Positions 1-64,000 of a stretch of 64,000 nt of DNA are shown in pieces; positions within the stretch are counted from its first letter, which is position 1, and every line of letters begins with the position of its first letter. A model generated the notes under the pieces. The model saw only the letters and a list, made by a program, of their open reading frames with translations, did no database searches and was not told the DNA's origin. The position numbers and the translations under genes are program-made. Source of the DNA: Gemmatimonadota bacterium (GTDB lineage Bacteria > Gemmatimonadota > Gemmatimonadetes > Gemmatimonadales > GWC2-71-9); assembly GCA_040388535.1 (NCBI GenBank), contig JAZKBR010000004.1, positions 124,001-188,000 on the forward strand, read 5' to 3'.

Positions 1-741
1 CGCGAGCCCGATGAGACGGTCGGCCACATAGTTGTGGAGATACGGCTCCAGCGCGCTGGCATCGTTCCCCGCCCCCGCGATCACGACCTGGTGCCCCGGC
101 GAGGCGCGATCGAGTTCGAAGAGTGCGCGCGCCACTGCCTCCAGGTGCTGCTTCTTCTCGTTCTGGATCCGGTTGTGGAAGGCGTGTTCGCCGGTCGCGT
201 TGCTGCGGGCGCCGGCGGCATGGAATCGGCCACCGCGAGTGACTTCGGTCGTGACCTTGCGGACCACCTTGGCGGCGTACGCGGTGACTTCCCAGATCAG
301 CGCGGTCGCGCGATCCAGTGTCACCGTGAAAAGGCGACCAAACTCCTCCTCGCTCGAGGCGAGTTCGCGCACGAACGGCGTCCGATCCACAGCAAGACGA
401 GAGCGGTGCACGCGTGGCAGCGGCCGCACCTCGAACAGCTTCGCTCCCGATGAGAGGAAGATCGCCACGCCCTGCGTCTCGGGGAGCCGGTCGGCGTCGC
501 GCAGGTATTCGAGCATCAGTGCGAGGTCCGCGCGGATCGCTTCCTGCTGCGGCTTCGACCATCCCATCGAGGGCAGCGCGTATTCGAGTTCCTTGATCCG
601 GTTCTTGACCTTGACGAGATACTTGCGACGAGCGCGATCACGCGGCTCGATCTTGAGATAGCAGGTGATGACCGGATGGGTACCGGGCTTCATCCGCAGC
701 AGGTCCTTCCCGGGTGCGCGCTCTCGAGTGGTGGTGGCCAT
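1..741 (-). CDS. baeRF-family (eRF1-like) protein, 3' truncated by window edge
   Basis: The 247 visible codons run off the window at the C-terminal side. The start ATG (741-739) is preceded by GAGG about 8 bases upstream. The protein opens with MATTTRERAPGKDLLRMKPG, followed near residue 90 by the segment GVAIFLSSGAKLFEVRPLP and later by HNRIQNEKKQHLEAVARAL. This arrangement is what I recognise from the bacterial/archaeal eRF1-like (baeRF, family 10) proteins, which resemble the N-terminal and middle domains of class I release factors and are thought to act at the ribosome; direct functional data are scarce. It lies 17 bases beyond the mutase stop on the same strand and may be the last gene of that unit. 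Family assignment is by motif memory, so treat it as probable. Confidence 0.7.
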   Translation of the reverse strand, partial: MATTTRERAPGKDLLRMKPGTHPVITCYLKIEPRDRARRKYLVKVKNRIKELEYALPSMGWSKPQQEAIRADLALMLEYLRDADRLPETQGVAIFLSSGAKLFEVRPLPRVHRSRLAVDRTPFVRELASSEEEFGRLFTVTLDRATALIWEVTAYAAKVVRKVTTEVTRGGRFHAAGARSNATGEHAFHNRIQNEKKQHLEAVARALFELDRASPGHQVVIAGAGNDASALEPYLHNYVADRLIGLA

Positions 742-758
742 GATCAATCCTCGCTCTG

Positions 759-2453
759 CTAGAAGAACACGGGTTCGCGGTAGGCACCCCAGACGTCCTG
801 GAGTACGTGCCGGATCTCGTAGAGGGTACAGTAGGCACGGGCACAATCGAGCATGGCTGGAATGATGTTGACGTCGGCCCGCGCGGCAGCCTCCAGCGCG
901 GACAGGCGGGTTGCGACGAGGGCACTATCACGACTTTCGCGCATCCGGGCCATCCGGGCGCGCTGGGAGACTTCGGCTTCGGCATCGATCTTCAGGATCT
1001 CGATCGGTGCCTCGGTCTCTTCGACAAAGGCATTGAGCCCGACCACGGTCTTCTGGCCGGTCTCGACCTCCCGCTGGAACCGCGACGCCGATTGCGCGAT
1101 TTCCCGCTGGAACCATCCCGCCTCGATCGCCGGCACGACGCCGCCCAGTGTCTCCACGTGCGCGAAGATCGCCTCGGCTTCGGCCTCGAGGCGGTCAGTC
1201 AGTGCTTCGACGAGGTATGATCCGCCGAGCGGGTCGGAGGAGTTGGGGACCCCGGTCTCGTAGGCGAGGATCTGCTGGGTGCGCAATGCCACGCGCACCG
1301 CGGTCTCGGTCGGAAGCGCGAGCGTCTCGTCGAGGGCATTGGTATGCAGTGACTGGGTGCCGCCGAGGACAGCGGCCATCGCCTGATACGCCACTCGCGC
1401 CACGTTGTTCAGCGGCTGCTGCGCCGTCAGCGAAACGCCGGCTGTCTGGCAGTGGAAGCGCATCTTCAGGGAGCGCTCGTCCTGCGCGCCGTAGCGTTCC
1501 TTGAGGTGGCGCGCCCAGATCCGCCGCGCCGCGCGCATCTTCGCAATCTCTTCGAAGAAGTCGTTGTGCACGTCCCAGAAGAAGGAGAGTCGCGGCGCGA
1601 ACTGATCAACGTCGAGCCCGCGAGCCATGCCGTGCTCGACGTACGTGAAGCCGTTGGCCAGCGTGAACGCCAGCTCCTGCGCTGCCGTGGAACCCGCTTC
1701 GCGAATGTGGTAGCCGGAGATGGAGATCGAGTTCCACTTCGGCGTGTGCGTGCTGGTCCACTCGAAGAGATCAACAATGATCTTCAGCGACGGCTCCACG
1801 GGATAGATCCAGGCGTGCTGCGCGACAAACTCCTTGAGAATGTCATTCTGAATCGTGCCCTGCAGCTTCGCGATCGGAACACCTTGTCTTTCAGCCGCGG
1901 CCACGAAGAAGCAGAAGAGAATCGCCGCCGGTCCGTTGATCGTCATCGACACCGAGACCTGATCGAGCGGAATGCCGTCGAAGAGGGTCTCCATGTCGTC
2001 CAGCGAGGAGATCGCCACACCGCACTTGCCGACCTCGCCTTCCGACCGGGGATGATCGGAGTCGTAGCCCATCAGGGTCGGGAAGTCGAATGCCACCGAC
2101 AGGCCGGTCTGCCCCCGCTCGAGCAGGAACTTGTAGCGCTGGTTGGTATCCTCGGCCGTCCCGAAGCCCGCGAACTGGCGCATCGTCCAGAGGCGCCCGC
2201 GGTACATGGTTGGATGGATGCCGCGCGTGTACGGGTAGTCGCCTGGAAGCGGAGCAGCGGCGCTGACATCGAGCGGAGTGTAGACGGGCTCGATGGCAAG
2301 CCCTGAGATGGTCGTGAAATCGCTGTCGGATCGGACCGGCAGCTTCGCCGTGGCGGCCTTCCATGCCGCGATCTCGGCTCGAAGGCGAGTGAGCTCTTCC
2401 TCTTGCAAGGCGAGGCGGTCGAGTAATGAATCGTGGGATGCCAGACCGGTCAT
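759..2453 (-). CDS. B12-dependent acyl-CoA mutase large subunit (isobutyryl-CoA mutase type)
   Basis: This 564-residue protein is the catalytic TIM-barrel subunit of an adenosylcobalamin-dependent acyl-CoA mutase. It has [14 protein letters not shown] at about residues 91-104, [13 protein letters not shown] at 121-133 and [11 protein letters not shown] at 244-254. It lacks the C-terminal cobalamin-binding domain, so a separate small subunit must exist outside the window. The residues matching Tyr89 and Arg207 of methylmalonyl-CoA mutase are Phe94 and Gln212; their spacing (118) and the distance to His249 (37) match the reference enzyme exactly. Phe/Gln is the pair known for isobutyryl-CoA mutase. 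Length also fits IcmA (about 566). The start ATG overlaps the upstream meaB stop (ATGA), so the two are translationally coupled. Automatic annotation would probably call it methylmalonyl-CoA mutase. Confidence 0.9.
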
Positions 2454-3490
2454 ACCCGGGCTCCTTCCTTCAGCGTGGCGACGATCTCGGCTGCCAGTTC
2501 ATACGGGCTCAGCTGCCCGGCGGTGACATCGTCGAGGCGCGCGGCGATGGCGTCCTCGGCGTGTGATTCCTGCCAGACCCAGCGGCGCGTCGCACGATCG
2601 ACGACTTCCCGGGTCCGTTCGGCGAGGCGTTCGCGACGCCGCTGCTCGAGCACCCCACTGCCCTGCATCCATTCCCAGTGCTGATCGAGCGCGGCAACGA
2701 GTTCCGCGACCCCCTCGCCCTTGGCCGCGACGCCGAGGAGCACGGGGGCTCGCCAGCCATCGTCGGCGGGATGGCCATCAGTCGCAGTCGGCGCGGGCCT
2801 GCTCTTCATCGCGCCGTGATGCGCCGGGACATTCCGATGCGCCTTGCCGAGTCGCAGGTCGAGTGCCAACTCCACCTCGCGGCGCACCTTGTCCGCACCG
2901 GGCCGATCCGCCTTGTTCACCAGGAAGCAATCCGCGACTTCCATCACACCCGATTTGAGCGCCTGAATGCCGTCGCCCGACTCCGGCACAAGCACCAGCA
3001 CGGTGCTGTCCGCCATCCGGGCGACGTCCAGCTCCGATTGCCCGACACCGACGGTCTCCACGAGGATACGATCAAATCCTGCGGCGTCGAGGAGGTCGCA
3101 GACTTCACGGGTCGCGGTTGCCAGCCCGCCGAGGGAGCCTCGGGTCGCCATCGACCGGATATACACACCTGGATCGAGGGCGATCTGCTCCATCCGGATG
3201 CGATCGCCAAGGAGAGCACCACCCGAGAAGGGGGAGGTCGGATCGACGGCGACAACCGCAACACGGAGGCCGGCCGCTCGGTAGGCTGAAACGAGTCGTT
3301 CGGTGAGGGTGGACTTCCCGGCCCCCGGCGGGCCGGTAATGCCGATCCGTCGGGCGCGCCCGAGCCTGGGATGGATCGCTGCGAGGAGCTCTTCGAAGCC
3401 ACTGCGACCGTTTTCCACCACCGAGACCGCGCGAGCCAGCGCTGCGACCTTTCCAGCGAGCAATTGCGTCAACAGCGGATCATCGGCCAT
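2450..3490 (-). CDS. meaB: MeaB-type GTPase, chaperone of acyl-CoA mutase
   Basis: G3E-family P-loop GTPase that protects and reloads B12-dependent acyl-CoA mutases. The P-loop reads [12 protein letters not shown] near residue 50. [27 protein letters not shown] (switch II region) and NKADRPGA (NKxD base-specificity motif) follow in the expected order. About 346 residues from ATG 3490, within the usual family range; a GTG at 3505 would add five residues. It sits directly upstream of the mutase large subunit with a 4-base overlap, the classic genomic association. The gap to mgtE holds a possible promoter whose -10-like TAATTT lies 5 bases before the ATG. Confidence 0.95.
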
Positions 3491-3495
3491 GCCGG

Positions 3496-3525
3496 AAATT
3501 ACCACTATTACAGGAGTTAGAGCAA
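3496..3525 (-). promoter_or_regulatory. putative meaB promoter, near-leaderless
   Basis: Read on the minus strand: TTGCTC (3525-3520), an 18-base spacer, then TAATTT (3501-3496), followed after 5 bases by the meaB ATG (3490). The -35 overlaps the end of mgtE. If used, the transcript would start at or next to the start codon. Seen by eye only; no expression evidence. Confidence 0.35.
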
Positions 3526-4857
3526 AATCGCCGTGGCAAGTCCGAGCAGGAGGCCAAAGCCGCAGACATCCGTGAACGTGGTCACGAAGATCGAGGATGC
3601 AATGGCCGGATCGACCCCGAGTCGCTCAAGCACTACCGGGATGAAAGACCCGGCGAACCCGGCGACAAAGAGGTTGCCGCTCAAGGCCAGGAAGACCACC
3701 AGACCCATCCGCCAGGTCGAGCCGAGGAGCACCGACACGGCGGCAACCACGATCCCGATGGCGACGCCGTTGATGATGCCCACCAGAATTTCCTTGGTGA
3801 TGATCGCCCGGCTCTGGTCGATGGGGACCTGCCCCAGGGAGAGACGACGTACTGACACTGCCAGCGCCTGCGTTCCGGCATTGCCCCCCATGCCGGCGAC
3901 GATCGGCATCCAGATCGCCAGGGACGGGATGCTCGCGATCGAGTCGTTGAAGTACAGCACCACTGCCGCCGCGAGAAATGCCGTCAGCAGGTTGACATAG
4001 AGCCACGGCAAGCGACTCCGCACCGAACTCGACCATCGGGCCGACAGTTCTTCGTCCGGGGAAACGCCGCCGAAGCGCAGCAGGTCCTCGGTCGCCTCGG
4101 CTTCCGATACGTCGCTGACGTCGTCGTAGGTGACCCGGCCGAGCAGCCTGCCATTCGGGTCCACGACCGGAAGCGCGACCAGGTCGTACCGCGACATGAT
4201 ACGGGCGACCTCTTCCTGGTCGACTTCGGCCCCGACGCGGATGTCGGCATCCTCCATCACATCGCGCACCAACCGCGATTGCAATGTGATCACCAGCTGC
4301 TTGAAGGAGAGCGACCCCACCAGGCGGCGCGCGGTATCGACGACGAAGATCTCCGTGACATCATCAACATCTTCGGCCTGCCGCCGCACCGCCTCGAGCG
4401 CCAGCGCCACCGTATCGAGGTCGGTCACAGTGACGAGGTGGGTCGTCATCAGACCGCCGGCCGTCTCCTCATCGTAGCGAAGGAGTCGGTCGACGTCAGC
4501 GCGATCCTCGACGCCGGCAAGGATGCGCTCCTGCTCTTCGGGCTCGAGTTCACCGAGGAGGTCTGCCGCGTCGTCATCTTCGAGTTCGTCGACGATCTCG
4601 GCGGCTTGCTCGGTATCGAGCGCCGCCATGATCTCCTCGGCGTGCGCTTCGGCCGGCAGTTCGACCAGTGCTTGTGAGGAAAGCTCGGGCGGCAGCACGC
4701 GCACCAGTTCCAGACGCTCGTCCTCATCCAGCGAGGCCAACACGTCGGCGAGGTCGGCCGGCTCGAGTTCCCAGGCGCGCTGGACGAAGGTCTCGATTCG
4801 CCCTTCGCGGACCAGCAAGACCAGTTCGTCGAGTCGGCTTTCGGGGGTGCTGCTCAT
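3517..4857 (-). CDS. mgtE: magnesium transporter MgtE
   Basis: 446 residues with the MgtE order: an acidic helical N-domain (about 1-130, with repeated LADVLASLDEDE-like helices), a tandem CBS-pair domain (about 135-260; TVTDLDTVALALEAV and MSRYDLVALPVVDPNGRLLGRVTYDDV), and a membrane domain of five hydrophobic segments (about 285-446). The membrane part has the PIVAGMGGNAGTQALAVSVR segment that lines the pore. MgtE is a Mg2+ channel gated by Mg2+ binding to the cytosolic domains. Its start codon overlaps the stop of the upstream CNNM/CorC gene (4 bases), making a three-gene divalent-cation module. Length is typical. Confidence 0.97.
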   Translation of the reverse strand: MSSTPESRLDELVLLVREGRIETFVQRAWELEPADLADVLASLDEDERLELVRVLPPELSSQALVELPAEAHAEEIMAALDTEQAAEIVDELEDDDAADLLGELEPEEQERILAGVEDRADVDRLLRYDEETAGGLMTTHLVTVTDLDTVALALEAVRRQAEDVDDVTEIFVVDTARRLVGSLSFKQLVITLQSRLVRDVMEDADIRVGAEVDQEEVARIMSRYDLVALPVVDPNGRLLGRVTYDDVSDVSEAEATEDLLRFGGVSPDEELSARWSSSVRSRLPWLYVNLLTAFLAAAVVLYFNDSIASIPSLAIWMPIVAGMGGNAGTQALAVSVRRLSLGQVPIDQSRAIITKEILVGIINGVAIGIVVAAVSVLLGSTWRMGLVVFLALSGNLFVAGFAGSFIPVVLERLGVDPAIASSIFVTTFTDVCGFGLLLGLATAILL

Positions 4858-6044
4858 CCGCTGATCCGGTCGAGATCCAGCGGCGTCGCGGTGCCGCGGC
4901 GTACCACCAGGCGTTCGATGCGAGTCGGCGACGCCGCCATCACGTCGATCTCCAGGCCCCGCAGGGCGAAGCGCTCACCGGCGACAGGAATTCGACCGAC
5001 CAACTCGGCGAGCAGCCCACCGAACGATGCGGCACCACGCGCCGGCAATTGCACTCCGAAATGCTGAGCCACCATGCCTGGAGCTTCTGAGCCATCGAGC
5101 TCGAGCAGGGAGCCTGACGCGGCAGCGACCACAGGCGAGTCGCTCTCGCCTTCGTCGGAGATCTCGCCGATAAGTCCCTCGAGCAGGTCTTCGAAGGTCA
5201 CCAGCCCGGCCGTGCCCCCGAATTCGTCTAGCACGATTGCGAGATGGCGATGATCGCGTTGCATGTCGAGCAACAGGTCCCCGGCGAGTCGGCTCACGGG
5301 AGCGTACGACACGGGCCGCACCGGTAGCACGTCATCGGGCCGCTGTTTGAAGAGGTCGAACGCGTGCACCATTCCGGTGATGTCGTCGAGGGTTCCGCGA
5401 TAGACCGGAATACGGGTGTATCCCGATTCCGCGAACGTCGCGAGGACCTGGGCGTGCGTGGCATCCGCCGGGACTGCGATCATTTCGGTCCGGGGTGTCA
5501 TGATCTCGCGCACCGACCGTTCGGCGAAGGTCATCACCCCACCGACCATCACCAGTTCCTCACCACCGAGCCCGTTGGCCGTTCCCTCGCGGGCGAGCGC
5601 ACGGACATCGTCGGCAGGATCGCTGTTGCGTGCCGGGAGCACGAAGGCGAGGAGTGCGCTCCAGCTTCGGAGGACCGGCCCCAGCCACTCGAGCGTCCGC
5701 TCGGCGCGCGTTTCCGTAAACCAGCGCGGCAGCAGATAACCGCCGAGCAGGGTGGTCGGCACCAGCAGGAAGGCGATGATGGGCACGAGCTGCGGCAGCA
5801 GCAGGTCGCCGAGCAGCCCGGGTACGACTGCGCCGACGAGAGCCACGCCCAGCGACGTTGCCGCAACCGAGGCCGCGACCTGCCGCTGTGTCACGGAGAC
5901 CCAGTCGAGCGAGTCGTCGCCGCCACGCAGCCGCCGCGAGATGGTTTCCGAGAGAGTGGCGCGCGCGGTTGTCACCAGGGCCGCGGCGCCTGAGGAGCCG
6001 AAGAACGCCACTGCCAGGCCAGCGATCAGCAGGAGCCAGTTCAT
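4854..6044 (-). CDS. CNNM/CorC (HlyC) family protein, DUF21-CBS-CorC_HlyC
   Basis: 396 residues. The N-terminal DUF21 membrane domain (about 1-135) has four hydrophobic segments, starting MNWLLLIAGLAVAFFGSSG. It is followed by a CBS pair (IMTPRTEMIAVPADATHAQVL, then LLLDMQRDHRHLAIVLDEFG with GTAGLVTFEDLLEGLIGEI) and a C-terminal CorC_HlyC domain. The family is linked to Mg2+/Co2+ export and the old name hemolysin C is misleading. It is the second of two tandem paralogs: its ATG overlaps the stop of the upstream copy, and its own stop overlaps the mgtE start. The arrangement implies coordinated production of an exporter-type pair with the MgtE importer; the transported ion is not shown by sequence. 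Confidence 0.93.
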   Translation of the reverse strand: MNWLLLIAGLAVAFFGSSGAAALVTTARATLSETISRRLRGGDDSLDWVSVTQRQVAASVAATSLGVALVGAVVPGLLGDLLLPQLVPIIAFLLVPTTLLGGYLLPRWFTETRAERTLEWLGPVLRSWSALLAFVLPARNSDPADDVRALAREGTANGLGGEELVMVGGVMTFAERSVREIMTPRTEMIAVPADATHAQVLATFAESGYTRIPVYRGTLDDITGMVHAFDLFKQRPDDVLPVRPVSYAPVSRLAGDLLLDMQRDHRHLAIVLDEFGGTAGLVTFEDLLEGLIGEISDEGESDSPVVAAASGSLLELDGSEAPGMVAQHFGVQLPARGAASFGGLLAELVGRIPVAGERFALRGLEIDVMAASPTRIERLVVRRGTATPLDLDRISG

Positions 6045-7234
6045 TGGCCCGCCTCCTGCGCGATCGGAATCTCCGCCGTGTGCGGCGCCCAGAACGCAAC
6101 CCGACGGATGCGTCGCCGGACCACGAGTTCGACCACCACTCTCCAGCCGTCGATTTCCATGGCCTCGCCGGTGCGAGGCACACGGCCCAGCGCCGCGAGA
6201 ATCAATCCGCCGACGGTAGCGACATCCTCTCGCTCGAAGTCGTGTTCGAGTTCAGCTTCCAGATCGGCGAGCGGGATCCCGCCCTCGACGACCCAGTGGC
6301 CATCGGGTAGCTGCTGAACCGGCTTCACCTCGTCGACATCGTGCTCGTCCTGGATTTCGCCGACGATCTGCTCAAGGATGTCCTCAAGCGTGACCAGCCC
6401 GGCGGTGCCACCGAACTCGTCGACGACGACGGCGAGATGCCCGGGTCCGCGCTGGAAGTCGCGCAGTTGCCGGTCGAGCGTCTTGGCTGTCGGGACGAAC
6501 GAGGCCGGGCGAATCAGCGTCTGCCACTGATCGGTTGGCCGTGTTGCCGCGTAGAGCCGCGGCAGGACGTCCTTCGCGTATATCACCCCGATCACGGCGT
6601 CCGGGTGTCCGTCGAGCACCAGGAGTCGCGCGTGTTCGCTCCGCCGGAGCGTCGCGACCACCTGCGCCTCGGTCTCGTCGACCTGCACCGCGATGATGTC
6701 GAGTCGAGGCGTCATCACCTCGGCCACTTGCATCTCTGCCAGCGAGAAGACCCCGAGGGCCATCTCCTGCGGCGAGTGCCCGTCGGGCCGGGCGGTGACG
6801 CGGGAGGGATCAACCCGACCGCCGTCAAATCGCGTCGCCATCCAGAGCAGCGGCGCGAAGATGGGTCGGGACGCCAGCGCGAGCTGGCGAGCATACGGAA
6901 CAATTTCAGGCGCCAGTGTCGCCAGCAGTCGCGGCGCCAGATCGCCGACGGTCCAGACGAGCACGGTGACGAGCAGCACGCGGATCAGTGCGAGAGCCGG
7001 CGGATACGCCCACCAGCCGACCGCGGTGCCCGCAATCGCGGCCGCGGCCGTCATCGAGGCAAGATGGATGACGTGCAGCACGCGTTCGGGAGGGAGTTCG
7101 TCTGCGCTGGGGTCGCGAGCGAGTGCCCGCGCACCGAGTTCGGTATCACCTTCGCCGGCGAGCGCCACGAGGCCGGCCCAGAGCATCATCAGGCCGGCAA
7201 TCGCAGGCCAGAGTGCCTGGAGCAGCGCCGTCAC
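6041..7234 (-). CDS. CNNM/CorC (HlyC) family protein, upstream paralog
   Basis: About 397 residues from GTG 7234, chosen because it makes a GTGA overlap with the ybeY stop, as many neighbours do; a start at 7270 would overlap ybeY by 40 bases. The DUF21 region is divergent, with hydrophobic segments near residues 1-25, 50-75 and 80-105. The CBS pair (VMTPRLDIIAVQVDETEAQVV and FQRGPGHLAVVVDEFGGTAG) and the CorC_HlyC tail are clear. It resembles the downstream gene along its whole length, so the two are probably an ancient tandem duplication that may work as a heteromer. A role in Mg2+/Co2+ efflux is inferred from family and from the adjacent mgtE. Confidence 0.9.
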   Translation of the reverse strand: MTALLQALWPAIAGLMMLWAGLVALAGEGDTELGARALARDPSADELPPERVLHVIHLASMTAAAAIAGTAVGWWAYPPALALIRVLLVTVLVWTVGDLAPRLLATLAPEIVPYARQLALASRPIFAPLLWMATRFDGGRVDPSRVTARPDGHSPQEMALGVFSLAEMQVAEVMTPRLDIIAVQVDETEAQVVATLRRSEHARLLVLDGHPDAVIGVIYAKDVLPRLYAATRPTDQWQTLIRPASFVPTAKTLDRQLRDFQRGPGHLAVVVDEFGGTAGLVTLEDILEQIVGEIQDEHDVDEVKPVQQLPDGHWVVEGGIPLADLEAELEHDFEREDVATVGGLILAALGRVPRTGEAMEIDGWRVVVELVVRRRIRRVAFWAPHTAEIPIAQEAGQ

Positions 7235-7662
7235 GTCAGCAGCCCGACGTAGTGTTCCTGCTTCTGCCACATCGGTGACCGGGTCCGCTCTTCCCCCTCG
7301 GGATGATCGAACCCGAGGACGTGCAAGGTGCCGTGCACGACCAGTCGCACCAGCTCTTCGCGCACCCGAATGCCGCGACTGTGTGCTTCACGAGCCGCGA
7401 CCGAGGGACAGATATAGAGATCACCGGTGAGAGAACCGTCGGGCAAAGGCAGCGCAAACGAGATGACGTCGGTAGGCCAGTCGTGGTCCTTGTACTCCGC
7501 GTTGAGTGCCCGCATCCGTCGGGGCCCAAGGAAGGTGACCACGAATGCGGCGTCGCGACGCTCGCCCTCGAGCACCCGCGCAACCGCCTCACGAACGACG
7601 CGCGCCGGCAGCTTCCCTGCGGTGCCACCCACCACCACCTCGGCGTGCGCGGGGCGACTCAT
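7231..7662 (-). CDS. ybeY: rRNA maturation endoribonuclease YbeY
   Basis: 143 residues from ATG 7662, whose A is shared with the phoH stop (TGATG); a TTG at 7665 is an alternative. The zinc motif HGTLHVLGFDHPEGE sits near residue 112, giving the three His ligands of the UPF0054 family, and the preceding segment LNAEYKDHDWPTDVISFALP is also typical. YbeY is a metal-dependent RNase needed for 16S rRNA 3' maturation and 70S quality control. The phoH-ybeY order followed by a CorC gene is a widely conserved arrangement, so both context and motif support the call. Confidence 0.96.
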   Translation of the reverse strand: MSRPAHAEVVVGGTAGKLPARVVREAVARVLEGERRDAAFVVTFLGPRRMRALNAEYKDHDWPTDVISFALPLPDGSLTGDLYICPSVAAREAHSRGIRVREELVRLVVHGTLHVLGFDHPEGEERTRSPMWQKQEHYVGLLT

Positions 7663-8618
7663 CAACCCGCCTGATCCTCCGCGTACGCGCGGATGATGTC
7701 ACGCACCAGGCGATGGCGCACGACGTCCTCATCGGTAAGGTAGTGAAAGCCGATTCCTTCGATCCCGGGAAGGACACGTTCGATCTGCACCAGGCCGCTG
7801 TCTTCCCGCCGTGGCAAATCGATCTGCGTCTTGTCGCCGGTCACTACCACTTTGCTGTTCACGCCAAGACGGGTCAGGAACATCTTCATCTGGGCGATGG
7901 TGGCGTTCTGCGCCTCATCGAGGATGATGAATGCGTCCGCGAGCGTCCGGCCGCGCATGTAGGCCAGCGGTGCGATCTCGATGGTGCGAGTCTCGAGGGC
8001 CTTCTGCACCTTTTCGTGCGGCATCATGTCTTCGAGCGCATCATAGAGCGGACGCAGATACGGATCCACCTTCTGCTGCAGGTCGCCGGGAAGGAAACCG
8101 AGCGACTCGCCCGCTTCGACGGCGGGACGCGCGAGGACGATACGCTTGACCCGCTTCCGTGCCAGCGCTTCAACGGCCTTGGCCACTGCGAGATAGGTCT
8201 TGCCGGTGCCGGCCGGCCCGATGCCGATCACGATGTCGTGATTGTTGATGACGTTGAGGTACTCGCGCTGGCCAGCGGTTTTCGCAACGATCGCGCGACG
8301 CATCCCCGGAATGATCACCTTGAGCCCATCACCGGCCGTGGCGACTTCGGCCACGTGACCGTCGCTGGCGAGGCGATAGACATCTTCGGGCTCGATCGGC
8401 TGCCCCGCGCGCGCGAGATCGATGAAGCCCTGCACAACGGGAGTGGCGCGTTCGATCTGCGCGAGGGAACCGATCAGAGTGATGGCATCGCCACGCTGGG
8501 AGATCCGCACACCGATGGCACGCTGGATCTCGGCGAAGTTGGCTTCGTTGACGCCGGCAAGGAGAAGTGGATCCGCCCCTTCGGCATTCAGTGTGTGGCG
8601 GATGTCCTCACTATGCAT
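7662..8618 (-). CDS. phoH: PhoH-family ATPase (YbeZ-like)
   Basis: 318 residues: an N-terminal KH-like segment (about 10-85, with IGVRISQRGDAITLIGSLA) and a P-loop ATPase core with GIGPAGTGKTYLAVAKAVEAL near residue 140 and the Walker B IILDEAQNAT near 225. The segment VVTGDKTQIDLPRREDSGL matches sensor/motif III of the family. PhoH proteins are predicted RNA-linked ATPases or helicases that work with YbeY; here ybeY follows immediately. The start ATG at 8618 overlaps the last 8 bases of aspS. The phosphate-starvation name comes from E. coli and need not apply here. Confidence 0.95.
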   Translation of the reverse strand: MHSEDIRHTLNAEGADPLLLAGVNEANFAEIQRAIGVRISQRGDAITLIGSLAQIERATPVVQGFIDLARAGQPIEPEDVYRLASDGHVAEVATAGDGLKVIIPGMRRAIVAKTAGQREYLNVINNHDIVIGIGPAGTGKTYLAVAKAVEALARKRVKRIVLARPAVEAGESLGFLPGDLQQKVDPYLRPLYDALEDMMPHEKVQKALETRTIEIAPLAYMRGRTLADAFIILDEAQNATIAQMKMFLTRLGVNSKVVVTGDKTQIDLPRREDSGLVQIERVLPGIEGIGFHYLTDEDVVRHRLVRDIIRAYAEDQAG

Positions 8619-10392
8619 TCGGTGTCCCCACGGTGGTATGCAGATGCAGCGCGGCGAGATCCTTTGCTGCGACAGTCACCGGTGCGCCTTCGAAGAGTGC
8701 GCGCGCCGCCGCGGTCTTGGGAAACGCAATCACGTCACGAAGCGATGGCGCCCCGGCGAGCAGCATCGCGATCCGATCGAAGCCCAGCGCAAACCCGCCG
8801 TGCGGCGGTGCCCCTGACGCCAGCGCGTTAAGCAGGAACCCGAAACGGCGCTGTTGCTCCTCGGCCGGGATGCCGAGGAAGCGGAACACCGTCCCCTGCA
8901 GGACGGGATCGGTGATCCGGATCGAGCCGCTGCCGAGTTCCGTGCCGTTGTAGACCGCATCGTAGTGCAGCGCCCGGCATCGCTGTGGTTCCGATTCGAG
9001 ATACTGCAGGTCTTCTGGATGCGGAGACGTAAACGGGTGGTGGGTAAACACCCAGCTGTCGGTGGCTGGGTCATGCTCGAAGAGCGGGAAATCGACGACC
9101 CAGGCGAACGCGTGCTTCAGCGACGGCATGACGCCGGGTTGGCGAGCCAGCGCGGTGCGCACTCCGTGAAGGGCCGGGTTGGTCACAACATCCTTCCCCA
9201 CGACAGCAACGAGCAGATCGCCAGCATTCGCATCGATCGCAGCGAGCGCCGCGGCGCCGAGTGCCTTCACCCCCTGCCCTTCCCAGCCACCCTCGGCACG
9301 TTTGGCCCAGATCAATCCGCCAGCCCCGGCGCCTTTGGCCACCTCTCCCAGCTGATCAAGCTCCTTGCGACTGAGGCTCCCGAGTCCGGGAGCGACAATG
9401 CCGCGGAGGCGACCGCCAGCAGCAATTCCGTCGCGAACAAACGGGGCCGCATCGTCGCCAGCGGCTGCGCTGAGGTCGCGAATCTCGAAGCCGAATCGCA
9501 GATCGGGCTTGTCAATGCCGAAACGCTCCATCGCGTCACGGTGCGTCAGGCGCTGGAATGGAATTGAGACTTGCTCGCCGGCTTCAGCCCAGAGCTCGAG
9601 CAGCACGCGTTCGATGACCGGGAGGATGTCCTCCTGTCCAACGAAGGAGGCTTCGAGGTCGATCTGCGTGAACTCGGGCTGCCGATCGGCACGGAGGTCT
9701 TCGTCACGGAAACAACGGGCGATCTGGAAGTAGCGATCGAAGCCCGCCACCATCAGCAACTGCTTGTAGATCTGGGGCGACTGGGGCAGCGCGTAGAACT
9801 CGCCCGGATGTACCCGTGATGGTACCAGGTAGTCGCGGGCGCCTTCGGGAGTGGGCTTGGTGAGAATCGGCGTTTCGATCTCGAGGAAGCCGAGGTCGCT
9901 CAGGGTGCGCCGCGCACGCTGGAGCAGGCGGTGCCGCATGATGATGTTGGCCTGCAGTTCGGGGCGTCGGAGATCAAGGACGCGATGCTCGAGCCGCAGC
10001 TCTTCGGAGGCGAGCTCCTCGCCCTCGCGTCGCGCAACTTGAATCGCCGGAGTCACGGCGGGCCCGACCACACGGATATCGCGAACCTGCACTTCGATTT
10101 CCCGCGACGTCATGCCGGCATCGCGCGCCGACTCGTGACGCAGCGCCACCACGCCATCCACAAGCACCACGGTCTCGGCACCGAGGGTCGCCGCACGGGC
10201 GAGCACCTCGGGCGACGTCCACGAGGGGTCGCAGGAGAGCTGCACCAGCCCGTCCCGGTCTCGCAGGTCGAGGAAGACGATCCCGCCGAGGTCCCTGCGG
10301 CGGTGGATCCAGCCACCCAGACGGACGGTAGCGCCAAGCTCGGCGCGGGTGAGGGAACCAGCGCGATGGCTACGGAGTGATGTGCTGTGCAT
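8611..10392 (-). CDS. aspS: aspartyl-tRNA synthetase
   Basis: 593 residues, the bacterial-type class IIb enzyme with anticodon-binding OB fold (about 20-115; GWIHRRRDLGGIVFLDLRDR), class II catalytic core and inserted GAD domain (about 290-410). Motif 2-like FRDEDLRADRQPEFTQID and motif 3 GFALGFDRIAMLLAG are visible. It charges tRNA-Asp. No GatCAB amidotransferase genes are in the window, so whether it also charges tRNA-Asn cannot be judged here. It heads the aspS-phoH-ybeY-CorC-CorC-mgtE run and is divergent from rlmN across a gap of about 90 bases. Confidence 0.98.
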   Translation of the reverse strand: MHSTSLRSHRAGSLTRAELGATVRLGGWIHRRRDLGGIVFLDLRDRDGLVQLSCDPSWTSPEVLARAATLGAETVVLVDGVVALRHESARDAGMTSREIEVQVRDIRVVGPAVTPAIQVARREGEELASEELRLEHRVLDLRRPELQANIIMRHRLLQRARRTLSDLGFLEIETPILTKPTPEGARDYLVPSRVHPGEFYALPQSPQIYKQLLMVAGFDRYFQIARCFRDEDLRADRQPEFTQIDLEASFVGQEDILPVIERVLLELWAEAGEQVSIPFQRLTHRDAMERFGIDKPDLRFGFEIRDLSAAAGDDAAPFVRDGIAAGGRLRGIVAPGLGSLSRKELDQLGEVAKGAGAGGLIWAKRAEGGWEGQGVKALGAAALAAIDANAGDLLVAVVGKDVVTNPALHGVRTALARQPGVMPSLKHAFAWVVDFPLFEHDPATDSWVFTHHPFTSPHPEDLQYLESEPQRCRALHYDAVYNGTELGSGSIRITDPVLQGTVFRFLGIPAEEQQRRFGFLLNALASGAPPHGGFALGFDRIAMLLAGAPSLRDVIAFPKTAAARALFEGAPVTVAAKDLAALHLHTTVGTPNA

Positions 10393-10486
10393 GGTCCGAA
10401 ACTAACGCGCCCGGGAATGGGGCGAAAGGAAAGCTCCGACTCAGGTGACTCGCCGCAAGTGGGCCAACGACTTAGGTTTCCGCGAT

Positions 10487-11551
10487 ATGCCGACGCCGCT
10501 GACCCTGCTCGATCTCGCCCCCGCTGACGCTGCCGAACGGCTCCGCGCGTGGGTCGCCTCCGAAGGTCTCCCTGGCTACCGGGCGGGGCAGTTGCTGCGC
10601 CGACTCTGGGTCGCCCCGATCGGCAGCTGGGGGGAGGCCACGGAACTCCCCAAGGCGTTGCGGGACCGGCTCGATGAGGCCTTCCCGCTCCCGCGACTCA
10701 TTGCCGACGTCATCCAGCAGTCGCAAGATGGGACGCGGAAGTACCTCTGGACCCTCCAGGACGGCGAAAAGGTCGAGTCGGTGTTGATCCCCTCGGCGGG
10801 TCGCCGGACGCTCTGCATCTCGTCGCAGGCGGGGTGCGCGCTTGGGTGCGTCTTCTGCGCCACGGGGCTGATGGGATTTCGCCGCAACCTGACCGCCTGG
10901 GAGATCGCCTGCCAGGTTCGGGAAATCGTGCTGGCCACGCCCGATGACAAACCCACCAACGTCGTCTTCATGGGGATGGGCGAACCGCTACTCAACTGGC
11001 CCGCCGTCGATTCAACATTGTCGATTCTCAATCACCCCGATGGGTTCGGCATCGGCGCGCGTCACATCACCGTCTCCACCGTGGGAATCGTGCCGGGGAT
11101 GAAGGCGCTCGCAGCTCGGCCGGAACAGTTCCGGCTCGCGATCTCACTGCATTCGCCGAACCCGGCGGATCGTCAGGCGCTGATGCCGATCGAGAAGAAG
11201 TACCACCTGAAGGAAGTCCTTGACGTTGCGAAGACCTTCGCGAAGCGGATCACCTTCGAGTACGTGATGATCGCGGGACGCAATGATCGCGATGAAGATG
11301 CCGCGGTGCTCGCGTCACTCGCGCGGAAGCTCGGCGCGCACGTGAACCTGCTGCCGTTGCATCCGGGTGGTAATCCCGGCTTGGTGCCCACGGCGGTGCC
11401 CCGCATCAAAGAGTTCCGTGAATACCTCACCGACTGCGGTATCGAGGCCGTGGTTCGACGGTCACGCGGGCTCGACATCGACGCGGCGTGCGGGCAGCTG
11501 CGGGTGCAGATGGAGAAGCGGCGCCGGGCGGATGGGGTGGCTACCGGGTAA
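10487..11551 (+). CDS. rlmN: 23S rRNA (adenine-2503-C2)-methyltransferase RlmN
   Basis: 354 residues from ATG 10487, giving the usual family opening MPTPLTLLDLAP. A GTG at 10445 preceded by AAAGGAAAG would add 14 residues and cannot be excluded. It is a radical-SAM enzyme: the cluster motif CALGCVFCATG (CxxxCxxC), GMGEPLLNW and the C-terminal CGQLR region with the second catalytic cysteine are all present. RlmN methylates A2503 of 23S rRNA and A37 of some tRNAs. Transcribed alone, divergent from aspS. Confidence 0.97.
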   Translation: MPTPLTLLDLAPADAAERLRAWVASEGLPGYRAGQLLRRLWVAPIGSWGEATELPKALRDRLDEAFPLPRLIADVIQQSQDGTRKYLWTLQDGEKVESVLIPSAGRRTLCISSQAGCALGCVFCATGLMGFRRNLTAWEIACQVREIVLATPDDKPTNVVFMGMGEPLLNWPAVDSTLSILNHPDGFGIGARHITVSTVGIVPGMKALAARPEQFRLAISLHSPNPADRQALMPIEKKYHLKEVLDVAKTFAKRITFEYVMIAGRNDRDEDAAVLASLARKLGAHVNLLPLHPGGNPGLVPTAVPRIKEFREYLTDCGIEAVVRRSRGLDIDAACGQLRVQMEKRRRADGVATG

Positions 11552-11563
11552 GGCCTGTTCTGG

Positions 11564-11603
11564 GACAAGCTCACTTGTCCTTACGACAAGTACGCTTTAC
11601 ATT
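11564..11603 (+). promoter_or_regulatory. promoter with three alternating GACAAG/CTTGTC half-sites
   Basis: GACAAG (11564-11569), CTTGTC (11574-11579) and GACAAG (11585-11590) form two overlapping inverted repeats with 4- and 5-base centres. The middle half-site overlaps a -35-like TTGTCC (11575-11580). A 17-base spacer leads to TACATT (11598-11603), 25 bases before the ATG of the membrane-protein gene. The layout suggests autorepression by the XRE protein encoded two genes down. Confidence 0.55.
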
Positions 11604-11628
11604 GCCTCATCCCCTTTGCGGAGCGGCA

Positions 11629-12090
11629 ATGGAAGTCCCGACAACGGAAGACATCAAGGCAGATGCGAAACGGGCATTCCGGTGGAGCACCCTGCTTCCG
11701 TCAACTCTGTGGGTCCTTGCCACCTTTCAGGCCATTGCGAGGCTGAAACACCCTGAGCTGGTGGGCACGGGCCGACTCTTCTGGGCGCTCCTCCCGCTCC
11801 CGTTGATGGTCTGGGCGTTCTGGGCCTGGGAGAAGGCGGAGAAACGAAACAGCGAATTCGAGCGGGTCGTCAATCTCCAAGCTACCACGTACGCCTACCG
11901 TCTCACCGTTTTCTGGTTGTTCGGTGTGGTGCTCCTCAACGCCGCCGTCGGGTTTCCGATCGAGGTGTGGACACCGATTCCCGGCCTGCGAGACACGATT
12001 GGATGGACGGAGCTCATTATGCTCCCACCCCTCTTTTTCTCGTTTATCGGCTACATGGTGGTACATCGCAGGGTCTTTCCGAAGAAATGA
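11629..12090 (+). CDS. small four-helix membrane protein, function unknown
   Basis: 153 residues from ATG 11629; the open frame extends upstream into rlmN, but the promoter lies between. I do not recognise a named family. Four hydrophobic segments are visible at about residues 20-38, 49-67, 90-108 and 127-145, with a charged loop EKAEKRNSEFERV between the second and third and a basic C-terminus (HRRVFPKK). The next gene, an XRE regulator, starts within its stop codon (ATGA). Pairs of a small membrane protein and a 60-70 residue XRE regulator are common in bacteria and usually form autoregulated two-gene units; the physiological role is unknown. Confidence 0.8.
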   Translation: MEVPTTEDIKADAKRAFRWSTLLPSTLWVLATFQAIARLKHPELVGTGRLFWALLPLPLMVWAFWAWEKAEKRNSEFERVVNLQATTYAYRLTVFWLFGVVLLNAAVGFPIEVWTPIPGLRDTIGWTELIMLPPLFFSFIGYMVVHRRVFPKK

Positions 12091-12281
12091 ACAACCACGT
12101 CAAGGCGTTGCGCACCGCGCACGGCTGGACCCAGGCCGACCTCGCCGAGCGGCTCGACGTCTCCCGGCAGACGATCTATGCCATCGAGACTGAACGCTTC
12201 GACCCGTCGCTGCCGTTGGCCTTCGCCATAGCGCGGCTCTTCGCGAAGCCGATCGAGGAGATATTCTTCCCGGCGAAGTAA
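12087..12281 (+). CDS. small XRE-family HTH regulator
   Basis: 64 residues, essentially one helix-turn-helix domain: LRTAHGWTQADLAERLDVSR at about 8-27 holds the HTH, then QTIYAIETERFDPSLPLAF and the tail FAKPIEEIFF. This is the compact YgzD-like type in which the second half forms the dimer core. It is translationally coupled to the upstream membrane-protein gene. The likely target is the repeated GACAAG/CTTGTC operator at 11564-11590. Whether the membrane protein controls the regulator is not known. Confidence 0.92.
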   Translation: MNNHVKALRTAHGWTQADLAERLDVSRQTIYAIETERFDPSLPLAFAIARLFAKPIEEIFFPAK

Positions 12282-12296
12282 CCGGCTTCTGCCTAC

Positions 12297-12716
12297 GTGA
12301 GGACGCCTGTGGGACCTTCCGCATTCAGCCCTGCCCTGCTCGCCGCCGTCGCTCTCGGAAGCGCCATCGGTGGCGTCGCCCGGTACGTGATGACCTTCCT
12401 GGTCCAGCCGCGAGACGTGGCCTTTCCGTTGGGCACTCTCGCCGTGAATATCCTCGGGTGCTTCCTCATCGGCGCCATTGCGCAGTACTCCCTCGCACCT
12501 GGCCGCCTCTCTCCCGAACTGCGCGTGTTACTGATGTCAGGCTTCTGCGGCGGCTTCACCACCTTCTCGACTTTTTCGTTCGAGAGCGTGGAATTGATCC
12601 AGGCCGGTGCGTGGTCACGGGCGCTTCTCTACACGTTCATCTCCGTCACCGTCGGCCTCGCCGCCGTCTCTGCCGGCGCGCTCACGGTGCGTGCCGCGAC
12701 CGGCGCGGCCGCCTGA
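12297..12716 (+). CDS. crcB: fluoride exporter CrcB/Fluc
   Basis: 139 residues with four hydrophobic segments and the Fluc signatures GGVARY near residue 25, GTLAVNILGCFLIG near 46-59 and SGFCGGFTTFSTFSFE near 80-95. This protein forms dual-topology dimeric F- channels that lower cytoplasmic fluoride. A single gene, so it probably acts as a homodimer. GTG 12297 is used; GTG 12309 is also possible. It lies 15 bases after the XRE gene. I looked for a fluoride riboswitch upstream and saw none; the gap is too short. Confidence 0.95.
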   Translation: MRTPVGPSAFSPALLAAVALGSAIGGVARYVMTFLVQPRDVAFPLGTLAVNILGCFLIGAIAQYSLAPGRLSPELRVLLMSGFCGGFTTFSTFSFESVELIQAGAWSRALLYTFISVTVGLAAVSAGALTVRAATGAAA

Positions 12717-12736
12717 GCGCAGATGGCATTGCCCCA

Positions 12737-13720
12737 CTAGCGCAGCTTCACCCACGCAGCGATGTCGGTAATCACCGATGGATCAACATGCCCTGGTACG
12801 GCATAGTCGTTCGGTGACGGTGGCCCTTTTCCAGCGATGAAGAGGTGGCTCAGGGCCTCGTAACGTCCCACCGTCGTGTTATCACGCGGGCCGAGGATCC
12901 GGAGGTAGTCGGCGAGTTGGTCCGGCGTCACCTGATAATCACGCATCCCCTGCAGAATCAGGAGCGGCACCTTCACATCCCGCATCGCGACGGCCGGATC
13001 ATACCCGTTGAGATCGAGGAAATATTTCGCTGGCGCCCCGAGGATCATCTGCAGATTCGCCGAGTCTGCGGGCACCAGCGCGCGAATGCGCGCAATACGG
13101 GGCGCCAGCATCTGCTGCTGTGCCTTCACCGCCTTGAGGGTGACGGAATCTCCGGTCGAGATCGAGGCGATGTAAGCCAGCTGCCGCTCAACCTGATCAG
13201 CCAGTGTCGCACGAGTGGCCCCGGCGAGCAGGACGATCCCCGCCAGTTTGCCGTCTGCCTTCGCGACCCGCGGCGCAAGCATCCCGCCAAGCGAGTGGCC
13301 GATCATGACAGTGCGGCTCGGGTTCACTTCCGGCTGAGCACGGAGCACCGCCAGCGCGCTCACCGCATCCTCCACCGTCTCATCCCAGACTGTGAACGCC
13401 TTCCCGGCAAACCAGAAGGGCGAGACTTTCGATCGCTTGTCGTAGCGCAGCACGGCGACGCCCTGTTGCGCGAGCCCCCAGGCAATGTCCCGATACGGCT
13501 TGTCGGGTCCGATTGTCATGTCGCGATCTCCGGCGCCAGACCCGTGCACGATGATCACGGCCGGGAACGGGCCCTTTCCGGCCGGAATCGATAGCGTGCC
13601 GGGCAACGGTACTGGACCGGGAATCGTCACGGCGCGTTCGACCACACCGGTGGGCGGTTCCTGGGCTTCGATTCGTCCAGCGATCACCAGCACCAGCAGT
13701 GCTGGAAGTAAGCGACTCAT
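12737..13720 (-). CDS. exported alpha/beta hydrolase
   Basis: 327 residues from ATG 13720, preceded by GGAG at 6 bases spacing. Residues 1-20 (MSRLLPALLVLVIAGRIEAQ) look like a cleavable signal peptide. The fold is an alpha/beta hydrolase: oxyanion-region HGSGAGDRD at 59-67, nucleophile elbow GHSLGG at 141-146 (Ser143), a late Asp in LILQGMRDYQVTP, and His in EALSHLF. It resembles proteins annotated as dienelactone hydrolase or S9-like acyl hydrolase; the substrate is unknown. It lies 37 bases downstream of the dehydrogenase on the same strand and has its own good ribosome site. Confidence 0.85.
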   Translation of the reverse strand: MSRLLPALLVLVIAGRIEAQEPPTGVVERAVTIPGPVPLPGTLSIPAGKGPFPAVIIVHGSGAGDRDMTIGPDKPYRDIAWGLAQQGVAVLRYDKRSKVSPFWFAGKAFTVWDETVEDAVSALAVLRAQPEVNPSRTVMIGHSLGGMLAPRVAKADGKLAGIVLLAGATRATLADQVERQLAYIASISTGDSVTLKAVKAQQQMLAPRIARIRALVPADSANLQMILGAPAKYFLDLNGYDPAVAMRDVKVPLLILQGMRDYQVTPDQLADYLRILGPRDNTTVGRYEALSHLFIAGKGPPSPNDYAVPGHVDPSVITDIAAWVKLR

Positions 13721-13757
13721 ACTGCACTCCTTCAGAGAAGAAAGATCGGCGCAACCA

Positions 13758-14735
13758 TCAGGTGCCAACCCGATTCGGAATCGGACGACCGTCGAAACAG
13801 GCGGCGAGGTTTTCCAGAGCAAGGTACCCCATCGCTTCCCGAGTCTCGCGCGTGGCGGAACCGAGATGCGGCAGCAACACGACCTGCTCCATGCCCAGAT
13901 AGCGACGATCCACCTGTGGCTCGCCGCGGTAGACATCGAGTCCCGCACCGGCCAGATGCCCGGAGAGCAGCGACGCCACCAGCGCGTCGTCGTCGATGAT
14001 ATTCCCACGAGCAGTATTGATGAGGAAGGCGCCGGGTTGCATCAGCGCGAGGCGAGTGCTGTTCATCAAGCCACGCGTCTCCGGCGTGCTCGGGCAATGC
14101 AGCGACACGATGTCGCTACTGCCAAGAAGCGACTCCAGCGTGGCGCATTGTTCGGCGCCGACCGCCGCCAGCTGCCCGTCATCGAGTCGCGTGCGGTTGT
14201 AGCAGAGCACCCGCATCCCGAAACCGAAGTGTGCCCGGCGGGCGACGGCACTACCAATTCGCCCCATCCCGATCAACCCGAGCGTCTTCCCCGTCACCTG
14301 GCGCCCGAGCAAGTGAGTCGGTGCAAGACCGAGCCAGCGGCCGCCCCGGACCTCGCGCTCCCCTTCTCCAGCACGACGCAGTGTCATCAGGATCAGCGTC
14401 ATTGCGAGATCTGCAGTACAATCCGTGAGCACCCCTGGCGTGTTGGTCACGATCAGGTTGTGTGCATCTGCCGCTGCCAGGTCAATGTTGTCTACGCCGA
14501 CGCCGAAGTTTGCGATGATGCGAGCCCGCAAGGGATAGGCCGACAGCACTTCTGCGGTCATCCGATCGGTCACGGTGCAGAGCACCCCGTCGGCGCTGGC
14601 AAGGGCTCGCTGCAACGCCTCCGCCGACATTGGTCGATCGTCGCTCGAGAGCTCGGCGTCGAACCGCTCGCGCAGCGCCTGCTCCACCGCGACTGGCAAA
14701 CGCCTGGTGACCACGACACGCGGGCGCACACTCAT
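13758..14735 (-). CDS. D-2-hydroxyacid dehydrogenase (glycerate/glyoxylate reductase type)
   Basis: 325 residues from ATG 14735, with GGAG 6 bases upstream; an ATG at 14765 lacks such a site. The NAD(P)-binding motif GMGRIG is at 156-161, and the catalytic triad is Arg243 (NTARGN), Glu272 (GEPQ) and His290 (LPHLGSAT). NFGVGVDNID near 77-86 is the family substrate-side signature. The enzyme interconverts D-glycerate with hydroxypyruvate, or glycolate with glyoxylate. The divergent neighbour encodes glycerate 2-kinase, which supports the glycerate assignment by context. Confidence 0.9.
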   Translation of the reverse strand: MSVRPRVVVTRRLPVAVEQALRERFDAELSSDDRPMSAEALQRALASADGVLCTVTDRMTAEVLSAYPLRARIIANFGVGVDNIDLAAADAHNLIVTNTPGVLTDCTADLAMTLILMTLRRAGEGEREVRGGRWLGLAPTHLLGRQVTGKTLGLIGMGRIGSAVARRAHFGFGMRVLCYNRTRLDDGQLAAVGAEQCATLESLLGSSDIVSLHCPSTPETRGLMNSTRLALMQPGAFLINTARGNIIDDDALVASLLSGHLAGAGLDVYRGEPQVDRRYLGMEQVVLLPHLGSATRETREAMGYLALENLAACFDGRPIPNRVGT

Positions 14736-14808
14736 CCACAACTCCGGGCGGGAATGTTCCGGCATAGAATCAGGGGGTAATATTGGCGGTTCCGTCTCCG
14801 GAGTCACT

Positions 14809-16098
14809 CTGAGCGTACTCCAGCCGCATGCCAAGTTGCTGCACGACTGCTTTCTGGCAGGGGTCGCGGCGGTCCTTCCGGAACGCTGCCTGCCGCCGGC
14901 GCTGGCAGCAATCCCGGATGCCACCGGCCCCACCGTGCTCCTGGCGGTCGGGAAGGCAGCCCCAGGAATGGCGCTGGCGATCGCCGCCGCGCTCACGGAC
15001 CGCGGGACGCCGCCAGCGAACACCCTCGTGATCGGTCTCCAGCCCGGCCCGGGGCTCCTCACAGGCGACCATCCGGTTCCCGGCGCGCGATCGTCACGCG
15101 CGGCGGTCGCGATCGCGGAATGGGTTGCCGCACTGCCACCCGACGCCGAAGTGCACATCGCCATCTCCGGGGGCGCCACCTCCTTGATCGCCGCACCACT
15201 GCCAGGTCTCGCGGGAACCGACCTTCAGGATGTATTTGCCTTCCTGCTTCGATCGGGACTCGACGTGGCCACGGTCAACGCGGTCCGCAAGCGACTTACC
15301 CGCTGGGGTGCAGGTCGTCTTGCCGCTGCCGTCGCGCCACGAAAGACCTTTGCGTGGGTCATTTCCGACGTGCCAGGAGACGACCCGGCGACGATCGGGT
15401 CGGGCCCCTGCACCGGCGATCCGTGGCAGTCCACCTCACTGCGAAGTGCGCTCGAATCGACAGCTGTCTGGCAACACCTCGCACCGGTGGTCCGCGCCGC
15501 AATCGAGGTCGAGACACTGAAGCCGGGAGCGCGCGAACTCGGCGATGTGCAATTGCAGATCGTCGCGCGGAACCATGATGCCATCAGCGCAGCGGCGACC
15601 TTTGCGGCGAACCATGGCTGCGCGGTGCGACAGTCGTCGAGGCGCATCACGGGCGAGGCGCGCACTGCCGGCGAAGCCATCGTGAGCGACTTGATCACCG
15701 CACGCAGTAAGATGCGCGCTCCGCTCGAGGTGATCGTCCACGGCGGCGAGTCGGTCGTGACGTTGAGTGAGGTCTTCGGGGTCGGTGGCCGGAATCAGGA
15801 GCTCGCACTCGCCGCCGCTCGCTCGCTGGCGCAAGCGGATGTGGGTGAAGGAACTCTGCTGCTCGCGGCGGGCACCGACGGCAAAGACGGTTCCTCCAGT
15901 GCGGCCGGAGCAATCGTCGATGGCCTGACCTGGCGTGCCATCGCGTCGCGTGGACACGACCCCGACGCCTTGCTCGAGCGCCACCAGTCTGATCGCGCGT
16001 TTGAAGCGGTCGGAGCCCAACTCATTACCGGCCCCACCGGGACCAACGTGATGGATCTCGCGATCGGGCTCAACGTGGAACGGGTGCGCCTCGACTGA
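14809..16098 (+). CDS. glycerate 2-kinase (MOFRL/GckA family)
   Basis: About 429 residues. It has the N-terminal glycerate-kinase domain (LLAVGKAAPGMALAIAAAL, GDHPVPGARS, ISGGATSL) and the C-terminal MOFRL domain (HGGESVVTL, GGRNQELALAAA, AGTDGKDGSSSAAGAIVDG, TGPTGTNVMDL). It phosphorylates glycerate to 2-phosphoglycerate with ATP. The start is uncertain: no ATG or GTG lies between the divergent dehydrogenase start and the conserved region. CTG 14809 has GGAG 5 bases upstream and gives the family's normal N-terminal length; TTG 14836 is the nearest conventional start. It pairs functionally with the divergent D-2-hydroxyacid dehydrogenase. Confidence 0.92.
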   Translation: MSVLQPHAKLLHDCFLAGVAAVLPERCLPPALAAIPDATGPTVLLAVGKAAPGMALAIAAALTDRGTPPANTLVIGLQPGPGLLTGDHPVPGARSSRAAVAIAEWVAALPPDAEVHIAISGGATSLIAAPLPGLAGTDLQDVFAFLLRSGLDVATVNAVRKRLTRWGAGRLAAAVAPRKTFAWVISDVPGDDPATIGSGPCTGDPWQSTSLRSALESTAVWQHLAPVVRAAIEVETLKPGARELGDVQLQIVARNHDAISAAATFAANHGCAVRQSSRRITGEARTAGEAIVSDLITARSKMRAPLEVIVHGGESVVTLSEVFGVGGRNQELALAAARSLAQADVGEGTLLLAAGTDGKDGSSSAAGAIVDGLTWRAIASRGHDPDALLERHQSDRAFEAVGAQLITGPTGTNVMDLAIGLNVERVRLD

Positions 16099-16112
16099 TC
16101 GAGGCGCACCCG
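16081..16112 (+). terminator. perfect 14-bp hairpin around the glycerate kinase stop codon
   Basis: CGGGTGCGCCTCGA (16081-16094), loop CTGA (16095-16098) and TCGAGGCGCACCCG (16099-16112) form an uninterrupted stem. The stop codon TGA is in the loop. There is no T tract after it, so it is not a classical intrinsic terminator. It sits between converging genes and may end or stabilise either transcript. Confidence 0.6.
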
Positions 16113-16168
16113 AGGGAGGACGCGTCGGGTGCCGGCCCACATGCGGGGCGCGGCACTCTGGCCTGTTG

Positions 16169-16558
16169 CTACCGCAACAGACGCGCGGCCGAGACTTCGG
16201 CAATCGCCACGTCGGGCGACCGCTGCACGAACTCGAAGAGGCGCTGCTGGAAGTCGCTGCCATCTTCATCGGCGTGCACCATCAGCCTGGCTTCATCGAG
16301 CAGACTGGGAACCCGGGCATCGGCGTCGGGGGAATCTTCCAGCATCGCCTCATCCATGGCCACGAGCAGCGCCGTCAACGGCCGCAGCCAGGCGAACCAG
16401 GGATCGTGAATGGCAAGCTGGAGCACGTCGGCAGAACCGGGGACCCTGCCGTGCATCCGCTCGTATGCCATCCGCTCCGCGTCGAGCAGGTTGCGGTGCA
16501 GGTTCAGCATCGCCTCACGCACGGGGCCAAGTCGCAGCTGCAGATCGGATGATGTCAT
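16169..16558 (-). CDS. conserved small protein of unknown function
   Basis: 129 residues from ATG 16558, preceded by GGAG with 7 bases spacing; the longer frame to 16618 is less likely. I recognise no named domain. It looks all-helical and soluble, with RLGPVREAMLNLHRNLLDAE and ERMAYERMHGRVP followed by DPWFAWLRPLTALLVAMDE, then an acidic C-terminal half. The Trp/Pro-rich segment recurs, as I recall, in uncharacterised proteins of other phyla. It follows the LytR_C gene after 78 bases on the same strand and converges with glycerate kinase. Confidence 0.75.
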   Translation of the reverse strand: MTSSDLQLRLGPVREAMLNLHRNLLDAERMAYERMHGRVPGSADVLQLAIHDPWFAWLRPLTALLVAMDEAMLEDSPDADARVPSLLDEARLMVHADEDGSDFQQRLFEFVQRSPDVAIAEVSAARLLR

Positions 16559-16636
16559 ACCGGAACTCCTTCTGGGTGACGTCATGTCACTCGCAGCGTA
16601 AAACGTGCCATGCGTCAAAAAGGTTCCTGTCGCGGA

Positions 16637-17068
16637 CTAATACCCCTTGGGAACCCGGAACCGTCTCCCCAGAAGGACAGTAACGTCCACCATTCTGGAG
16701 CTATCCATCTGGCGGATCACCTCGGCATCCCCGAGGGCCTCGACGATCCGGCCGACCCCGGCCGTGTCATTTCGGCGGACCAGGACTTGGTTCCGGTCGC
16801 GACCGCGGTGGGCGGAATCGGCATTGCCGAGGTAGACCACATCAAGTCCGGCACGACGCAAGAGGAGCATCCCGGCCCGACCAGCGCCTATCACGCCCCC
16901 GGAGTTGAGCACCTCGACCTCGACCCGATGCGCCAGCGGTTCCCAAACACGAACCGGCTCCGGGCCAGCCGGCGGCGGCGCTCGCTTCAGGAGTCGCCCC
17001 GCGAGTAACACCACCACGATCAGCCCGACTGCCCCGCCCACCCACCAGCGTGCCGGGAGCCGGTTCAC
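16637..17068 (-). CDS. membrane-anchored LytR C-terminal domain protein
   Basis: 143 residues: a short cytoplasmic N-terminus, one hydrophobic segment at about 9-26 (VGGAVGLIVVVLLAGRLL), a proline-rich linker, then a LytR_C-type domain (RVEVEVLNSGGVIGAGRAGMLL ... AEVIRQMDSSRMVDVTVLLG). The domain occurs as the C-terminal extension of LytR-CpsA-Psr proteins and alone in envelope-linked proteins; its biochemical role is unknown. The GTG start overlaps the yqeK stop (GTGA). It is the last gene of the trp-pan run. Confidence 0.82.
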   Translation of the reverse strand: MNRLPARWWVGGAVGLIVVVLLAGRLLKRAPPPAGPEPVRVWEPLAHRVEVEVLNSGGVIGAGRAGMLLLRRAGLDVVYLGNADSAHRGRDRNQVLVRRNDTAGVGRIVEALGDAEVIRQMDSSRMVDVTVLLGRRFRVPKGY

Positions 17069-17631
17069 AGGACCGCCGCTCGGAAGGCGAGAGACTCCGG
17101 GGGCAGCGTCCAGCCCTGAGTGATGGCGTAGTCGAGCCGCCGACGGACGACTTCGCGAAGCACTTCATCGGGCTCCTCAGGGTAGAGCACCGCGAGGGCG
17201 GCACGGTCGGCACGGTCGAAGGTCCGACCGGGCTCGAGAAAGTCGGCACAGTAGAGTGCCCGGCCGATTCGCCCCCAACCCACCCAACCGACCGAGTGCC
17301 AGCGAACCGCACTCAACACATCGGCATCGCGTTCTCCTTCGAGCTCGGCGCGCGCGGCAGCAGCAGGTCCGTGACGTAGTTCGACAGGCCCCTCAACCGT
17401 CGGTGCCCAGCGTCGCATTTCGGCCTCGGGGGCATCCCGAAGCGCATCGTGAAGCCAGACCGCGCGAAGCCAGCGCGCGCGTTCCTCCGGCGCAAGGCGG
17501 AGCGCGGTGACCCAACTGCGCATCAGTTGCACGACGCGCTCGATGTGCTCGCGACGCGCAGGTGCAACGACGGCCCAGGACGGCAAGCCATCCTGGGCCG
17601 AGCGAGCAGGATCATCGTGCGCGGGGATCAA
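17065..17631 (-). CDS. yqeK: HD-domain hydrolase, YqeK-like
   Basis: 188 residues from TTG 17631, which makes a TTGA overlap with the panD stop. HD-family metal ligands are visible in order: REHIERVVQL (first His), AVWLHDALRD (HD pair), LRHGPAAAA, AVRWHSVGWVGWGR and YCADFLEPGR. The last two match YqeK, a symmetrical Ap4A hydrolase. Length and order match that family, but the sequence is divergent enough that the Ap4A substrate is inference. Confidence 0.8.
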   Translation of the reverse strand: MIPAHDDPARSAQDGLPSWAVVAPARREHIERVVQLMRSWVTALRLAPEERARWLRAVWLHDALRDAPEAEMRRWAPTVEGPVELRHGPAAAARAELEGERDADVLSAVRWHSVGWVGWGRIGRALYCADFLEPGRTFDRADRAALAVLYPEEPDEVLREVVRRRLDYAITQGWTLPPESLAFRAAVL

Positions 17632-17996
17632 GCGGGCCCGGGTGGTGGCGAGACGATCCGGTTCGACCCGTCGACGAAAACCACTGCCGGGCGAAACGCG
17701 GGTACGTCGGGCTCATCGATGTCACCGTAGGCAATCAGGATGACGAGGTCTCCAACCATGCCGAGGCGCGCCGCGGCACCGTTCAGCTGCACGACGCCGC
17801 TTCCGGCCGGACCGGGAATCACGTAGGTCGTGAAGCGCGCACCGTTGTTGACGTTGACCACCTGGATCTCTTCGTAGACCACCAGGTCGGCGGCCGCGAT
17901 CAGATCGGTATCGAGCGTCAGCGACCCCTCGTAATGGAGGTCCGCAGCAGTGATGGTCGCACGATGGATCTTGGACTTCATGAGGCGACGGCGCAT
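17628..17996 (-). CDS. panD: aspartate 1-decarboxylase
   Basis: 122 residues from ATG 17996 (GTG 18002 is an alternative making a GTGA overlap with panC). The self-processing site HYEGS places Gly24-Ser25 exactly as in the classical enzyme, and Ser25 becomes the pyruvoyl cofactor after cleavage. KSKIHRATITAADLHY and the C-terminal LNGAAARLG...GDLVILIAYG segment are typical. It makes beta-alanine from aspartate for the pantothenate synthetase encoded just upstream. It completes a contiguous panBCD set. Confidence 0.97.
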   Translation of the reverse strand: MRRRLMKSKIHRATITAADLHYEGSLTLDTDLIAAADLVVYEEIQVVNVNNGARFTTYVIPGPAGSGVVQLNGAAARLGMVGDLVILIAYGDIDEPDVPAFRPAVVFVDGSNRIVSPPPGPA

Positions 17997-17998
17997 GC

Positions 17999-18853
17999 TC
18001 ACGCGTTCGGCTCCTTGAGGATCACGTTGTCGATCAAGCGGGTGGTGCCGACCCGCGCTGCCACGGCGACGATTGTCCCCGGCTCAGCTCGCTCGACGGA
18101 GGCGAGCGAGTCAGGATCAGCGAGCGCAATATAGTCCGGCGTCACGCCGCGAGTCGCAGCAAAGATCTCGGCCGCGACCGTGTGCAAGACCTCGGCATCC
18201 CGCTCCCCGGCTCGCCAACGCACCTCGACCGCGTGCAACGCCCGCGATAGCGACAGGGCTTCGATCCGTGCCTCGGGGGTGAGGTAGACGTTGCGTGACG
18301 AGAGGGCGAGCCCATCCGGTTCGCGCACCGTCGGCAGCACCCGCAGCGTCAACGGCAGGTCGAGGTCGCGGACCATCTTGCGGATGAGGGTGACCTGCTC
18401 GATGTCCTTCTGTCCGAAGCCGGCGACATCGGGCTGGACGATGTTGAACAACTTGGCGACCACGGTGAGCACGCCATCGAAATGCCCCGGTCGATGGGCG
18501 CCTTCCCAGCGTGACGCCGTCGCGCCCGCGACCACACGAATTTCCGCCCCGGGCGGATACATCTCGTCAGCCGTCGGCACAAACAGCACCTCCACGCCGC
18601 GCGAGGCAGCCAGCCCCCGGTCGCGCTCGATGTTGCGCGGGTAGCGGGATAGATCCTCGTTCGGACCGAACTGCAGCGGATTGACGAAGATGCTCATCAC
18701 GACGAGATCACAGGCCGCGCGGATATCGTCCACGAGCGCCAGGTGACCGTCGTGCAGGAAGCCCATCGTCGGCACGAAGCCGATGCGACGGCCCTGGCTC
18801 CGCTCGCGCGCGAGTCGCGCCCGGAGTGCCGCAATGCTCGTGAATTCTTCCAT
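17999..18853 (-). CDS. panC: pantothenate synthetase
   Basis: 284 residues from ATG 18853; a TTG at 18862 would overlap the panB stop as TTGA. Nucleotidyltransferase-fold ligase joining pantoate and beta-alanine with ATP. Motifs: FVPTMGFLHDGHLALV (HxGH) near the N-terminus, SIFVNPLQFGPNEDLSRYPR, GFGQKDIEQVTLIRKMV, and the KMSKS-like LALSSRNVYL. Length is standard. It lies between panB and panD in one run. Confidence 0.97.
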   Translation of the reverse strand: MEEFTSIAALRARLARERSQGRRIGFVPTMGFLHDGHLALVDDIRAACDLVVMSIFVNPLQFGPNEDLSRYPRNIERDRGLAASRGVEVLFVPTADEMYPPGAEIRVVAGATASRWEGAHRPGHFDGVLTVVAKLFNIVQPDVAGFGQKDIEQVTLIRKMVRDLDLPLTLRVLPTVREPDGLALSSRNVYLTPEARIEALSLSRALHAVEVRWRAGERDAEVLHTVAAEIFAATRGVTPDYIALADPDSLASVERAEPGTIVAVAARVGTTRLIDNVILKEPNA

Positions 18854-18858
18854 GCCGC

Positions 18859-19665
18859 TCAATCGAAGGAGTGGGCGTCGTCGGGGTATGCGCCGGTGCG
18901 GACTTCGGCGGCGAACTGCGACACGGCGTCACGCACCGTCCCAGCCAGCTCGGCATAGCGCTTCAGGAAACGCGGCGTGAAGGTGTCGTTGAGACCAATC
19001 ATGTCGTGCAGCACCAATACCTGACCATCGCAGCCGTTGCCCGCGCCGATACCGATCGTCGGAACCGTGAGCGCCTCGGAGACCTGAGCAGCAAGACCAC
19101 GCGGCACCAGTTCGAGGACGATCGCGCTGGCCCCCGCCTGTTCGAGCGCCACTGCGTCATCGAGCAGTTTCTGCGCGGCCGGGGCGTCACGACCCTGCAC
19201 GCGATAGCCGCCGAGCGTGTTGATGGCCTGCGGCGTGAGGCCGAGGTGACCCACGACCGGAATCCCGCGATCGACGAGCGCGCGCACGGTCTCCGCCATC
19301 GGGGCGCCACCTTCGAGCTTCACGGCGTGGCAGTCCGTTTCGGCCAGCACCCGACCGGCGTTCCGGATCGCCTCTTCCGGCGAGACCTGGTAGGAAAGAA
19401 ATGGCAGGTCCACCACGATGGGCGTGCGCTCGGTTCCGCGCCGCACACTCGCGGCATGGTAGATCATCTGATCAAGCGTCGCGCTGAGCGTGGAGCGATG
19501 GCCGGCGAGCACCTCGTTCAGCGAGTCACCCACCAGCATGATGTCGACGCCCGCGCTCTCGAGCAGCCGCGCAAAGAGCGCATCGTAGCAAGTCAGCATC
19601 ACCAGCCGGCGCCCGTCGCGCTTGCGGGTTGCGAGATCGGGCATCGTCAACGGTCGGTCAGCCAT
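18859..19665 (-). CDS. panB: 3-methyl-2-oxobutanoate hydroxymethyltransferase
   Basis: 268 residues from ATG 19665, with GGAGG just upstream. TIM-barrel, Mg2+-dependent enzyme that makes ketopantoate from alpha-ketoisovalerate and methylene-THF, the first committed step of pantothenate synthesis. VMLTCYDA, VGDSLNEVLAGHRST (metal ligands), HAVKLEGG, GHLGLTPQ and GIGAGNGCDGQVLV appear in order. The first 8 bases overlap the end of folK. Its folate co-substrate gives a biochemical link to folK upstream. Confidence 0.97.
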   Translation of the reverse strand: MADRPLTMPDLATRKRDGRRLVMLTCYDALFARLLESAGVDIMLVGDSLNEVLAGHRSTLSATLDQMIYHAASVRRGTERTPIVVDLPFLSYQVSPEEAIRNAGRVLAETDCHAVKLEGGAPMAETVRALVDRGIPVVGHLGLTPQAINTLGGYRVQGRDAPAAQKLLDDAVALEQAGASAIVLELVPRGLAAQVSEALTVPTIGIGAGNGCDGQVLVLHDMIGLNDTFTPRFLKRYAELAGTVRDAVSQFAAEVRTGAYPDDAHSFD

Positions 19666-20068
19666 GGGCCTCCACAACGGCAATCTGCCGCGCCCAGAAA
19701 TTCCGGTCGCGCAGCCCGGGATGCGGGAGCACGAGGTCGGGGAGATCACAACTCAGGTCACCGAAATACACCAGATCCAGGTCAAGCGTCCGGGAACACC
19801 ACGGCGTGTCGCGGGTCCGCCCCGCTTCCCGCTCGATCGCGTGACATCCCTCGAGCACCGCGGCAGCCGAACACGTGGTGTCGAGCAGCACCATCTGATT
19901 CAAGTACGAGGGTTGTGGCAGTCCCCCGAGCGGCGTGGTCTCCTCCACCTCGGACGCTGCGACGAGCGTCGTGCCCGGGAGCTGCGCCAGCCTCACGCAC
20001 GCAAGCGCAAGCGCCGCGGCACGGTCACCCAGATTGCTCCCCAGCGCAACGCAAGCGCGGACACCCAA
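19658..20068 (-). CDS. folK: 6-hydroxymethyl-7,8-dihydropterin pyrophosphokinase
   Basis: 136 residues from TTG 20068, on the short side for HPPK (about 150-160). Signature segments: ACVALGSNLGDRAAAL at the N-terminus, TTPLGGLPQPSYLNQMV, the ATP/Mg motif RTLDLDLVYFGD and LPHPGLRDRNFW. It transfers pyrophosphate from ATP to hydroxymethyldihydropterin in folate synthesis. It starts 2 bases after the trpA stop and overlaps panB by 8 bases. Confidence 0.93.
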   Translation of the reverse strand: MGVRACVALGSNLGDRAAALALACVRLAQLPGTTLVAASEVEETTPLGGLPQPSYLNQMVLLDTTCSAAAVLEGCHAIEREAGRTRDTPWCSRTLDLDLVYFGDLSCDLPDLVLPHPGLRDRNFWARQIAVVEAHG

Positions 20069-20070
20069 CG

Positions 20071-20877
20071 CTACCGACTCCCGATGGCGGCACGGAGTTC
20101 GCCGAGGAAGCGCCCCGCAGCCGCCACGCCCTGACTGCCAAGCACATCTACGAGCGCACTCCCCACAACCACCCCATCGGCGATTCCACCGACGACCCGC
20201 GCCTGTTCCGGAGTCGAAATTCCGAAACCGACCGCGATCGGCAGTGCTGTTTCGGCGCGCACCCGTGCCACGGACTCATCGAGTCCCACCGCCAGCTCCT
20301 TCGAGGCGCCAGTCACGCCGAGCCGCGCCACGAGGTAGATGAAGCCCTGCCCACCACTCACGGCGCGGGCGACGCGTTCCGGCGCCGTGGTCGGCGCCAC
20401 GAGGCGGATCAGGTCGAGTGGGGAGCGCTGCACTGCGGTTTCGACCGCGGCATCGGCACCGGCCGGAAGATCCGTGAGCAACAGACCGGCAACACCAACG
20501 GAGGCAGCGTCCGCCAGCAACCGCTCGACACCATACTGCAGCACCGGGTTCAAGTACGAGAACAGCACGACCGGCGCCCGGAGTTCCGCCCGCGCGATCA
20601 GGTCGAGAGTCTTCGGGAGCGTCATCCCGTTGGCGAGCGCACGAAAAGTCGACGCCTGAATCGTGGGACCGTCCGCCAGGGGGTCGGAAAACGGCACACC
20701 GACCTCGATGACATCCGCGTGCGCGTCGGTGACCCGGAGCGCCTCGAGGGAATCATCGAGCGTGGGGAACCCCGCCGTCAGGTAGGGGACCAGCGCCGGA
20801 CGCCCGGCAGCACGCAATGTGGTCCAGGTGCGGTCGAGCCGCGAATCAGACGAAGAAATCACCGACGACAAGGCCAT
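20071..20877 (-). CDS. trpA: tryptophan synthase alpha chain
   Basis: About 268 residues from ATG 20877, which overlaps the end of the HD-GYP gene by 32 bases; GTG 20862 is an alternative. TIM barrel with PYLTAGFPTLDDSL, the catalytic Glu/Asp segment VIEVGVPFSDPLADGP, the loop GLLLTDLPAGAD and FIYLVARLGVTGAS, then GFGISTPEQA. It cleaves indole-3-glycerol phosphate and passes indole to TrpB. TrpB is encoded three genes upstream, separated by two non-trp genes. Confidence 0.97.
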   Translation of the reverse strand: MALSSVISSSDSRLDRTWTTLRAAGRPALVPYLTAGFPTLDDSLEALRVTDAHADVIEVGVPFSDPLADGPTIQASTFRALANGMTLPKTLDLIARAELRAPVVLFSYLNPVLQYGVERLLADAASVGVAGLLLTDLPAGADAAVETAVQRSPLDLIRLVAPTTAPERVARAVSGGQGFIYLVARLGVTGASKELAVGLDESVARVRAETALPIAVGFGISTPEQARVVGGIADGVVVGSALVDVLGSQGVAAAGRFLGELRAAIGSR

Positions 20878-22288
20878 AACGGTCCGGAGAAGTGACTTTG
20901 ACAATGGTGCGCGGGAAACTGCCATCCGCCCGCACAGTCGAGAGGTCGACCAGCTCGCCCGGCGCGGGAAGCCTCGCGCCGAGCGCACTCACCGCCAGCC
21001 GGACCAGGGGGCGGTGAAGTTGTTCTGGATCGGAACTTGGTCCCGCCACGACCGCAACCTCGAACGTGTCGAGGATCACGCAGGTGCCCACCGGATAGAT
21101 ACCCAGCAGGTTGATGAGCGCCTTGACCAGCGTCGGGTCGTAGCCGCGCCCCGGGTTGAGCCACATCTCCCGCAGGACGGCGTCGGGTTCGAGTGGCTCA
21201 TTCTGATAGGCGCGGCGCGTGGTGGCAGCGTCGTATCCGTCGGCCACCGCGACCAGCCGCGTGAAGAGCCCGAGCCGACGGGGGCGAATGGCCCGAGGGT
21301 AGCCGCTGACATCCACCTTCATATGGTGTTCGTGCGCGGCCAGAATGGCGCGATACGGCAACTCCTCACCCTCGCGCATCTTGAAGAGTGTCAGGGTGCC
21401 GAGCCAGGGATGCGCCTGCATCCGCTGCCATTCGGAGTCATCGAGCGAGCCGGCCTTGTTCAGCAGCTTGATGTCTAGGCGCGCCTTGCCGATGTCGTGC
21501 AGCAGTGCGGCAAGTCCGAGATCATAGAGCTGCATCCGTTCGAGACCGAGGCGCTTGCCGAGCGTGACGGCAAAGATCGTGACGTTCACCGAATGCGTGA
21601 AGGTGTACTCATCGTATTCACGGAGCGTCGTCAGGCCGGTGATCGAGAGCTCGTTCTCCATGACCTGGTCGACGATCAGCTGGATCGCGCGCTTCAACCG
21701 CCGGGTGCTCGGCGCCCGGCCCATGCGGACCCCCTGGACTACATCACGGGCGACCGAGACTCCCTGGGCGTACGTGCGCTTCGCTCGCTCGAGCGCCTCG
21801 TCACCCTCCGTGGCGTCGTCGGCCTGTTCTCCGACGGCATCCACCGAGAGCCGCACGATATCGGCCTGCTGCATCCGCTGGCGCAGGATTTCGAGCCGTT
21901 CGTCGGGTTCCGCATCAGCAGGCAAGGCACCGAGTGCATTCAGCCACGCCTGCCACTCGCGGCGCGTCACCCCGTCATCGACACGAAGCAGCCCCACTCC
22001 GCAGCTGCGCATCAATCCGACGAAACCGCTGAAGGCCGCAAAGTTGTCGAGGCCGAGGCGCAGCCGCGTCTGGTTGATGAAGATGAAATCGCCGGTGAGC
22101 CGGACCTCGATGAAGCCCTCGAGCTGCAGGACCGACATCGCCGTGACGTACAGTTCATCAAGCGATCGCTGCACGGCAGCGTTCTCAAGCGGATACAGCT
22201 TGAGCGCACGCTGCGCGCTGTGAATCGCGACGAGTAGCGCGCGCCCCGACTGGCGGAGGAGGGCGTCGTCCCGCACGGGGGTCGTCAC
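20846..22288 (-). CDS. HD-GYP domain protein (putative c-di-GMP phosphodiesterase)
   Basis: 480 residues. The N-terminal region (about 15-120) resembles the same region of the neighbouring HEAT protein (SAQRALKLY versus KSQRALQMY). A helical linker follows, then the HD-GYP domain (about 215-370): THSVNV (His232), LLHDIGKARLD (His264-Asp265), QAHPWLG (His293), AAHEHHMKVDVSGYP (about 317-331) and VAVADGYDAAT (Asp350). The C-terminal about 75 residues form a small beta-rich domain. HD-GYP proteins hydrolyse c-di-GMP. The motif HHMKVDVSGYP departs from the usual HHExxDGxGYP at two places but keeps GYP and the metal ligands, so activity is likely but unproven. Coupled to the HEAT gene by a 4-base overlap, inside the trp genes. 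Confidence 0.92.
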   Translation of the reverse strand: MTTPVRDDALLRQSGRALLVAIHSAQRALKLYPLENAAVQRSLDELYVTAMSVLQLEGFIEVRLTGDFIFINQTRLRLGLDNFAAFSGFVGLMRSCGVGLLRVDDGVTRREWQAWLNALGALPADAEPDERLEILRQRMQQADIVRLSVDAVGEQADDATEGDEALERAKRTYAQGVSVARDVVQGVRMGRAPSTRRLKRAIQLIVDQVMENELSITGLTTLREYDEYTFTHSVNVTIFAVTLGKRLGLERMQLYDLGLAALLHDIGKARLDIKLLNKAGSLDDSEWQRMQAHPWLGTLTLFKMREGEELPYRAILAAHEHHMKVDVSGYPRAIRPRRLGLFTRLVAVADGYDAATTRRAYQNEPLEPDAVLREMWLNPGRGYDPTLVKALINLLGIYPVGTCVILDTFEVAVVAGPSSDPEQLHRPLVRLAVSALGARLPAPGELVDLSTVRADGSFPRTIVKVTSPDRYGLVVGDFFV

Positions 22289-23979
22289 GCGAGCCAGTCC
22301 CGCAGGGCGGCGTTGGCCGCGCTGCGCACGACTGCTTCCTTGTCGGACGTGAAGCGGTCCACCATCAGGCGCGCTTCGAACGTCCGGACCTTCGCGAGCG
22401 CAAAGATGGCGCAGGCCCTGACTTCGGGCGGCGTCTTCCGTCGAAAGATCCCGCGCGGCTCGAGCAGTTCCTGCAACTTCGGGATCGCAACCTCACCGGC
22501 GAGCTGACCGTAGGCTTCGTACACCGTGCGCCGTTCGCTACGCTCCCAGCCGTAATCCTTGCCATCGAACAGCATCGCTTCGATGCGGCGCACCGCCCCA
22601 CCGGATCCACCACGCGACACAAGCACGGCGAGCGCCGCCTGGCGCACGGCGCGCTCCTCGTCATCCAGTGCGGTCTCGACGGCGTTGACCGAGGTGGGCG
22701 TGGCAAATTCTCCCAGCGCGCGGACCGATGCAAGGCGAATCGCCGGGGAGCCATCCTTGAGGTGCCCGACAATCGACGGCACCAGCTGACTGAGCCCCAA
22801 GCGCGATGCCAGCGCGATGGCGGGTTCAATCACATCAGACGGGCCCTGGTCAAGGAGGGCGGCAAGCGCAGACGGCTGCGCGCGCGCGAGCTGCTCCACG
22901 CTGGGTTCGAGGGCGCGTCGGACACTGGCGTCCAGCGTGCGCCCCAGATGCGCCAGCACCAACGGCAGCGCGACTGGCTTGAGTTCGCGCAGCACCTCGC
23001 CGACATCCTCATCACTGGGCCTCGTCCGAGAATCCTCGAGCGCCACGAAGACCTGTTCAAGGATGTCGGGCTGCGAAAGCCGATCCTCGAAGCTGAGCAG
23101 CGCATCGTGCAGTTGCTGGTCGAGACCTGGCGCCCGCACCGCAATGACGCGCAGTTCGCGCAGGATACGAGCGACCGCGCGAAATCCGCCGGTCGAGAGT
23201 TGCGCCGGCAGGATGTCCTCGAGCAGGGCCACGACTTCGCGACGCACCTCGGGTTCGCGCTGCGCTTCGAGAATATCGAGCAGCGCATCGATCGCTGCCT
23301 GACGGATGTCGCGGCGGTATTCGTCGTCGAGATCGCTCTGGATCAGGCGGATCTCGGCCTCTTCGAGGAAGAACGGCGTCGAATCGAAGTCGGCGGGATC
23401 CACCACCCCGGGCGGACTCCCGGCGGGCGCTTCCTTGGCCGCGACGACCTCGTGTTGCGCCTGGTCCGGTTCGGGCTGACGCTCCCGCGCATCGCTTTCC
23501 TGGAGAAACTCGATCCCTTCGCCGAGCACTTCGATGAAGGCGTACGACACTAGCACGAAGTCCTGCTCCCAGAGGAGGGTCAGCAGGTCATCGCCGGCGT
23601 CGGCGGCCAGCAATCGGGAGCGATTGACGACATCGAGGAAGCGAACGATCTCTTCGCTCTCGACTCCGGGAAGGAGTGTGAGTCGACGCAGACCGTCCTT
23701 GTAGAGCTGCCAGGCGAGTCCTTCGTTGCGCGTGCCCTGACGATAGACGTTCACCCCTTCCCAGGTGATCTCCCCTTCCTGGATTTCGAGCACCAGCCGC
23801 CCGGTAATGCCCCACACCGGGGCGAAGGCACCGGCCACCTGCTCGAGCGCGCGGGAGTACATCGGATTGTTGGGGAGGTACATCTGCAGCGCACGCTGAC
23901 TCTTCACGAGGACCCGAAGCAGTTCCTCGATCGCGCGGAGGTCCGCGTCCGTGGGGCCTGCGTGCGGTGCGACGGTCAC
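22285..23979 (-). CDS. HEAT-repeat protein, partner of the HD-GYP protein
   Basis: 564 residues. Residues about 15-120 ([20 protein letters not shown] ... [16 protein letters not shown] ... [14 protein letters not shown]) form a domain shared with the downstream HD-GYP protein. An acidic, Pro-rich linker (about 160-210) leads to a long alpha-solenoid of HEAT-like repeats (about 215-564), for example [20 protein letters not shown] and [20 protein letters not shown]. No catalytic motif is seen, so it is probably a scaffold or binding protein. It overlaps trpB upstream and the HD-GYP gene downstream by 4 bases each. The pairing suggests a complex; function is not established. Confidence 0.88.
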
Positions 23980-25178
23980 GGCTTCCCGTGGAGAAGCGCC
24001 GCGACGTGCGCCACGTCCTTGTCGCCGCGCCCGCTGAGGCAGAGGAGCACGAGTTCATCCGGCGTCCAGCGACCGCGCACTGCTTCGATCCAGGCGATCG
24101 CGTGTGCGGTCTCGAGCGCCGGGATGATTCCCTCGAGTCGACAGAACTGCTGGAACGCGTCGAGGGCGGCGGTGTCGCCAATCGCGGCGTACTCCACCCG
24201 GCCACTGTCGTGCAGCCAGCTGTGTTCCGGACCAACGCCGGGGTAATCCAGCCCGGCCGACACCGAATGAGCGGGCGAGACCTGTCCGTCGGCGTCCTGG
24301 AGCAGATACGACAGCGACCCATGGAGCACGCCAGGCGATCCGGCGGTGAGCGTCGCGCTGTGATGACCGCTGGCCACGCCTTCGCCCGCCGCCTCGACGC
24401 CGACGAGCTGCACATCGGCATCCTCGAGGAAGCCCGCGAACATACCCATCGCGTTCGACCCGCCGCCGACACAGGCGACAACCGTCCTGGGAAGGCGACC
24501 GGTGAGCGCAAGCAGCTGCTCACGCGATTCCCGGCCAATCACGGATTGGAAGTCCCGCACCATTCGCGGAAAGGGATCGGGCCCGACCACCGAGCCGATG
24601 ATGTAATGCGTCGTCGGCACGTTGGTGACCCAGTCGCGCAGCGCTTCGTTGGTGGCATCCTTGAGCGTACGCGTTCCCGAGGTGACCGGCACCACCGACG
24701 CGCCGAGGAGCTGCATCCGGTAGACGTTGAGTGCCTGCCGCGCGACATCCTCCTCGCCCATGTAGACGACACATTCGAGTCCGAAACGCGCACAGATGGT
24801 CGCAGTCGCTACACCGTGCTGGCCAGCGCCGGTTTCGGCGATGATGCGACGCTTCCCCATGCGACGTGCCAGTAACGCCTGACCGATCGTGTTGTTGATC
24901 TTGTGGGCGCCGGTGTGGTTGAGATCTTCGCGCTTGAGCAACACCCGGGCGCCGACGAGGGCGCTGAACCGCGGCGCTTCCGAGAGCCGGGACGGCCTGC
25001 CGACAATGTCGCGCAGCAGGGTGTGGTACTCCTCCCAGAACGCCGGCTCACTCCGGGCCTGATCGTACAGCGCCGTGAGGTCGTCGAGTGCGGCCACGAG
25101 CGTCTCGGGGACGTAGCGACCCCCGTACGGGCCGAAGCGACCCTCGACCGTGGTCTCAGGAGGAAGTGCGAGCGTCAC
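23976..25178 (-). CDS. trpB: tryptophan synthase beta chain
   Basis: 400 residues from GTG 25178, preceded by GGAG at 7 bases. PLP-dependent synthesis of tryptophan from indole and serine: Lys93 in [11 protein letters not shown] is the PLP lysine, [13 protein letters not shown] is the substrate-binding loop, and VGGGSNAMG binds PLP phosphate. It is the classical TrpB1 length, so it should pair with the TrpA encoded in the same run. It overlaps trpF by 23 bases and the HEAT gene by 4 bases. Confidence 0.98.
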
Positions 25179-25803
25179 GGACCATCTCCAGGAAGCGAAT
25201 GAGCCGCTCGGCATCCTTGCGGCCCGGCGCGGATTCTACCCCGGAACTTACATCGACAGCGTCGGGGCCGACGAGCCGGATCGCCTCGGCAACGTTCTCG
25301 GGCGCCAGTCCACCTGCGAGAACAAAGCGAGCCCCCGGCGCGGCCCGTCGGGCCGCGATGGCCAGCGACATCGGCAGGGCGATTCCCTTCCCTCCCAGTC
25401 CATCGGGATGACGGGGTTCCACCAATAAGGCATCGGCGGCAGCCGCTCGCTCGGCAAGGAGAGCGGCCAGCCCTGCCTCGGTCTCGACCGCTGCGACCCG
25501 CCACACCTCGAGGCCCGTGGCCCGGAATCGTGCCGCAACAGCCGGGTCAGAGGCGCCGTGCAGCTGGACACCGGCCAGTCCGGCCTCGGCGACAATATCG
25601 AGGATCGCCTCGAATTCCCGGTCGGCAAAGACACCGAGCACCGGAACAGCACCAGCCGCGGCGACAATTTCACGCGCCTGCGAGGCAGTTACCTCGCGCG
25701 GTCCCCCGGCGAAAATCACGCCGAGTCGCCAGGCGCCCTGTCGAGCAGCGAGTTCGGCGTCAGCAGGCCGGGTGAGCCCGCAAATCTTCGCGTCAACGAC
25801 CAC
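25156..25803 (-). CDS. trpF: phosphoribosylanthranilate isomerase
   Basis: 215 residues from GTG 25803, overlapping trpC by 11 bases. TIM barrel with the catalytic Cys in [14 protein letters not shown] near the N-terminus, the catalytic Asp probably in [15 protein letters not shown], and the C-terminal [16 protein letters not shown] and [15 protein letters not shown] phosphate-binding segments. It performs the Amadori rearrangement of PRA to CdRP. It is separate from TrpC, unlike the fused enzymes of enterobacteria. Confidence 0.97.
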
Positions 25804-26578
25804 GTCGACTCACTCTGCTCACCCCGCGGGCGGCGGTTTCCGGCTCACCAGCGGCGGCAAGCGCCGATCCGATCAATACGGCGTCCGCGCCTGCTGCGGC
25901 AGCCGATTCGACATCTGCGACGGTCGCCATACCGCTCTCGGCAACCGCGACCAGTTCGGCTGGCACCTGTTCAAGCAGTCGCCACGCCGCTTCGCGATCG
26001 ATCGAAAAGTTGTCGAGGTCGCGCGAATTGACTCCGATGATCCTGGCCCCCGCCGCGAGGGCTGCCGAAATTTCGGCCGCGTTGTGGGTCTCCACGAGCG
26101 TGGCGAGGCCAAGTTCTCCGGCGAAATGGACCAGCCGGCCAAGTTGGGCCTGGTCCAGGGCCCGAACTATCAGCAGGGCCGCCGAGGCTCCGGCAGCGCG
26201 CGCCTCGAGCAGCTGGACTTCGTCGAGGATGAAGTCCTTCCGGAGCAATGGCACGGAGACCGCGCCTGCCACGGATTCGAGATCGGCCAGGGCGCCTCCG
26301 AAGAAGGGACCGTCAGTGAGTACCGACACCGCAGCCGCACCACCCCGCGCATAGGCCTCGGCAAGCTCGACGGGATTCAGTCCCTCGTTGATGGCTCCGG
26401 CGGAGGGGGAGCGTCGCTTGACCTCGGCAATGAGGGTGACCGTTTCGCGCCGCAGGGCGGCTTCGAAGTCGGCCGGGACGGACCGGGCGAGTGCCGCCCG
26501 TTCAAGTTCCGCCCCCCTGCGACGGAGGTCAGGGAGGGTATCCCTGGTGGCGGCGAGGATGGCATCGAGTACGGGCAT
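25793..26578 (-). CDS. trpC: indole-3-glycerol phosphate synthase
   Basis: 261 residues from ATG 26578. Typical IGPS: LIAEVKRRSPSAGAI, DGPFFGGALADLESV, LLRKDFILDEVQLLEARAAG, IIGVNSRDLDNF and AESGMATVADV appear in order, with the catalytic Lys and Glu in the first and third segments. It is the first gene of the long trp-fol-pan run and is divergent from lexA across 69 bases. I see no Trp-rich leader peptide before it. Confidence 0.97.
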   Translation of the reverse strand: MPVLDAILAATRDTLPDLRRRGAELERAALARSVPADFEAALRRETVTLIAEVKRRSPSAGAINEGLNPVELAEAYARGGAAAVSVLTDGPFFGGALADLESVAGAVSVPLLRKDFILDEVQLLEARAAGASAALLIVRALDQAQLGRLVHFAGELGLATLVETHNAAEISAALAAGARIIGVNSRDLDNFSIDREAAWRLLEQVPAELVAVAESGMATVADVESAAAAGADAVLIGSALAAAGEPETAARGVSRVSRRGR

Positions 26579-26584
26579 CTTGCT

Positions 26585-26619
26585 CTTCGGTTTCCGTTCG
26601 GGTAGCTTCTGCTTCGGGT
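26585..26619. promoter_or_regulatory. three KTTCGGKT direct repeats between trpC and lexA
   Basis: CTTCGGTT (26585-26592), GTTCGGGT (26596-26603) and CTTCGGGT (26612-26619) lie in the 69-base lexA/trpC divergent gap. Further CTTC elements at 26606 and 26623 keep a roughly 10-11 base rhythm. They recall the direct-repeat LexA operator GTTC-N7-GTTC of alphaproteobacteria in relaxed form. LexA binding is a guess. Confidence 0.35.
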
Positions 26620-26647
26620 TCTCTTCGCCATCGCCTTGGAGGCCGTC

Positions 26648-27256
26648 GTGCCACTGACCAGGAAGCAGCGCGAGATTCTCGACTATCTCGAATCGGCCAT
26701 CGCCCGGAACGGCTTTGCGCCGAGTTTCGAAGAGATCGCCGAGCAGTTCGGCTACCAGTCGCTCGCCACCGTGCACGAGCACCTGAGCAATCTGGAGAAG
26801 AAGGGCTATATCCGCCGCGGATACAATGAGAGCCGGGCGATCGAAGTCCTCCCTCCACGCGGCAGCGCGGGCGCGACCGAGATTCCCCTGCTCGGATCCG
26901 TCGCCGCCGGCTACCCGATCGAATCACTGATGAGTGGCGAAGTCGTGCCGGTTCCCGACAGCATGCTCCCACGCCGCGGTCCGAACTACGCCCTGCGGGT
27001 TCGCGGCGAATCCATGATCGACGAGCAGATCCTCGACGGTGATCTGGTTGTCGTCAACGGCCGCGAAACCGCCGACAACGGCGAAATGGTGATTGCGCTG
27101 GTCAACGGCAGTGAGGCAACGGTCAAGCGGTTCTATCGCGAGCCGGGCGGATGGATTCGCCTGCAGCCAGCCAACCCGGTGATGCGCCCGCTCCGCTACC
27201 AGGAGCGCGACGTGCTGATTCAGGGCGTCGTCGTCGGGGTGATCCGGAAGTTCTAG
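26648..27256 (+). CDS. lexA: SOS repressor LexA
   Basis: 202 residues from GTG 26648, which has GGAGG 5 bases upstream and gives the family start MPLTRKQREILDYLES. A winged helix (about 1-68) is followed by the S24 self-cleavage domain. The scissile bond is Ala87-Gly88 in GSVAAGYP, the nucleophile is Ser122 (RGESMID) and the base is Lys160 (ATVKRF). It represses DNA-damage genes until RecA filaments trigger cleavage. The recognition helix FEEIAEQFGYQSLATVHEHL differs from E. coli LexA, so its operator should differ too. Its stop overlaps the convergent trpD stop. Confidence 0.97.
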   Translation: MPLTRKQREILDYLESAIARNGFAPSFEEIAEQFGYQSLATVHEHLSNLEKKGYIRRGYNESRAIEVLPPRGSAGATEIPLLGSVAAGYPIESLMSGEVVPVPDSMLPRRGPNYALRVRGESMIDEQILDGDLVVVNGRETADNGEMVIALVNGSEATVKRFYREPGGWIRLQPANPVMRPLRYQERDVLIQGVVVGVIRKF

Positions 27257-28305
27257 CGCCCGGCCAGCTCGCGAAGCCGCTCCAGCCGATCCGCGGCCGC
27301 ACCGCTCGTCAGTGCGCGCCGCGCCGCCAACACGGATGCCTCCCAGTCCAGCCCCTGCCCCGACACGTACACCGCAGCCGCCGCGTTGTGCACCACGGCG
27401 GCGACCAGCGCGGGCATCGCCTGCGCGGGTCCTCGCAAGAGTGACTCAATGCGCTCGGCATTGTCCGCGGGCTCGCCACCCTCGAGTCCCGCAAGCGTCT
27501 CGCTACCAAGACCGAATTCTGCAGGATCCAGGCGCCACGGGGTGACCGTGCCGTTTCGGATCTCCCACACGCTCGTCAGCCCCACCGGGGAAATCTCATC
27601 CATCCCGATATCGGCGTGGACCACCAGCGCATGCGATGCGCCGAGCCGGGCCAGCGCCTCGGCGATCACGGGGGCACGTGCTGCGTCGGCGACGCCTACC
27701 ACCTGCCGGGTAGCACCGGCCGGGTTGGCCAGCGGGCCGATCAGGTTCATCAGCGTCGGCACCCCGAGTTCGCGACGAACAGGTGCCACGTGACGCATCG
27801 CGGGGTGATATGCCGGGGCGAACAGGAAGACGAGGCCGGTCTGCTCCAGCACATCCGCTGCCTGCCCGGGAGTGAGTTCCAGCGAAAGGCCGAGGGCCTC
27901 CAGCACGTCGGCCGACCCCGAACGCGACGTGAACGAGCGGTTCCCGTGCTTGGCTACCCTGACGCCCGCAGCGGCGGCCACAAATGCGGCGGCAGTAGAG
28001 AGGTTCAGTGTTGTGGTCCGACCGCCGCCGGTCCCGCAGGTATCGACGAGCAGGTCGGGGTTGGCACCCGGCACAGAGCGCATCGCAAGACGGAGCGCCC
28101 GGACTGCACCGGCGATCTCCGCCGGCGTCTCGCCACGGGTGCGCATCGCCATGAGCGCGGCCCCCACACTGGCAGGGCCGGCGGCCCCCGACATGATCTC
28201 GGTGAAAGCAGCTTCGGCTTCGGATTCGCTCAGTGTCTCGCCTGCCGCGAGGCGAATGAGCGCCTGGCGAAGCGCGGTCGGAGGTGGGGGCTCTGGGTGG
28301 GTCAT
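27253..28305 (-). CDS. trpD: anthranilate phosphoribosyltransferase
   Basis: 350 residues from ATG 28305. It joins anthranilate to PRPP. VDTCGTGGGRTTTLNLSTAA is the PRPP diphosphate-binding loop, KHGNRSFTSRSGSADVLEALG holds the anthranilate site, and RRELGVPTLMNLIGPLANP is the other signature. It stands apart from the other trp genes, beyond lexA and with its own promoter; trpE and trpG are not in the window. Its TAG stop and that of lexA share the palindrome CTAG. Confidence 0.97.
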   Translation of the reverse strand: MTHPEPPPPTALRQALIRLAAGETLSESEAEAAFTEIMSGAAGPASVGAALMAMRTRGETPAEIAGAVRALRLAMRSVPGANPDLLVDTCGTGGGRTTTLNLSTAAAFVAAAAGVRVAKHGNRSFTSRSGSADVLEALGLSLELTPGQAADVLEQTGLVFLFAPAYHPAMRHVAPVRRELGVPTLMNLIGPLANPAGATRQVVGVADAARAPVIAEALARLGASHALVVHADIGMDEISPVGLTSVWEIRNGTVTPWRLDPAEFGLGSETLAGLEGGEPADNAERIESLLRGPAQAMPALVAAVVHNAAAAVYVSGQGLDWEASVLAARRALTSGAAADRLERLRELAGR

Positions 28306-28318
28306 CGGCGTGGGCAAG

Positions 28319-28346
28319 CGTATCGGCCTCGCTGTCCTTTTGTCAA
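28319..28346 (-). promoter_or_regulatory. putative trpD promoter
   Basis: On the minus strand a perfect TTGACA (28346-28341) is followed by a 16-base spacer and GATACG (28324-28319). The predicted start point near 28312 is only about 7 bases before the trpD ATG at 28305. The -10 is a weak match. Confidence 0.45.
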
Positions 28347-28368
28347 TATTCACAACGGTTTACGCGGG

Positions 28369-28397
28369 TTGCCGCCCCTCCCCGATCGGGCTACTTT
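28369..28397 (+). promoter_or_regulatory. putative truA operon promoter
   Basis: TTGCCG (28369-28374), a 17-base spacer, TACTTT (28392-28397), then 10 bases to the truA ATG (28408). If used, it would drive the 13-gene truA-purK run from an almost leaderless transcript. A weak AGG lies before the ATG. Confidence 0.35.
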
Positions 28398-28407
28398 CCG
28401 AGGCTCG

Positions 28408-29187
28408 ATGGAGCGCACTTTTCTGCTCGTTCTGGAGTTCGACGGGACCGGCTTCTGCGGCTGGCAACGCCAGGCCGAGGGCCGCTCGGTGCAGGCGGTC
28501 GTGGAGCAGGCTCTGGGACGACTCGCCGGGCGCCCCACGAGAGTGATCGGCGCCGGTCGAACGGATGCCGGAGTCCACGCGCTGGCGATGCCGGTGAGTG
28601 CGACGATGCCGGCGCGGTGGGCGCCAACGGAGTTGCTGCGCGCGGCGAATTCGGTGCTGCCGCGAGATGTTGCCGTTCGCGAGATCCGCGAAGTGGTGCC
28701 GGGCACCGACGCGCGGCGTGCCGCACTGAGTCGACGCTACCGCTTCGACATCGGAACCGACGGCACCAGCCGATCGCCGTTCCGCAGCCGGACTGAATGG
28801 GCAGTCGGGCGGACGCTCGATGCTGAAGCGATGATGCGCAGCGCCGCTCTGTTGCCCGGAGAGCACGACTTCCGTGCCTTCGCCATCGTGGGCGAACCGA
28901 AGCCGCACTATCGCTGTCGAGTCCTGGAGGCGTGCTGGACGCCGCTCGATGTTGCGCGGCTCCGTTTCACGATCGCCGCCGACCGCTTCCTGCACCACAT
29001 GGTGCGGATGCTCGTCGGAACGATGGTGGACATCGGCCTCGGACGACGACCGGAGAGTGACATGGCGCGCCTGCTGACGCTGCCGCACAACACTGAAACG
29101 AGCGCGCCAGCCCCTGCGGCCGGGCTGCGCTTTGTCGAAGCCACCTACCCCGATTCGATCTTTCTTTCGGAGCGCGCCTCATGGTAA
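28408..29187 (+). CDS. truA: tRNA pseudouridine(38-40) synthase
   Basis: 259 residues from ATG 28408. The catalytic Asp53 is in GAGRTDAGVHA; FDGTGFCGWQRQ near the N-terminus and FLHHMVRMLVGTMVDIGLGRR in the C-terminal half are family signatures. It isomerises U38-U40 in the anticodon stem-loop of tRNAs. It is the first gene of the long plus-strand purine run, overlapping the protease gene by 7 bases. Confidence 0.96.
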   Translation: MERTFLLVLEFDGTGFCGWQRQAEGRSVQAVVEQALGRLAGRPTRVIGAGRTDAGVHALAMPVSATMPARWAPTELLRAANSVLPRDVAVREIREVVPGTDARRAALSRRYRFDIGTDGTSRSPFRSRTEWAVGRTLDAEAMMRSAALLPGEHDFRAFAIVGEPKPHYRCRVLEACWTPLDVARLRFTIAADRFLHHMVRMLVGTMVDIGLGRRPESDMARLLTLPHNTETSAPAPAAGLRFVEATYPDSIFLSERASW

Positions 29188-30566
29188 CGCGTCGTATTGC
29201 CGTGCTGTTCGCGACAATCTGTGCGGCCGCCTGCGGTGGCGAGCGCGGTGCATCGGCGCAACAGCCTCCCGCAGCCAGCAACGGCCGCACCATCGATGCG
29301 TCGCGGCGCACGGCGATCGTCGATGCCAGCGCCCGGGTCGCACCGGCCGTTGTCTCGGTGCGCGTCACGCTGCCACAGCCGCGGCCGAGCGTCTACGAGC
29401 AGATGTTCATGCAGCAGCCGCAAGGCACGCCGCAAAGCTTCGGCACCGGCTTCATCCTGCGTGCCGATGGCATCATCATCACCAATCAGCACGTCGTCGC
29501 CAACGCGCAGCAGATCACCGTGACGCTGGCGGACGGCACCGATGTCGAGGGTCGCCTGCTCGGCGAGGATCCCCTGACCGACATCGCCGTCATCAAGGTC
29601 GAACGCAAGGGACTGCCCGTCGTGACGGTCGGCCGTTCGCGCGACCTCATGATCGGCGAATGGGCGATCGCGCTCGGCAATCCGTACTCATTCCTGCTCG
29701 GCAACTCGGAACCGACGGTGACTGCTGGCGTGATCAGCGCCACCGGCCGCAACATTCTCCCGACCGGAAACCAGTCGGGTTCCTATCTCGACATGATCCA
29801 GACCGACGCGGCAATCAATCCGGGCAATTCCGGAGGGCCGCTGACCAATGGCCTGGGCGAAGTGATCGGTGTCAACTCCTCGATCTTCTCCGAGAATGGC
29901 GGCTCGGTCGGCCTCGGCTTCGCCATTCCGATCGAACGCGTCGTGCGCGTCGCCGACGAGATCATCCGCAATGGCGCGGTGCGACGCGCGTGGGTCGGAC
30001 TCACCGTCAATCCCGTGGCCGGGACCAGCGACTGGAAGCAGAACGGCGGCGTCCCGGTCGGCGATGTTGCCGCAGGTGGCCCCGCCGCTCGCGCAGGGAT
30101 CCGCAGCGGCGATGTGCTCACCGAGGCGAATGGCAAGCGACTCCGCAATTACCTCGACTGGGATGCCGTGCAGCTCGACCTGCATGTCGGCGATTCGGTC
30201 GTCGTGGTCGGCAAGAGCCGCGGCGCGAGTTTCTCGCACCGGATCATCACGGGTGATCTGCCGTCGGTCACCGCGCAGAAAGTCCGCGTGCTGCAGAACC
30301 TCGACCTGATCACCGTGACCCCGGCCATCCAGGCGGAACGGCGGATCCAGAGCACCGCCGGCGCGCTCGTATTCCGGGTCCCCCGCGACGTCACCGAACA
30401 AACCGGACTCACCGAGGGCGATGTCATCATCGGCATCAACGGCACGACACTCCGTTCGGCCGAAGAAATCGGTCGCGCGTTGCAGGCGATCCGCCCCGGC
30501 AGTGCGTTCATCCTGAACATCGAGCGTGGTGGCATGCGCGGCAATCTCCGGTTGCAACTCAATTGA
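29181..30566 (+). CDS. HtrA/DegQ-type periplasmic serine protease with two PDZ domains
   Basis: 461 residues. The N-terminus MVTRRIAVLFATICAAACGG is a signal peptide or possibly a lipoprotein signal (AAAC is a poor lipobox). The trypsin-like domain has His104 (TNQHVV), Asp134 (LTDIAVI) and Ser217 (NPGNSGGP), all intact. PDZ1 (about 270-365, VGDVAAGGPAARAGIRSGDVL) and PDZ2 (about 380-455, TGLTEGDVIIGINGTTL) follow. It should degrade or refold misfolded envelope proteins. It overlaps truA by 7 bases, and its stop overlaps the purB start (TTGA). Confidence 0.93.
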   Translation: MVTRRIAVLFATICAAACGGERGASAQQPPAASNGRTIDASRRTAIVDASARVAPAVVSVRVTLPQPRPSVYEQMFMQQPQGTPQSFGTGFILRADGIIITNQHVVANAQQITVTLADGTDVEGRLLGEDPLTDIAVIKVERKGLPVVTVGRSRDLMIGEWAIALGNPYSFLLGNSEPTVTAGVISATGRNILPTGNQSGSYLDMIQTDAAINPGNSGGPLTNGLGEVIGVNSSIFSENGGSVGLGFAIPIERVVRVADEIIRNGAVRRAWVGLTVNPVAGTSDWKQNGGVPVGDVAAGGPAARAGIRSGDVLTEANGKRLRNYLDWDAVQLDLHVGDSVVVVGKSRGASFSHRIITGDLPSVTAQKVRVLQNLDLITVTPAIQAERRIQSTAGALVFRVPRDVTEQTGLTEGDVIIGINGTTLRSAEEIGRALQAIRPGSAFILNIERGGMRGNLRLQLN

Positions 30567-32002
30567 GCGGCGATCGCTGGCAGTCGCCGCTGGGGAGCCG
30601 CTATGCATCGGTGGCGATGCAGCAGCTCTGGGGTGAAGCGCATCGTATCGGACAGTGGCGTCGCGTCTGGCTGGCCCTGGCGGAGTCCGAGCGCGAACTG
30701 GGACTCGAGATTCCGGACGCGGCCCTCGTTGCGATGCGCGCGCACCTCGACGATGCCGATCTCACCGCCGCGGCCGCGTTCGAGAAGCGTTTCCGCCACG
30801 ACGTGATGGCCCACGTCCACGCGTTCGGGGAACAGGCCCCCGCCGCCCGCCCGTACCTCCACCTGGGCGCGACATCCGCCTTCGTGACCGACAACGCCGA
30901 TGTTCTGGTGATGCGCGACGGCCTCGCCCTCATCCTCGGACATCTCGTGGAAGTCGTCGGCAAGCTCCGTGGCTTTGCGGTGGCGCACGCGGCGCTTCCC
31001 TGCCTCGCGTACACGCATTTCCAGCCGGCGCAGCTCACGACGGTCGGCAAGCGTGCGACGCTGTGGATGCAGGATTTCGCGCTCGACATCGAAGCCGTGG
31101 TGCACCGGCTCGAGGCGCTCCGACTTCGGGGCTGCAAGGGCACCACGGGCACGCAGGCGTCCTTCCTGGATCTCTTCGCCGGAGATCACGCCAAGGTGCG
31201 TGAACTCGAGCGGCGGATCGCGAGCAAGCTCGGTACCGACGCAGTCTTTCCGGTGACTGGCCAGACCTACCCGCGAAAGGCTGACGCACAGGTGCTCGAC
31301 GTGCTCAGCGGCATCGCCCAGTCGGCCGCCAAGTTCGCGAACGACATGCGGTTGCTTCAGCACGAAGGGGAGTTGCTCGAACCCTTCGAGAGTGAGCAGA
31401 TCGGCTCGAGCGCCATGGCATACAAGCGCAACCCGATGCGCGCCGAGCGGATCAACGCGCTCGCGCGCCACGTGATCGCGTTGCAGGCCAACGGAGCGCA
31501 CACCGCCGCCGCACAATGGCTCGAACGGACACTCGACGATTCGGCGAATCGCCGACTGACGCTCCCGGAGGCTTTCCTCGCCGTCGATGCGATCCTGCTG
31601 CTGGTCGCCAACATTGCTGGCGGCCTTGAAGTTCGGGAACCCGCGATTATGCGTCACGTCGACGAACAGATGCCGTTCATGGCCACGGAGCGGTGGCTGA
31701 TGCTCGGCGTTCAGGCCGGAGGCGACCGTCAGGCCCTGCACGAAGTTGTGCGCCGCCACTCACTCGCCGTGCACGAGGCCGTCGCGGCCGGGCAGCCCAA
31801 CGACCTGATGGATCGACTCTCGACCGATGCCGCGTTCGCCGGGATCGACCGGACGGCCCTCGCCGCCCAGCTCGATCCGACGCGGTACACCGGGCGATCA
31901 CGGGAGCAGGTCGGCGAATTCCTCGACGAATTTCTCGATCCGCTCGTGATCCGGGCCGCTCCGATGGCGACAGCCACCGGTCCTTCGGAGCTGCGCGTAT
32001 GA
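30563..32002 (+). CDS. purB: adenylosuccinate lyase
   Basis: 479 residues from TTG 30563, overlapping the protease stop as TTGA. Fumarase/aspartase superfamily: [32 protein letters not shown] (with [15 protein letters not shown]) and the signature [16 protein letters not shown] are clear. It works twice in purine synthesis, on SAICAR and on adenylosuccinate. The length and motifs look closer to the eukaryote-like branch than to the short B. subtilis form. Its stop overlaps purC. Confidence 0.97.
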
Positions 32003-32925
32003 GCACCATCCCGCTCACGACCAGCACCCTGCCGTTGCCGCTCTGGCGGAAGGGGAAGGTTCGCGAAGTCTACGAAGTCGATGCCGAGCGCCTGCTGCTC
32101 GTGGCGAGTGATCGCGTGAGCGCCTTCGACGTGGTCATGGCCGAGGCCGTACCCGACAAGGGACGGGTGCTGACGCAACTTTCCGCGTTCTGGTTCCAGC
32201 GCCTGAGCAGCGTCACTGACTCGCACTTCCTCACGGCGAGCACGAACGCCATCCTGGTCGAAGTGCCATCGCTGGAGCCGTTCCGCGACCAGATGGCCGG
32301 GCGTGCGATGCTGGTGCGGCGTACCGCCCCCGTGTCATACGAGTGCGTCGTTCGCGGATATCTCGCCGGCTCGGCGTGGGCGGAGTATCGCCAACGCGGC
32401 ACGCTTGCCGGTGAGTCGCTCCCACCGGGATTGCTGGAATCATCACCGCTCGAGCCGCCGCTCTTTTCGCCGGCGACGAAGGCAGAGAGCGGCCACGACG
32501 AGAACATCGCATTCGAGCAGATGCGCACTGCGCTCGGCGCCGATCTCGCTGACGGCCTGCGCGATGTCTCGCTCGCGTTGTACGCCGCCGGAAGGAATGA
32601 GGCCCGCGAACGCGGACTCGTCATCGCCGACACCAAGTTCGAGTTCGGGCTGACAGCTGCGGGCCGCCCGATTCTGATCGACGAAGTGCTGACCCCCGAT
32701 TCGTCGCGCTTCTGGCCGATGGACGGTTATCAGCCCGGGCGTACACAACCGAGTTTTGACAAGCAGCCGCTGCGTGACTGGCTCGCAGGGGAGCGCACGG
32801 CGGGCCGCTGGAATGGGGATGCCCCTCCGCCGACGCTGCCAGCGAGTGTGGTCGATGCGACCAGCGCCCGCTACCGGGAAGCCTACCGCCGCATCGTCGG
32901 CAATGAATTGCCGGAGGACGCATGA
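31999..32925 (+). CDS. purC: SAICAR synthetase
   Basis: 308 residues from ATG 31999 (ATGA with purB). Long-form enzyme: [56 protein letters not shown] and [14 protein letters not shown] in order. It ligates aspartate to CAIR using ATP. Adjacent purB acts on its product. The open frame extends upstream inside purB, but this start gives the expected family N-terminus. Confidence 0.97.
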
Positions 32926-33551
32926 TGCGAGTCGCGCCGGAAGGACGTCCGTTCATCGCCGTGGCCTGGCTGCTGGCGATCGGGTTCGCCGCGTTCGGCT
33001 GGTGGACTGCCACGGCGCTCTGGCTGCCGATCGCGATCTGGGTGGTCGCCTTCTTCCGCGACCCTGAGCGCAGCGGGCCACGTGGCGATCAGTACGTGAT
33101 CGCCCCGGCCGACGGCAAGGTCGTGTCGATCATCCCGATCGATGAGCCGGATGTGATCGGCGGCGCCGCGACGCGCGTCTCCATTTTCATGAACGTCTTC
33201 AACGTGCACGTCAACCGCTACCCGAGCAACGGCACCATCACATTTCGCCGTTATCGACCGGGCAAGTTCTTCAATGCGGCCGACGAGAAGGCCGCGCTCG
33301 AGAACGAGCAGAGCGACGTTGGCATTACCACCCCACGCGGACGCGTGCTTGCCCGGCAGATCGCCGGCCTGATTGCGCGCCGGATCATCACGGATCATGC
33401 CGAAGGTGCCGTTGTGCGCCAGGGCGACCGCCTCGGCCTGATCCGCTTCGGTTCGCGCGTGGACGTATTCGTCCCTGCAGGCACCAGCATCCTCGTCAAG
33501 GAAGGAGACGTGACCCAGGCCGGGGTCACGGTGATTGCCGAATGGACATGA
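32922..33551 (+). CDS. psd: phosphatidylserine decarboxylase, short form
   Basis: 209 residues with two N-terminal hydrophobic segments (about 10-45), then the catalytic beta domain: [29 protein letters not shown], and the self-cleavage site RFGSRVD (Gly177-Ser178), where Ser178 becomes the pyruvoyl group. It converts phosphatidylserine to phosphatidylethanolamine in the membrane. It is followed by pssA, so the two make a complete PE route. Coupled to purC by overlap. Confidence 0.95.
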
Positions 33552-34384
33552 ACAGCGAAGGACCCGCTCCGCGTCACGGCATGCGCCGCGTCGTGATCGT
33601 CGTGCCGAGTGCCTTCACGCTCGGGAATCTCTTCTTCGGCTTCTGGTCGATTGTCGCCGCCAACCACGGCAACTTTCTCTGGGCCGGGTGGTTCATCATC
33701 TTCGCCGGGGTCCTCGACACGCTCGACGGCCGTGTGGCCCGCCTGTCGAACACCGGCTCGCGATTCGGCGCCGAGCTCGACTCGCTGGTGGATGTGATTT
33801 CGTTCGGTGTTGCTCCGGCACTGCTGATGTATTTCCTCGAGTTCAGCAACGCGGGCCGCTTCGGATGGGTGCTCTGCTACCTCTACGTCATGGCGGCAGC
33901 GATCCGCCTCGCACGCTTCAACGTGGTTGCCGCCCAGGGTGGCAAGACCGGTTCGTGGTTCACCGGTCTTCCCTCGCCCGCCGCCGGTATGACGCTCGCA
34001 GCGTATTTCTCCTTCTCGCAGACCACCTGGTACAGCCAGTCGCTGGCATACCTGAACATGCAGAACTTCGGCCTCGCCTTCCTGATGGTGGCGCTCGGAG
34101 TGCTGATGGTCAGCAATGTGAAGTATCCGCGCTGGCCGGCAGCGGGCTTCGGCTCGCCGCAGAAGCTCGCCGGCCTCGCCATCTATCTGGTCATCCTTGT
34201 CTGCGGGCTGACGGTTCCCGCCTACTTCCTCTTTCCGCTCGGACTGACCTACCTGCTCTTCGGTCTGCTCCGCGCCTTCTTCCGCGGGCTGTCCGACCGG
34301 GGCGATCTCCGGGATGGCGGTGACCAGCCGCCGATAACGCTTGTCCGTCACGGCCGCGCCGCGCGCCGTCAGGAGAACGAATGA
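33542..34384 (+). CDS. pssA: CDP-diacylglycerol-serine O-phosphatidyltransferase
   Basis: 280 residues from ATG 33542; ATG 33548 would give the 4-base overlap with psd usual here. The CDP-alcohol phosphatidyltransferase motif is complete: DGRVARLSNTGSRFGAELDS followed by LVD, i.e. DG-xx-AR-x8-G-xxx-D-xxx-D, near residues 63-85. About seven or eight hydrophobic segments. It makes phosphatidylserine for the Psd encoded just upstream. The membrane-lipid pair is embedded in purine genes. Confidence 0.95.
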   Translation: MDMNSEGPAPRHGMRRVVIVVPSAFTLGNLFFGFWSIVAANHGNFLWAGWFIIFAGVLDTLDGRVARLSNTGSRFGAELDSLVDVISFGVAPALLMYFLEFSNAGRFGWVLCYLYVMAAAIRLARFNVVAAQGGKTGSWFTGLPSPAAGMTLAAYFSFSQTTWYSQSLAYLNMQNFGLAFLMVALGVLMVSNVKYPRWPAAGFGSPQKLAGLAIYLVILVCGLTVPAYFLFPLGLTYLLFGLLRAFFRGLSDRGDLRDGGDQPPITLVRHGRAARRQENE

Positions 34385-34632
34385 ACCAGCGTGTCCACGT
34401 CCGAGTCATTCCCCGTAGCGGGCTCCTCGATCCGCAGGGTCAGGCCGTCGAGCATGCGCTTGGTGTCCTCGGCTTCTCGGGTGTCACTGATGTGCGGATC
34501 GGCAAGGCCATCGAACTGAGCGTGGCAGCCGACAGCCCGGCCGCGGCCGAGGCGCTGGTTCGCCGGATGTGCGAACAACTCCTCGCCAATCCGGTCACCG
34601 AGGACTTCGTGATCGAGGTGGAAGCGCGATGA
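34381..34632 (+). CDS. purS: FGAM synthase subunit PurS
   Basis: 83 residues: VHVRVIPRSGLLDPQGQAVE, LGVLGFSGVTDVRIGKAIEL and the helix AEALVRRMCEQLLANP match PurS throughout. Small structural subunit joining PurQ and PurL in the three-part FGAM synthetase. ATGA overlaps at both ends (pssA, purQ). Confidence 0.97.
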   Translation: MNQRVHVRVIPRSGLLDPQGQAVEHALGVLGFSGVTDVRIGKAIELSVAADSPAAAEALVRRMCEQLLANPVTEDFVIEVEAR

Positions 34633-35330
34633 GCCGTGTCGCCGTGGTCCGCTTTCCGGGCAGCAACTGCGAGACCGAATCCCTGGCCGCCGTAGTGCGC
34701 GCCGGGGGTACATCGGTCTTGCTCGACTACCGCGAGACGTCGCTCGGAGGCGCCGATGCGGTGATCCTGCCGGGTGGCTTCTCCTACGGCGACTATCTCC
34801 GCTCCGGCGCGATCGCGCGATTCGCCCCGATCATGCAGGCCATCCAGGCTCACGCCGCGGCCGGCGGCGCGGTGATCGGCATCTGCAATGGGTTCCAGGT
34901 GCTCTGCGAGGCCCATCTCCTGCCTGGGGCGCTGCTGCGGAATGCCCAGCAGCGATTTGCGGCGCGACCTGTCGACGTCCGCATCGAACGCGTCGATACC
35001 GTCTGCACCGGTGACTACCACACTGGCGAAGTGATCCGGATCCCGATTGCCCACGGGGAAGGTCGCTATGCCGCAGACGAGACGACACTGCAGCAACTCG
35101 AAGCCGACGGCCGGGTGATGCTACGGTATGTCAGCGTACCTGGGAGCGATGCCCCGCATAATCCCAATGGCTCGGCCCGCGACATCGCCGGTATCTGCAA
35201 TGCCGCCGGGACGGTGGTCGGCTTCATGCCACACCCGGAGCGCCTCGCGGAGAGCACCCTCGGATCCGATGCCGGTCACCGGTTCTTCACGTCACTCGTC
35301 GGTCGGCTCGCCGTCGGAGCTGCCGCGTGA
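34629..35330 (+). CDS. purQ: FGAM synthase glutaminase subunit PurQ
   Basis: 233 residues from ATG 34629. Class I glutamine amidotransferase with nucleophile Cys86 in GICNGFQVL and His/Glu in [20 protein letters not shown] opens the protein and [17 protein letters not shown] is typical. It supplies ammonia to PurL. The unfused PurS/Q/L set is the Gram-positive/archaeal type rather than the single large PurL of gammaproteobacteria. Confidence 0.98.
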
Positions 35331-37603
35331 CCGCTGTCATTGCCGCCGAAGCGTTCCCCGGCGAACGCGAAGTCACCGATGCAGTGGTACGCGAGCACAA
35401 GATCAACGAGATCGAGTACAGTGCCGTCCTGAAGCTGCTCGGTCGTACACCCACGCTCACGGAGCTTGGCATCTTCTCGGCGCTCTGGTCGGAGCACTGT
35501 TCCTACAAGCACACCAAACCGGTCCTGCGAAAGTTCCCGGTCGACGGACCGCAGGTCGTGCAGGGCCCCGGCGAGAACGCCGGCGTGCTGCGGCTCCCCG
35601 AAGGGTGGGCCGTGGCATTCAAGATCGAGTCGCACAATCACCCGAGCGCGGTTGAGCCATACCAGGGCGCCGCGACAGGCGTCGGCGGCATCCTGCGCGA
35701 TGTCTTCACGATGGGCGCCCGCCCCGTCGCGCTGCTGAATTCCCTGCGACTCGGGCCTCTGGACGACGCCCGCAATCGCTACCTCTTCGCCGGCATTGTC
35801 AAAGGCGTCGGAGACTATGGCAATTGTGTTGGCGTACCCACCCTCGGAGGCGAAGTCTGTTTCGCCCCCGGGTACAGCGGCAACCCGCTGGTCAATGCCA
35901 TGGCGGTCGGGCTCCTGCGTGAGACGGACCTGATCACGGCAAAGGCCGAGGGTGTCGGCAACATCCTCCTGGCGGTCGGCGCCAAGACCGGACGTGATGG
36001 TATTCACGGTGCCTCGTTCGCATCAGAGGATCTCACGGCGGAGAGCGAGAAGCGACGGCCGCAGGTGCAGGTGGGTGATCCGTTCACCGAGAAGCTGTTG
36101 CTCGAGGCCTCGCTGGAGTTGATCACCGGCAACTACATCGTGGCGATTCAGGATATGGGCGCGGCCGGGCTGACATCCTCATCGGCGGAAATGGCGGCAC
36201 GCGGCGGCGTCGGCGTCGAGCTCGACACCAGCAAGGTGCCGACGCGCGAGGCCGGGATGACGCCGTACGAGATCATGCTGTCGGAGTCGCAGGAACGAAT
36301 GCTCGTGGTCGCCGAACCGCACCGCATTGCCGAGATCCAGGCGGTCTGCCAGCGGTGGGAGCTCGATGCGACTCCGGTCGGGCGGGTGACTGACGACGGG
36401 CTCTTCCGCATCATTCACGATGGGCGGACCGTGGCTGCCATTCCGGGACAGGAGCTCGTGGACGGCTGCCCGATGTATGCGCCAGCCGCCATCGAGGCCC
36501 CGGCCGCCGTGGCACGACGCGCAGCCCTCCCTTCCAAGACCGCGCCCGATCCTGTGGCTGCACTGAAGCTGCTGCTCGACGCACCAACCATCGCGAGCAA
36601 GCGCTGGGTCTTCGAGCAATTCGACAGCACCGTGCGCGCCGGCAGCGCAGTCATTCCGGGCGGTGACGCCGGAGTGCTCCGCGTCGCCGACACCAACTTC
36701 GGCCTCGCCATGACGGTCGACTGCAATGCCCGCTATGTCTTCCTCGACCCATACGAGGGTGGCAAGGCAGCGGTCGCCGAAGCGGCACGCAACATCGCCT
36801 GCACCGGTGCCCGACCGCTCGGTATTACTGATTGCCTCAACTTCGGCAATCCCCAGGTGCCCGAGATCTTCTTCCAGTTCACCGAAGCGTGTCGCGGCAT
36901 TTCCGATGCTTGCCGCGCCTTCAATACGCCGGTGACCGGCGGCAACGTCTCGCTGTACAATCAGAATCCGACGAGCGCGATCGATCCGACGCCGACCATC
37001 GGCATGGTCGGCGTTCTCGATGACATCACGACTGCAGTGCCGAGCCACTTTTCGCAGGCTGGCGATGCCATCCTGCTGCTCGGTCACACGACGGGCCACC
37101 TCGGCGGTTCGTCGTACTGGGCCGAAGTCCTCGACGCCGTTGTCGGGGCACCACCTCCGGTTGATCTGAAGGCCGAACGCGGGTTGCAGGAGACCCTGAT
37201 CGCGGCAGCCAGCCGACGCCTGCTCCGTTCAGCCCACGATCTTTCCGATGGCGGGCTCGCGGTCGCGCTGGCCGAGTGCTGCATCGGTGGCCCCTGGGCT
37301 ACCACCACCTTCGGCGCTGACATTGATCTCGGTCGACACGCGGACGCTGTGTCGGACGCGGGATGGCTCTTTGGCGAGGAGGGCGGCAGGGCGCTGGTCT
37401 CCTGTGATCCGTCGCACGTGGCGGAATTGCAGCAGTTGGGACACGGCCTCGGGATCCCGGTGCATTACCTCGGGCTAGTCGGGGCCGAACGTGGTCAGCT
37501 CAACGTCACGCGCGACGCGGTGGCATGGCACTGGGGCACGACCGAGCTCCGCAGCATTCATCTCGAGGCAATTCCGCGACGCATGTCGACGGGAGAGGGC
37601 TGA
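35327..37603 (+). CDS. purL: FGAM synthase ATP-binding subunit PurL
   Basis: 758 residues from GTG 35327 (GTGA with purQ). Small-type PurL with two pseudo-symmetric halves: [52 protein letters not shown] in the first half and [16 protein letters not shown] and [16 protein letters not shown] in the second. ATP-dependent amidation of FGAR with ammonia from PurQ. Three bases separate it from purF. Confidence 0.98.
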
Positions 37604-37606
37604 CCC

Positions 37607-39004
37607 ATGTGCGGTGTGATCGGAGTATCCGGTGTCGTCGACGCGGCTCGAGTCACCTATCTCGGTCTCTACGCCTTGCAGCATCGCGGGCAGGAGAGTG
37701 CCGGGATCGTGGCGGTCGATGACACCGGACGGGCCCGGATCCACCGCGCAATGGGGCTGGTTTCCGATGCCTTTGATGAGCCCTCGCTCACCGGCCTGCT
37801 CGGCGATGTCGCGGTGGGTCACACTCGCTATTCCACCGCCGGCAGCACGATCCTCGCGAACGCTCAGCCCTACCTCGTGAACTATCACGGCGGTCCGTTG
37901 TCCGTCGCGCACAACGGCAACCTCGTCAATGCGGTGGAGTTGCGCGACGAACTGGTTCGGCAGGGCGCAATCTTCTCCTCCAATAGCGATACCGAAGTCC
38001 TGATCCACCTGATTGCGCGTTCGGATGCCCCCACGGTCGAAGGCCAGATCCGCGATGCACTCGAACGGGCCGATGGAGCGTACTCGGTGGTGATCGGCGT
38101 GGGTCGCGCCATATATGCCGCTGTGGATTCGCGTGGCTTCCGACCGCTTTTCCTGGGTCGACTCGACGGTGGCGTCATCGTGGCCTCGGAAACCTGCGCC
38201 TTCGATCTCGTTGGTGCCACGACTGTGCGTGAACTCGCACCTGGCGACTTCGTACGGATCGAAGACGGCGAAATCGTCGACCTGCACCGGCTTTCACCCC
38301 GCCGCGTGACCCGCTGCATCTTCGAGCTGGTGTATTTCTCCCGCCCTGACTCCACCATCTTCGGCGAGTCAGTCGATCGCGTCCGGCGGGAGCTGGGTCG
38401 TCAACTCGCGCGCTTCCACCCTGCCCCAGGCGCTGATGTGGTGTTTTCCGTCCCCGACTCTTCCAATGTGATGGCCCTCGGCTACTCCGAAGTTTCCGGC
38501 GTCGCGCTGGAACACGGCCTGATCCGGAATCACTATGTCGGTCGAACCTTCATCAATCCGACGCAGGCGCTCCGGGTCGAGAAGGTGAAGATCAAGTTCA
38601 ATCCGGTGCGTGAAGTGATCGCCGGCAATTCGGTGGTCGTCATCGACGACTCGCTGGTGCGGGGCACGACCAGCAAGGGGCTCGTGCGAATGATCCGCGC
38701 CGCCGGCGCACGCGAGGTCCATCTCCGACTCGGCTCGCCGCCAATCACCGGGCCGTGCCACTACGGCATCGACACGCCCAATCGTGACGAGCTGATCGCC
38801 GCGACCCACTCACACGAAGAGATCCGGCAATACCTCGGCGTCGATACGCTCGGCTATCTCACGCTGGACGAAATGGTTGCAGCTGCAGGTGACCGAAACT
38901 CCTGGTGCCATGCCTGCTTCAGCGGCGACTACCCGACGACCCCGGTGCAACTGACCCTCGGCAAGCTGCGGGAGGCGCCGGTGCCCGCGGTGACCCCCGC
39001 ATGA
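37607..39004 (+). CDS. purF: amidophosphoribosyltransferase
   Basis: 465 residues. MCGVIGVSG places the Ntn nucleophile Cys at position 2, exposed after Met removal with no propeptide. GHTRYSTAG and HNGNLVN belong to the glutaminase half; the PRPP loop VVVIDDSLVRGTTSKG and FSVPDSSNVMALGYS belong to the C-terminal half. First committed step of purine synthesis: PRPP plus glutamine gives phosphoribosylamine and PPi. The late cysteine-containing SWCHACFSGDYP suggests a 4Fe-4S or structural Cys set of the B. subtilis type. Coupled to ppdK by ATGA. Confidence 0.98.
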   Translation: MCGVIGVSGVVDAARVTYLGLYALQHRGQESAGIVAVDDTGRARIHRAMGLVSDAFDEPSLTGLLGDVAVGHTRYSTAGSTILANAQPYLVNYHGGPLSVAHNGNLVNAVELRDELVRQGAIFSSNSDTEVLIHLIARSDAPTVEGQIRDALERADGAYSVVIGVGRAIYAAVDSRGFRPLFLGRLDGGVIVASETCAFDLVGATTVRELAPGDFVRIEDGEIVDLHRLSPRRVTRCIFELVYFSRPDSTIFGESVDRVRRELGRQLARFHPAPGADVVFSVPDSSNVMALGYSEVSGVALEHGLIRNHYVGRTFINPTQALRVEKVKIKFNPVREVIAGNSVVVIDDSLVRGTTSKGLVRMIRAAGAREVHLRLGSPPITGPCHYGIDTPNRDELIAATHSHEEIRQYLGVDTLGYLTLDEMVAAAGDRNSWCHACFSGDYPTTPVQLTLGKLREAPVPAVTPA

Positions 39005-41670
39005 GCGACCCGTTCGTCCAGCAGCCGCTGGTGTACTACTTCGGGCAAGGCCGCGCCGAAGGGACGTCCGCGATGAAGGACATTCTCGGCGGCAAGGGAG
39101 CCGGGCTTGCCGAGATGACCAATCTGGGGATCGCCGTACCGCCGGGCTTCACGATTGCGGCAACGCTCTGTCAGACCTACCTCGATGCACGCTCGTTCCC
39201 GCCCCGACTCAGGGCGCAGGTCGAACAGGCGCTGCAGCACGTCGAAGCAGCGACTGGCAAGGAATTCGGCGGTGACCAGAATCCGTTGCTGGTTTCGGTC
39301 CGCAGCGGTGCCGCGGTCTCGATGCCAGGGATGATGGAGACGATCCTCAACCTCGGCCTCAACGACCGCACCGTGGAAGGGCTCGCGTCCCGCAGCGGCA
39401 ATCCCGCCTTTGCCTGGGATTGCTACCGCCGCTTCGTCCAGATGTACGCTGCCGTCGTCTTTGATCTGCCAAAGGCGCCGCTCGATCGCCTGCTCGAGGA
39501 GGCCCGGCACGCGCACGATGTTGCTCGCGAGATCGACCTCCCCGTCGCGGCGCTCAAGGCACTTGTGGCGAGGTTCAAGGCACACGTCACGGAAGCGACC
39601 GGCAAGCCATTCCCCGACGAGCCGATGGAGCAGCTCTGGGGCGCCATCGCAGCCGTCTTCGAGAGCTGGAACACCCGCCGGGCGATCGACTATCGCCGGA
39701 TCCACGAAATTCCCGACGCGCTTGGCACCGCCGTGAGCGTCGTGGCGATGGTGTATGGCAACCTCGGCGACAATTCCGGCACGGGCGTCGCGTTCTCGCG
39801 CGACCCGTCCACCGGTGAGCGGTTGCTCTACGGCGAGTATCTCTCGAATGCCCAGGGCGAAGATGTCGTCTCCGGCGCACGCACACCCGAGCCGATCGCC
39901 GCCCTGCGAGATCGGATGCCCGCTGTCTATCAGGAGATGGACCGGATGGCGCGCACGCTCGAGCGCCACTTCCGCGACGTGCAGGACATGGAGTTCACCA
40001 TCGAGGATGGCCGACTCTTCATGCTCCAGACCAGAAGAGCGCAGCGTTCGGGCCCCGCAGCGTTCCGGATCGCCTGCGAGATGGTCGAAGAAGATGCCAT
40101 CTCCGAGGAAGAGGCCGTCGCGCGGATTCCGCCCCAGGCACTGGAGCAGTTGCTGCACCCGATGATCGACCCGCGACATGCACTCGATGTCCTGACCACC
40201 GGCCTCCCGGCTTCACCCGGCGCGGCATCCGGCGTGGTGGTCTTCGACGCAGACACTGCCGCCGAGCGCGGCCGCCGCGACGAAGCGGTGATCCTGGTGC
40301 GCCGCGAGACCTCACCCGAGGACTTCCACGGCATGGTCGCTGCCCGTGCCATCCTGACGGCCAGAGGGGGGATGACGTCGCACGCCGCCGTGGTCGCCCG
40401 GGGCATGGGGAAGCCATGCGTGGCCGGCGCGCAGGCACTCGACGTGGATGAAGCGGCTGGTGTCGTCCGTGTCGGCGGCCGCGAGTTTCGTGCGGGCGAC
40501 TGGATCACGCTCGACGGATCGACGGGCACCGTGTACCTCGGTCAGGCCAAGCTGCTCGTCCCGGAGATGAGCGAGTACTACCATCGCCTCATGGGCTGGG
40601 CCGACAAGATCCGACCGATGAAAGTGCGCGTGAACGCGGACACTCCAGCCGATGCCCATCGCGGACGTGATTTCGGCGCCGAAGGGATCGGCCTTTGCCG
40701 CACCGAACATATGTTCTTCGAAGGCGATCGCCTCATCGCCGTGCGCGAGATGATCCTCGCCGAAGATCGTGGCGAGCGTGACCGGGCATTGGCAAAATTG
40801 CTGCCGATGCAGCGTGGCGATTTTGAATCGATTTTTCGTGCGATGGAAGGCTTTCCGGTCACGATCCGGTTGCTCGATCCACCGCTGCACGAGTTCCTGC
40901 CGAACGACGAAACGGAACTCGTCGCCCTCGCCGGACAACTGCACAAGCCGGTCGACCACGTCCGGCGCGTGGTGGCCTCCCTGCACGAGCAGAATCCGAT
41001 GCTCGGTCTGCGCGGTTGCCGCCTCGGGATCATCTATCCCGAAATCACCGCGATGCAGGCCCGCGCCATTTTCGAGGCAGCCTGTACCGTTGCCGCGCGC
41101 AAGGGTCGGGTGATGCCGGAAGTGATGATTCCCCTGGTCGCATCGGTCGTGGAGTTCCGCCGGCAGGCGCTGCTGGTCCGGCAAGTCGCCGAGGAAGTGT
41201 TCCGTGAGCGCCAGCTCACGGTGCCGTACCTGCTGGGCACGATGATCGAGCTGCCGCGCGCCGCACTGACGGCCGACGAGATCGCCCGTGAGGCGCAATT
41301 TTTCTCTTTCGGCACCAATGACCTGACCCAAACCACGTGGGGCCTCTCGCGCGACGACGCTGGCCGCTTCCTTCCCCACTATGTCGAGTCGGGGATCATC
41401 GACAGCGATCCGTTCCAGACGCTTGACCAGGCCGGTGTAGGGAAGCTGATCAGGATGGCCTGCGAGCTGGGCCGAAAGACGCGCGCCGATCTCAAGCTGG
41501 GCATCTGTGGTGAACACGGTGGTGACCCGAACTCGATCGCCTTCTGCGAGACCCTGAAGATGAACTATGTCTCCTGCTCCCCCTTCCGGGTGCCGATTGC
41601 CCGGCTTGCCGCGGCGCAGGCCGCGCTCGCGGCTCGCGGCACTGTCGATCGAACCAAGGCGACCGTATGA
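39001..41670 (+). CDS. ppdK: pyruvate, phosphate dikinase
   Basis: 889 residues from ATG 39001. N-terminal nucleotide-binding domain ([32 protein letters not shown]), swivelling phospho-His domain with His461 in [18 protein letters not shown], and C-terminal PEP-binding TIM barrel ([50 protein letters not shown]). Interconverts PEP + AMP + PPi with pyruvate + ATP + Pi. Unusual context: it overlaps purF and purE by 4 bases each, inside the purine genes; PurF releases PPi and AMP is a pathway product. Confidence 0.98.
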
Positions 41671-42161
41671 GCGCACCAATTGTTGGCGTGGTGATGGGCA
41701 GCGACTCCGACTGGGACGTGATGCAGCACGCCGCCGCGCGGCTGGTCGAATTCGGCGTGCCGTATGAGGCCCGCGTGGTCTCGGCGCATCGCTCGCCGGA
41801 CCTGCTCTTCAGTTATGCCGAGGAAGCCGCCGACCGCGGGTTGCGCGCCATCATCGCCGGTGCCGGCGGTGCGGCTCACCTGCCAGGTATGCTCGCAGCC
41901 AAGACCACGGTGCCGGTCCTCGGTGTACCGGTTTCGAGTCGCCATCTCAAGGGACTCGACTCGCTGCTCTCGATTGTGCAGATGCCTGCCGGGATTCCGG
42001 TGGCCACGTTTGCGATCGGAGAAGCAGGCGCCAGCAACGCGGCGCTTTTCGCCATCGCCATTCTTGCCGGGACAGATAACGGACTCGCCGCAACGCTCGC
42101 CGCCTATCGCAGCTCGCTCGACGCCAAGGTGCGCGCGCTCGTCCTGCCGGATCCCGCGTGA
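41667..42161 (+). CDS. purE: N5-CAIR mutase, PurE class I
   Basis: 164 residues from ATG 41667. [48 protein letters not shown] and PVLGVPV are the class I PurE signatures, with the catalytic His in SAHRSP. Moves the carboxylate of N5-CAIR to C4. The adjacent purK makes its substrate, confirming the two-step bacterial carboxylation route. Overlaps at both ends. Confidence 0.98.
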
Positions 42162-43294
42162 TCCTGCCAGGCGCGACGCTTGGCGTCCTGGGTGGCGGGC
42201 AGCTCGGTCGAATGTTCACCGCCGAAGCTCGTCGAATGGGATATCGCGTCATTGTACTCGATCCGGATCCTGATGCGCCGGCCGGGCAGCTCGCCGATCA
42301 CCACATCACCCGATCGTGGACCGATCCCGAGGCGCTGGCCGAGCTCTCCGGAATGTGCCAGGCGGTCACCACCGAATTCGAGAATGTTCCGGCAGATGTC
42401 CTGCGCGCACTCGCGGCGCATATCCCGGTCCGGCCACGCGCCGATGCGGTCGCCACGACCCAGGATCGCATCGCCGAAAAGCGCTTCCTCAACAGCATCG
42501 ATGTCCCGACGGCGGCGTGGGCGGCATTTCGGAAAGGGGACTCTCCTGAAGACGCCTGGCAGGCAACCAATGCCGAAAGCGCGATCCTCAAGACGGCGCG
42601 AATGGGGTACGACGGCAAGGGGCAGGAAATCATTCTCGGAAGCAGCGAACTCCCGGCCGCGCTCGTCCGGCTCGGCAGCGTCCCCTGCATTCTCGAGCGA
42701 CGCGTTGCGCTGGAGCGGGAGATCTCGGTAATGGTCGCACGCGGCGCGGATGGCCGCACCATCACCTGGCCGGTCGCCGAGAATGTGCATCGCGCCGGGA
42801 TCCTGCATACCAGTGTCGTGCCGGCGATGATCCCCGACGCACTGGCCGCCGAAGCCCGTTCGCTCGCCGAACGGATCGTCACCGAGCTCGACTATGTCGG
42901 CGTGATGGGAGTCGAGTGCTTCATCGCCGATGGCGGCCAGCTACTGGTGAACGAACTGGCACCGCGACCGCACAACAGCGGTCACTGGACCCTCGACACT
43001 GCGATCACGTCGCAGTTCGAGCAGCAAGTCCGGGCGCTCACCGGACTCCCCCTCGGCGCGACGGAGACAATGGCACCTGTCGCGATGATCAACTTGCTTG
43101 GCGATCTCTGGCGCTACGGCGAACCGCGCTGGGCGCGCGCGCTCGCCCTCGACGGAGTGAAGCTGCATCTCTACGGCAAGAAGACCCCACGCGTCGGCCG
43201 GAAGATGGGACACCTGACCGTGACCGCAGCCACGCCGGCGATGGCGCTGCATCGCGCCGAAGAGGCGTGGCGCTCGCTGACCTCGCCAAGTTGA
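42158..43294 (+). CDS. purK: N5-CAIR synthetase PurK
   Basis: 378 residues from GTG 42158 (GTGA with purE). ATP-grasp enzyme: [69 protein letters not shown]. Makes N5-CAIR from AIR, bicarbonate and ATP. It is the last gene of the plus-strand run and converges with the DinB-like gene after 10 bases. purD, purH, purM and purN are not in the window. Confidence 0.98.
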
Positions 43295-43304
43295 CCGGCC
43301 CGCG

Positions 43305-43781
43305 CTACTCCCGCACGTAGAACGGCGCCGGTTCGACCCCCAGCGCGCGCAGGTAGACGTAGCCCTGCCCCCGATGGTGCACCTGGTTGTCGATCACGTA
43401 CAGGAACGAGTTGATCACCTTTCCCTCGTACTGCCCGAAGGCGACCACCGTCTCCTGAAAACGCTCATCGGAAATCCGGGGCCACAACGCATTCATCGAA
43501 GCGGTCGCCTCGTCCCAGGCCGCGAGCATCTCGATCCTCGTGGGTCGCGGCCCCGGCCACTCGAACGTCTTCCATTCGCCAGTCACGACGCCCGCGATCA
43601 TCGGCTCGTCCATCATCAACAACTCGAGGGCCAGTTCACCGAAGGTCCGCATCCCCCCGATCGAGAAAGTGTTGAACTGATCGTCGGGAAACGCTTCGAT
43701 GATGCGGCGCGTCAGGGCTCGGTGCCCCTGCCAGTGAGCAAGGAGATCGGCGGGCGAAAGGATCTGCGTGGCGGCGCTCAT
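43305..43781 (-). CDS. DinB-family (DUF1572/YfiT-like) putative metalloprotein
   Basis: 158 residues of four-helix-bundle DinB type: an N-terminal helix LLAHWQGHRALTRRIIEAF, a central FGELALELLMMDEPMIAGVV and the C-terminal NQVHHRGQGYVYLRALGVEP, whose His residues normally complete a His3 metal site. The FGELALE segment has Glu/Leu where many family members have a His, so the metal site may be altered. Family members include thiol-dependent S-transferases and damage-induced proteins; no specific function can be given. Single gene with its own start region. Confidence 0.85.
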   Translation of the reverse strand: MSAATQILSPADLLAHWQGHRALTRRIIEAFPDDQFNTFSIGGMRTFGELALELLMMDEPMIAGVVTGEWKTFEWPGPRPTRIEMLAAWDEATASMNALWPRISDERFQETVVAFGQYEGKVINSFLYVIDNQVHHRGQGYVYLRALGVEPAPFYVRE

Positions 43782-43846
43782 GGGGACCTTAGGGTCGTCG
43801 AGTTGGTTCGGTGTTTCTTCGGTATCCCCAATAACCTACGCGTTCA

Positions 43847-45184
43847 TCAGAGAGCGAGCAACCCCTTCGCCGCGAGCCAGGGCAGGAGCACGTAAATCGT
43901 GAGATCCCGGATCAGGTAATAGACGAAGAACCCGGCGATAACCTTCCAGCCGTAGGCCTTCCCGAGCCCTCGAAGCCCCGATTGCCGGAACACCGCCACG
44001 ACCTCGCGCATGCCACTGGAGGACCCGGCATACCAGAGCGTGGTTCCCCAGAAGGCGAGCGCCATGATGCCTGCGGCCACCAGAAACGGCCGGCCGTTGC
44101 CGAAATGGTCGTAGGTGTAGCCCGCGAGCACGGGCCCGGCGACCCGTGCGAGACTGCCGCTGCTCTGGTACACCCCCATGGTAGCGCCGCGGCTCTCCGG
44201 GGGCGCCCCGCGCGACGCCAGCGATGAGAGCGCAGGATTCGTGACCCCACTGCCCAGCGCGAGGAGCGCCAGGCCGACGTACAAGGGCGCGAGATGAAGC
44301 GACGAGCCCACCAGCAGCAGTGCAACGGCCATCAGGAGCGTCCCGCCGATGATGAGGCGAGTCTCTCCGGCCCACGCGGTCAACCTGCCGATGAGGCCGC
44401 CCTGCACAATCACCATCACGACCCCCATCAGCGCGAGCAGCCAGCCAGTACGCTGTGCGCCGAAGCCGTGACGCGCCTGCACAAAGAGCGCGAGAGTGAC
44501 TTCCATTTGCGTGAAGGCGATGGTGACAAGAAAGAACAGGCCGACCGCCACTCGCGTACGCGGATCCGCGAGCGTGCGGCGCAACGCCGCTGCGTCGAAG
44601 CGTCGCTCCTGATGCGCTGCGCGCACGGCAGGATCAGTGACCGGCTCGGCCAACTTGAACCAGGCGAAGAGAATATTGGCTGCCGAGAGCGCCGCCGCAG
44701 CAAACATCGGGACACCATAGCCGAATCGCGACAGCACGCCGCCGATCGCGGGGCCGAAGATGAAACCGAGGCCGAATGCCGCACCGATCATTCCCATCCC
44801 GCGGGCGCGATCCTTTTCGTCGGTCACATCGGCGATGTAGGCCGTCGCGGTGGAGATGTTCGCTCCGCACATCCCGGCGAAGGTGCGCCCGACGAACAGC
44901 CAGAAGAGCGATGGAGCCCAGCCCAGGATGAGGAGAGAGATCACGCTGCCGGCCATACTCCCCAACAGAACCGGGCGACGGCCGATGCGATCCGAGAGCC
45001 GCCCCCAGACCGGCGCGAAGAAGAACTGCATCAACGAATACGACGTCATCAGCCAACCGAGGGTCGTCGCACTCGCGCCATACGCCTTGGCGTAGTAGGG
45101 CAGGATGGGGATGACGATCCCGAAGCCCACGAGATCGATGAAGACCACCAGGAAGATGATCAGCAACGGGCTCGACTTCTTCAC
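43847..45184 (-). CDS. MFS transporter, TetA-like DHA1 group
   Basis: 445 residues from GTG 45184, which makes GTGA with the oligopeptidase stop. About twelve hydrophobic segments. FIDLVGFGIVIPILPYYAKA opens the protein, motif A GRLSDRIGRRPVLLG follows the second helix, and GAAFGLGFIFGPAIGG matches motif C of drug/H+ antiporters. Compared with TetA it has a C-terminal addition (about 400-445) with a further hydrophobic stretch. Likely a proton-driven exporter; substrate unknown. Whether co-transcription with the peptidase is meaningful is unclear. Confidence 0.9.
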   Translation of the reverse strand: MKKSSPLLIIFLVVFIDLVGFGIVIPILPYYAKAYGASATTLGWLMTSYSLMQFFFAPVWGRLSDRIGRRPVLLGSMAGSVISLLILGWAPSLFWLFVGRTFAGMCGANISTATAYIADVTDEKDRARGMGMIGAAFGLGFIFGPAIGGVLSRFGYGVPMFAAAALSAANILFAWFKLAEPVTDPAVRAAHQERRFDAAALRRTLADPRTRVAVGLFFLVTIAFTQMEVTLALFVQARHGFGAQRTGWLLALMGVVMVIVQGGLIGRLTAWAGETRLIIGGTLLMAVALLLVGSSLHLAPLYVGLALLALGSGVTNPALSSLASRGAPPESRGATMGVYQSSGSLARVAGPVLAGYTYDHFGNGRPFLVAAGIMALAFWGTTLWYAGSSSGMREVVAVFRQSGLRGLGKAYGWKVIAGFFVYYLIRDLTIYVLLPWLAAKGLLAL

Positions 45185-47271
45185 CGCGCGAACTCCAGCG
45201 GCTCGGTTGCCAGTGCTGTCAGCAGAAAGGCGTAGTCGGTGGCGATTTCGCGAAGCCGATCGTAGCGACCCGATGCGCCGCCGTGCCCTGCCCCGAGGTT
45301 GGTGAGCAAGAGCAGCGGCTTGTCATCGCTACGGACGGCGCGGATGCGAGCCACATATTTGGCGGGCTCCCAGTACATCACCTGCGAGTCGTTGAGCGAC
45401 GTGCGCACCAGCATCACGGGATAGGGACCGGCCACCAGATTGGTGTACGGGCAGTAGGCACGCATCCAGGCGTACTCGTCGACGAGGTTCGGGTTTCCCC
45501 ATTCCTCGTACTCACCCACTGTGAGCGGCAGGGTCGCATCAGACATCGTGTTGAGCACGTCGACGAAGGGCACCTGACTCAGCACCGCTGCGAAGCGCGT
45601 GGGCGCCAGGTTCACTACCGCGCCCATCAGCAATCCGCCGGCGCTGCCGCCTTCGATGGCTGTGCGGTCACGAGCAACATGACCCGTCGCAGCAAGATGA
45701 TCTGCCGCGGCAAGAAAATCGGAGAACGAGTTCTTCTTGAACGCCATTCGCCCCGCGTCGTGCCACGGCTTGCCGAGCTCCCCGCCGCCACGAACGTGCG
45801 CGATTGCGACAACCACACCGCGTTCCAGCAACGAGAGTCGACCGGAGGAAAAGCTCACCGGATAGGGATAGCCGTAGGCGCCGTAACCGTGCAGCAGGCA
45901 GGGCGCGGTACCATCGCACGGCACATCAGCCCGACGCACGAGGGAGACTGGAATCCGGGTACCATCCTCAGCCAGCGCCTCGAGCCGCTCGGAAACAAAC
46001 CGACCGGCGTCGTACCCGCCGACGACTTCCTGCTGCTTGAGCAGGGTGCGCTCACGCGTCTCGAGGTCGTAGTCGTACACCGACGCCGGCGTCACCAGCG
46101 ATTGATAGCCCACGCGAACCACCGAAAGGTCCCACTCCGGATTCGTGTGCAGGTACGCTTCGAAAGCAGGCTCCGGGAACGCGATGCGATGACTGATGTC
46201 GTCACTGAGCCGATGGACCGACAACTCGGTAATGCCGCCCTCGCGCTCGCTGACGATGAGGTGAGCGGCGAAACAGTCGTGCCCTTCGATCATGACTGCG
46301 CTGCGATGCGGGATGATTTCCATGAGCGTCGCCCTGCTGACATCCGCTACCGGGGCGCGCACCAGGCGAAAGTTGCGCCCAGTGTCGTTGATGCGAAGAT
46401 AGAAATGTTCGCCGTGATGGTCGACGTCGTATTCGATCTCCGGCGCACGAGGCAGCAGTTGCCGCCAAGCGCCCAGCGGACTCGTGGCCGGGAGCACCGC
46501 GGAATCACTGGTGGTATGACTGCCGCGGTGCAGCACCAGCCACTCCCGACTCCGCGTCCGCCCTACCGACAGCGATACCGCTTCGTCCGCCTCGGCCTCG
46601 ACGAACTGGCCCTCGGCATCGCCGAGTCGATGGCGCCAGAGCTTGTCGGAACGCTTCGTGTCGGGGTCCTCAGTGACATAGAACAGGGTGGTGCCGTCGG
46701 CGGCCCACGCGACCGACGTCACGCGTTCCTGCCGCACGCCGAGATCGCGTCGCGACGCGAGTTCCATCACGAAGAGCGTGTACTGCCGGTAACCGGTGGT
46801 GTCGAGCGAGTACGCGAGCAGAGTGGCATCGTCGCTGATCGCAAAGTCGCCGAGGGCGAGGTAGGAGGTCCCGACAGCAAGCGCGTTGAGATCCAGCAGC
46901 ACCTCCTCCTCACCCGCCGTCATCGAGCCGAGCCGGCGACAGTGGATCTGGTACTGCTTCCCTTCCTCGGTCCGGCTGTAGTACCAGTGTGCTCCCCGCC
47001 TCACCGGCACGGACAGGTCGGTCTCCTTGATCCGCCCGAGCATCTCCCGATAGAGCTGTTCCTGCAGCGGTTCGGTCGGGGCCAGCACTGCCGCGGCATA
47101 CCCGTTCTCCGCTTCGAGGAGCGCCCGCACCGCAGGATCCTCACGGTCCCGGATCCAGGCGTAGTCGTCGGCGAGCGCCTCACCGTGACGAACGACCGGA
47201 TTGGGGACGCGGGCGGCGACGGGAGGAACGTTCTGACTGGGCATGCTGACTCGGTGCGTGAAAGTTGGCAT
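45181..47271 (-). CDS. ptrB: oligopeptidase B (S9A prolyl oligopeptidase family)
   Basis: 696 residues from ATG 47271 (687 from ATG 47244). A beta-propeller domain (about 75-400) is followed by the alpha/beta hydrolase domain: HGYGAYGYPYPVSFS, the nucleophile elbow EGGSAGGLLMGAV, QVPFVDVLNTM, the catalytic Asp region TSLNDSQVMYWEPAKY and His in GAGHGGASGRYD. No signal peptide, so probably cytoplasmic. Oligopeptidase B cleaves short peptides after basic residues. A 7-bp hairpin lies just before the first ATG. Confidence 0.95.
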   Translation of the reverse strand: MPTFTHRVSMPSQNVPPVAARVPNPVVRHGEALADDYAWIRDREDPAVRALLEAENGYAAAVLAPTEPLQEQLYREMLGRIKETDLSVPVRRGAHWYYSRTEEGKQYQIHCRRLGSMTAGEEEVLLDLNALAVGTSYLALGDFAISDDATLLAYSLDTTGYRQYTLFVMELASRRDLGVRQERVTSVAWAADGTTLFYVTEDPDTKRSDKLWRHRLGDAEGQFVEAEADEAVSLSVGRTRSREWLVLHRGSHTTSDSAVLPATSPLGAWRQLLPRAPEIEYDVDHHGEHFYLRINDTGRNFRLVRAPVADVSRATLMEIIPHRSAVMIEGHDCFAAHLIVSEREGGITELSVHRLSDDISHRIAFPEPAFEAYLHTNPEWDLSVVRVGYQSLVTPASVYDYDLETRERTLLKQQEVVGGYDAGRFVSERLEALAEDGTRIPVSLVRRADVPCDGTAPCLLHGYGAYGYPYPVSFSSGRLSLLERGVVVAIAHVRGGGELGKPWHDAGRMAFKKNSFSDFLAAADHLAATGHVARDRTAIEGGSAGGLLMGAVVNLAPTRFAAVLSQVPFVDVLNTMSDATLPLTVGEYEEWGNPNLVDEYAWMRAYCPYTNLVAGPYPVMLVRTSLNDSQVMYWEPAKYVARIRAVRSDDKPLLLLTNLGAGHGGASGRYDRLREIATDYAFLLTALATEPLEFAR

Positions 47272-47272
47272 T

Positions 47273-47291
47273 CGGCCCTGCCTGAGGGCCG
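47273..47291 (-). other. hairpin in the oligopeptidase B 5' region
   Basis: CGGCCCT (47273-47279), five bases, AGGGCCG (47285-47291): a perfect 7-bp inverted repeat immediately before ATG 47271. It would sequester the purine-rich stretch before that start, or lie in the leader if translation begins at 47244. Confidence 0.5.
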
Positions 47292-47392
47292 ACCGAAGAT
47301 ACTCGCTCGAAGGTTGGCCTTTGGGGGGCCCTTCCCGGCTATTTTACGGGCACCCCCGACGAGATGAGGCGCCCCTGCTCCCTGCCCACCCA

Positions 47393-47929
47393 GTGGACGG
47401 CCCCGAGGCAATCTGCCTGCGGATCGCCGGACCCGACGACGCCGATCAGATTGCAGCGATTCACACGGCGAGTTGGCGGAGCGCCTACCGGGGCATCCTC
47501 GACGAGGAGTTCCTGGATGGCCCACTCGATGGGTATTCCCGCGACCGGTGGCGAGCCTGGTTCACGCTGATCGGGGGGCCGCCGGCTCACCTGGTGCTCG
47601 CCGAGCGGCAAGGCACCCCCGTTGGCTTTCTCTGCATCGTCCACTCGGCCGGAGAATTCGGCGACCTGATTGCCAATCTGCATGTACTCCTCGACGCGCG
47701 TGGCGTGGGAATCGGGCGCCGGCTGCTCCGGGAAGCCGCCCGACTCGCCCGCGCGCAGGGACAGCGGAGCATGCACCTCTGGGTCTACTCCAGCAACACT
47801 GAGGCGATCGCCTTCTACAATCGGGAGGGGGGAGTCCCCGAATCGGAACAGCCGCACCTGGCCGCCGACGGGAAGATGCGCCCGAGCTGGCGCTATGTCT
47901 GGCCGGATGTGGAGCTGCTGCTGATGTGA
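47393..47929 (+). CDS. GNAT family N-acetyltransferase
   Basis: 178 residues from GTG 47393; the frame is open further upstream, but no ATG or GTG lies between 47271 and this codon. GNAT fold: LRIAGPDDADQIAAIHTASW, GFLCIVHS (beta4), the acetyl-CoA loop VLLDARGVGIGRRLLREAA and the C-terminal LWVYSSNTEAIAFYNREGG. The acceptor is unknown. It reads toward the tmRNA, and a shared terminator lies 9 bases after its stop. Confidence 0.88.
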   Translation: MDGPEAICLRIAGPDDADQIAAIHTASWRSAYRGILDEEFLDGPLDGYSRDRWRAWFTLIGGPPAHLVLAERQGTPVGFLCIVHSAGEFGDLIANLHVLLDARGVGIGRRLLREAARLARAQGQRSMHLWVYSSNTEAIAFYNREGGVPESEQPHLAADGKMRPSWRYVWPDVELLLM

Positions 47930-47937
47930 CGAACGCG

Positions 47938-47966
47938 AAAGGCCCCCGGAGTACCGGGGGCCTTTC
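47938..47966. terminator. bidirectional intrinsic terminator between GNAT gene and ssrA
   Basis: GGCCCCCGG (47941-47949), loop AGTA, CCGGGGGCC (47954-47962), flanked by AAA on the left and TTT on the right. A 9-bp GC stem extended by A-T pairs with a short T run in both directions, so it can stop the GNAT transcript and the converging tmRNA transcript. Confidence 0.85.
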
Positions 47967-47982
47967 GGTTGGTGTCTGACAG

Positions 47983-48343
47983 TGGAGGCGCAGGGAATCG
48001 AACCCTGGTCCGAATAAGCGTCCGGGACCGCGTCTACGTGCGTAGGTATCGCTCTTCACTTGGCGCCGGGCCGGTGCGATACCAACCGATCCGACGTTGA
48101 TCTCCTAAGTTCTCGTTTCCGACGGCGGAGCGACGTCAGTCACCAGCCCGGATTTGCGATCCGATGCCGACGCCCCGGGCGGGCTTCGAACAACGGAGGT
48201 ACGTCAAGCGAGCGTTAGCTCAGCTTACGCGGCCATTGCCAGTTCAGAGTTGGCAGTTAAATCAGTCCAGAGAGTTTTACCAGCACTCAGGAGCTGGGCA
48301 CGCGGCGAAGCCTTCTACTAACCCGTCGAAGCCAGTCGCCCCC
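47983..48343 (-). ncRNA. ssrA: transfer-messenger RNA (tmRNA)
   Basis: The minus-strand transcript begins GGGGGCGACTGGCTTCGACG and ends in a T-arm GGTTCGATTCC followed by CGCCTCCA. The first seven bases (GGGGGCG) pair with CGCCTCC near the 3' end (one G-U), leaving A as discriminator; CCA is not encoded. The tag reading frame at 48254-48225 follows TTTAACT and reads ANSELAMAA then TAA. tmRNA plus SmpB rescues stalled ribosomes and marks the protein for proteolysis. One continuous piece, not a permuted two-piece tmRNA. Confidence 0.96.
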
Positions 48344-48351
48344 GTACTCGA

Positions 48352-48380
48352 AGTATAATCCGCCGCCCCTCGATTATCCA
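48352..48380 (-). promoter_or_regulatory. ssrA promoter
   Basis: On the minus strand TGGATA (48380-48375), a 17-base spacer and TATACT (48357-48352), then 8 bases to the mature tmRNA 5' end at 48343. Near-consensus sigma-70 type. The short distance implies little or no 5' trimming. Confidence 0.7.
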
Positions 48381-48409
48381 CATTCCACCACCCGGACGCG
48401 CCCGGTGGC

Positions 48410-49318
48410 CTAGTTCAGCCAGCCCTTCTTGCGGAACCAGAGCCAGATCCCCCCGGCCACGGCGACCATCAGGGCGAGCACGGCAGGATAGCCCCAGGAG
48501 GCACTGAGTTCCGGCATGTTGTGGAAGTTCATGCCGTAGACACCAACGATGAAGGTGAGCGGCAGGAAGAATGCCGAGAACACCGTCAGGACGCGCATCA
48601 CTTCGTTGGTGCGATGGGAGGCCATGGCGAGGTGGACCTGCAGCAGCAGGTTCACCTCTTCGAGCAATTGATCCGCCCAGAAGAGGTAGGCGTCGACCGA
48701 CTCGCGCAGGTCCTGAAAGAGCGGTTCGGTTCGCTCCGCCGGCGGCACCAGTTTCTGCAGGACGTTGGTGGTCTGGAAGAGAATCCGCCGGGTGAGCGAG
48801 ACCCGCCGCTTGAGGTTGTGCGCCTGCTGCAGTGAGGGCGGGTGCCCACGGCGGTCGAAGATGGCCGCTTCGAAATGGTCGAGGGTCTGTTCGTCGCGCG
48901 CCAGCGGTGCGTCGTACGAATCGAGCGTCGCATGACCGAGACCATACAGCAATGGCGTCAGGGCACAGAGCTCGGTGGCTGCAGGTGCGCCAAATCGCTC
49001 ACGCAATCGTGACACCTCATGCAACTCGACCCGATGCACCGTGATCATGAAATCGATGCGGAAGAAGACCGCGACCTTCCGCGTCAGCTCCTGGATCGTG
49101 CCAGCGTCTTCCGGGGCGGCGTCATCGTGGACGCGAAGGATGAGAAAGGTCGCGTCGCCGAGTCGCTCGTACTTGGGGAGGTGATCGGGGTCGAGACAGT
49201 CTTCGACGACGGTGGGCGGCAAGGTGTATTGCTGGGCCAGCTCCTGCAATTCCTCGCGCGTCGGGCCAACCACATCAATCCAGGTGAAGCCATCGGGACC
49301 GGCCACGCGATGATGCAC
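48410..49318 (-). CDS. corA: magnesium/cobalt transporter CorA
   Basis: 302 residues from GTG 49318. A cytosolic alpha/beta N-domain (about 1-210) and long stalk helix are followed by two C-terminal membrane helices (about 245-265 and 277-295). The selectivity signature GMNFHNMPE lies between them: GMN is intact, and MPE replaces the more common MPEL context. Pentameric Mg2+ channel. With mgtE and two CNNM genes, the window carries both main classes of Mg2+ import. It follows the dihydrouridine synthase gene by 5 bases. Confidence 0.95.
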   Translation of the reverse strand: MHHRVAGPDGFTWIDVVGPTREELQELAQQYTLPPTVVEDCLDPDHLPKYERLGDATFLILRVHDDAAPEDAGTIQELTRKVAVFFRIDFMITVHRVELHEVSRLRERFGAPAATELCALTPLLYGLGHATLDSYDAPLARDEQTLDHFEAAIFDRRGHPPSLQQAHNLKRRVSLTRRILFQTTNVLQKLVPPAERTEPLFQDLRESVDAYLFWADQLLEEVNLLLQVHLAMASHRTNEVMRVLTVFSAFFLPLTFIVGVYGMNFHNMPELSASWGYPAVLALMVAVAGGIWLWFRKKGWLN

Positions 49319-49323
49319 GTGCG

Positions 49324-50313
49324 CTACGCCGCCTCGACCAGCGACTCGCGCTCGAGGTAGTCGGCGAAGATCCGTTCCGCTTCAACCATCGAGGTCACGT
49401 GGAAGAGCCGGCCACGCAATGTGCTCGAGGCGTGCAGCCCCTTGGTGTACCAGCCGAAATGCTTGCGGAACTCGATGACCGTGTGCGGGGTATCCCCCTG
49501 CAATTCGATCGCGAGATGGGCGTGTTCCAGGGCGATGGCCAGTCGCTCAGTCGCCGTCGGTGCGGCTGGCTTCGGCAGCCCGTTGAGCAGAGCGCGGGCA
49601 TCGCGGAAGAGCCAGGGATTGCCGAAGGAGCCACGCCCGATCATGACGCCGGCGCATCCGGTATGCTCGCGCATCCGCAGCGCATCCTCGGCCGTCACGA
49701 CATCACCGTTGCCGATCACCGGGATATCGAGTGCCTCGACGCACATCGCGATGTCGTCCCAGTTCGCCTTGCCGCTGAACATCTGGGTACGCGTGCGACC
49801 GTGCAGGGTGAAGACCGCCGCACCGGCGTCCTGCATCCGCAACGCGATGCCGACCGGGTTGCGTGAATCGTCCGACCAGCCGCTGCGGGTCTTCACCGTG
49901 ACAGGCAGATGCGTCGCGGCCACACAGGCGCGGATGATCCGGTCGACCAGGTCCATGTCCCTGAGGCAGCCGCTGCCGCCGTTCCGCTGGACGACCTTCT
50001 TGACCGGGCAGCCGAAATTGATGTCGATGAAATCCGGAGCGTAGTGCTCGGTCACGAGCGCAGTGGCCTCGGCCATGGCATCGACGTGAGAGCCGTAGAT
50101 CTGGATCCCGATCGGCCGTTCCACCTCGTCGAACTCGCACCCCTCGAGCGTCTTCGAGATCCGGCGACGAATGGCCTCCGAGTTGAGGAACTCGGTCAGC
50201 ACGACGTCGGCCCCCATCCGGCGGGAAATCCGCCGGAAGGGGGGTTCGGATACCCCGGCCATGGGGGCAAGGAAGAGCGGGACCGGCGAGCCGGTCCGAT
50301 AGGGGAACTGCAT
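49324..50313 (-). CDS. dusB: tRNA-dihydrouridine synthase (DusB-like)
   Basis: 329 residues from ATG 50313. FMN TIM barrel: FLAPMAGVSEPPFRRISR, TEFLNSEAIRR, PIGIQIYGS, INFGCPVKKVVQRNGGSG (catalytic Cys), VTVKTRSGW, LHGRTRTQMFSG, VIGNGDVVTAEDA and VMIGRGSFGNPW. Reduces uridine in tRNA D-loops. DusB is the likely subgroup; exact target positions cannot be read from the sequence. Divergent from the PTS gene over 148 bases. Confidence 0.93.
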   Translation of the reverse strand: MQFPYRTGSPVPLFLAPMAGVSEPPFRRISRRMGADVVLTEFLNSEAIRRRISKTLEGCEFDEVERPIGIQIYGSHVDAMAEATALVTEHYAPDFIDINFGCPVKKVVQRNGGSGCLRDMDLVDRIIRACVAATHLPVTVKTRSGWSDDSRNPVGIALRMQDAGAAVFTLHGRTRTQMFSGKANWDDIAMCVEALDIPVIGNGDVVTAEDALRMREHTGCAGVMIGRGSFGNPWLFRDARALLNGLPKPAAPTATERLAIALEHAHLAIELQGDTPHTVIEFRKHFGWYTKGLHASSTLRGRLFHVTSMVEAERIFADYLERESLVEAA

Positions 50314-50424
50314 GCCGGCAAATCTAGCGGGTGGGGGGCGACCATTGGCAGGCCCCGCCCAGAGCGCCGGGGCCGACCGCGCCCCGGCAGCGACGCCATC
50401 CGCCCCGTTGCACCGGGGCTCGCG

Positions 50425-50453
50425 TTGAACGCATGTCGGTCCGGGGTTACCGT
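50425..50453 (+). promoter_or_regulatory. putative promoter of PTS IIA gene, near-leaderless
   Basis: TTGAAC (50425-50430), 17-base spacer, TACCGT (50448-50453), then 8 bases to ATG 50462. No ribosome-binding site is seen before this ATG. The remainder of the gap back to 50314 is GC-rich with no other feature that I could identify. Confidence 0.35.
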
Positions 50454-50461
50454 TCCCGCCC

Positions 50462-50914
50462 ATGCAACTCCTCCCTCGCTTCTCCGCCGACGCTATCGAC
50501 CTCGACCTGGCCGCCAACAGCAAGGAGGACGTCCTAGCCGCGATGGTTGCCCTGCTCCGGGTCGACGAGGAATCGTCCGACGTCCTTCGCCGGATGCTGC
50601 AACGCCGCGAACAGCTCGGCTCGACCGGAGTGGGCCGCGGCATCGCGATTCCCCACTGCCGTTCGCTGGTGGTGCCGCAGCTGCGGATGGCCTACGGTCG
50701 GATCCCGGGCGGGCTGAACTACGATGCGATCGACGGCAAGCCGGTGCACCACGTCTTCCTGATCGTGGCGCCACCCGTGGAAGTCTCGAACGACTATCTG
50801 CCGGTGCTGGGCCGACTGGCCCAGTTTGCGAAGGATCCCGAAGTACCGGAGCGGCTGGCCGCACTCACCTCCCCGGCAGAGTTCTTCACCTTGCTCGAAT
50901 CGAAAGGGTCCTGA
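50462..50914 (+). CDS. PTS IIA component, PtsN-like
   Basis: 150 residues of the fructose/nitrogen-type EIIA fold: KEDVLAAMVALLR, LQRREQLGSTGVGRGIAIPHCRS with the phospho-acceptor His65, and VFLIVAPPVEVSNDYLPVLG. No EIIB or EIIC is encoded nearby, so a regulatory PtsN-like role is more likely than sugar uptake. It ends one base before the convergent guaA stop. Confidence 0.9.
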   Translation: MQLLPRFSADAIDLDLAANSKEDVLAAMVALLRVDEESSDVLRRMLQRREQLGSTGVGRGIAIPHCRSLVVPQLRMAYGRIPGGLNYDAIDGKPVHHVFLIVAPPVEVSNDYLPVLGRLAQFAKDPEVPERLAALTSPAEFFTLLESKGS

Positions 50915-52468
50915 CTACTCCCACTCGATCGTCGCGGGTGGCTTGCTGCTGATGTCATAGACCACGCGATTCACCCCGCTCACTTCGTTGGCGATCCGGT
51001 TGGAAATCACCGCGAGGACATCGTGCGGGAACGGGAACCAGTCCGCCGTCATCCCGTCGCGTGAGGTGACCGCCCGCAGGCCAATCGTCTGATCGTAGCT
51101 CCGGAAATCTCCCTGCACACCAACCGAGCGGATCGGCAGCAGCACGGCGAAAGCCTGCCAGATCGCATCATAGAGCCCGGCCTCGCGGATCTCCTCGATG
51201 AAGATGGCATCGGCCTTCCGCAGCAGGTCGAGCTGCGATGCCGTGACCTCTCCCAGAATGCGGATCGCCAGCCCCGGCCCTGGGAAGGGGTGCCGACCGA
51301 CCATTTCTTCCGGAAGCCCGAGTTCGCGGCCGACTTGCCGGACCTCGTCCTTGAAGAGTTCACGCAGCGGCTCGATCAGCTTGAACGGCAGCCGCTCCGG
51401 CAAGCCACCCACATTGTGGTGCGTCTTGATCGTCACCGACGGGCCGCCCGTTGGCGAGAACGATTCGATGACGTCGGGATACAGCGTTCCCTGCACCAGG
51501 AAGCCGATGTTGTCACCGACGGCCTTCGCTTCCTGTTCGAACACGTCGATGAAGCGATGCCCGATGAGCTTCCGCTTGGTTTCCGGATCGGTCACTCCAG
51601 CGAGGTCCGAGAGGAATTCCTTTGAGGCATCCACCGTTCGCAGATCGATGCCAAGATTTCGTCGGAAGGTCTGCTCGACCTGCTCGCGCTCGTTGAGCCG
51701 CAGCAGGCCATGATCGACGAAGATGCACGTCAGGCGATCGCCCACGGCACGGTGCACCAGTGCCGCGGCGACCGATGAGTCGACCCCACCCGACAGTCCG
51801 CAGATGACGCGTGTGGTGGGCCCGACCAATTCGCGGATCCGCGCCACTTCGCTCTCGACGAAATGCTCGGGCGTCCAGTCTGGCGAGCACCCACAGATCT
51901 CGAAGAGAAAGTTGCCGAGGATCTCGCCGCCACGTGGCGTGTGCGCGACTTCGGGATGGAACTGCACCGCATGTAGCGGGAGCGTGTCATGCTCGATGGC
52001 CGCGATCGGCGAGTTCTCGCTCGACGCGGTCACGTGCCACCCCGGCGGCGCCGTGTTCACGTGATCGCCGTGGCTCATCCAGACCGGCGTCGTGCCGCCC
52101 GATGTGAAGCCCAGGAAGAGAGTGCCACCCTCGACCTTCACATCCGCGCGCCCGTATTCGCGGCGAGAGGCACTCACGACGCTGCCCCCCGAGAGATGCG
52201 CCAGCAGCTGCATCCCGTAGCAGAGGCCGAGCACCGGTGGACCGAGGGTCAGCAGATCGGGATGCGCCGTCGGCACGCCATCGCCATACACCGAATTGGG
52301 ACCACCGGAGAGAATGATCCCTTTCGGCTTCCAGGCACGGATCCAGTCGATGTCGCGCGACGGTGGATGGATCTCGCAATAGACGCGCTGCTCACGCACC
52401 CGGCGGGCGATGAGCTGGGTGTATTGCGAACCGAAGTCGATGATCAGGATTCCGTCGGGGTGACTCAC
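50915..52468 (-). CDS. guaA: GMP synthase (glutamine-hydrolysing)
   Basis: 517 residues. N-terminal class I glutaminase with Cys83 in [11 protein letters not shown] and His/Glu in [14 protein letters not shown]-pyrophosphatase domain with [17 protein letters not shown]-terminal dimer domain ending in KPPATIEWE. Converts XMP to GMP. Complements the purine genes elsewhere in the window, although guaB is not here. Its ATG overlaps the lysA stop by 4 bases. Confidence 0.98.
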
Positions 52469-53766
52469 GGGGACTCGTCGGCAAAAGGGTCGGCCACTTC
52501 ATCGTGGAACAGGGCGGTCAGTCGCTCGCGGGGCTTCACCACCGCCCAGCGTCCTTCGTCCACCAGCACCTCGGCGGCGCGCGCGCGACTGTTGTAATTG
52601 GAGCTCATCACGAAACCGTAGGCCCCTGCGCCAAGCACGGCGAGCAGATCGCCGGCAACCACCGGCGGCAGGTCGCGCTCGAGGGCGAGGAAATCGCCGG
52701 TTTCGCAGACGGGGCCGACAACATCCATCGCAACAGGCGACTCGCGCGACTCCTCGACGGTGAGGATGTCGTGCCAGGCCTTGTAGAGCGATGGCCGCAG
52801 GAGGTCGTTCATCCCGGCATCTACGATGGCGATCTCGCGTCCTCCAGAATGCTTGCGGTGCACCACGCGGGTGAGCAGGACCCCGGCATTGCCGACCAGA
52901 TAGCGGCCGGGTTCGACGCCAACGGTGCAGCCGCTCTCGGCGAGTCGATCGCGCAAGGGCGCCAGCCATTCCGCCGGGCTCAAGGGACGCTCATCGTGAT
53001 ACCGGATTCCAAGTCCACCACCGATGTCGAGCACTTCGGGCGCGTGGCCGGCAGCCCGGACCCGATCGAGCAACTGGAGCAGTCGATCGAGCCCGGCCTC
53101 GTACGGGGCGGCATCCAGCAGCTGCGACCCGAGGTGCATCGCGACGGCGCCGAGGTGGAGTCCCGGCGTCTCCTCGAGGACGGCGAGTGCTTCACCAAGC
53201 TGGTCAGTGGCGATGCCGAACTTGACCCCGCCCTTGCCGGTGGAGATGTACGGATGGGTGTTCGCCGTAACATCCGGATTGAACCGAATTCCCACCGATA
53301 CCTTCGCGCCCCGAAGATCGGCCAGCAGCCCAAGCCGGCGCAGTTCGGCAAGCGACTCGACATTGATGTGGCCGACGCCTGCGGCCATCGCTGCCATCAG
53401 CTCTTCGTCGGTCTTCCCGACGCCACTGAATATCACGCGTTCCGCGGGAATGCCTGCGGCAAGGGCGCGCAGCAGTTCCCCGCCCGAGACAATATCCGCG
53501 CCGGCGCCGAGCTTTCCGAGCAGGCGCAACACGGCGAGGTTCGAATTCGCCTTGACGGCGTAGCAGATCCGGTGCGGCAGGGTGCCGAACGCAGCATCGA
53601 GCGCGTGGTATCGCCCAACTATCGTCGGCGCATCGTAGCAGTAGGCCGGCGTGCCAACCTGCTCGGCGATCTCCGCCAGCGGCACCCCGCTCATTGCGAG
53701 GGCACCGTCGGCCAGCCTCGAGAGGCCGGCCTCCGCGAGGCGCGGGTCTAGTACGCCTTGGCCCAC
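52465..53766 (-). CDS. lysA: diaminopimelate decarboxylase
   Basis: 433 residues from GTG 53766, overlapping proS by 19 bases; ATG 53694 would trim 24 residues. Fold-III PLP enzyme with Lys72 in [56 protein letters not shown] and [14 protein letters not shown]. Makes lysine from meso-DAP; DAP is also the cell-wall cross-linker expected with the Mre/PBP2 genes upstream. Confidence 0.97.
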
Positions 53767-55196
53767 AACGCCTCGACCGTGGCGGGCCGCCCGGTCCAGA
53801 TACAGGTGGTCGGCGCCTCGGCGCTCCGGAACTCTGCATCAGGCAGATTCCGGATTGTCGCCTTGGTCTGCTCCTTGATTTCGGCCTCAACCGCGGGATC
53901 GCCGCACCAACCCGCATAGACGAACCCCTTGTCGGCAGCAATCCAGTCGATGAATTCCTGCTTCGACTTCGGGTTGCGCAGGGTCGCCGCTTCACGTCGC
54001 GCCACGGCGGCATCGAACAGCGCCTGCTGCATCGTTTCCATCTCGGCCTTGAGACGCTCGACGATCCCTGCCTGAGGAATCGGCTCCTTGCCGCCGGTAC
54101 GCCGGGCCAGCATCGCGCTCCCATTGGCGAGATCGCGAGGGCCGAGTTCCAGCCGGAGCGGGACGCCGCGCGATTCCCACTCGTAATACTTGGCTCCCGG
54201 CTTCATCCCTTCGCGCTTGTCGCAGTTGGCGCGAATGCCGCCGGCGCGGAGCTCGGCCACCAGGCGGTCGGTCGCGGCAAACACTTCGTCGCGCTCGGTG
54301 TCGGTCTTCCAGATCGGCACGATCATCACCTGCCACTGGGCAAGGCGCGGCGGGCAGACCATTCCGGAGTCGTCGCCATGCACCATGATCAGACCACCGA
54401 TCATCCGGGTCGACACACCCCACGACGTATTCCAGACGTGATCGAGACCGCCATCGGCCGTCTGATACTTCACATCAAACGCCTTGGCGAAGTTCTGGCC
54501 CAGGTTGTGAGAGGTCCCGGCCTGCAGCGCCTTGTTGTCCTGCATCATCGCTTCGAGCGAATAGGTGCGGAGTGCACCGGCGAAGCGCTCGCTATCGGTC
54601 TTGCGACCCGTGACCACCGGCATCGCCATCCACTCTTCCATGAACTTGCGATAGAGCCCGAGAATCATCAGCGTCTCGGTCTCGGCCTCGGTTTCGCTCG
54701 AGTGCGCCGTGTGCCCCTCCTGCCAGAGGAACTCGGTCGTGCGCAGGAAGAGTCGCGTCCGCATTTCCCAGCGCACGACGTTGGCCCACTGGTTGATCAG
54801 CAGCGGGAGGTCACGCCAGCTCTGGATCCACTTCGAGAACATCGCGTAGATGATGGTCTCGGACGTGGGCCGGACGACCAACGGCTCTTCCAGTTCCTTG
54901 CCGCCGCCGTGGGTCACCACGGCAACCTCTGGCGCGAAGCCCTCCACGTGCTCCGCTTCCTTCGAGAGGAAGCTCTGCGGAATGAAGAGCGGGAAGTAGG
55001 CGTTCTGGTGACCCGTCGCCTTGAACATGTCATCGAGAGCGCGCTGCATGTTCTCCCAGATGGCATAGCCATTCGGGCGAATCACCATGCAGCCGCGCAC
55101 CGGGGAGTAGTCCGCGAGCTCGGCCTTCATGATCAGGTCGTTGTACCAGGCGGAGAAGTCCTGGGCCCGCGTGGTAATTGCTTTCGACTCGGCCAT
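53748..55196 (-). CDS. proS: prolyl-tRNA synthetase, eukaryote/archaeal-like form
   Basis: 482 residues, the short class II type without the bacterial editing insertion: motif 2 [59 protein letters not shown], and a C-terminal zinc-type domain ending in a tyrosine (AKAY), as in Thermus-like ProS. The longer bacterial type inserts about 180 residues between motifs 2 and 3, which are absent. Four bases separate it from hisS. Confidence 0.97.
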
Positions 55197-55199
55197 CGG

Positions 55200-56510
55200 T
55201 CAACTGGTCCCGGAAAGAAGGTCGCGACACACGCGGGCCAGATCGGCGAGGGCGACGCCCTGCTGCGACTTGTCCGCGAAATTCTTGAGTTGTACTTCAC
55301 CCCGGGCCCGGTCATCCGGCCCGATCACCACGGCCAGCCGTGCGCCACGGGCATCTGCCACCTTGAGCTGCTTGCCGAGACCGCTGGTGTGAAAAGCGTA
55401 CTCCACTCGCAGTCCCGCGTCGCGCAGTTCGTGAGCGATAGCAAGGACAAACGGTTCGTCCTCCGCCGTGACGGAGGCAACGAACAGATCCACGCTCGCC
55501 GGGGTGTCGGGCTTGAGCCCGCGTTCCTTGAGCAGCTCCCCGAGCACCACGTCACCCATGCCGAAGCCGAGCGCGGGGAGATCGACACCGCCGAGGTTGG
55601 CGAGCAGGGTGTCGTAACGACCGCCACCACAGATTGCGCGCAAGGTGCGCTGGGCATCGAACAGCTCGAAGACGGTACCTGTGTAGTAGGCGAGTCCTCG
55701 CACGATCGAGAGATCCAGCTCGATGAAATCACCGAGCCCCATCGCCACCAGTGCCTCGATGGTCAGACGGAGAGGCTCTCCCGCTGCGAGCGCGTTCGGA
55801 TAAGGCGCGAGTGCCGCGGCGAGTTCGCTCCAGGTCCGCTTGTCGCGCAGCCCTTCCACCAGCTCCAGCGCCCCCTGTCGATCGGCGCCGGCCGCATCGA
55901 GGAACGCCTGCTTCCGGCCGGCGTACTCGGTGCGTCCGAGCTTGTCGAGCGCGTGCATCAGCAATGGCCGATGCTCCTCGGCAATACTGAGCGAAGCGAG
56001 AATGCCATCGAGAAGTCGGCGGTCCGACAACCGCACCTTGAAGTCACTCGCACCGAGGCCAAGCTCGCGCATGATGTCGATGGACAGCGCGATGACCTCG
56101 GCATCGGCGAGCGGCCCCGCTTCACCGATCAGGTCGCAGTTGAGCTGGAAGTGTTCGCGCAACCGCCCGCGCTGCTGCCGCTCGTAGCGGAACAGCTGCG
56201 GAATCGAGAACCACCGGATCGGCTTCTTGAGTCCGTTGGCGCGCTCGGCAACCATCCGCGCAAGGGTCGGCGTCATTTCCGGCCGGAGCGAGACCTCGCG
56301 ACCACCCTTGTCGGTGAAGTTGTAGAGCTGCCCCACGATCTCGTCGCCGCTCTTCGCGGTATAGAGATCGAGTGGTTCGAGTGGAGGGCCGTCGTATTCC
56401 TCGAAGCCGTATCGCATCGCGACCCGGCGCCAGGCCCCGAAAATGTGGGCCCGGAACGCCAGGTCGTCAGGAGCGAAGTCGCGGAATCCGGGAAGGGTCC
56501 GGAAAGTCAT
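55200..56510 (-). CDS. hisS: histidyl-tRNA synthetase
   Basis: 436 residues. SLRPEMTPTLARMVAER (motif 1/2 region), FRYERQQRGRLREHFQLNCD (motif 2), the histidine loop GLAYYTGTVFELFD and ALGFGMGDVVLGELL (motif 3), then an anticodon-binding domain. Charges tRNA-His. It heads hisS-proS-lysA-guaA after a 47-base gap to folC, which holds a TATTTT 5 bases before its ATG. Confidence 0.97.
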   Translation of the reverse strand: MTFRTLPGFRDFAPDDLAFRAHIFGAWRRVAMRYGFEEYDGPPLEPLDLYTAKSGDEIVGQLYNFTDKGGREVSLRPEMTPTLARMVAERANGLKKPIRWFSIPQLFRYERQQRGRLREHFQLNCDLIGEAGPLADAEVIALSIDIMRELGLGASDFKVRLSDRRLLDGILASLSIAEEHRPLLMHALDKLGRTEYAGRKQAFLDAAGADRQGALELVEGLRDKRTWSELAAALAPYPNALAAGEPLRLTIEALVAMGLGDFIELDLSIVRGLAYYTGTVFELFDAQRTLRAICGGGRYDTLLANLGGVDLPALGFGMGDVVLGELLKERGLKPDTPASVDLFVASVTAEDEPFVLAIAHELRDAGLRVEYAFHTSGLGKQLKVADARGARLAVVIGPDDRARGEVQLKNFADKSQQGVALADLARVCRDLLSGTS

Positions 56511-56557
56511 GGCACAAAATACACCGACGCCGTGCCTCTTGGGCGGTCAAATGGGGC

Positions 56558-57799
56558 TCAGACCGAGGAGAGCCCTCGTGCCTCGAGCACATCCCCCACC
56601 GTGTGAAAGGAGCCGGTTATCAGCACCGTCCCTGCCCCGGCTTCCACGACTCGCAACGCCTCCTGGAAGTCGGGCACAAGTCGCCACTTGGCCCGGGCTC
56701 TCGGGCGGGCCGGGTCGGCCAGCCAGCGTTCCAGCCAGCCGAGGTCCCAGCGGCGCGTATCGGCGCTGGGCGCCACAGTGAGCACTCCGACGTCCACCAC
56801 CGTATCGAGGGCCACCAGCATCTCCGGCCACGCCTTGTCGCCCAGAATGGACACCAGCGCGTGCACGGGACCCGCTGGGGGGGACTCCTCCAGCGCGGAG
56901 ACCAGGGCAGCCATCCCGTCGGGGTTGTGCGCCACATCGAAGAGCCAGCGCCCCCGGCGGTCGAGTCGCCCCGCCAACCGCGCCCCGGCGAAGCCCGCTG
57001 CGATCTCCTCGCTTGATGGACGCAGCTGGCTCGGGAGTTCCGCGAGCACCGCCGCCGCGATGGCAGCGTTGCGACGCTGATGCGGTCCCGTGAGTCCAAG
57101 AGCGTCAGCCCAGCGCGCTTCGCTCGGTACCACGACCGGGAGAAAGGTTCCGGTGGGATCGCCGCGCCTTACCGCCGCCGCTCCGGCCAACTCGAGCACG
57201 GCCGCGAGTGCGGAATTGGTCTCGCCGATGACGAACGGCACGCCGGGCTTGGCGATTCCGGCTTTCTCGGCGGCGATCAACTCGAGTGTTTCGCCGAGAT
57301 ACTTCTGGTGGTCGAGCGCGATGTGGGTCACGCCGCTCACGATGGGCGTCAGCACGTTGGTGCTGTCAAGTCGTCCGCCAAGGCCCACTTCGATCACGGC
57401 GATGTCGACTTCGCGTGCGGCAAAATCGGCCAACGCAATCGCGGTCGTGACTTCGAAGAAGGTGGCGTTGGACTCTTCGATCAGCTGCCGCAGGTGTGCT
57501 GTCCATGACGCGACGGCCATCTCGCTGATCGGCACGCCGTTGACGCGGATTCGCTCGCGGAACGACACCAGGTGGGGCGAGGTGTAGAGCCCGACGCGAA
57601 GCCCACGCGCCTCCAGAGCAGCCGCGATGAGCGTGCAGACGCTTCCCTTGCCGTTGGTGCCGCCGATGTGAATGGTCGGATAGCACTGCTGCGGCTGGCC
57701 GAGAGCTGCGAGCAGCGCCTCGGTGGTATCGAGTCCGAACTTGATCTGGGTGGTGCGCGGGAAGAGGAACTCGAGCGCGCTCTCGTAGCTGGCGGTCAC
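56558..57799 (-). CDS. folC: folylpolyglutamate/dihydrofolate synthase
   Basis: 413 residues from GTG 57799. Mur-ligase fold: the P-loop IHIGGTNGKGSVCTLI, YTSPHLVSFRERIRVNG, EVGLGGRLDSTNV, ITHIALDHQKYLGETL and LFDVAHNPDGMAALV. Adds glutamate to dihydropteroate and/or polyglutamylates folates. It pairs functionally with the folK copy in the trp run. Confidence 0.96.
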   Translation of the reverse strand: MTASYESALEFLFPRTTQIKFGLDTTEALLAALGQPQQCYPTIHIGGTNGKGSVCTLIAAALEARGLRVGLYTSPHLVSFRERIRVNGVPISEMAVASWTAHLRQLIEESNATFFEVTTAIALADFAAREVDIAVIEVGLGGRLDSTNVLTPIVSGVTHIALDHQKYLGETLELIAAEKAGIAKPGVPFVIGETNSALAAVLELAGAAAVRRGDPTGTFLPVVVPSEARWADALGLTGPHQRRNAAIAAAVLAELPSQLRPSSEEIAAGFAGARLAGRLDRRGRWLFDVAHNPDGMAALVSALEESPPAGPVHALVSILGDKAWPEMLVALDTVVDVGVLTVAPSADTRRWDLGWLERWLADPARPRARAKWRLVPDFQEALRVVEAGAGTVLITGSFHTVGDVLEARGLSSV

Positions 57800-57813
57800 A
57801 CGGGAATCATCTT

Positions 57814-57844
57814 GCTGCCGGCTCTCGCGGTGAGAGCCGGCAGC
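57814..57844 (-). terminator. 13-bp GC hairpin between accD and folC
   Basis: GCTGCCGGCTCTC (57814-57826), loop GCGGT, GAGAGCCGGCAGC (57832-57844): a perfect stem just after the accD stop and 15 bases before the folC start. No T tract follows on the minus strand, so it may attenuate or protect rather than fully terminate. Confidence 0.55.
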
Positions 57845-57852
57845 GTCAAGCG

Positions 57853-58719
57853 TCAGGCCGCAGTCGCGGCTTTCGCCGGGATCTTGTGCCCCTGGAAGTG
57901 CCGCAGCAGGCGCGCGGTGGTCTCCCGCAACGACGCGCGCGGAACCACGTCATCGATCTGGCCCTTTTCGAGCAGGAACTCGGCCGTCTGGAAGCCCTCG
58001 GGGAGGTCTTGTCCGATCGTCATCTTGATGACCCGTTCACCAGCGAAACCGATCACCGCGCCCGGCTCGGCGAGGATGACGTCTCCCTGCATGGCAAACG
58101 ATGCCGACACACCGCCGGTGGTCGGGTCAGTCAGAATCGAGATGTATGGCACCGCCGCTTCCTTCATCATCGCGATCGCAGCCGACGTCTTCGCCATCTG
58201 CATCAGGGAGAGGGCGCCTTCCTGCATCCGCGCTCCTCCCGACGTGCACACGAGCACGAGGGGAATCTTCTTCTCGGCGGACCGACGTGCGAGACGGGCA
58301 ATCTTCTCGCCCACCACCGACCCCATCGAGCCACCCATGAACCGGAAATTCATCACGCCGAGGTGCAGCGGCAGCCGCTCGAGCTTGGCAAGGCCGGTGT
58401 AGATGGCGTCTGAGGTCGAAGCCTTCTTCCGGGCCGCGACGAGCCGGTCGGCGTAATGCTCGAATCCGAGCGGATCAATCGAGGTGAGATTGGTGAACAA
58501 CTCTTTCCAGCTGCCATCATCGGTCAGCAGCTCGATGTATTCCTCAGCCGAGAAACGCTTGTGCGTGCCGCACTCGGGGCAGACGTTGAGCGCCTTCTCG
58601 AACTTCTCGCGAATATCGATATGGCCACAGGAGTCACACTTCTCCCAGGCGTCCGCGGGGATCTCCAAGCGCTCCCGGGGAGCTGTTCTGGGCTTTCGCT
58701 CCTTCTTGAACCACGCCAT
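57853..58719 (-). CDS. accD: acetyl-CoA carboxylase carboxyltransferase beta subunit
   Basis: 288 residues from ATG 58719 (MAWFKKERKPR); ATG 58728 with GAGG 4 bases upstream is also possible. Four-Cys zinc ribbon KCDSCGHIDIREK...NVCPECGTHKRF at about 28-52, then the crotonase-fold domain: VMNFRFMGGSMGSVVGEK, VCTSGGARMQEG, ILTDPTTGGVSASFAMQGD and AEPGAVIGFAGERVI. Half of the carboxyltransferase making malonyl-CoA; accA is not in the window. The gap to rodA (58720-58828) holds no gene. Confidence 0.97.
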   Translation of the reverse strand: MAWFKKERKPRTAPRERLEIPADAWEKCDSCGHIDIREKFEKALNVCPECGTHKRFSAEEYIELLTDDGSWKELFTNLTSIDPLGFEHYADRLVAARKKASTSDAIYTGLAKLERLPLHLGVMNFRFMGGSMGSVVGEKIARLARRSAEKKIPLVLVCTSGGARMQEGALSLMQMAKTSAAIAMMKEAAVPYISILTDPTTGGVSASFAMQGDVILAEPGAVIGFAGERVIKMTIGQDLPEGFQTAEFLLEKGQIDDVVPRASLRETTARLLRHFQGHKIPAKAATAA

Positions 58720-58828
58720 GACGGCCATAGTACCTCGAGTAGCGCCAGACTCCGGGGGGAGATCCGACGGACCATACAAGCTGGGGCGCGACCTGAGTCT
58801 GCGCAAGACCTTGACAGCTAAGTCCTTG

Positions 58829-60067
58829 TCAGGACTCCAGATAGCCAGAGGCTCTCGCCTCTTCCGAAGCCCGGAATGCGAGCCCCAGGGCGATGAACAT
58901 CGCAATCAGGAACGAGCCGCCGAACGAGAAGAATGGCAGCGGAATCCCCGTGATCGGCATAAGTGAGACACTCATTCCGATGTTTTCGTAGATATGCGTG
59001 AAGATCAGCCCCACTATTCCGAAGACGCACAACGAGGCGTAAGGGTCGCTGGCACGCCGGGCGATCCGGATCAGAATGAAGAGGAGCGTCAGCAACAACG
59101 CGAGCACCACGACGACCCCCACGAATCCGAACTCTTCCCCTACGACTGCGAAGACGAAATCGGTCCAGTGTTCCGGGATGTACCCCGAACGTTTCTGCGT
59201 TCCAAGCGTGAACCCCGTCCCGAACCATCCGCCTGATCCAATTGCGACCTTGGACTGGATCGCCTGGTATCCCGGGCCCTTGCGATAGTTCTCGGGATTC
59301 AGGAACGAGAGGATCCGCTCCTGCTGGTACTTCGCCATCTTGCCCCAGACCACGATATAGATCACACCCATCGCCGAGTTGGCGACATACACCGCGATCG
59401 CCTCGAAGATGAATGGGCGCCAGATCAGCAGCAGGACGAAGAGCACCACCATCCAGGCGCTCCAGAGCGAGGTATTCCACGCCAGCATCAGCGACACCAC
59501 CGGCGACGCCAGCAACACCAGCAGCGACGGCGCAACGCCGGCCCAGTAGAGCATCGCGAAGAGCACTCCGGCAAAGACGATCGCGCTGCCAAGATCGGGT
59601 TGCTTGAGCACCAGCAAGGCGGGGACAAACGCGATCATCACGGGTGCGAAGAGACCCCGCAGCGTATTCGGTGGCTCGCGTCGGGCGGCGAGCCAGCGCG
59701 CCAGCATCAGGATGGTCGCGAGCTTGGCGACCTCCACCGGCTGACCCAGCCGGATGTCACCGATCGCCAGCCAGCTCTTGCTGCCGGCGCCGGTGCCGAA
59801 TCCCTTGCCGATGACCAGCGTCAGGGCGAGCAGCCCGAGCCCGAGTCCATAGGCCCACGGCGCGGCCCACTCCAGAATCCGGAAAGAGAGGCGATAGGCC
59901 AGGGCAGCACAGATTGTCCCCGCGGCGAGCCACGCCAGCTGCCGAAGCCACTTCCCTTCGGCGCCGGTGCGCAGGTCAGTCTGGCCGGCCGAGTAGAGCA
60001 CCAGGACTCCAAGGATCGCCAGAATCACGACCACGACGAGGAGCACCTTGTCCAGCCCGCGATTCAT
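58829..60067 (-). CDS. rodA: rod-shape peptidoglycan polymerase RodA
   Basis: 412 residues of the SEDS family with about ten membrane helices. ILFMLARWLAARR-like and VLKQPDLGSAIVFAGVLFAM segments, a large extracellular loop AIQSKVAIGSGGWFGTGF, HWTDFVFAVVGEEFGFVG and the C-terminal GIPLPFFSFGGSF are typical. It polymerises glycan strands with PBP2, encoded immediately upstream with a 4-base overlap. Confidence 0.97.
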   Translation of the reverse strand: MNRGLDKVLLVVVVILAILGVLVLYSAGQTDLRTGAEGKWLRQLAWLAAGTICAALAYRLSFRILEWAAPWAYGLGLGLLALTLVIGKGFGTGAGSKSWLAIGDIRLGQPVEVAKLATILMLARWLAARREPPNTLRGLFAPVMIAFVPALLVLKQPDLGSAIVFAGVLFAMLYWAGVAPSLLVLLASPVVSLMLAWNTSLWSAWMVVLFVLLLIWRPFIFEAIAVYVANSAMGVIYIVVWGKMAKYQQERILSFLNPENYRKGPGYQAIQSKVAIGSGGWFGTGFTLGTQKRSGYIPEHWTDFVFAVVGEEFGFVGVVVVLALLLTLLFILIRIARRASDPYASLCVFGIVGLIFTHIYENIGMSVSLMPITGIPLPFFSFGGSFLIAMFIALGLAFRASEEARASGYLES

Positions 60068-61968
60068 CGGCGCTGTCCTGGCTTCCGTGCCGGTGGCTTG
60101 GCTGCCGGAGTCGCCGGTCTGGTCACCGCTCGCGTCGTATCCGGCGCAAGAGAATCAGCGGCCGGAGTGGTGTCTTCGCTGATGGGAAGCTGGTACTCGG
60201 TCCGGATGGCCGGCGAGCCCGGACCCTGGAGAAAGCGGCCGATCGCCTTCACCACATACTTCGCCACCAGCGCGCCGTGTTCGCCCTCTTCGACCTGAAT
60301 CCCGACCACGATCTTCGCGGAATCGGCCGGTGCGAAACCGATGAACCAGCCGATGTCCTTCTGGTTGCTGACCTGGCCCGATCCCGTCTTGCCGGCCACG
60401 TCAAACTCGCGACCGCCCGATGCGCCGGCGGTGCCGCTACGAACCACCTCGGCCATCGCATGCCGCAGCCCGAGGAGCTGTTCCGGCTTGAGGCCAAGAT
60501 CGTACGTCTTCGTGCCTGGTCGGGGCTCGTAGATATGGGGCGGCCGCTTGATGCCGTCGCCCGCGAGTGCAGCATAGAACGACACCATGTTGATGAGCGT
60601 CTGGGTGTTTCGGCCCTGACCGATCGAGAGGTTGAGGACTTCGCCATTGGACCAGGTCGAGAGGCCGCGCGAGTTGATGTAGTCCTTCATCCCCCGCGGA
60701 AAAATACTGCGCTTCTCCTGCTCCAGATCGATGCCGCTCATGTCGGAGAATCCGAGCGCCTGTCCATCCTCCAGCAAGCCATCGCGACCGATCAGCTGGC
60801 CCAGCTGATAGAAGTAGACGTCACACGAGGTCTTGATCGCTTCTGTGAGCGTCAGGGAGCCGTGCCCACCGTCCCGCTTCCAGCACTTGAACACTCGATT
60901 GCCAAATCGAAGTCCACCGCTGCACGGCACCGGCATCCGCGAATCCATGGTGACCAGGCCACGCCGCAGCGCCATCGTGGCAATCGCCAGCTTGAATGGC
61001 GATGCCGGCGGATAGCGCCCGTTGATCACCCGATCGATGAGGGGGTGGTTCGAATCTTCGTGATAGACAGCGTAGTCTTCTGCGCTGATCCCCCCGATGA
61101 AGGCATTCGGATCGAAGCCCGGGTGGGAGTAGTAGGCGAGGATCTCACCCTTCGGCGTCATCGCGACCATCGCGCCGCGCTTCTCGGGCAAGTCGGCCCG
61201 CCACATCGAATCAATGAAGAGCTGCAATGGCAGGTCGATCGTGGTGCGCATCGTGGAGCCGGCCACCGGTCGGACTGATCCGCTGTTGGGCTGGTCGCGC
61301 ACAGTGCGTCCACGCGCGGTCACTTCGACGTAGCGCGTTCCCTGCTGACCTCGGAGCAGCGAATCGTATTCGACCTCGAGCCCCTGCTTGCCGACGATTT
61401 CGCCCATCCCGACATCGCCGAAGGTCCCCGCTTTCATCTCGGCGTCACTGATCTCGCTGACGTACCCGACGAGGTGGGCCACCGCTTCGCCGTGCGGGTA
61501 GGTGCGCCGCGGTTCGGCCTGGATCACCAGCCCAGGGAGCGCAGCGCGGTGCTCCTCGAGGATCGCCACGAGACGATCCTCTCCCGACGCGAACACTTGC
61601 ACCGGCTGGAACGTCGCGACGCGCCAGCGCCGCACGACGGCGTCAGCATTGACTGAATCCGCTGGCACATACGAGAGCAGCCGCGCGAGCACTGCGCGCA
61701 AGGAATCCTCGTTCGCGGCCAGCAGCTTGATGGAATAACCCGGCACATTTTCCGCGATCGGAAGGCCGTTCCGATCCAGGATATCGCCACGTGGCGAGGG
61801 CAGCTTGATGGGGCGGAGGCGGTTGGAGCCGGCCTCCACTTTGAACTTGTCGTGCTCGAGCACCTGCGCCTTGAAGAAGGCACCGCTCAGCGCGAGGAAA
61901 GTGACACCGAGAATCCAGCGCGCCCCTTCGGCGCGACGCGCGACCTCGAACGACGCAAAGACGCTCAC
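60064..61968 (-). CDS. mrdA: penicillin-binding protein 2
   Basis: 634 residues: one N-terminal membrane helix (about 17-36), pedestal domain with RGDILDRNGLPIAENVPGY and GKQGLEVEYDSLLRG, and transpeptidase domain with Ser323-Pro-Phe-Lys326 (SxxK), Ser381-Cys-Asp383 in the SxN position, and Lys527-Thr-Gly (AGKTGSGQ). SCD instead of SxN is a mild departure. Cross-links lateral-wall peptidoglycan with RodA. C-terminal tail is Pro/Ala/Lys-rich. Overlaps at both ends. Confidence 0.97.
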   Translation of the reverse strand: MSVFASFEVARRAEGARWILGVTFLALSGAFFKAQVLEHDKFKVEAGSNRLRPIKLPSPRGDILDRNGLPIAENVPGYSIKLLAANEDSLRAVLARLLSYVPADSVNADAVVRRWRVATFQPVQVFASGEDRLVAILEEHRAALPGLVIQAEPRRTYPHGEAVAHLVGYVSEISDAEMKAGTFGDVGMGEIVGKQGLEVEYDSLLRGQQGTRYVEVTARGRTVRDQPNSGSVRPVAGSTMRTTIDLPLQLFIDSMWRADLPEKRGAMVAMTPKGEILAYYSHPGFDPNAFIGGISAEDYAVYHEDSNHPLIDRVINGRYPPASPFKLAIATMALRRGLVTMDSRMPVPCSGGLRFGNRVFKCWKRDGGHGSLTLTEAIKTSCDVYFYQLGQLIGRDGLLEDGQALGFSDMSGIDLEQEKRSIFPRGMKDYINSRGLSTWSNGEVLNLSIGQGRNTQTLINMVSFYAALAGDGIKRPPHIYEPRPGTKTYDLGLKPEQLLGLRHAMAEVVRSGTAGASGGREFDVAGKTGSGQVSNQKDIGWFIGFAPADSAKIVVGIQVEEGEHGALVAKYVVKAIGRFLQGPGSPAIRTEYQLPISEDTTPAADSLAPDTTRAVTRPATPAAKPPARKPGQRR

Positions 61969-62492
61969 TGGTCCATCCGGATCGCGAGCCAGTCGCGGAA
62001 GAGCATCACGATCACCACACCGACCGCTGCAGTCGTGAGCCCCTGCAACGGTGACCAGACCAGCAGTTCCGTCAACAGCCGACCTGGCGACGTTCCGCTG
62101 AAGAGCAGCACCAGCAGATTGCGCGCCCAGGTCCCGAGGAAGAAGACGCCAGCGGTCACGAGCAGGTTGTCAGCGAAGAAGACCGATCGCCCCCACGCTG
62201 CGCCCCAGCCCACCAGCACGTGCGCCAGGATGCCAGCACCGAAGCGGGCGGGCGTCAGCACATCGACCATCAGGCCCACGGCAAAGCCGATCACGGCAGC
62301 AGTACCAGGCCGCTGGCGGATGGCCAGCAGCAGCAACGCCAGCATCAGGAAGTCGGGCATTCCGCGGCCTTCGATCAGCGAAGGACGGAGATAGAACTCC
62401 AGCAGCAGGAGTGCCGCGATCACGACGCCGACACGGAACTTGTCGCTCGAGCGACGCCGCCGCGGGCCCTCACCGGTCCAGACCGAGCTCAT
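61965..62492 (-). CDS. mreD: rod shape-determining protein MreD
   Basis: 175 residues, very hydrophobic with about five membrane segments starting near residue 22 (FRVGVVIAALLLLEFYLRPS); LMLALLLLAIRQRPGTAAVIGFAVGLMVDVLTPA is the conserved MreD region (given here in part). Membrane component of the elongasome. Identity rests on hydrophobic pattern plus position between mreC and mrdA. Confidence 0.93.
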   Translation of the reverse strand: MSSVWTGEGPRRRRSSDKFRVGVVIAALLLLEFYLRPSLIEGRGMPDFLMLALLLLAIRQRPGTAAVIGFAVGLMVDVLTPARFGAGILAHVLVGWGAAWGRSVFFADNLLVTAGVFFLGTWARNLLVLLFSGTSPGRLLTELLVWSPLQGLTTAAVGVVIVMLFRDWLAIRMDQ

Positions 62493-63427
62493 CGGAGCGA
62501 ATCCTTGCGCGGCAGTGTGTCGGCCGCCTTCCGGAGCGAATCCAGCATCCGCTGTGCTGCCACTTTGCGGAGCGAATCGGCCTTGCGCGCGGAATCGGAT
62601 GGCGGCAAGGGCAGGAATAGCGAATCTCTCGGCGAGGTCAGGACCAGGACGTGGGTCGCCAGCGCCGGATGCGAGTAGGGGGTGACCCGGTAGACCCGCT
62701 CATAACCGAATTGATCGCGCTCGATCGCGCTGACCCGCCCGATCGGGATTCCCCGGGGGAAGACCCCGCCCAGGCCGGAGGTAAAGACCGCGGTCCCGAC
62801 CGCCAGCGAATCGCGCAACGCCACCCCCCTGAGCTGGAGGACCGTGCGCGAAGCGTCGGTGCTCGGACTCGCCGAAATCAGCCCGGTCACACTGCCATTG
62901 GCGGTGACTGCGGCCGCACGAAACTCGGGGTGCGTCCAGGTGTAGGCCGCGCTCGAATGCGGGCTCGTCGACCAGATGTAGCCGATCAATCCGGCCGCGG
63001 TGACGACGGGGTCGAACTGGTGCACGCCGTCGGCAGATCCGACATTGAGCAACGCCATGCGATCGTCAGTGACGGCAGGTTGGTGGAGAATCTCGGCGGG
63101 GAGATATGCCTGTGTGAGCCGTGGCCGCAGATCGAGCAACGCGCGAAGGTTGTCATTCTCGCGACGGGTCGCACCGAAACCCTGCACCAGCAACGCGAGC
63201 GAATCACGGCTGTGTTCAATCACCCGGAGACCTTCGCGAGCCGTGCGATCGGCGACCGCGCGTGACTGCGCGGCCACCATCGGGCGAAGTGCTGTCTTGC
63301 GGATCGTGTTGGTGAGCGACTCGGCCCAGGGACGCGGGAGAGCGAGGGCGATCAGCGCGAGCAGGACACACCCGGCGAAGAGGACCAGGTCGCTCCGGGC
63401 GGTTTCGCCCCCTCCCTGATCGCGCAT
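62489..63427 (-). CDS. mreC: rod shape-determining protein MreC
   Basis: 312 residues: one membrane helix (about 13-32, LVLFAGCVLLALIALALPRP), a coiled coil (about 55-95), then the beta-barrel core with LPAEILHQPAVTDDRMALLN, NVGSADGVHQFDPVVT, GLIGYIWSTSPHSSA and VFTSGLGGVFPRGIPIG. The C-terminal tail repeats DSxRK-like segments (SDSARKADSLRKVAAQ) and is unusually charged. Periplasmic scaffold that activates PBP2. Confidence 0.95.
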   Translation of the reverse strand: MRDQGGGETARSDLVLFAGCVLLALIALALPRPWAESLTNTIRKTALRPMVAAQSRAVADRTAREGLRVIEHSRDSLALLVQGFGATRRENDNLRALLDLRPRLTQAYLPAEILHQPAVTDDRMALLNVGSADGVHQFDPVVTAAGLIGYIWSTSPHSSAAYTWTHPEFRAAAVTANGSVTGLISASPSTDASRTVLQLRGVALRDSLAVGTAVFTSGLGGVFPRGIPIGRVSAIERDQFGYERVYRVTPYSHPALATHVLVLTSPRDSLFLPLPPSDSARKADSLRKVAAQRMLDSLRKAADTLPRKDSLR

Positions 63428-63437
63428 CGTCAGGACG

Positions 63438-64000
63438 TCAGGTGGTCAGGACGCTGCGGTACTTCTCGAAGTCGTCGAGGATCCGACCGGTCCCGCGTAC
63501 CACGCAGGTCAGTGGATCTTCATCGACGTGAATCGGGAGACCGGTCTCCTGGGAGAGGAGCAGGTCGAGGCCGCGAATGAGGGCGCCACCGCCCGTCATC
63601 ACGATGCCGCGATCGACGATGTCGGAGGCCAATTCCGGCGGGGTGATTTCGAGCGCACGCCGCACGGCGTCTACGATCTGCTGGACCGGCTCCTGCACCG
63701 CCTCGCGGATTTCGGTGGAGTGCACCCGCACCGTCTTGGGGATGCCGCTCACCAGGTCGCGCCCCTTCACTTCCATCTCGCGCTCATCACCAGACGGGTA
63801 GGCCGAGCCGACCTTGATCTTGATGAGTTCAGCGGTGGGCTCACCGATCAGCAGATTGTAATTCTTGCGCATGAACATCACGATCGCCTGATCGAATTCA
63901 TCTCCGCCGATGCGGATCGATGTATCGGAAACGATGCCGCTCAACGCGATGACAGCGATCTCGGTGGTGCCGCCGCCGATGTCGATGACCATGTTGCCCG
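63438..64000 (-). CDS. mreB: rod shape-determining protein MreB, N-terminus cut by window edge
   Basis: The C-terminal 186 or so residues are visible. The actin-fold phosphate-2 motif NMVIDIGGGTTEIAVIALSG is at the edge, followed by RIGGDEFDQAIVMFMRKNYN, GEPTAELIKIKVGSAYP and GIVMTGGGALIRGLD (adenosine-binding). Bacterial actin that guides lateral wall synthesis. First gene of mreBCD-mrdA-rodA; the remaining roughly 160 residues lie beyond 64000. Confidence 0.97.
   Translation of the reverse strand, partial: GNMVIDIGGGTTEIAVIALSGIVSDTSIRIGGDEFDQAIVMFMRKNYNLLIGEPTAELIKIKVGSAYPSGDEREMEVKGRDLVSGIPKTVRVHSTEIREAVQEPVQQIVDAVRRALEITPPELASDIVDRGIVMTGGGALIRGLDLLLSQETGLPIHVDEDPLTCVVRGTGRILDDFEKYRSVLTT

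Follow-up and report, generated by a model that had tools for sequence, protein, structure and literature searches.

A predicted two-dyad operator precedes a membrane protein/XRE regulator gene pair in a Gemmatimonadota genome and in relatives from several phyla

Background

Several described systems bear on the gene pair considered here. In Enterococcus faecalis, CylR2, a small XRE protein of ~66 residues, is encoded beside the polytopic membrane protein CylR1; according to a review of the cytolysin (PMC3709268), CylR2 is a repressor on a promoter, CylR1 is needed to induce the CylR2-repressed operon and is thought to relay a signal, and the step from membrane to DNA is described as not understood. 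In Bacillus subtilis, the autorepressor SdpR and the membrane protein SdpI are encoded in one operon, and SdpI, which is also an immunity protein, sequesters SdpR, according to a review (PMC1626106). From Deinococcus radiodurans there is a solved structure of the protein DR_2454, and no study of DR_2454 or of its PDB entry 9K3W was found among the papers listed in searches of an open-licence library. The controller proteins of restriction-modification systems, e.g., C.AhdI and C.BclI, are small XRE-fold autoregulators that act at tandem dyads in their own promoter as an activate-then-repress switch.

The locus described here lies in a window of 64,000 nucleotides, i.e., the whole stretch of DNA that was analysed, from a Gemmatimonadota bacterium (GenBank assembly GCA_040388535.1). 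It resembles CylR1/CylR2 in that a small XRE protein of the same fold is encoded beside a polytopic membrane protein, the roles of promoter-bound repressor and of membrane relay both being predicted in this case. It differs in that the CylR1/CylR2 genes respond to a peptide and are divergent to the operon that they control, which is a separate one, whereas here the operator precedes the pair and no such operon is adjacent. With SdpR/SdpI it would share the single operon for autorepressor and membrane protein, in this instance as overlapping genes behind a predicted operator. SdpR is, however, an ArsR-type repressor, whereas the protein encoded here (P0002) is of the HTH_3 type, and the immunity function of SdpI contrasts with a locus for which no killing factor is known. 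As regards DR_2454, dyads like those of the window also stand ahead of a gene for a membrane protein at a related Deinococcus plasmid locus. The controller proteins differ from the present case, in which the putative -35 element lies inside the first dyad, and no restriction-modification gene was seen among the open reading frames of positions 7000-18000. The kind of mechanism predicted, XRE autorepression, is an ordinary one, and the membrane-paired module in which it is set is widespread. Searches of an open-licence library listed no paper on either the operator or the XRE/membrane protein pair.

The operator and promoter in the window

Read directly, the sequence contains four half-sites in the arrangement GACAAG-n4-CTTGTC-n5-GACAAG-n4-CTTTAC (11564-11600), which make up two inward dyads of 16 bp, each with a 4-bp spacer, placed 21 bp apart (Table 1). 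The initial annotation had reported the first three of these half-sites, all of which are present in exactly the places given and beyond chance expectation; its list was incomplete, lacking the fourth half-site, CTTTAC. In the window GACAAG-N3-6-CTTGTC was observed once against 0.01 expected, and CTTGTC-N3-6-GACAAG once against 0.04 expected, the hexamer GACAAG by itself not being rare (32 observed, 24.69 expected). The consensus drawn from relatives, GWMAAGN4CTTKWC, matches exactly two places in the 3.72-Mb genome, both at this locus and 21 bp apart; because the reversed control likewise gives two matches per strand, a lone dyad could have arisen by chance and the pair could not. With as many as 3 mismatches allowed, the genome has no second copy of the 37-bp array of four half-sites and no copy of its reversed control. 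Since no further exact dyad occurs anywhere in the 3.72 Mb, the idea of a larger regulon here was rejected.

Table 1. Positions in the window of the predicted operator, the putative promoter and the genes of the unit
Feature	Sequence or product	Position	Strand	Basis or remark
Operator dyad 1	GACAAG-ctca-CTTGTC	11564..11579		Sequence, kept in relatives; predicted operator
Half-site 1	GACAAG	11564..11569		Sequence
Half-site 2	CTTGTC	11574..11579		Sequence
Operator dyad 2	GACAAG-tacg-CTTTAC	11585..11600		Sequence, kept in relatives; predicted operator
Half-site 3	GACAAG	11585..11590		Sequence
Half-site 4	CTTTAC	11595..11600		Sequence
Putative -35	TTGTCC	11575..11580	+	Sequence; inside dyad 1
Putative -10	TACATT	11598..11603	+	Sequence; 17 bp past -35, overlaps dyad 2
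Possible ribosome-binding site	GGAG	11620..11623	+	Inferred from sequence; precedes ATG at 11629
Membrane-protein gene	153 aa	11629..12090	+	Four main helices predicted
XRE (HTH_3) regulator gene	64 aa	12087..12281	+	Start overlaps membrane gene by ATGA
CrcB-like gene		12297..12716	+	15 bp downstream of XRE gene

The spacing of the putative -35 and -10 elements fits a promoter, the hexamers themselves are weak (4/6 consensus matches each), and a promoter consensus scan of 11400-12400 reported no promoter. The proposal that the middle half-site overlaps the -35 element gains support from the relatives, in which one dyad ends in CTTGACA at 88 of 111 dyad-bearing loci (a set that includes the best 80 of 290). 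The XRE regulator gene is indeed the second gene of the unit, as had also been proposed.

Conservation of the dyad upstream of XRE homologues

Comparison with relatives, from which emerge the exact geometry of the predicted operator, the XRE subfamily with which it is linked and the place that it takes up on the putative promoter, covered 48 XRE loci (the window included) from 47 of 396 related genomes, together with 80 further loci that are the best 80 of 290 confirmed in a scan of one genome per species; removing two duplicates (L113, L119) from these 128 left 126 loci. Because sampling was uneven and the loci are related, with many from Massilia, Rhodanobacter and Dyella, the counts are not independent of one another.

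In the 1,000 bp upstream of the XRE genes at the 126 loci (best 80 of 290 included), there are 161 copies of the inward dyad GWMAAG-N4-CTTKWC, spread over 96 loci; versions with a spacer of 0-3 or 5-13 are absent, and those with a spacer of 14 or 15 are found in two loci each. The 123.8 kb downstream of the same genes, likewise counting the best 80 of 290, contain no perfect dyad. Extending the search to 1.1 kb in this set, the best 80 of 290 among it, gives 165 perfect dyads in 99 of the 125 loci with upstream sequence and none downstream. When one mismatch at most is allowed in the 12 half-site positions, the 1,100 bp upstream hold 221 sites in 111 loci as compared to 3 sites in 3 loci downstream, and dyad pairs 15-50 bp apart are seen at 95 loci upstream and at none downstream (both counts with the best 80 of 290).

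Presence of the dyad varies with the similarity of the XRE protein. In the same set (best 80 of 290 included), a dyad was found at 95 of 104 loci with at least 60% XRE identity (perfect in 87), at all 9 loci with 55-60% identity and at 7 of 13 below 55%, the other 6 lacking one. The nine misses at 60% or above consist of two loci with little or no upstream DNA (L025, with 113 bp, and L045, with none), six with a perfect pair 1.3-2.1 kb upstream, and one (L120, 68% XRE identity) that has no dyad of at least 11/12 matches in 2.5 kb, just a degenerate array (20/24). Setting L025 and L045 aside leaves 102 evaluable loci in this identity class, of which 101 carry the dyad at no more than one mismatch and 93 carry it perfectly (best 80 of 290 included), which bears out the expectation that the half-sites would be conserved upstream of orthologous units. 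The comparison thus supports a predicted operator that lies over the promoter of the unit and is conserved with it.

Judging from record titles, dyads are present in Gemmatimonadetes, Pseudomonadota, Acidobacteria (L122), Anaerolineae and Ktedonobacterales (L134, L108) and Opitutae (L131), as well as in three plasmid loci, from Azospirillum, Deinococcus and Eleftheria. Relatives of the XRE protein appear in 532 plasmid records and 18 phage records, from which three plasmid loci were examined. On the Deinococcus taeanensis plasmid (L175, 908-2713), dyads 42 bp apart are followed by genes for the membrane protein, an epimerase and the XRE protein, so that a third gene splits the pair. The fixed 4-bp spacer at 161 perfect sites (in the set with the best 80 of 290) predicts a binding site for this XRE subfamily in several phyla, relatives of DR_2454 included.

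Spacing of the dyads

Architecture was counted over the 111 loci that have a dyad with 11 or 12 matches, a set that includes the best 80 of 290. Pairs 21 bp apart account for 19 of these, 18 of which, with the window among them, come from the 396-genome set; at 51 the two dyads of a pair are 39-48 bp apart, 11 loci have three dyads spaced 18+21 or 18+22, 14 show other spacings and 16 have a single dyad. The common element is the dyad over the -35, and in the 21-bp type the second dyad covers the -10. With two turns between them, a pair of dimers would lie on the same side of the helix, which permits cooperativity and does not show it, and since spacings differ between clades, with a single dyad at 16 of the 111 loci (best 80 of 290 included), two turns are not a general rule.

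These architectures bear on the model put forward in the initial annotation, in which three half-sites form two overlapping dyads that share the central half-site and dimers on the left and right dyads exclude each other. The sequence CTTGTC-n5-GACAAG is a true inverted repeat at this locus, and an outward pair with a 5-bp gap recurs at 24 of the 126 loci (best 80 of 290 included). The fourth half-site, however, closes a second inward dyad, and for that reason two tandem dyads replace the overlapping ones. The constant element among relatives is the inward dyad with its 4-bp spacer, and at the 51 of 111 loci (again with the best 80 of 290) whose second dyad lies 39-48 bp away no outward pair forms at all. 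From sequence, the outward 5-bp pair is the gap between two tandem dyads. A shared central half-site is very improbable on this evidence, and mutually exclusive binding finds no support; the graded switch that had been envisaged might arise by way of two dimers on two complete dyads.

Tandem dyads at the promoter of a small XRE-fold protein also call to mind the controller proteins, for which a dimer on the first dyad would activate and a dimer on the second would repress. C.AhdI and C.BclI are in fact among the fold matches of the XRE protein, and the weak promoter hexamers also speak for such a switch. Yet 16 of the 111 loci (best 80 of 290 included) have one dyad, and, because dyad 1 contains the putative -35, a dimer bound there should block RNA polymerase; we regard an activator-then-repressor as improbable.

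Arrays without an adjacent XRE gene

The full array was found, at no more than one mismatch, in 22 of the 396 related genomes, and its reversed control in none of the 396. In 16 of the 22, the window included, a homologous XRE gene lies within ~1.5 kb, one of them more divergent (L143, whose XRE protein has 54% identity to the consensus query). The other six, all from genus g83, have no XRE gene within ~1.5 kb of the array at the places considered (L151-L156); three of these six genomes hold five further places. In each of the six a long open frame begins with a related HTH domain, which in the one such protein scanned is joined to a PBP_like domain (8.2e-41). Every one of these HTH domains has a dyad 91-163 bp upstream, with 12/12 matches in three genomes and 11/12 in three.

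One could suppose from the g83 arrays that some other regulator acts at the dyads and that the XRE gene is a mere neighbour, all the more so as binding of the XRE protein to the dyads is itself a prediction. Against this, the dyad tracks the XRE gene in several phyla, even in operons that differ in their remaining genes, and in the six g83 genomes such dyads also precede the gene for a related HTH domain, which leaves the supposition with very little probability. Because the g83 HTH genes have dyads upstream and the arrays there lack a nearby XRE gene, the half-site seems to go with the HTH subfamily (core VSRQT, VSRQS or VSRQA) rather than with the membrane partner. The g83 HTH protein is possibly a ligand-sensing relative with a larger regulon. 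Within g83 (L151-L156, L167-L172; genomes G292, G311, G317, G319, G343, G381) the arrays occupy up to four places per genome.

The XRE protein and its membrane partner

The XRE protein belongs to the XRE/HTH_3 (Cro/C1-type) family, with an HTH_3 match of 2.1e-15 and 56.9 bits against a Pfam cut-off of 23, and is the single match to itself in this genome at E <= 0.01. Its predicted model (pLDDT 95.0) has DR_2454 and CylR2 as nearest folds. DR_2454 (PDB 9k3w) is the closest solved structure (phmmer 3e-20, Foldseek TM 0.95), and CylR2 (PDB 1utx, 2xiu) is matched at 2.7e-9 by phmmer and at E 2.2e-5 by Foldseek.

For the membrane protein no Pfam or NCBIfam model reached its cut-off and PADLOC gave no match, and none of seven relatives reached a Pfam cut-off. 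Its predicted model of four main helices (pLDDT 85.2) yielded no PDB match by Foldseek at E <= 0.001 (18 at E <= 10). A relationship to NrsF was rejected, the protein (P0001) scoring 18.3 bits against a cut-off of 26.8 and NrsF being absent from the matches of the seven relatives. Five columns are nearly invariant among 44 aligned members (R69, D75, E76, R79 and G101 in window numbering). The window protein keeps E76 and R79 and is a diverged member, since it has K69, S75 and V101 at the other three and is 30% identical to the protein of a same-genus relative. At one Rhodanobacter locus (L061, 1850-2464) the membrane protein is longer, at 205 aa, with a C-terminal hydrophobic extension not seen in the 15 members aligned with it. 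An automatic criterion, which asked for two or more hydrophobic helices, placed a membrane gene directly before the XRE gene at 100 of 126 loci, at 70 of them overlapping it by 4 bases, and gave none at the other 26 (best 80 of 290 included).

An overlapping two-gene operon with a small XRE gene, present in one of nine other genomes of the genus, might also be taken for a toxin-antitoxin pair in which the membrane protein is the toxin and the XRE protein both antitoxin and autorepressor. There are weak matches to antitoxin models, e.g., a Y4mF-type model at 2.4e-10 and 40.2 bits against a cut-off of 71.65; a type II pair was nevertheless rejected, since among the matches listed no antitoxin model of the HipB, HigA or Y4mF type reaches its cut-off. 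The absence of any NCBIfam or PADLOC match for the membrane protein, PADLOC matches of the XRE protein that are to HTH stretches, the 26 of 126 loci without a membrane gene by the automatic criterion (best 80 of 290 included) and the XRE gene that follows another gene on the Deinococcus plasmid likewise count against a toxin-antitoxin pair, which is decidedly improbable.

Proposed mechanism

The XRE protein is, very probably, an autorepressor whose predicted operator of two dyads covers its own promoter. The course of events that we infer, from binding and repression by the XRE protein, perhaps with cooperativity, to what the membrane protein does and what it senses, would be as follows. The 64-residue repressor would bind as dimers to the two tandem 16-bp dyads, for which the family consensus is TGTMAAG-N4-CTTKACA and the window offers GACAAG half-sites. 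Dimers lying over the -35 and -10 would block RNA polymerase and so keep transcription of the repressor and its partner low (negative autoregulation). Two dimers 21 bp apart, i.e., two helical turns on one face of the DNA, might bind cooperatively, so that the promoter would respond steeply to the level of repressor. A change at the membrane would be sensed by the membrane protein, which would relieve repression by holding or altering the XRE protein, whereupon expression of the pair and of downstream genes would rise. The part given to the membrane protein is suggested by the gene pairing, after the model proposed for CylR1/CylR2 and the one reported for SdpI/SdpR, and we put its chances somewhat below even. 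More tentative is the extension to a phylum-spanning family of switches, in which a four-helix membrane protein of no Pfam family would control an XRE autorepressor directly, holding it at the membrane, the dyad operator would be fixed, the dyad spacing (21, 18+21/22 or 39-48 bp) would set the steepness in each lineage, and the outputs downstream (hydrolases, ABC exporters) would be interchangeable. The module offers a clean system in which to ask whether small XRE/membrane protein pairs are true membrane-to-DNA switches.

Gene neighbourhood

The gene upstream of the operator ends at 11551 and, like the downstream CrcB-like gene, is on the same strand as the pair; from the appearance of its protein we take it to be rlmN. 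The CrcB-like gene is possibly co-transcribed with the pair and would belong to an older rlmN-crcB gene order rather than to the module. As a module partner crcB was rejected because it directly follows rlmN in four of seven other same-genus loci with an rlmN match (L159, L160, L162, L165), where the crcB match begins 17-114 bp after the rlmN match; the remaining three have no crcB match within the sequence stretch examined. A riboswitch before crcB was rejected as well, there being no Rfam match at gathering score within 11300-13000. Since rlmN and crcB adjoin in four of the seven loci and, of nine other genomes of the genus, one (G007) has the XRE gene, the pair with its operator (window 11551-12297) looks like a small self-contained insertion between rlmN and crcB. 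The surroundings of the XRE gene in G007 (L008, L119) gave no match to rlmN, crcB or a hydrolase.

In the window, a hydrolase gene (12737-14008) lies near the pair in the opposite orientation, on the minus strand. At 49 of 123 loci (best 80 of 290 included) the XRE gene is followed, no more than ~0.5 kb on, by the start of a gene related to one of three alpha/beta hydrolases; these hydrolases, in loci (L014-L130) from Rhodanobacter, Dyella, Massilia and others, are of different subfamilies. At 8 of the 123 loci, all from related genomes (L013, L015, L017, L019, L021, L023, L027 and L035; best 80 of 290 among the 123), the XRE gene is followed by an ABC-transporter ATPase gene.
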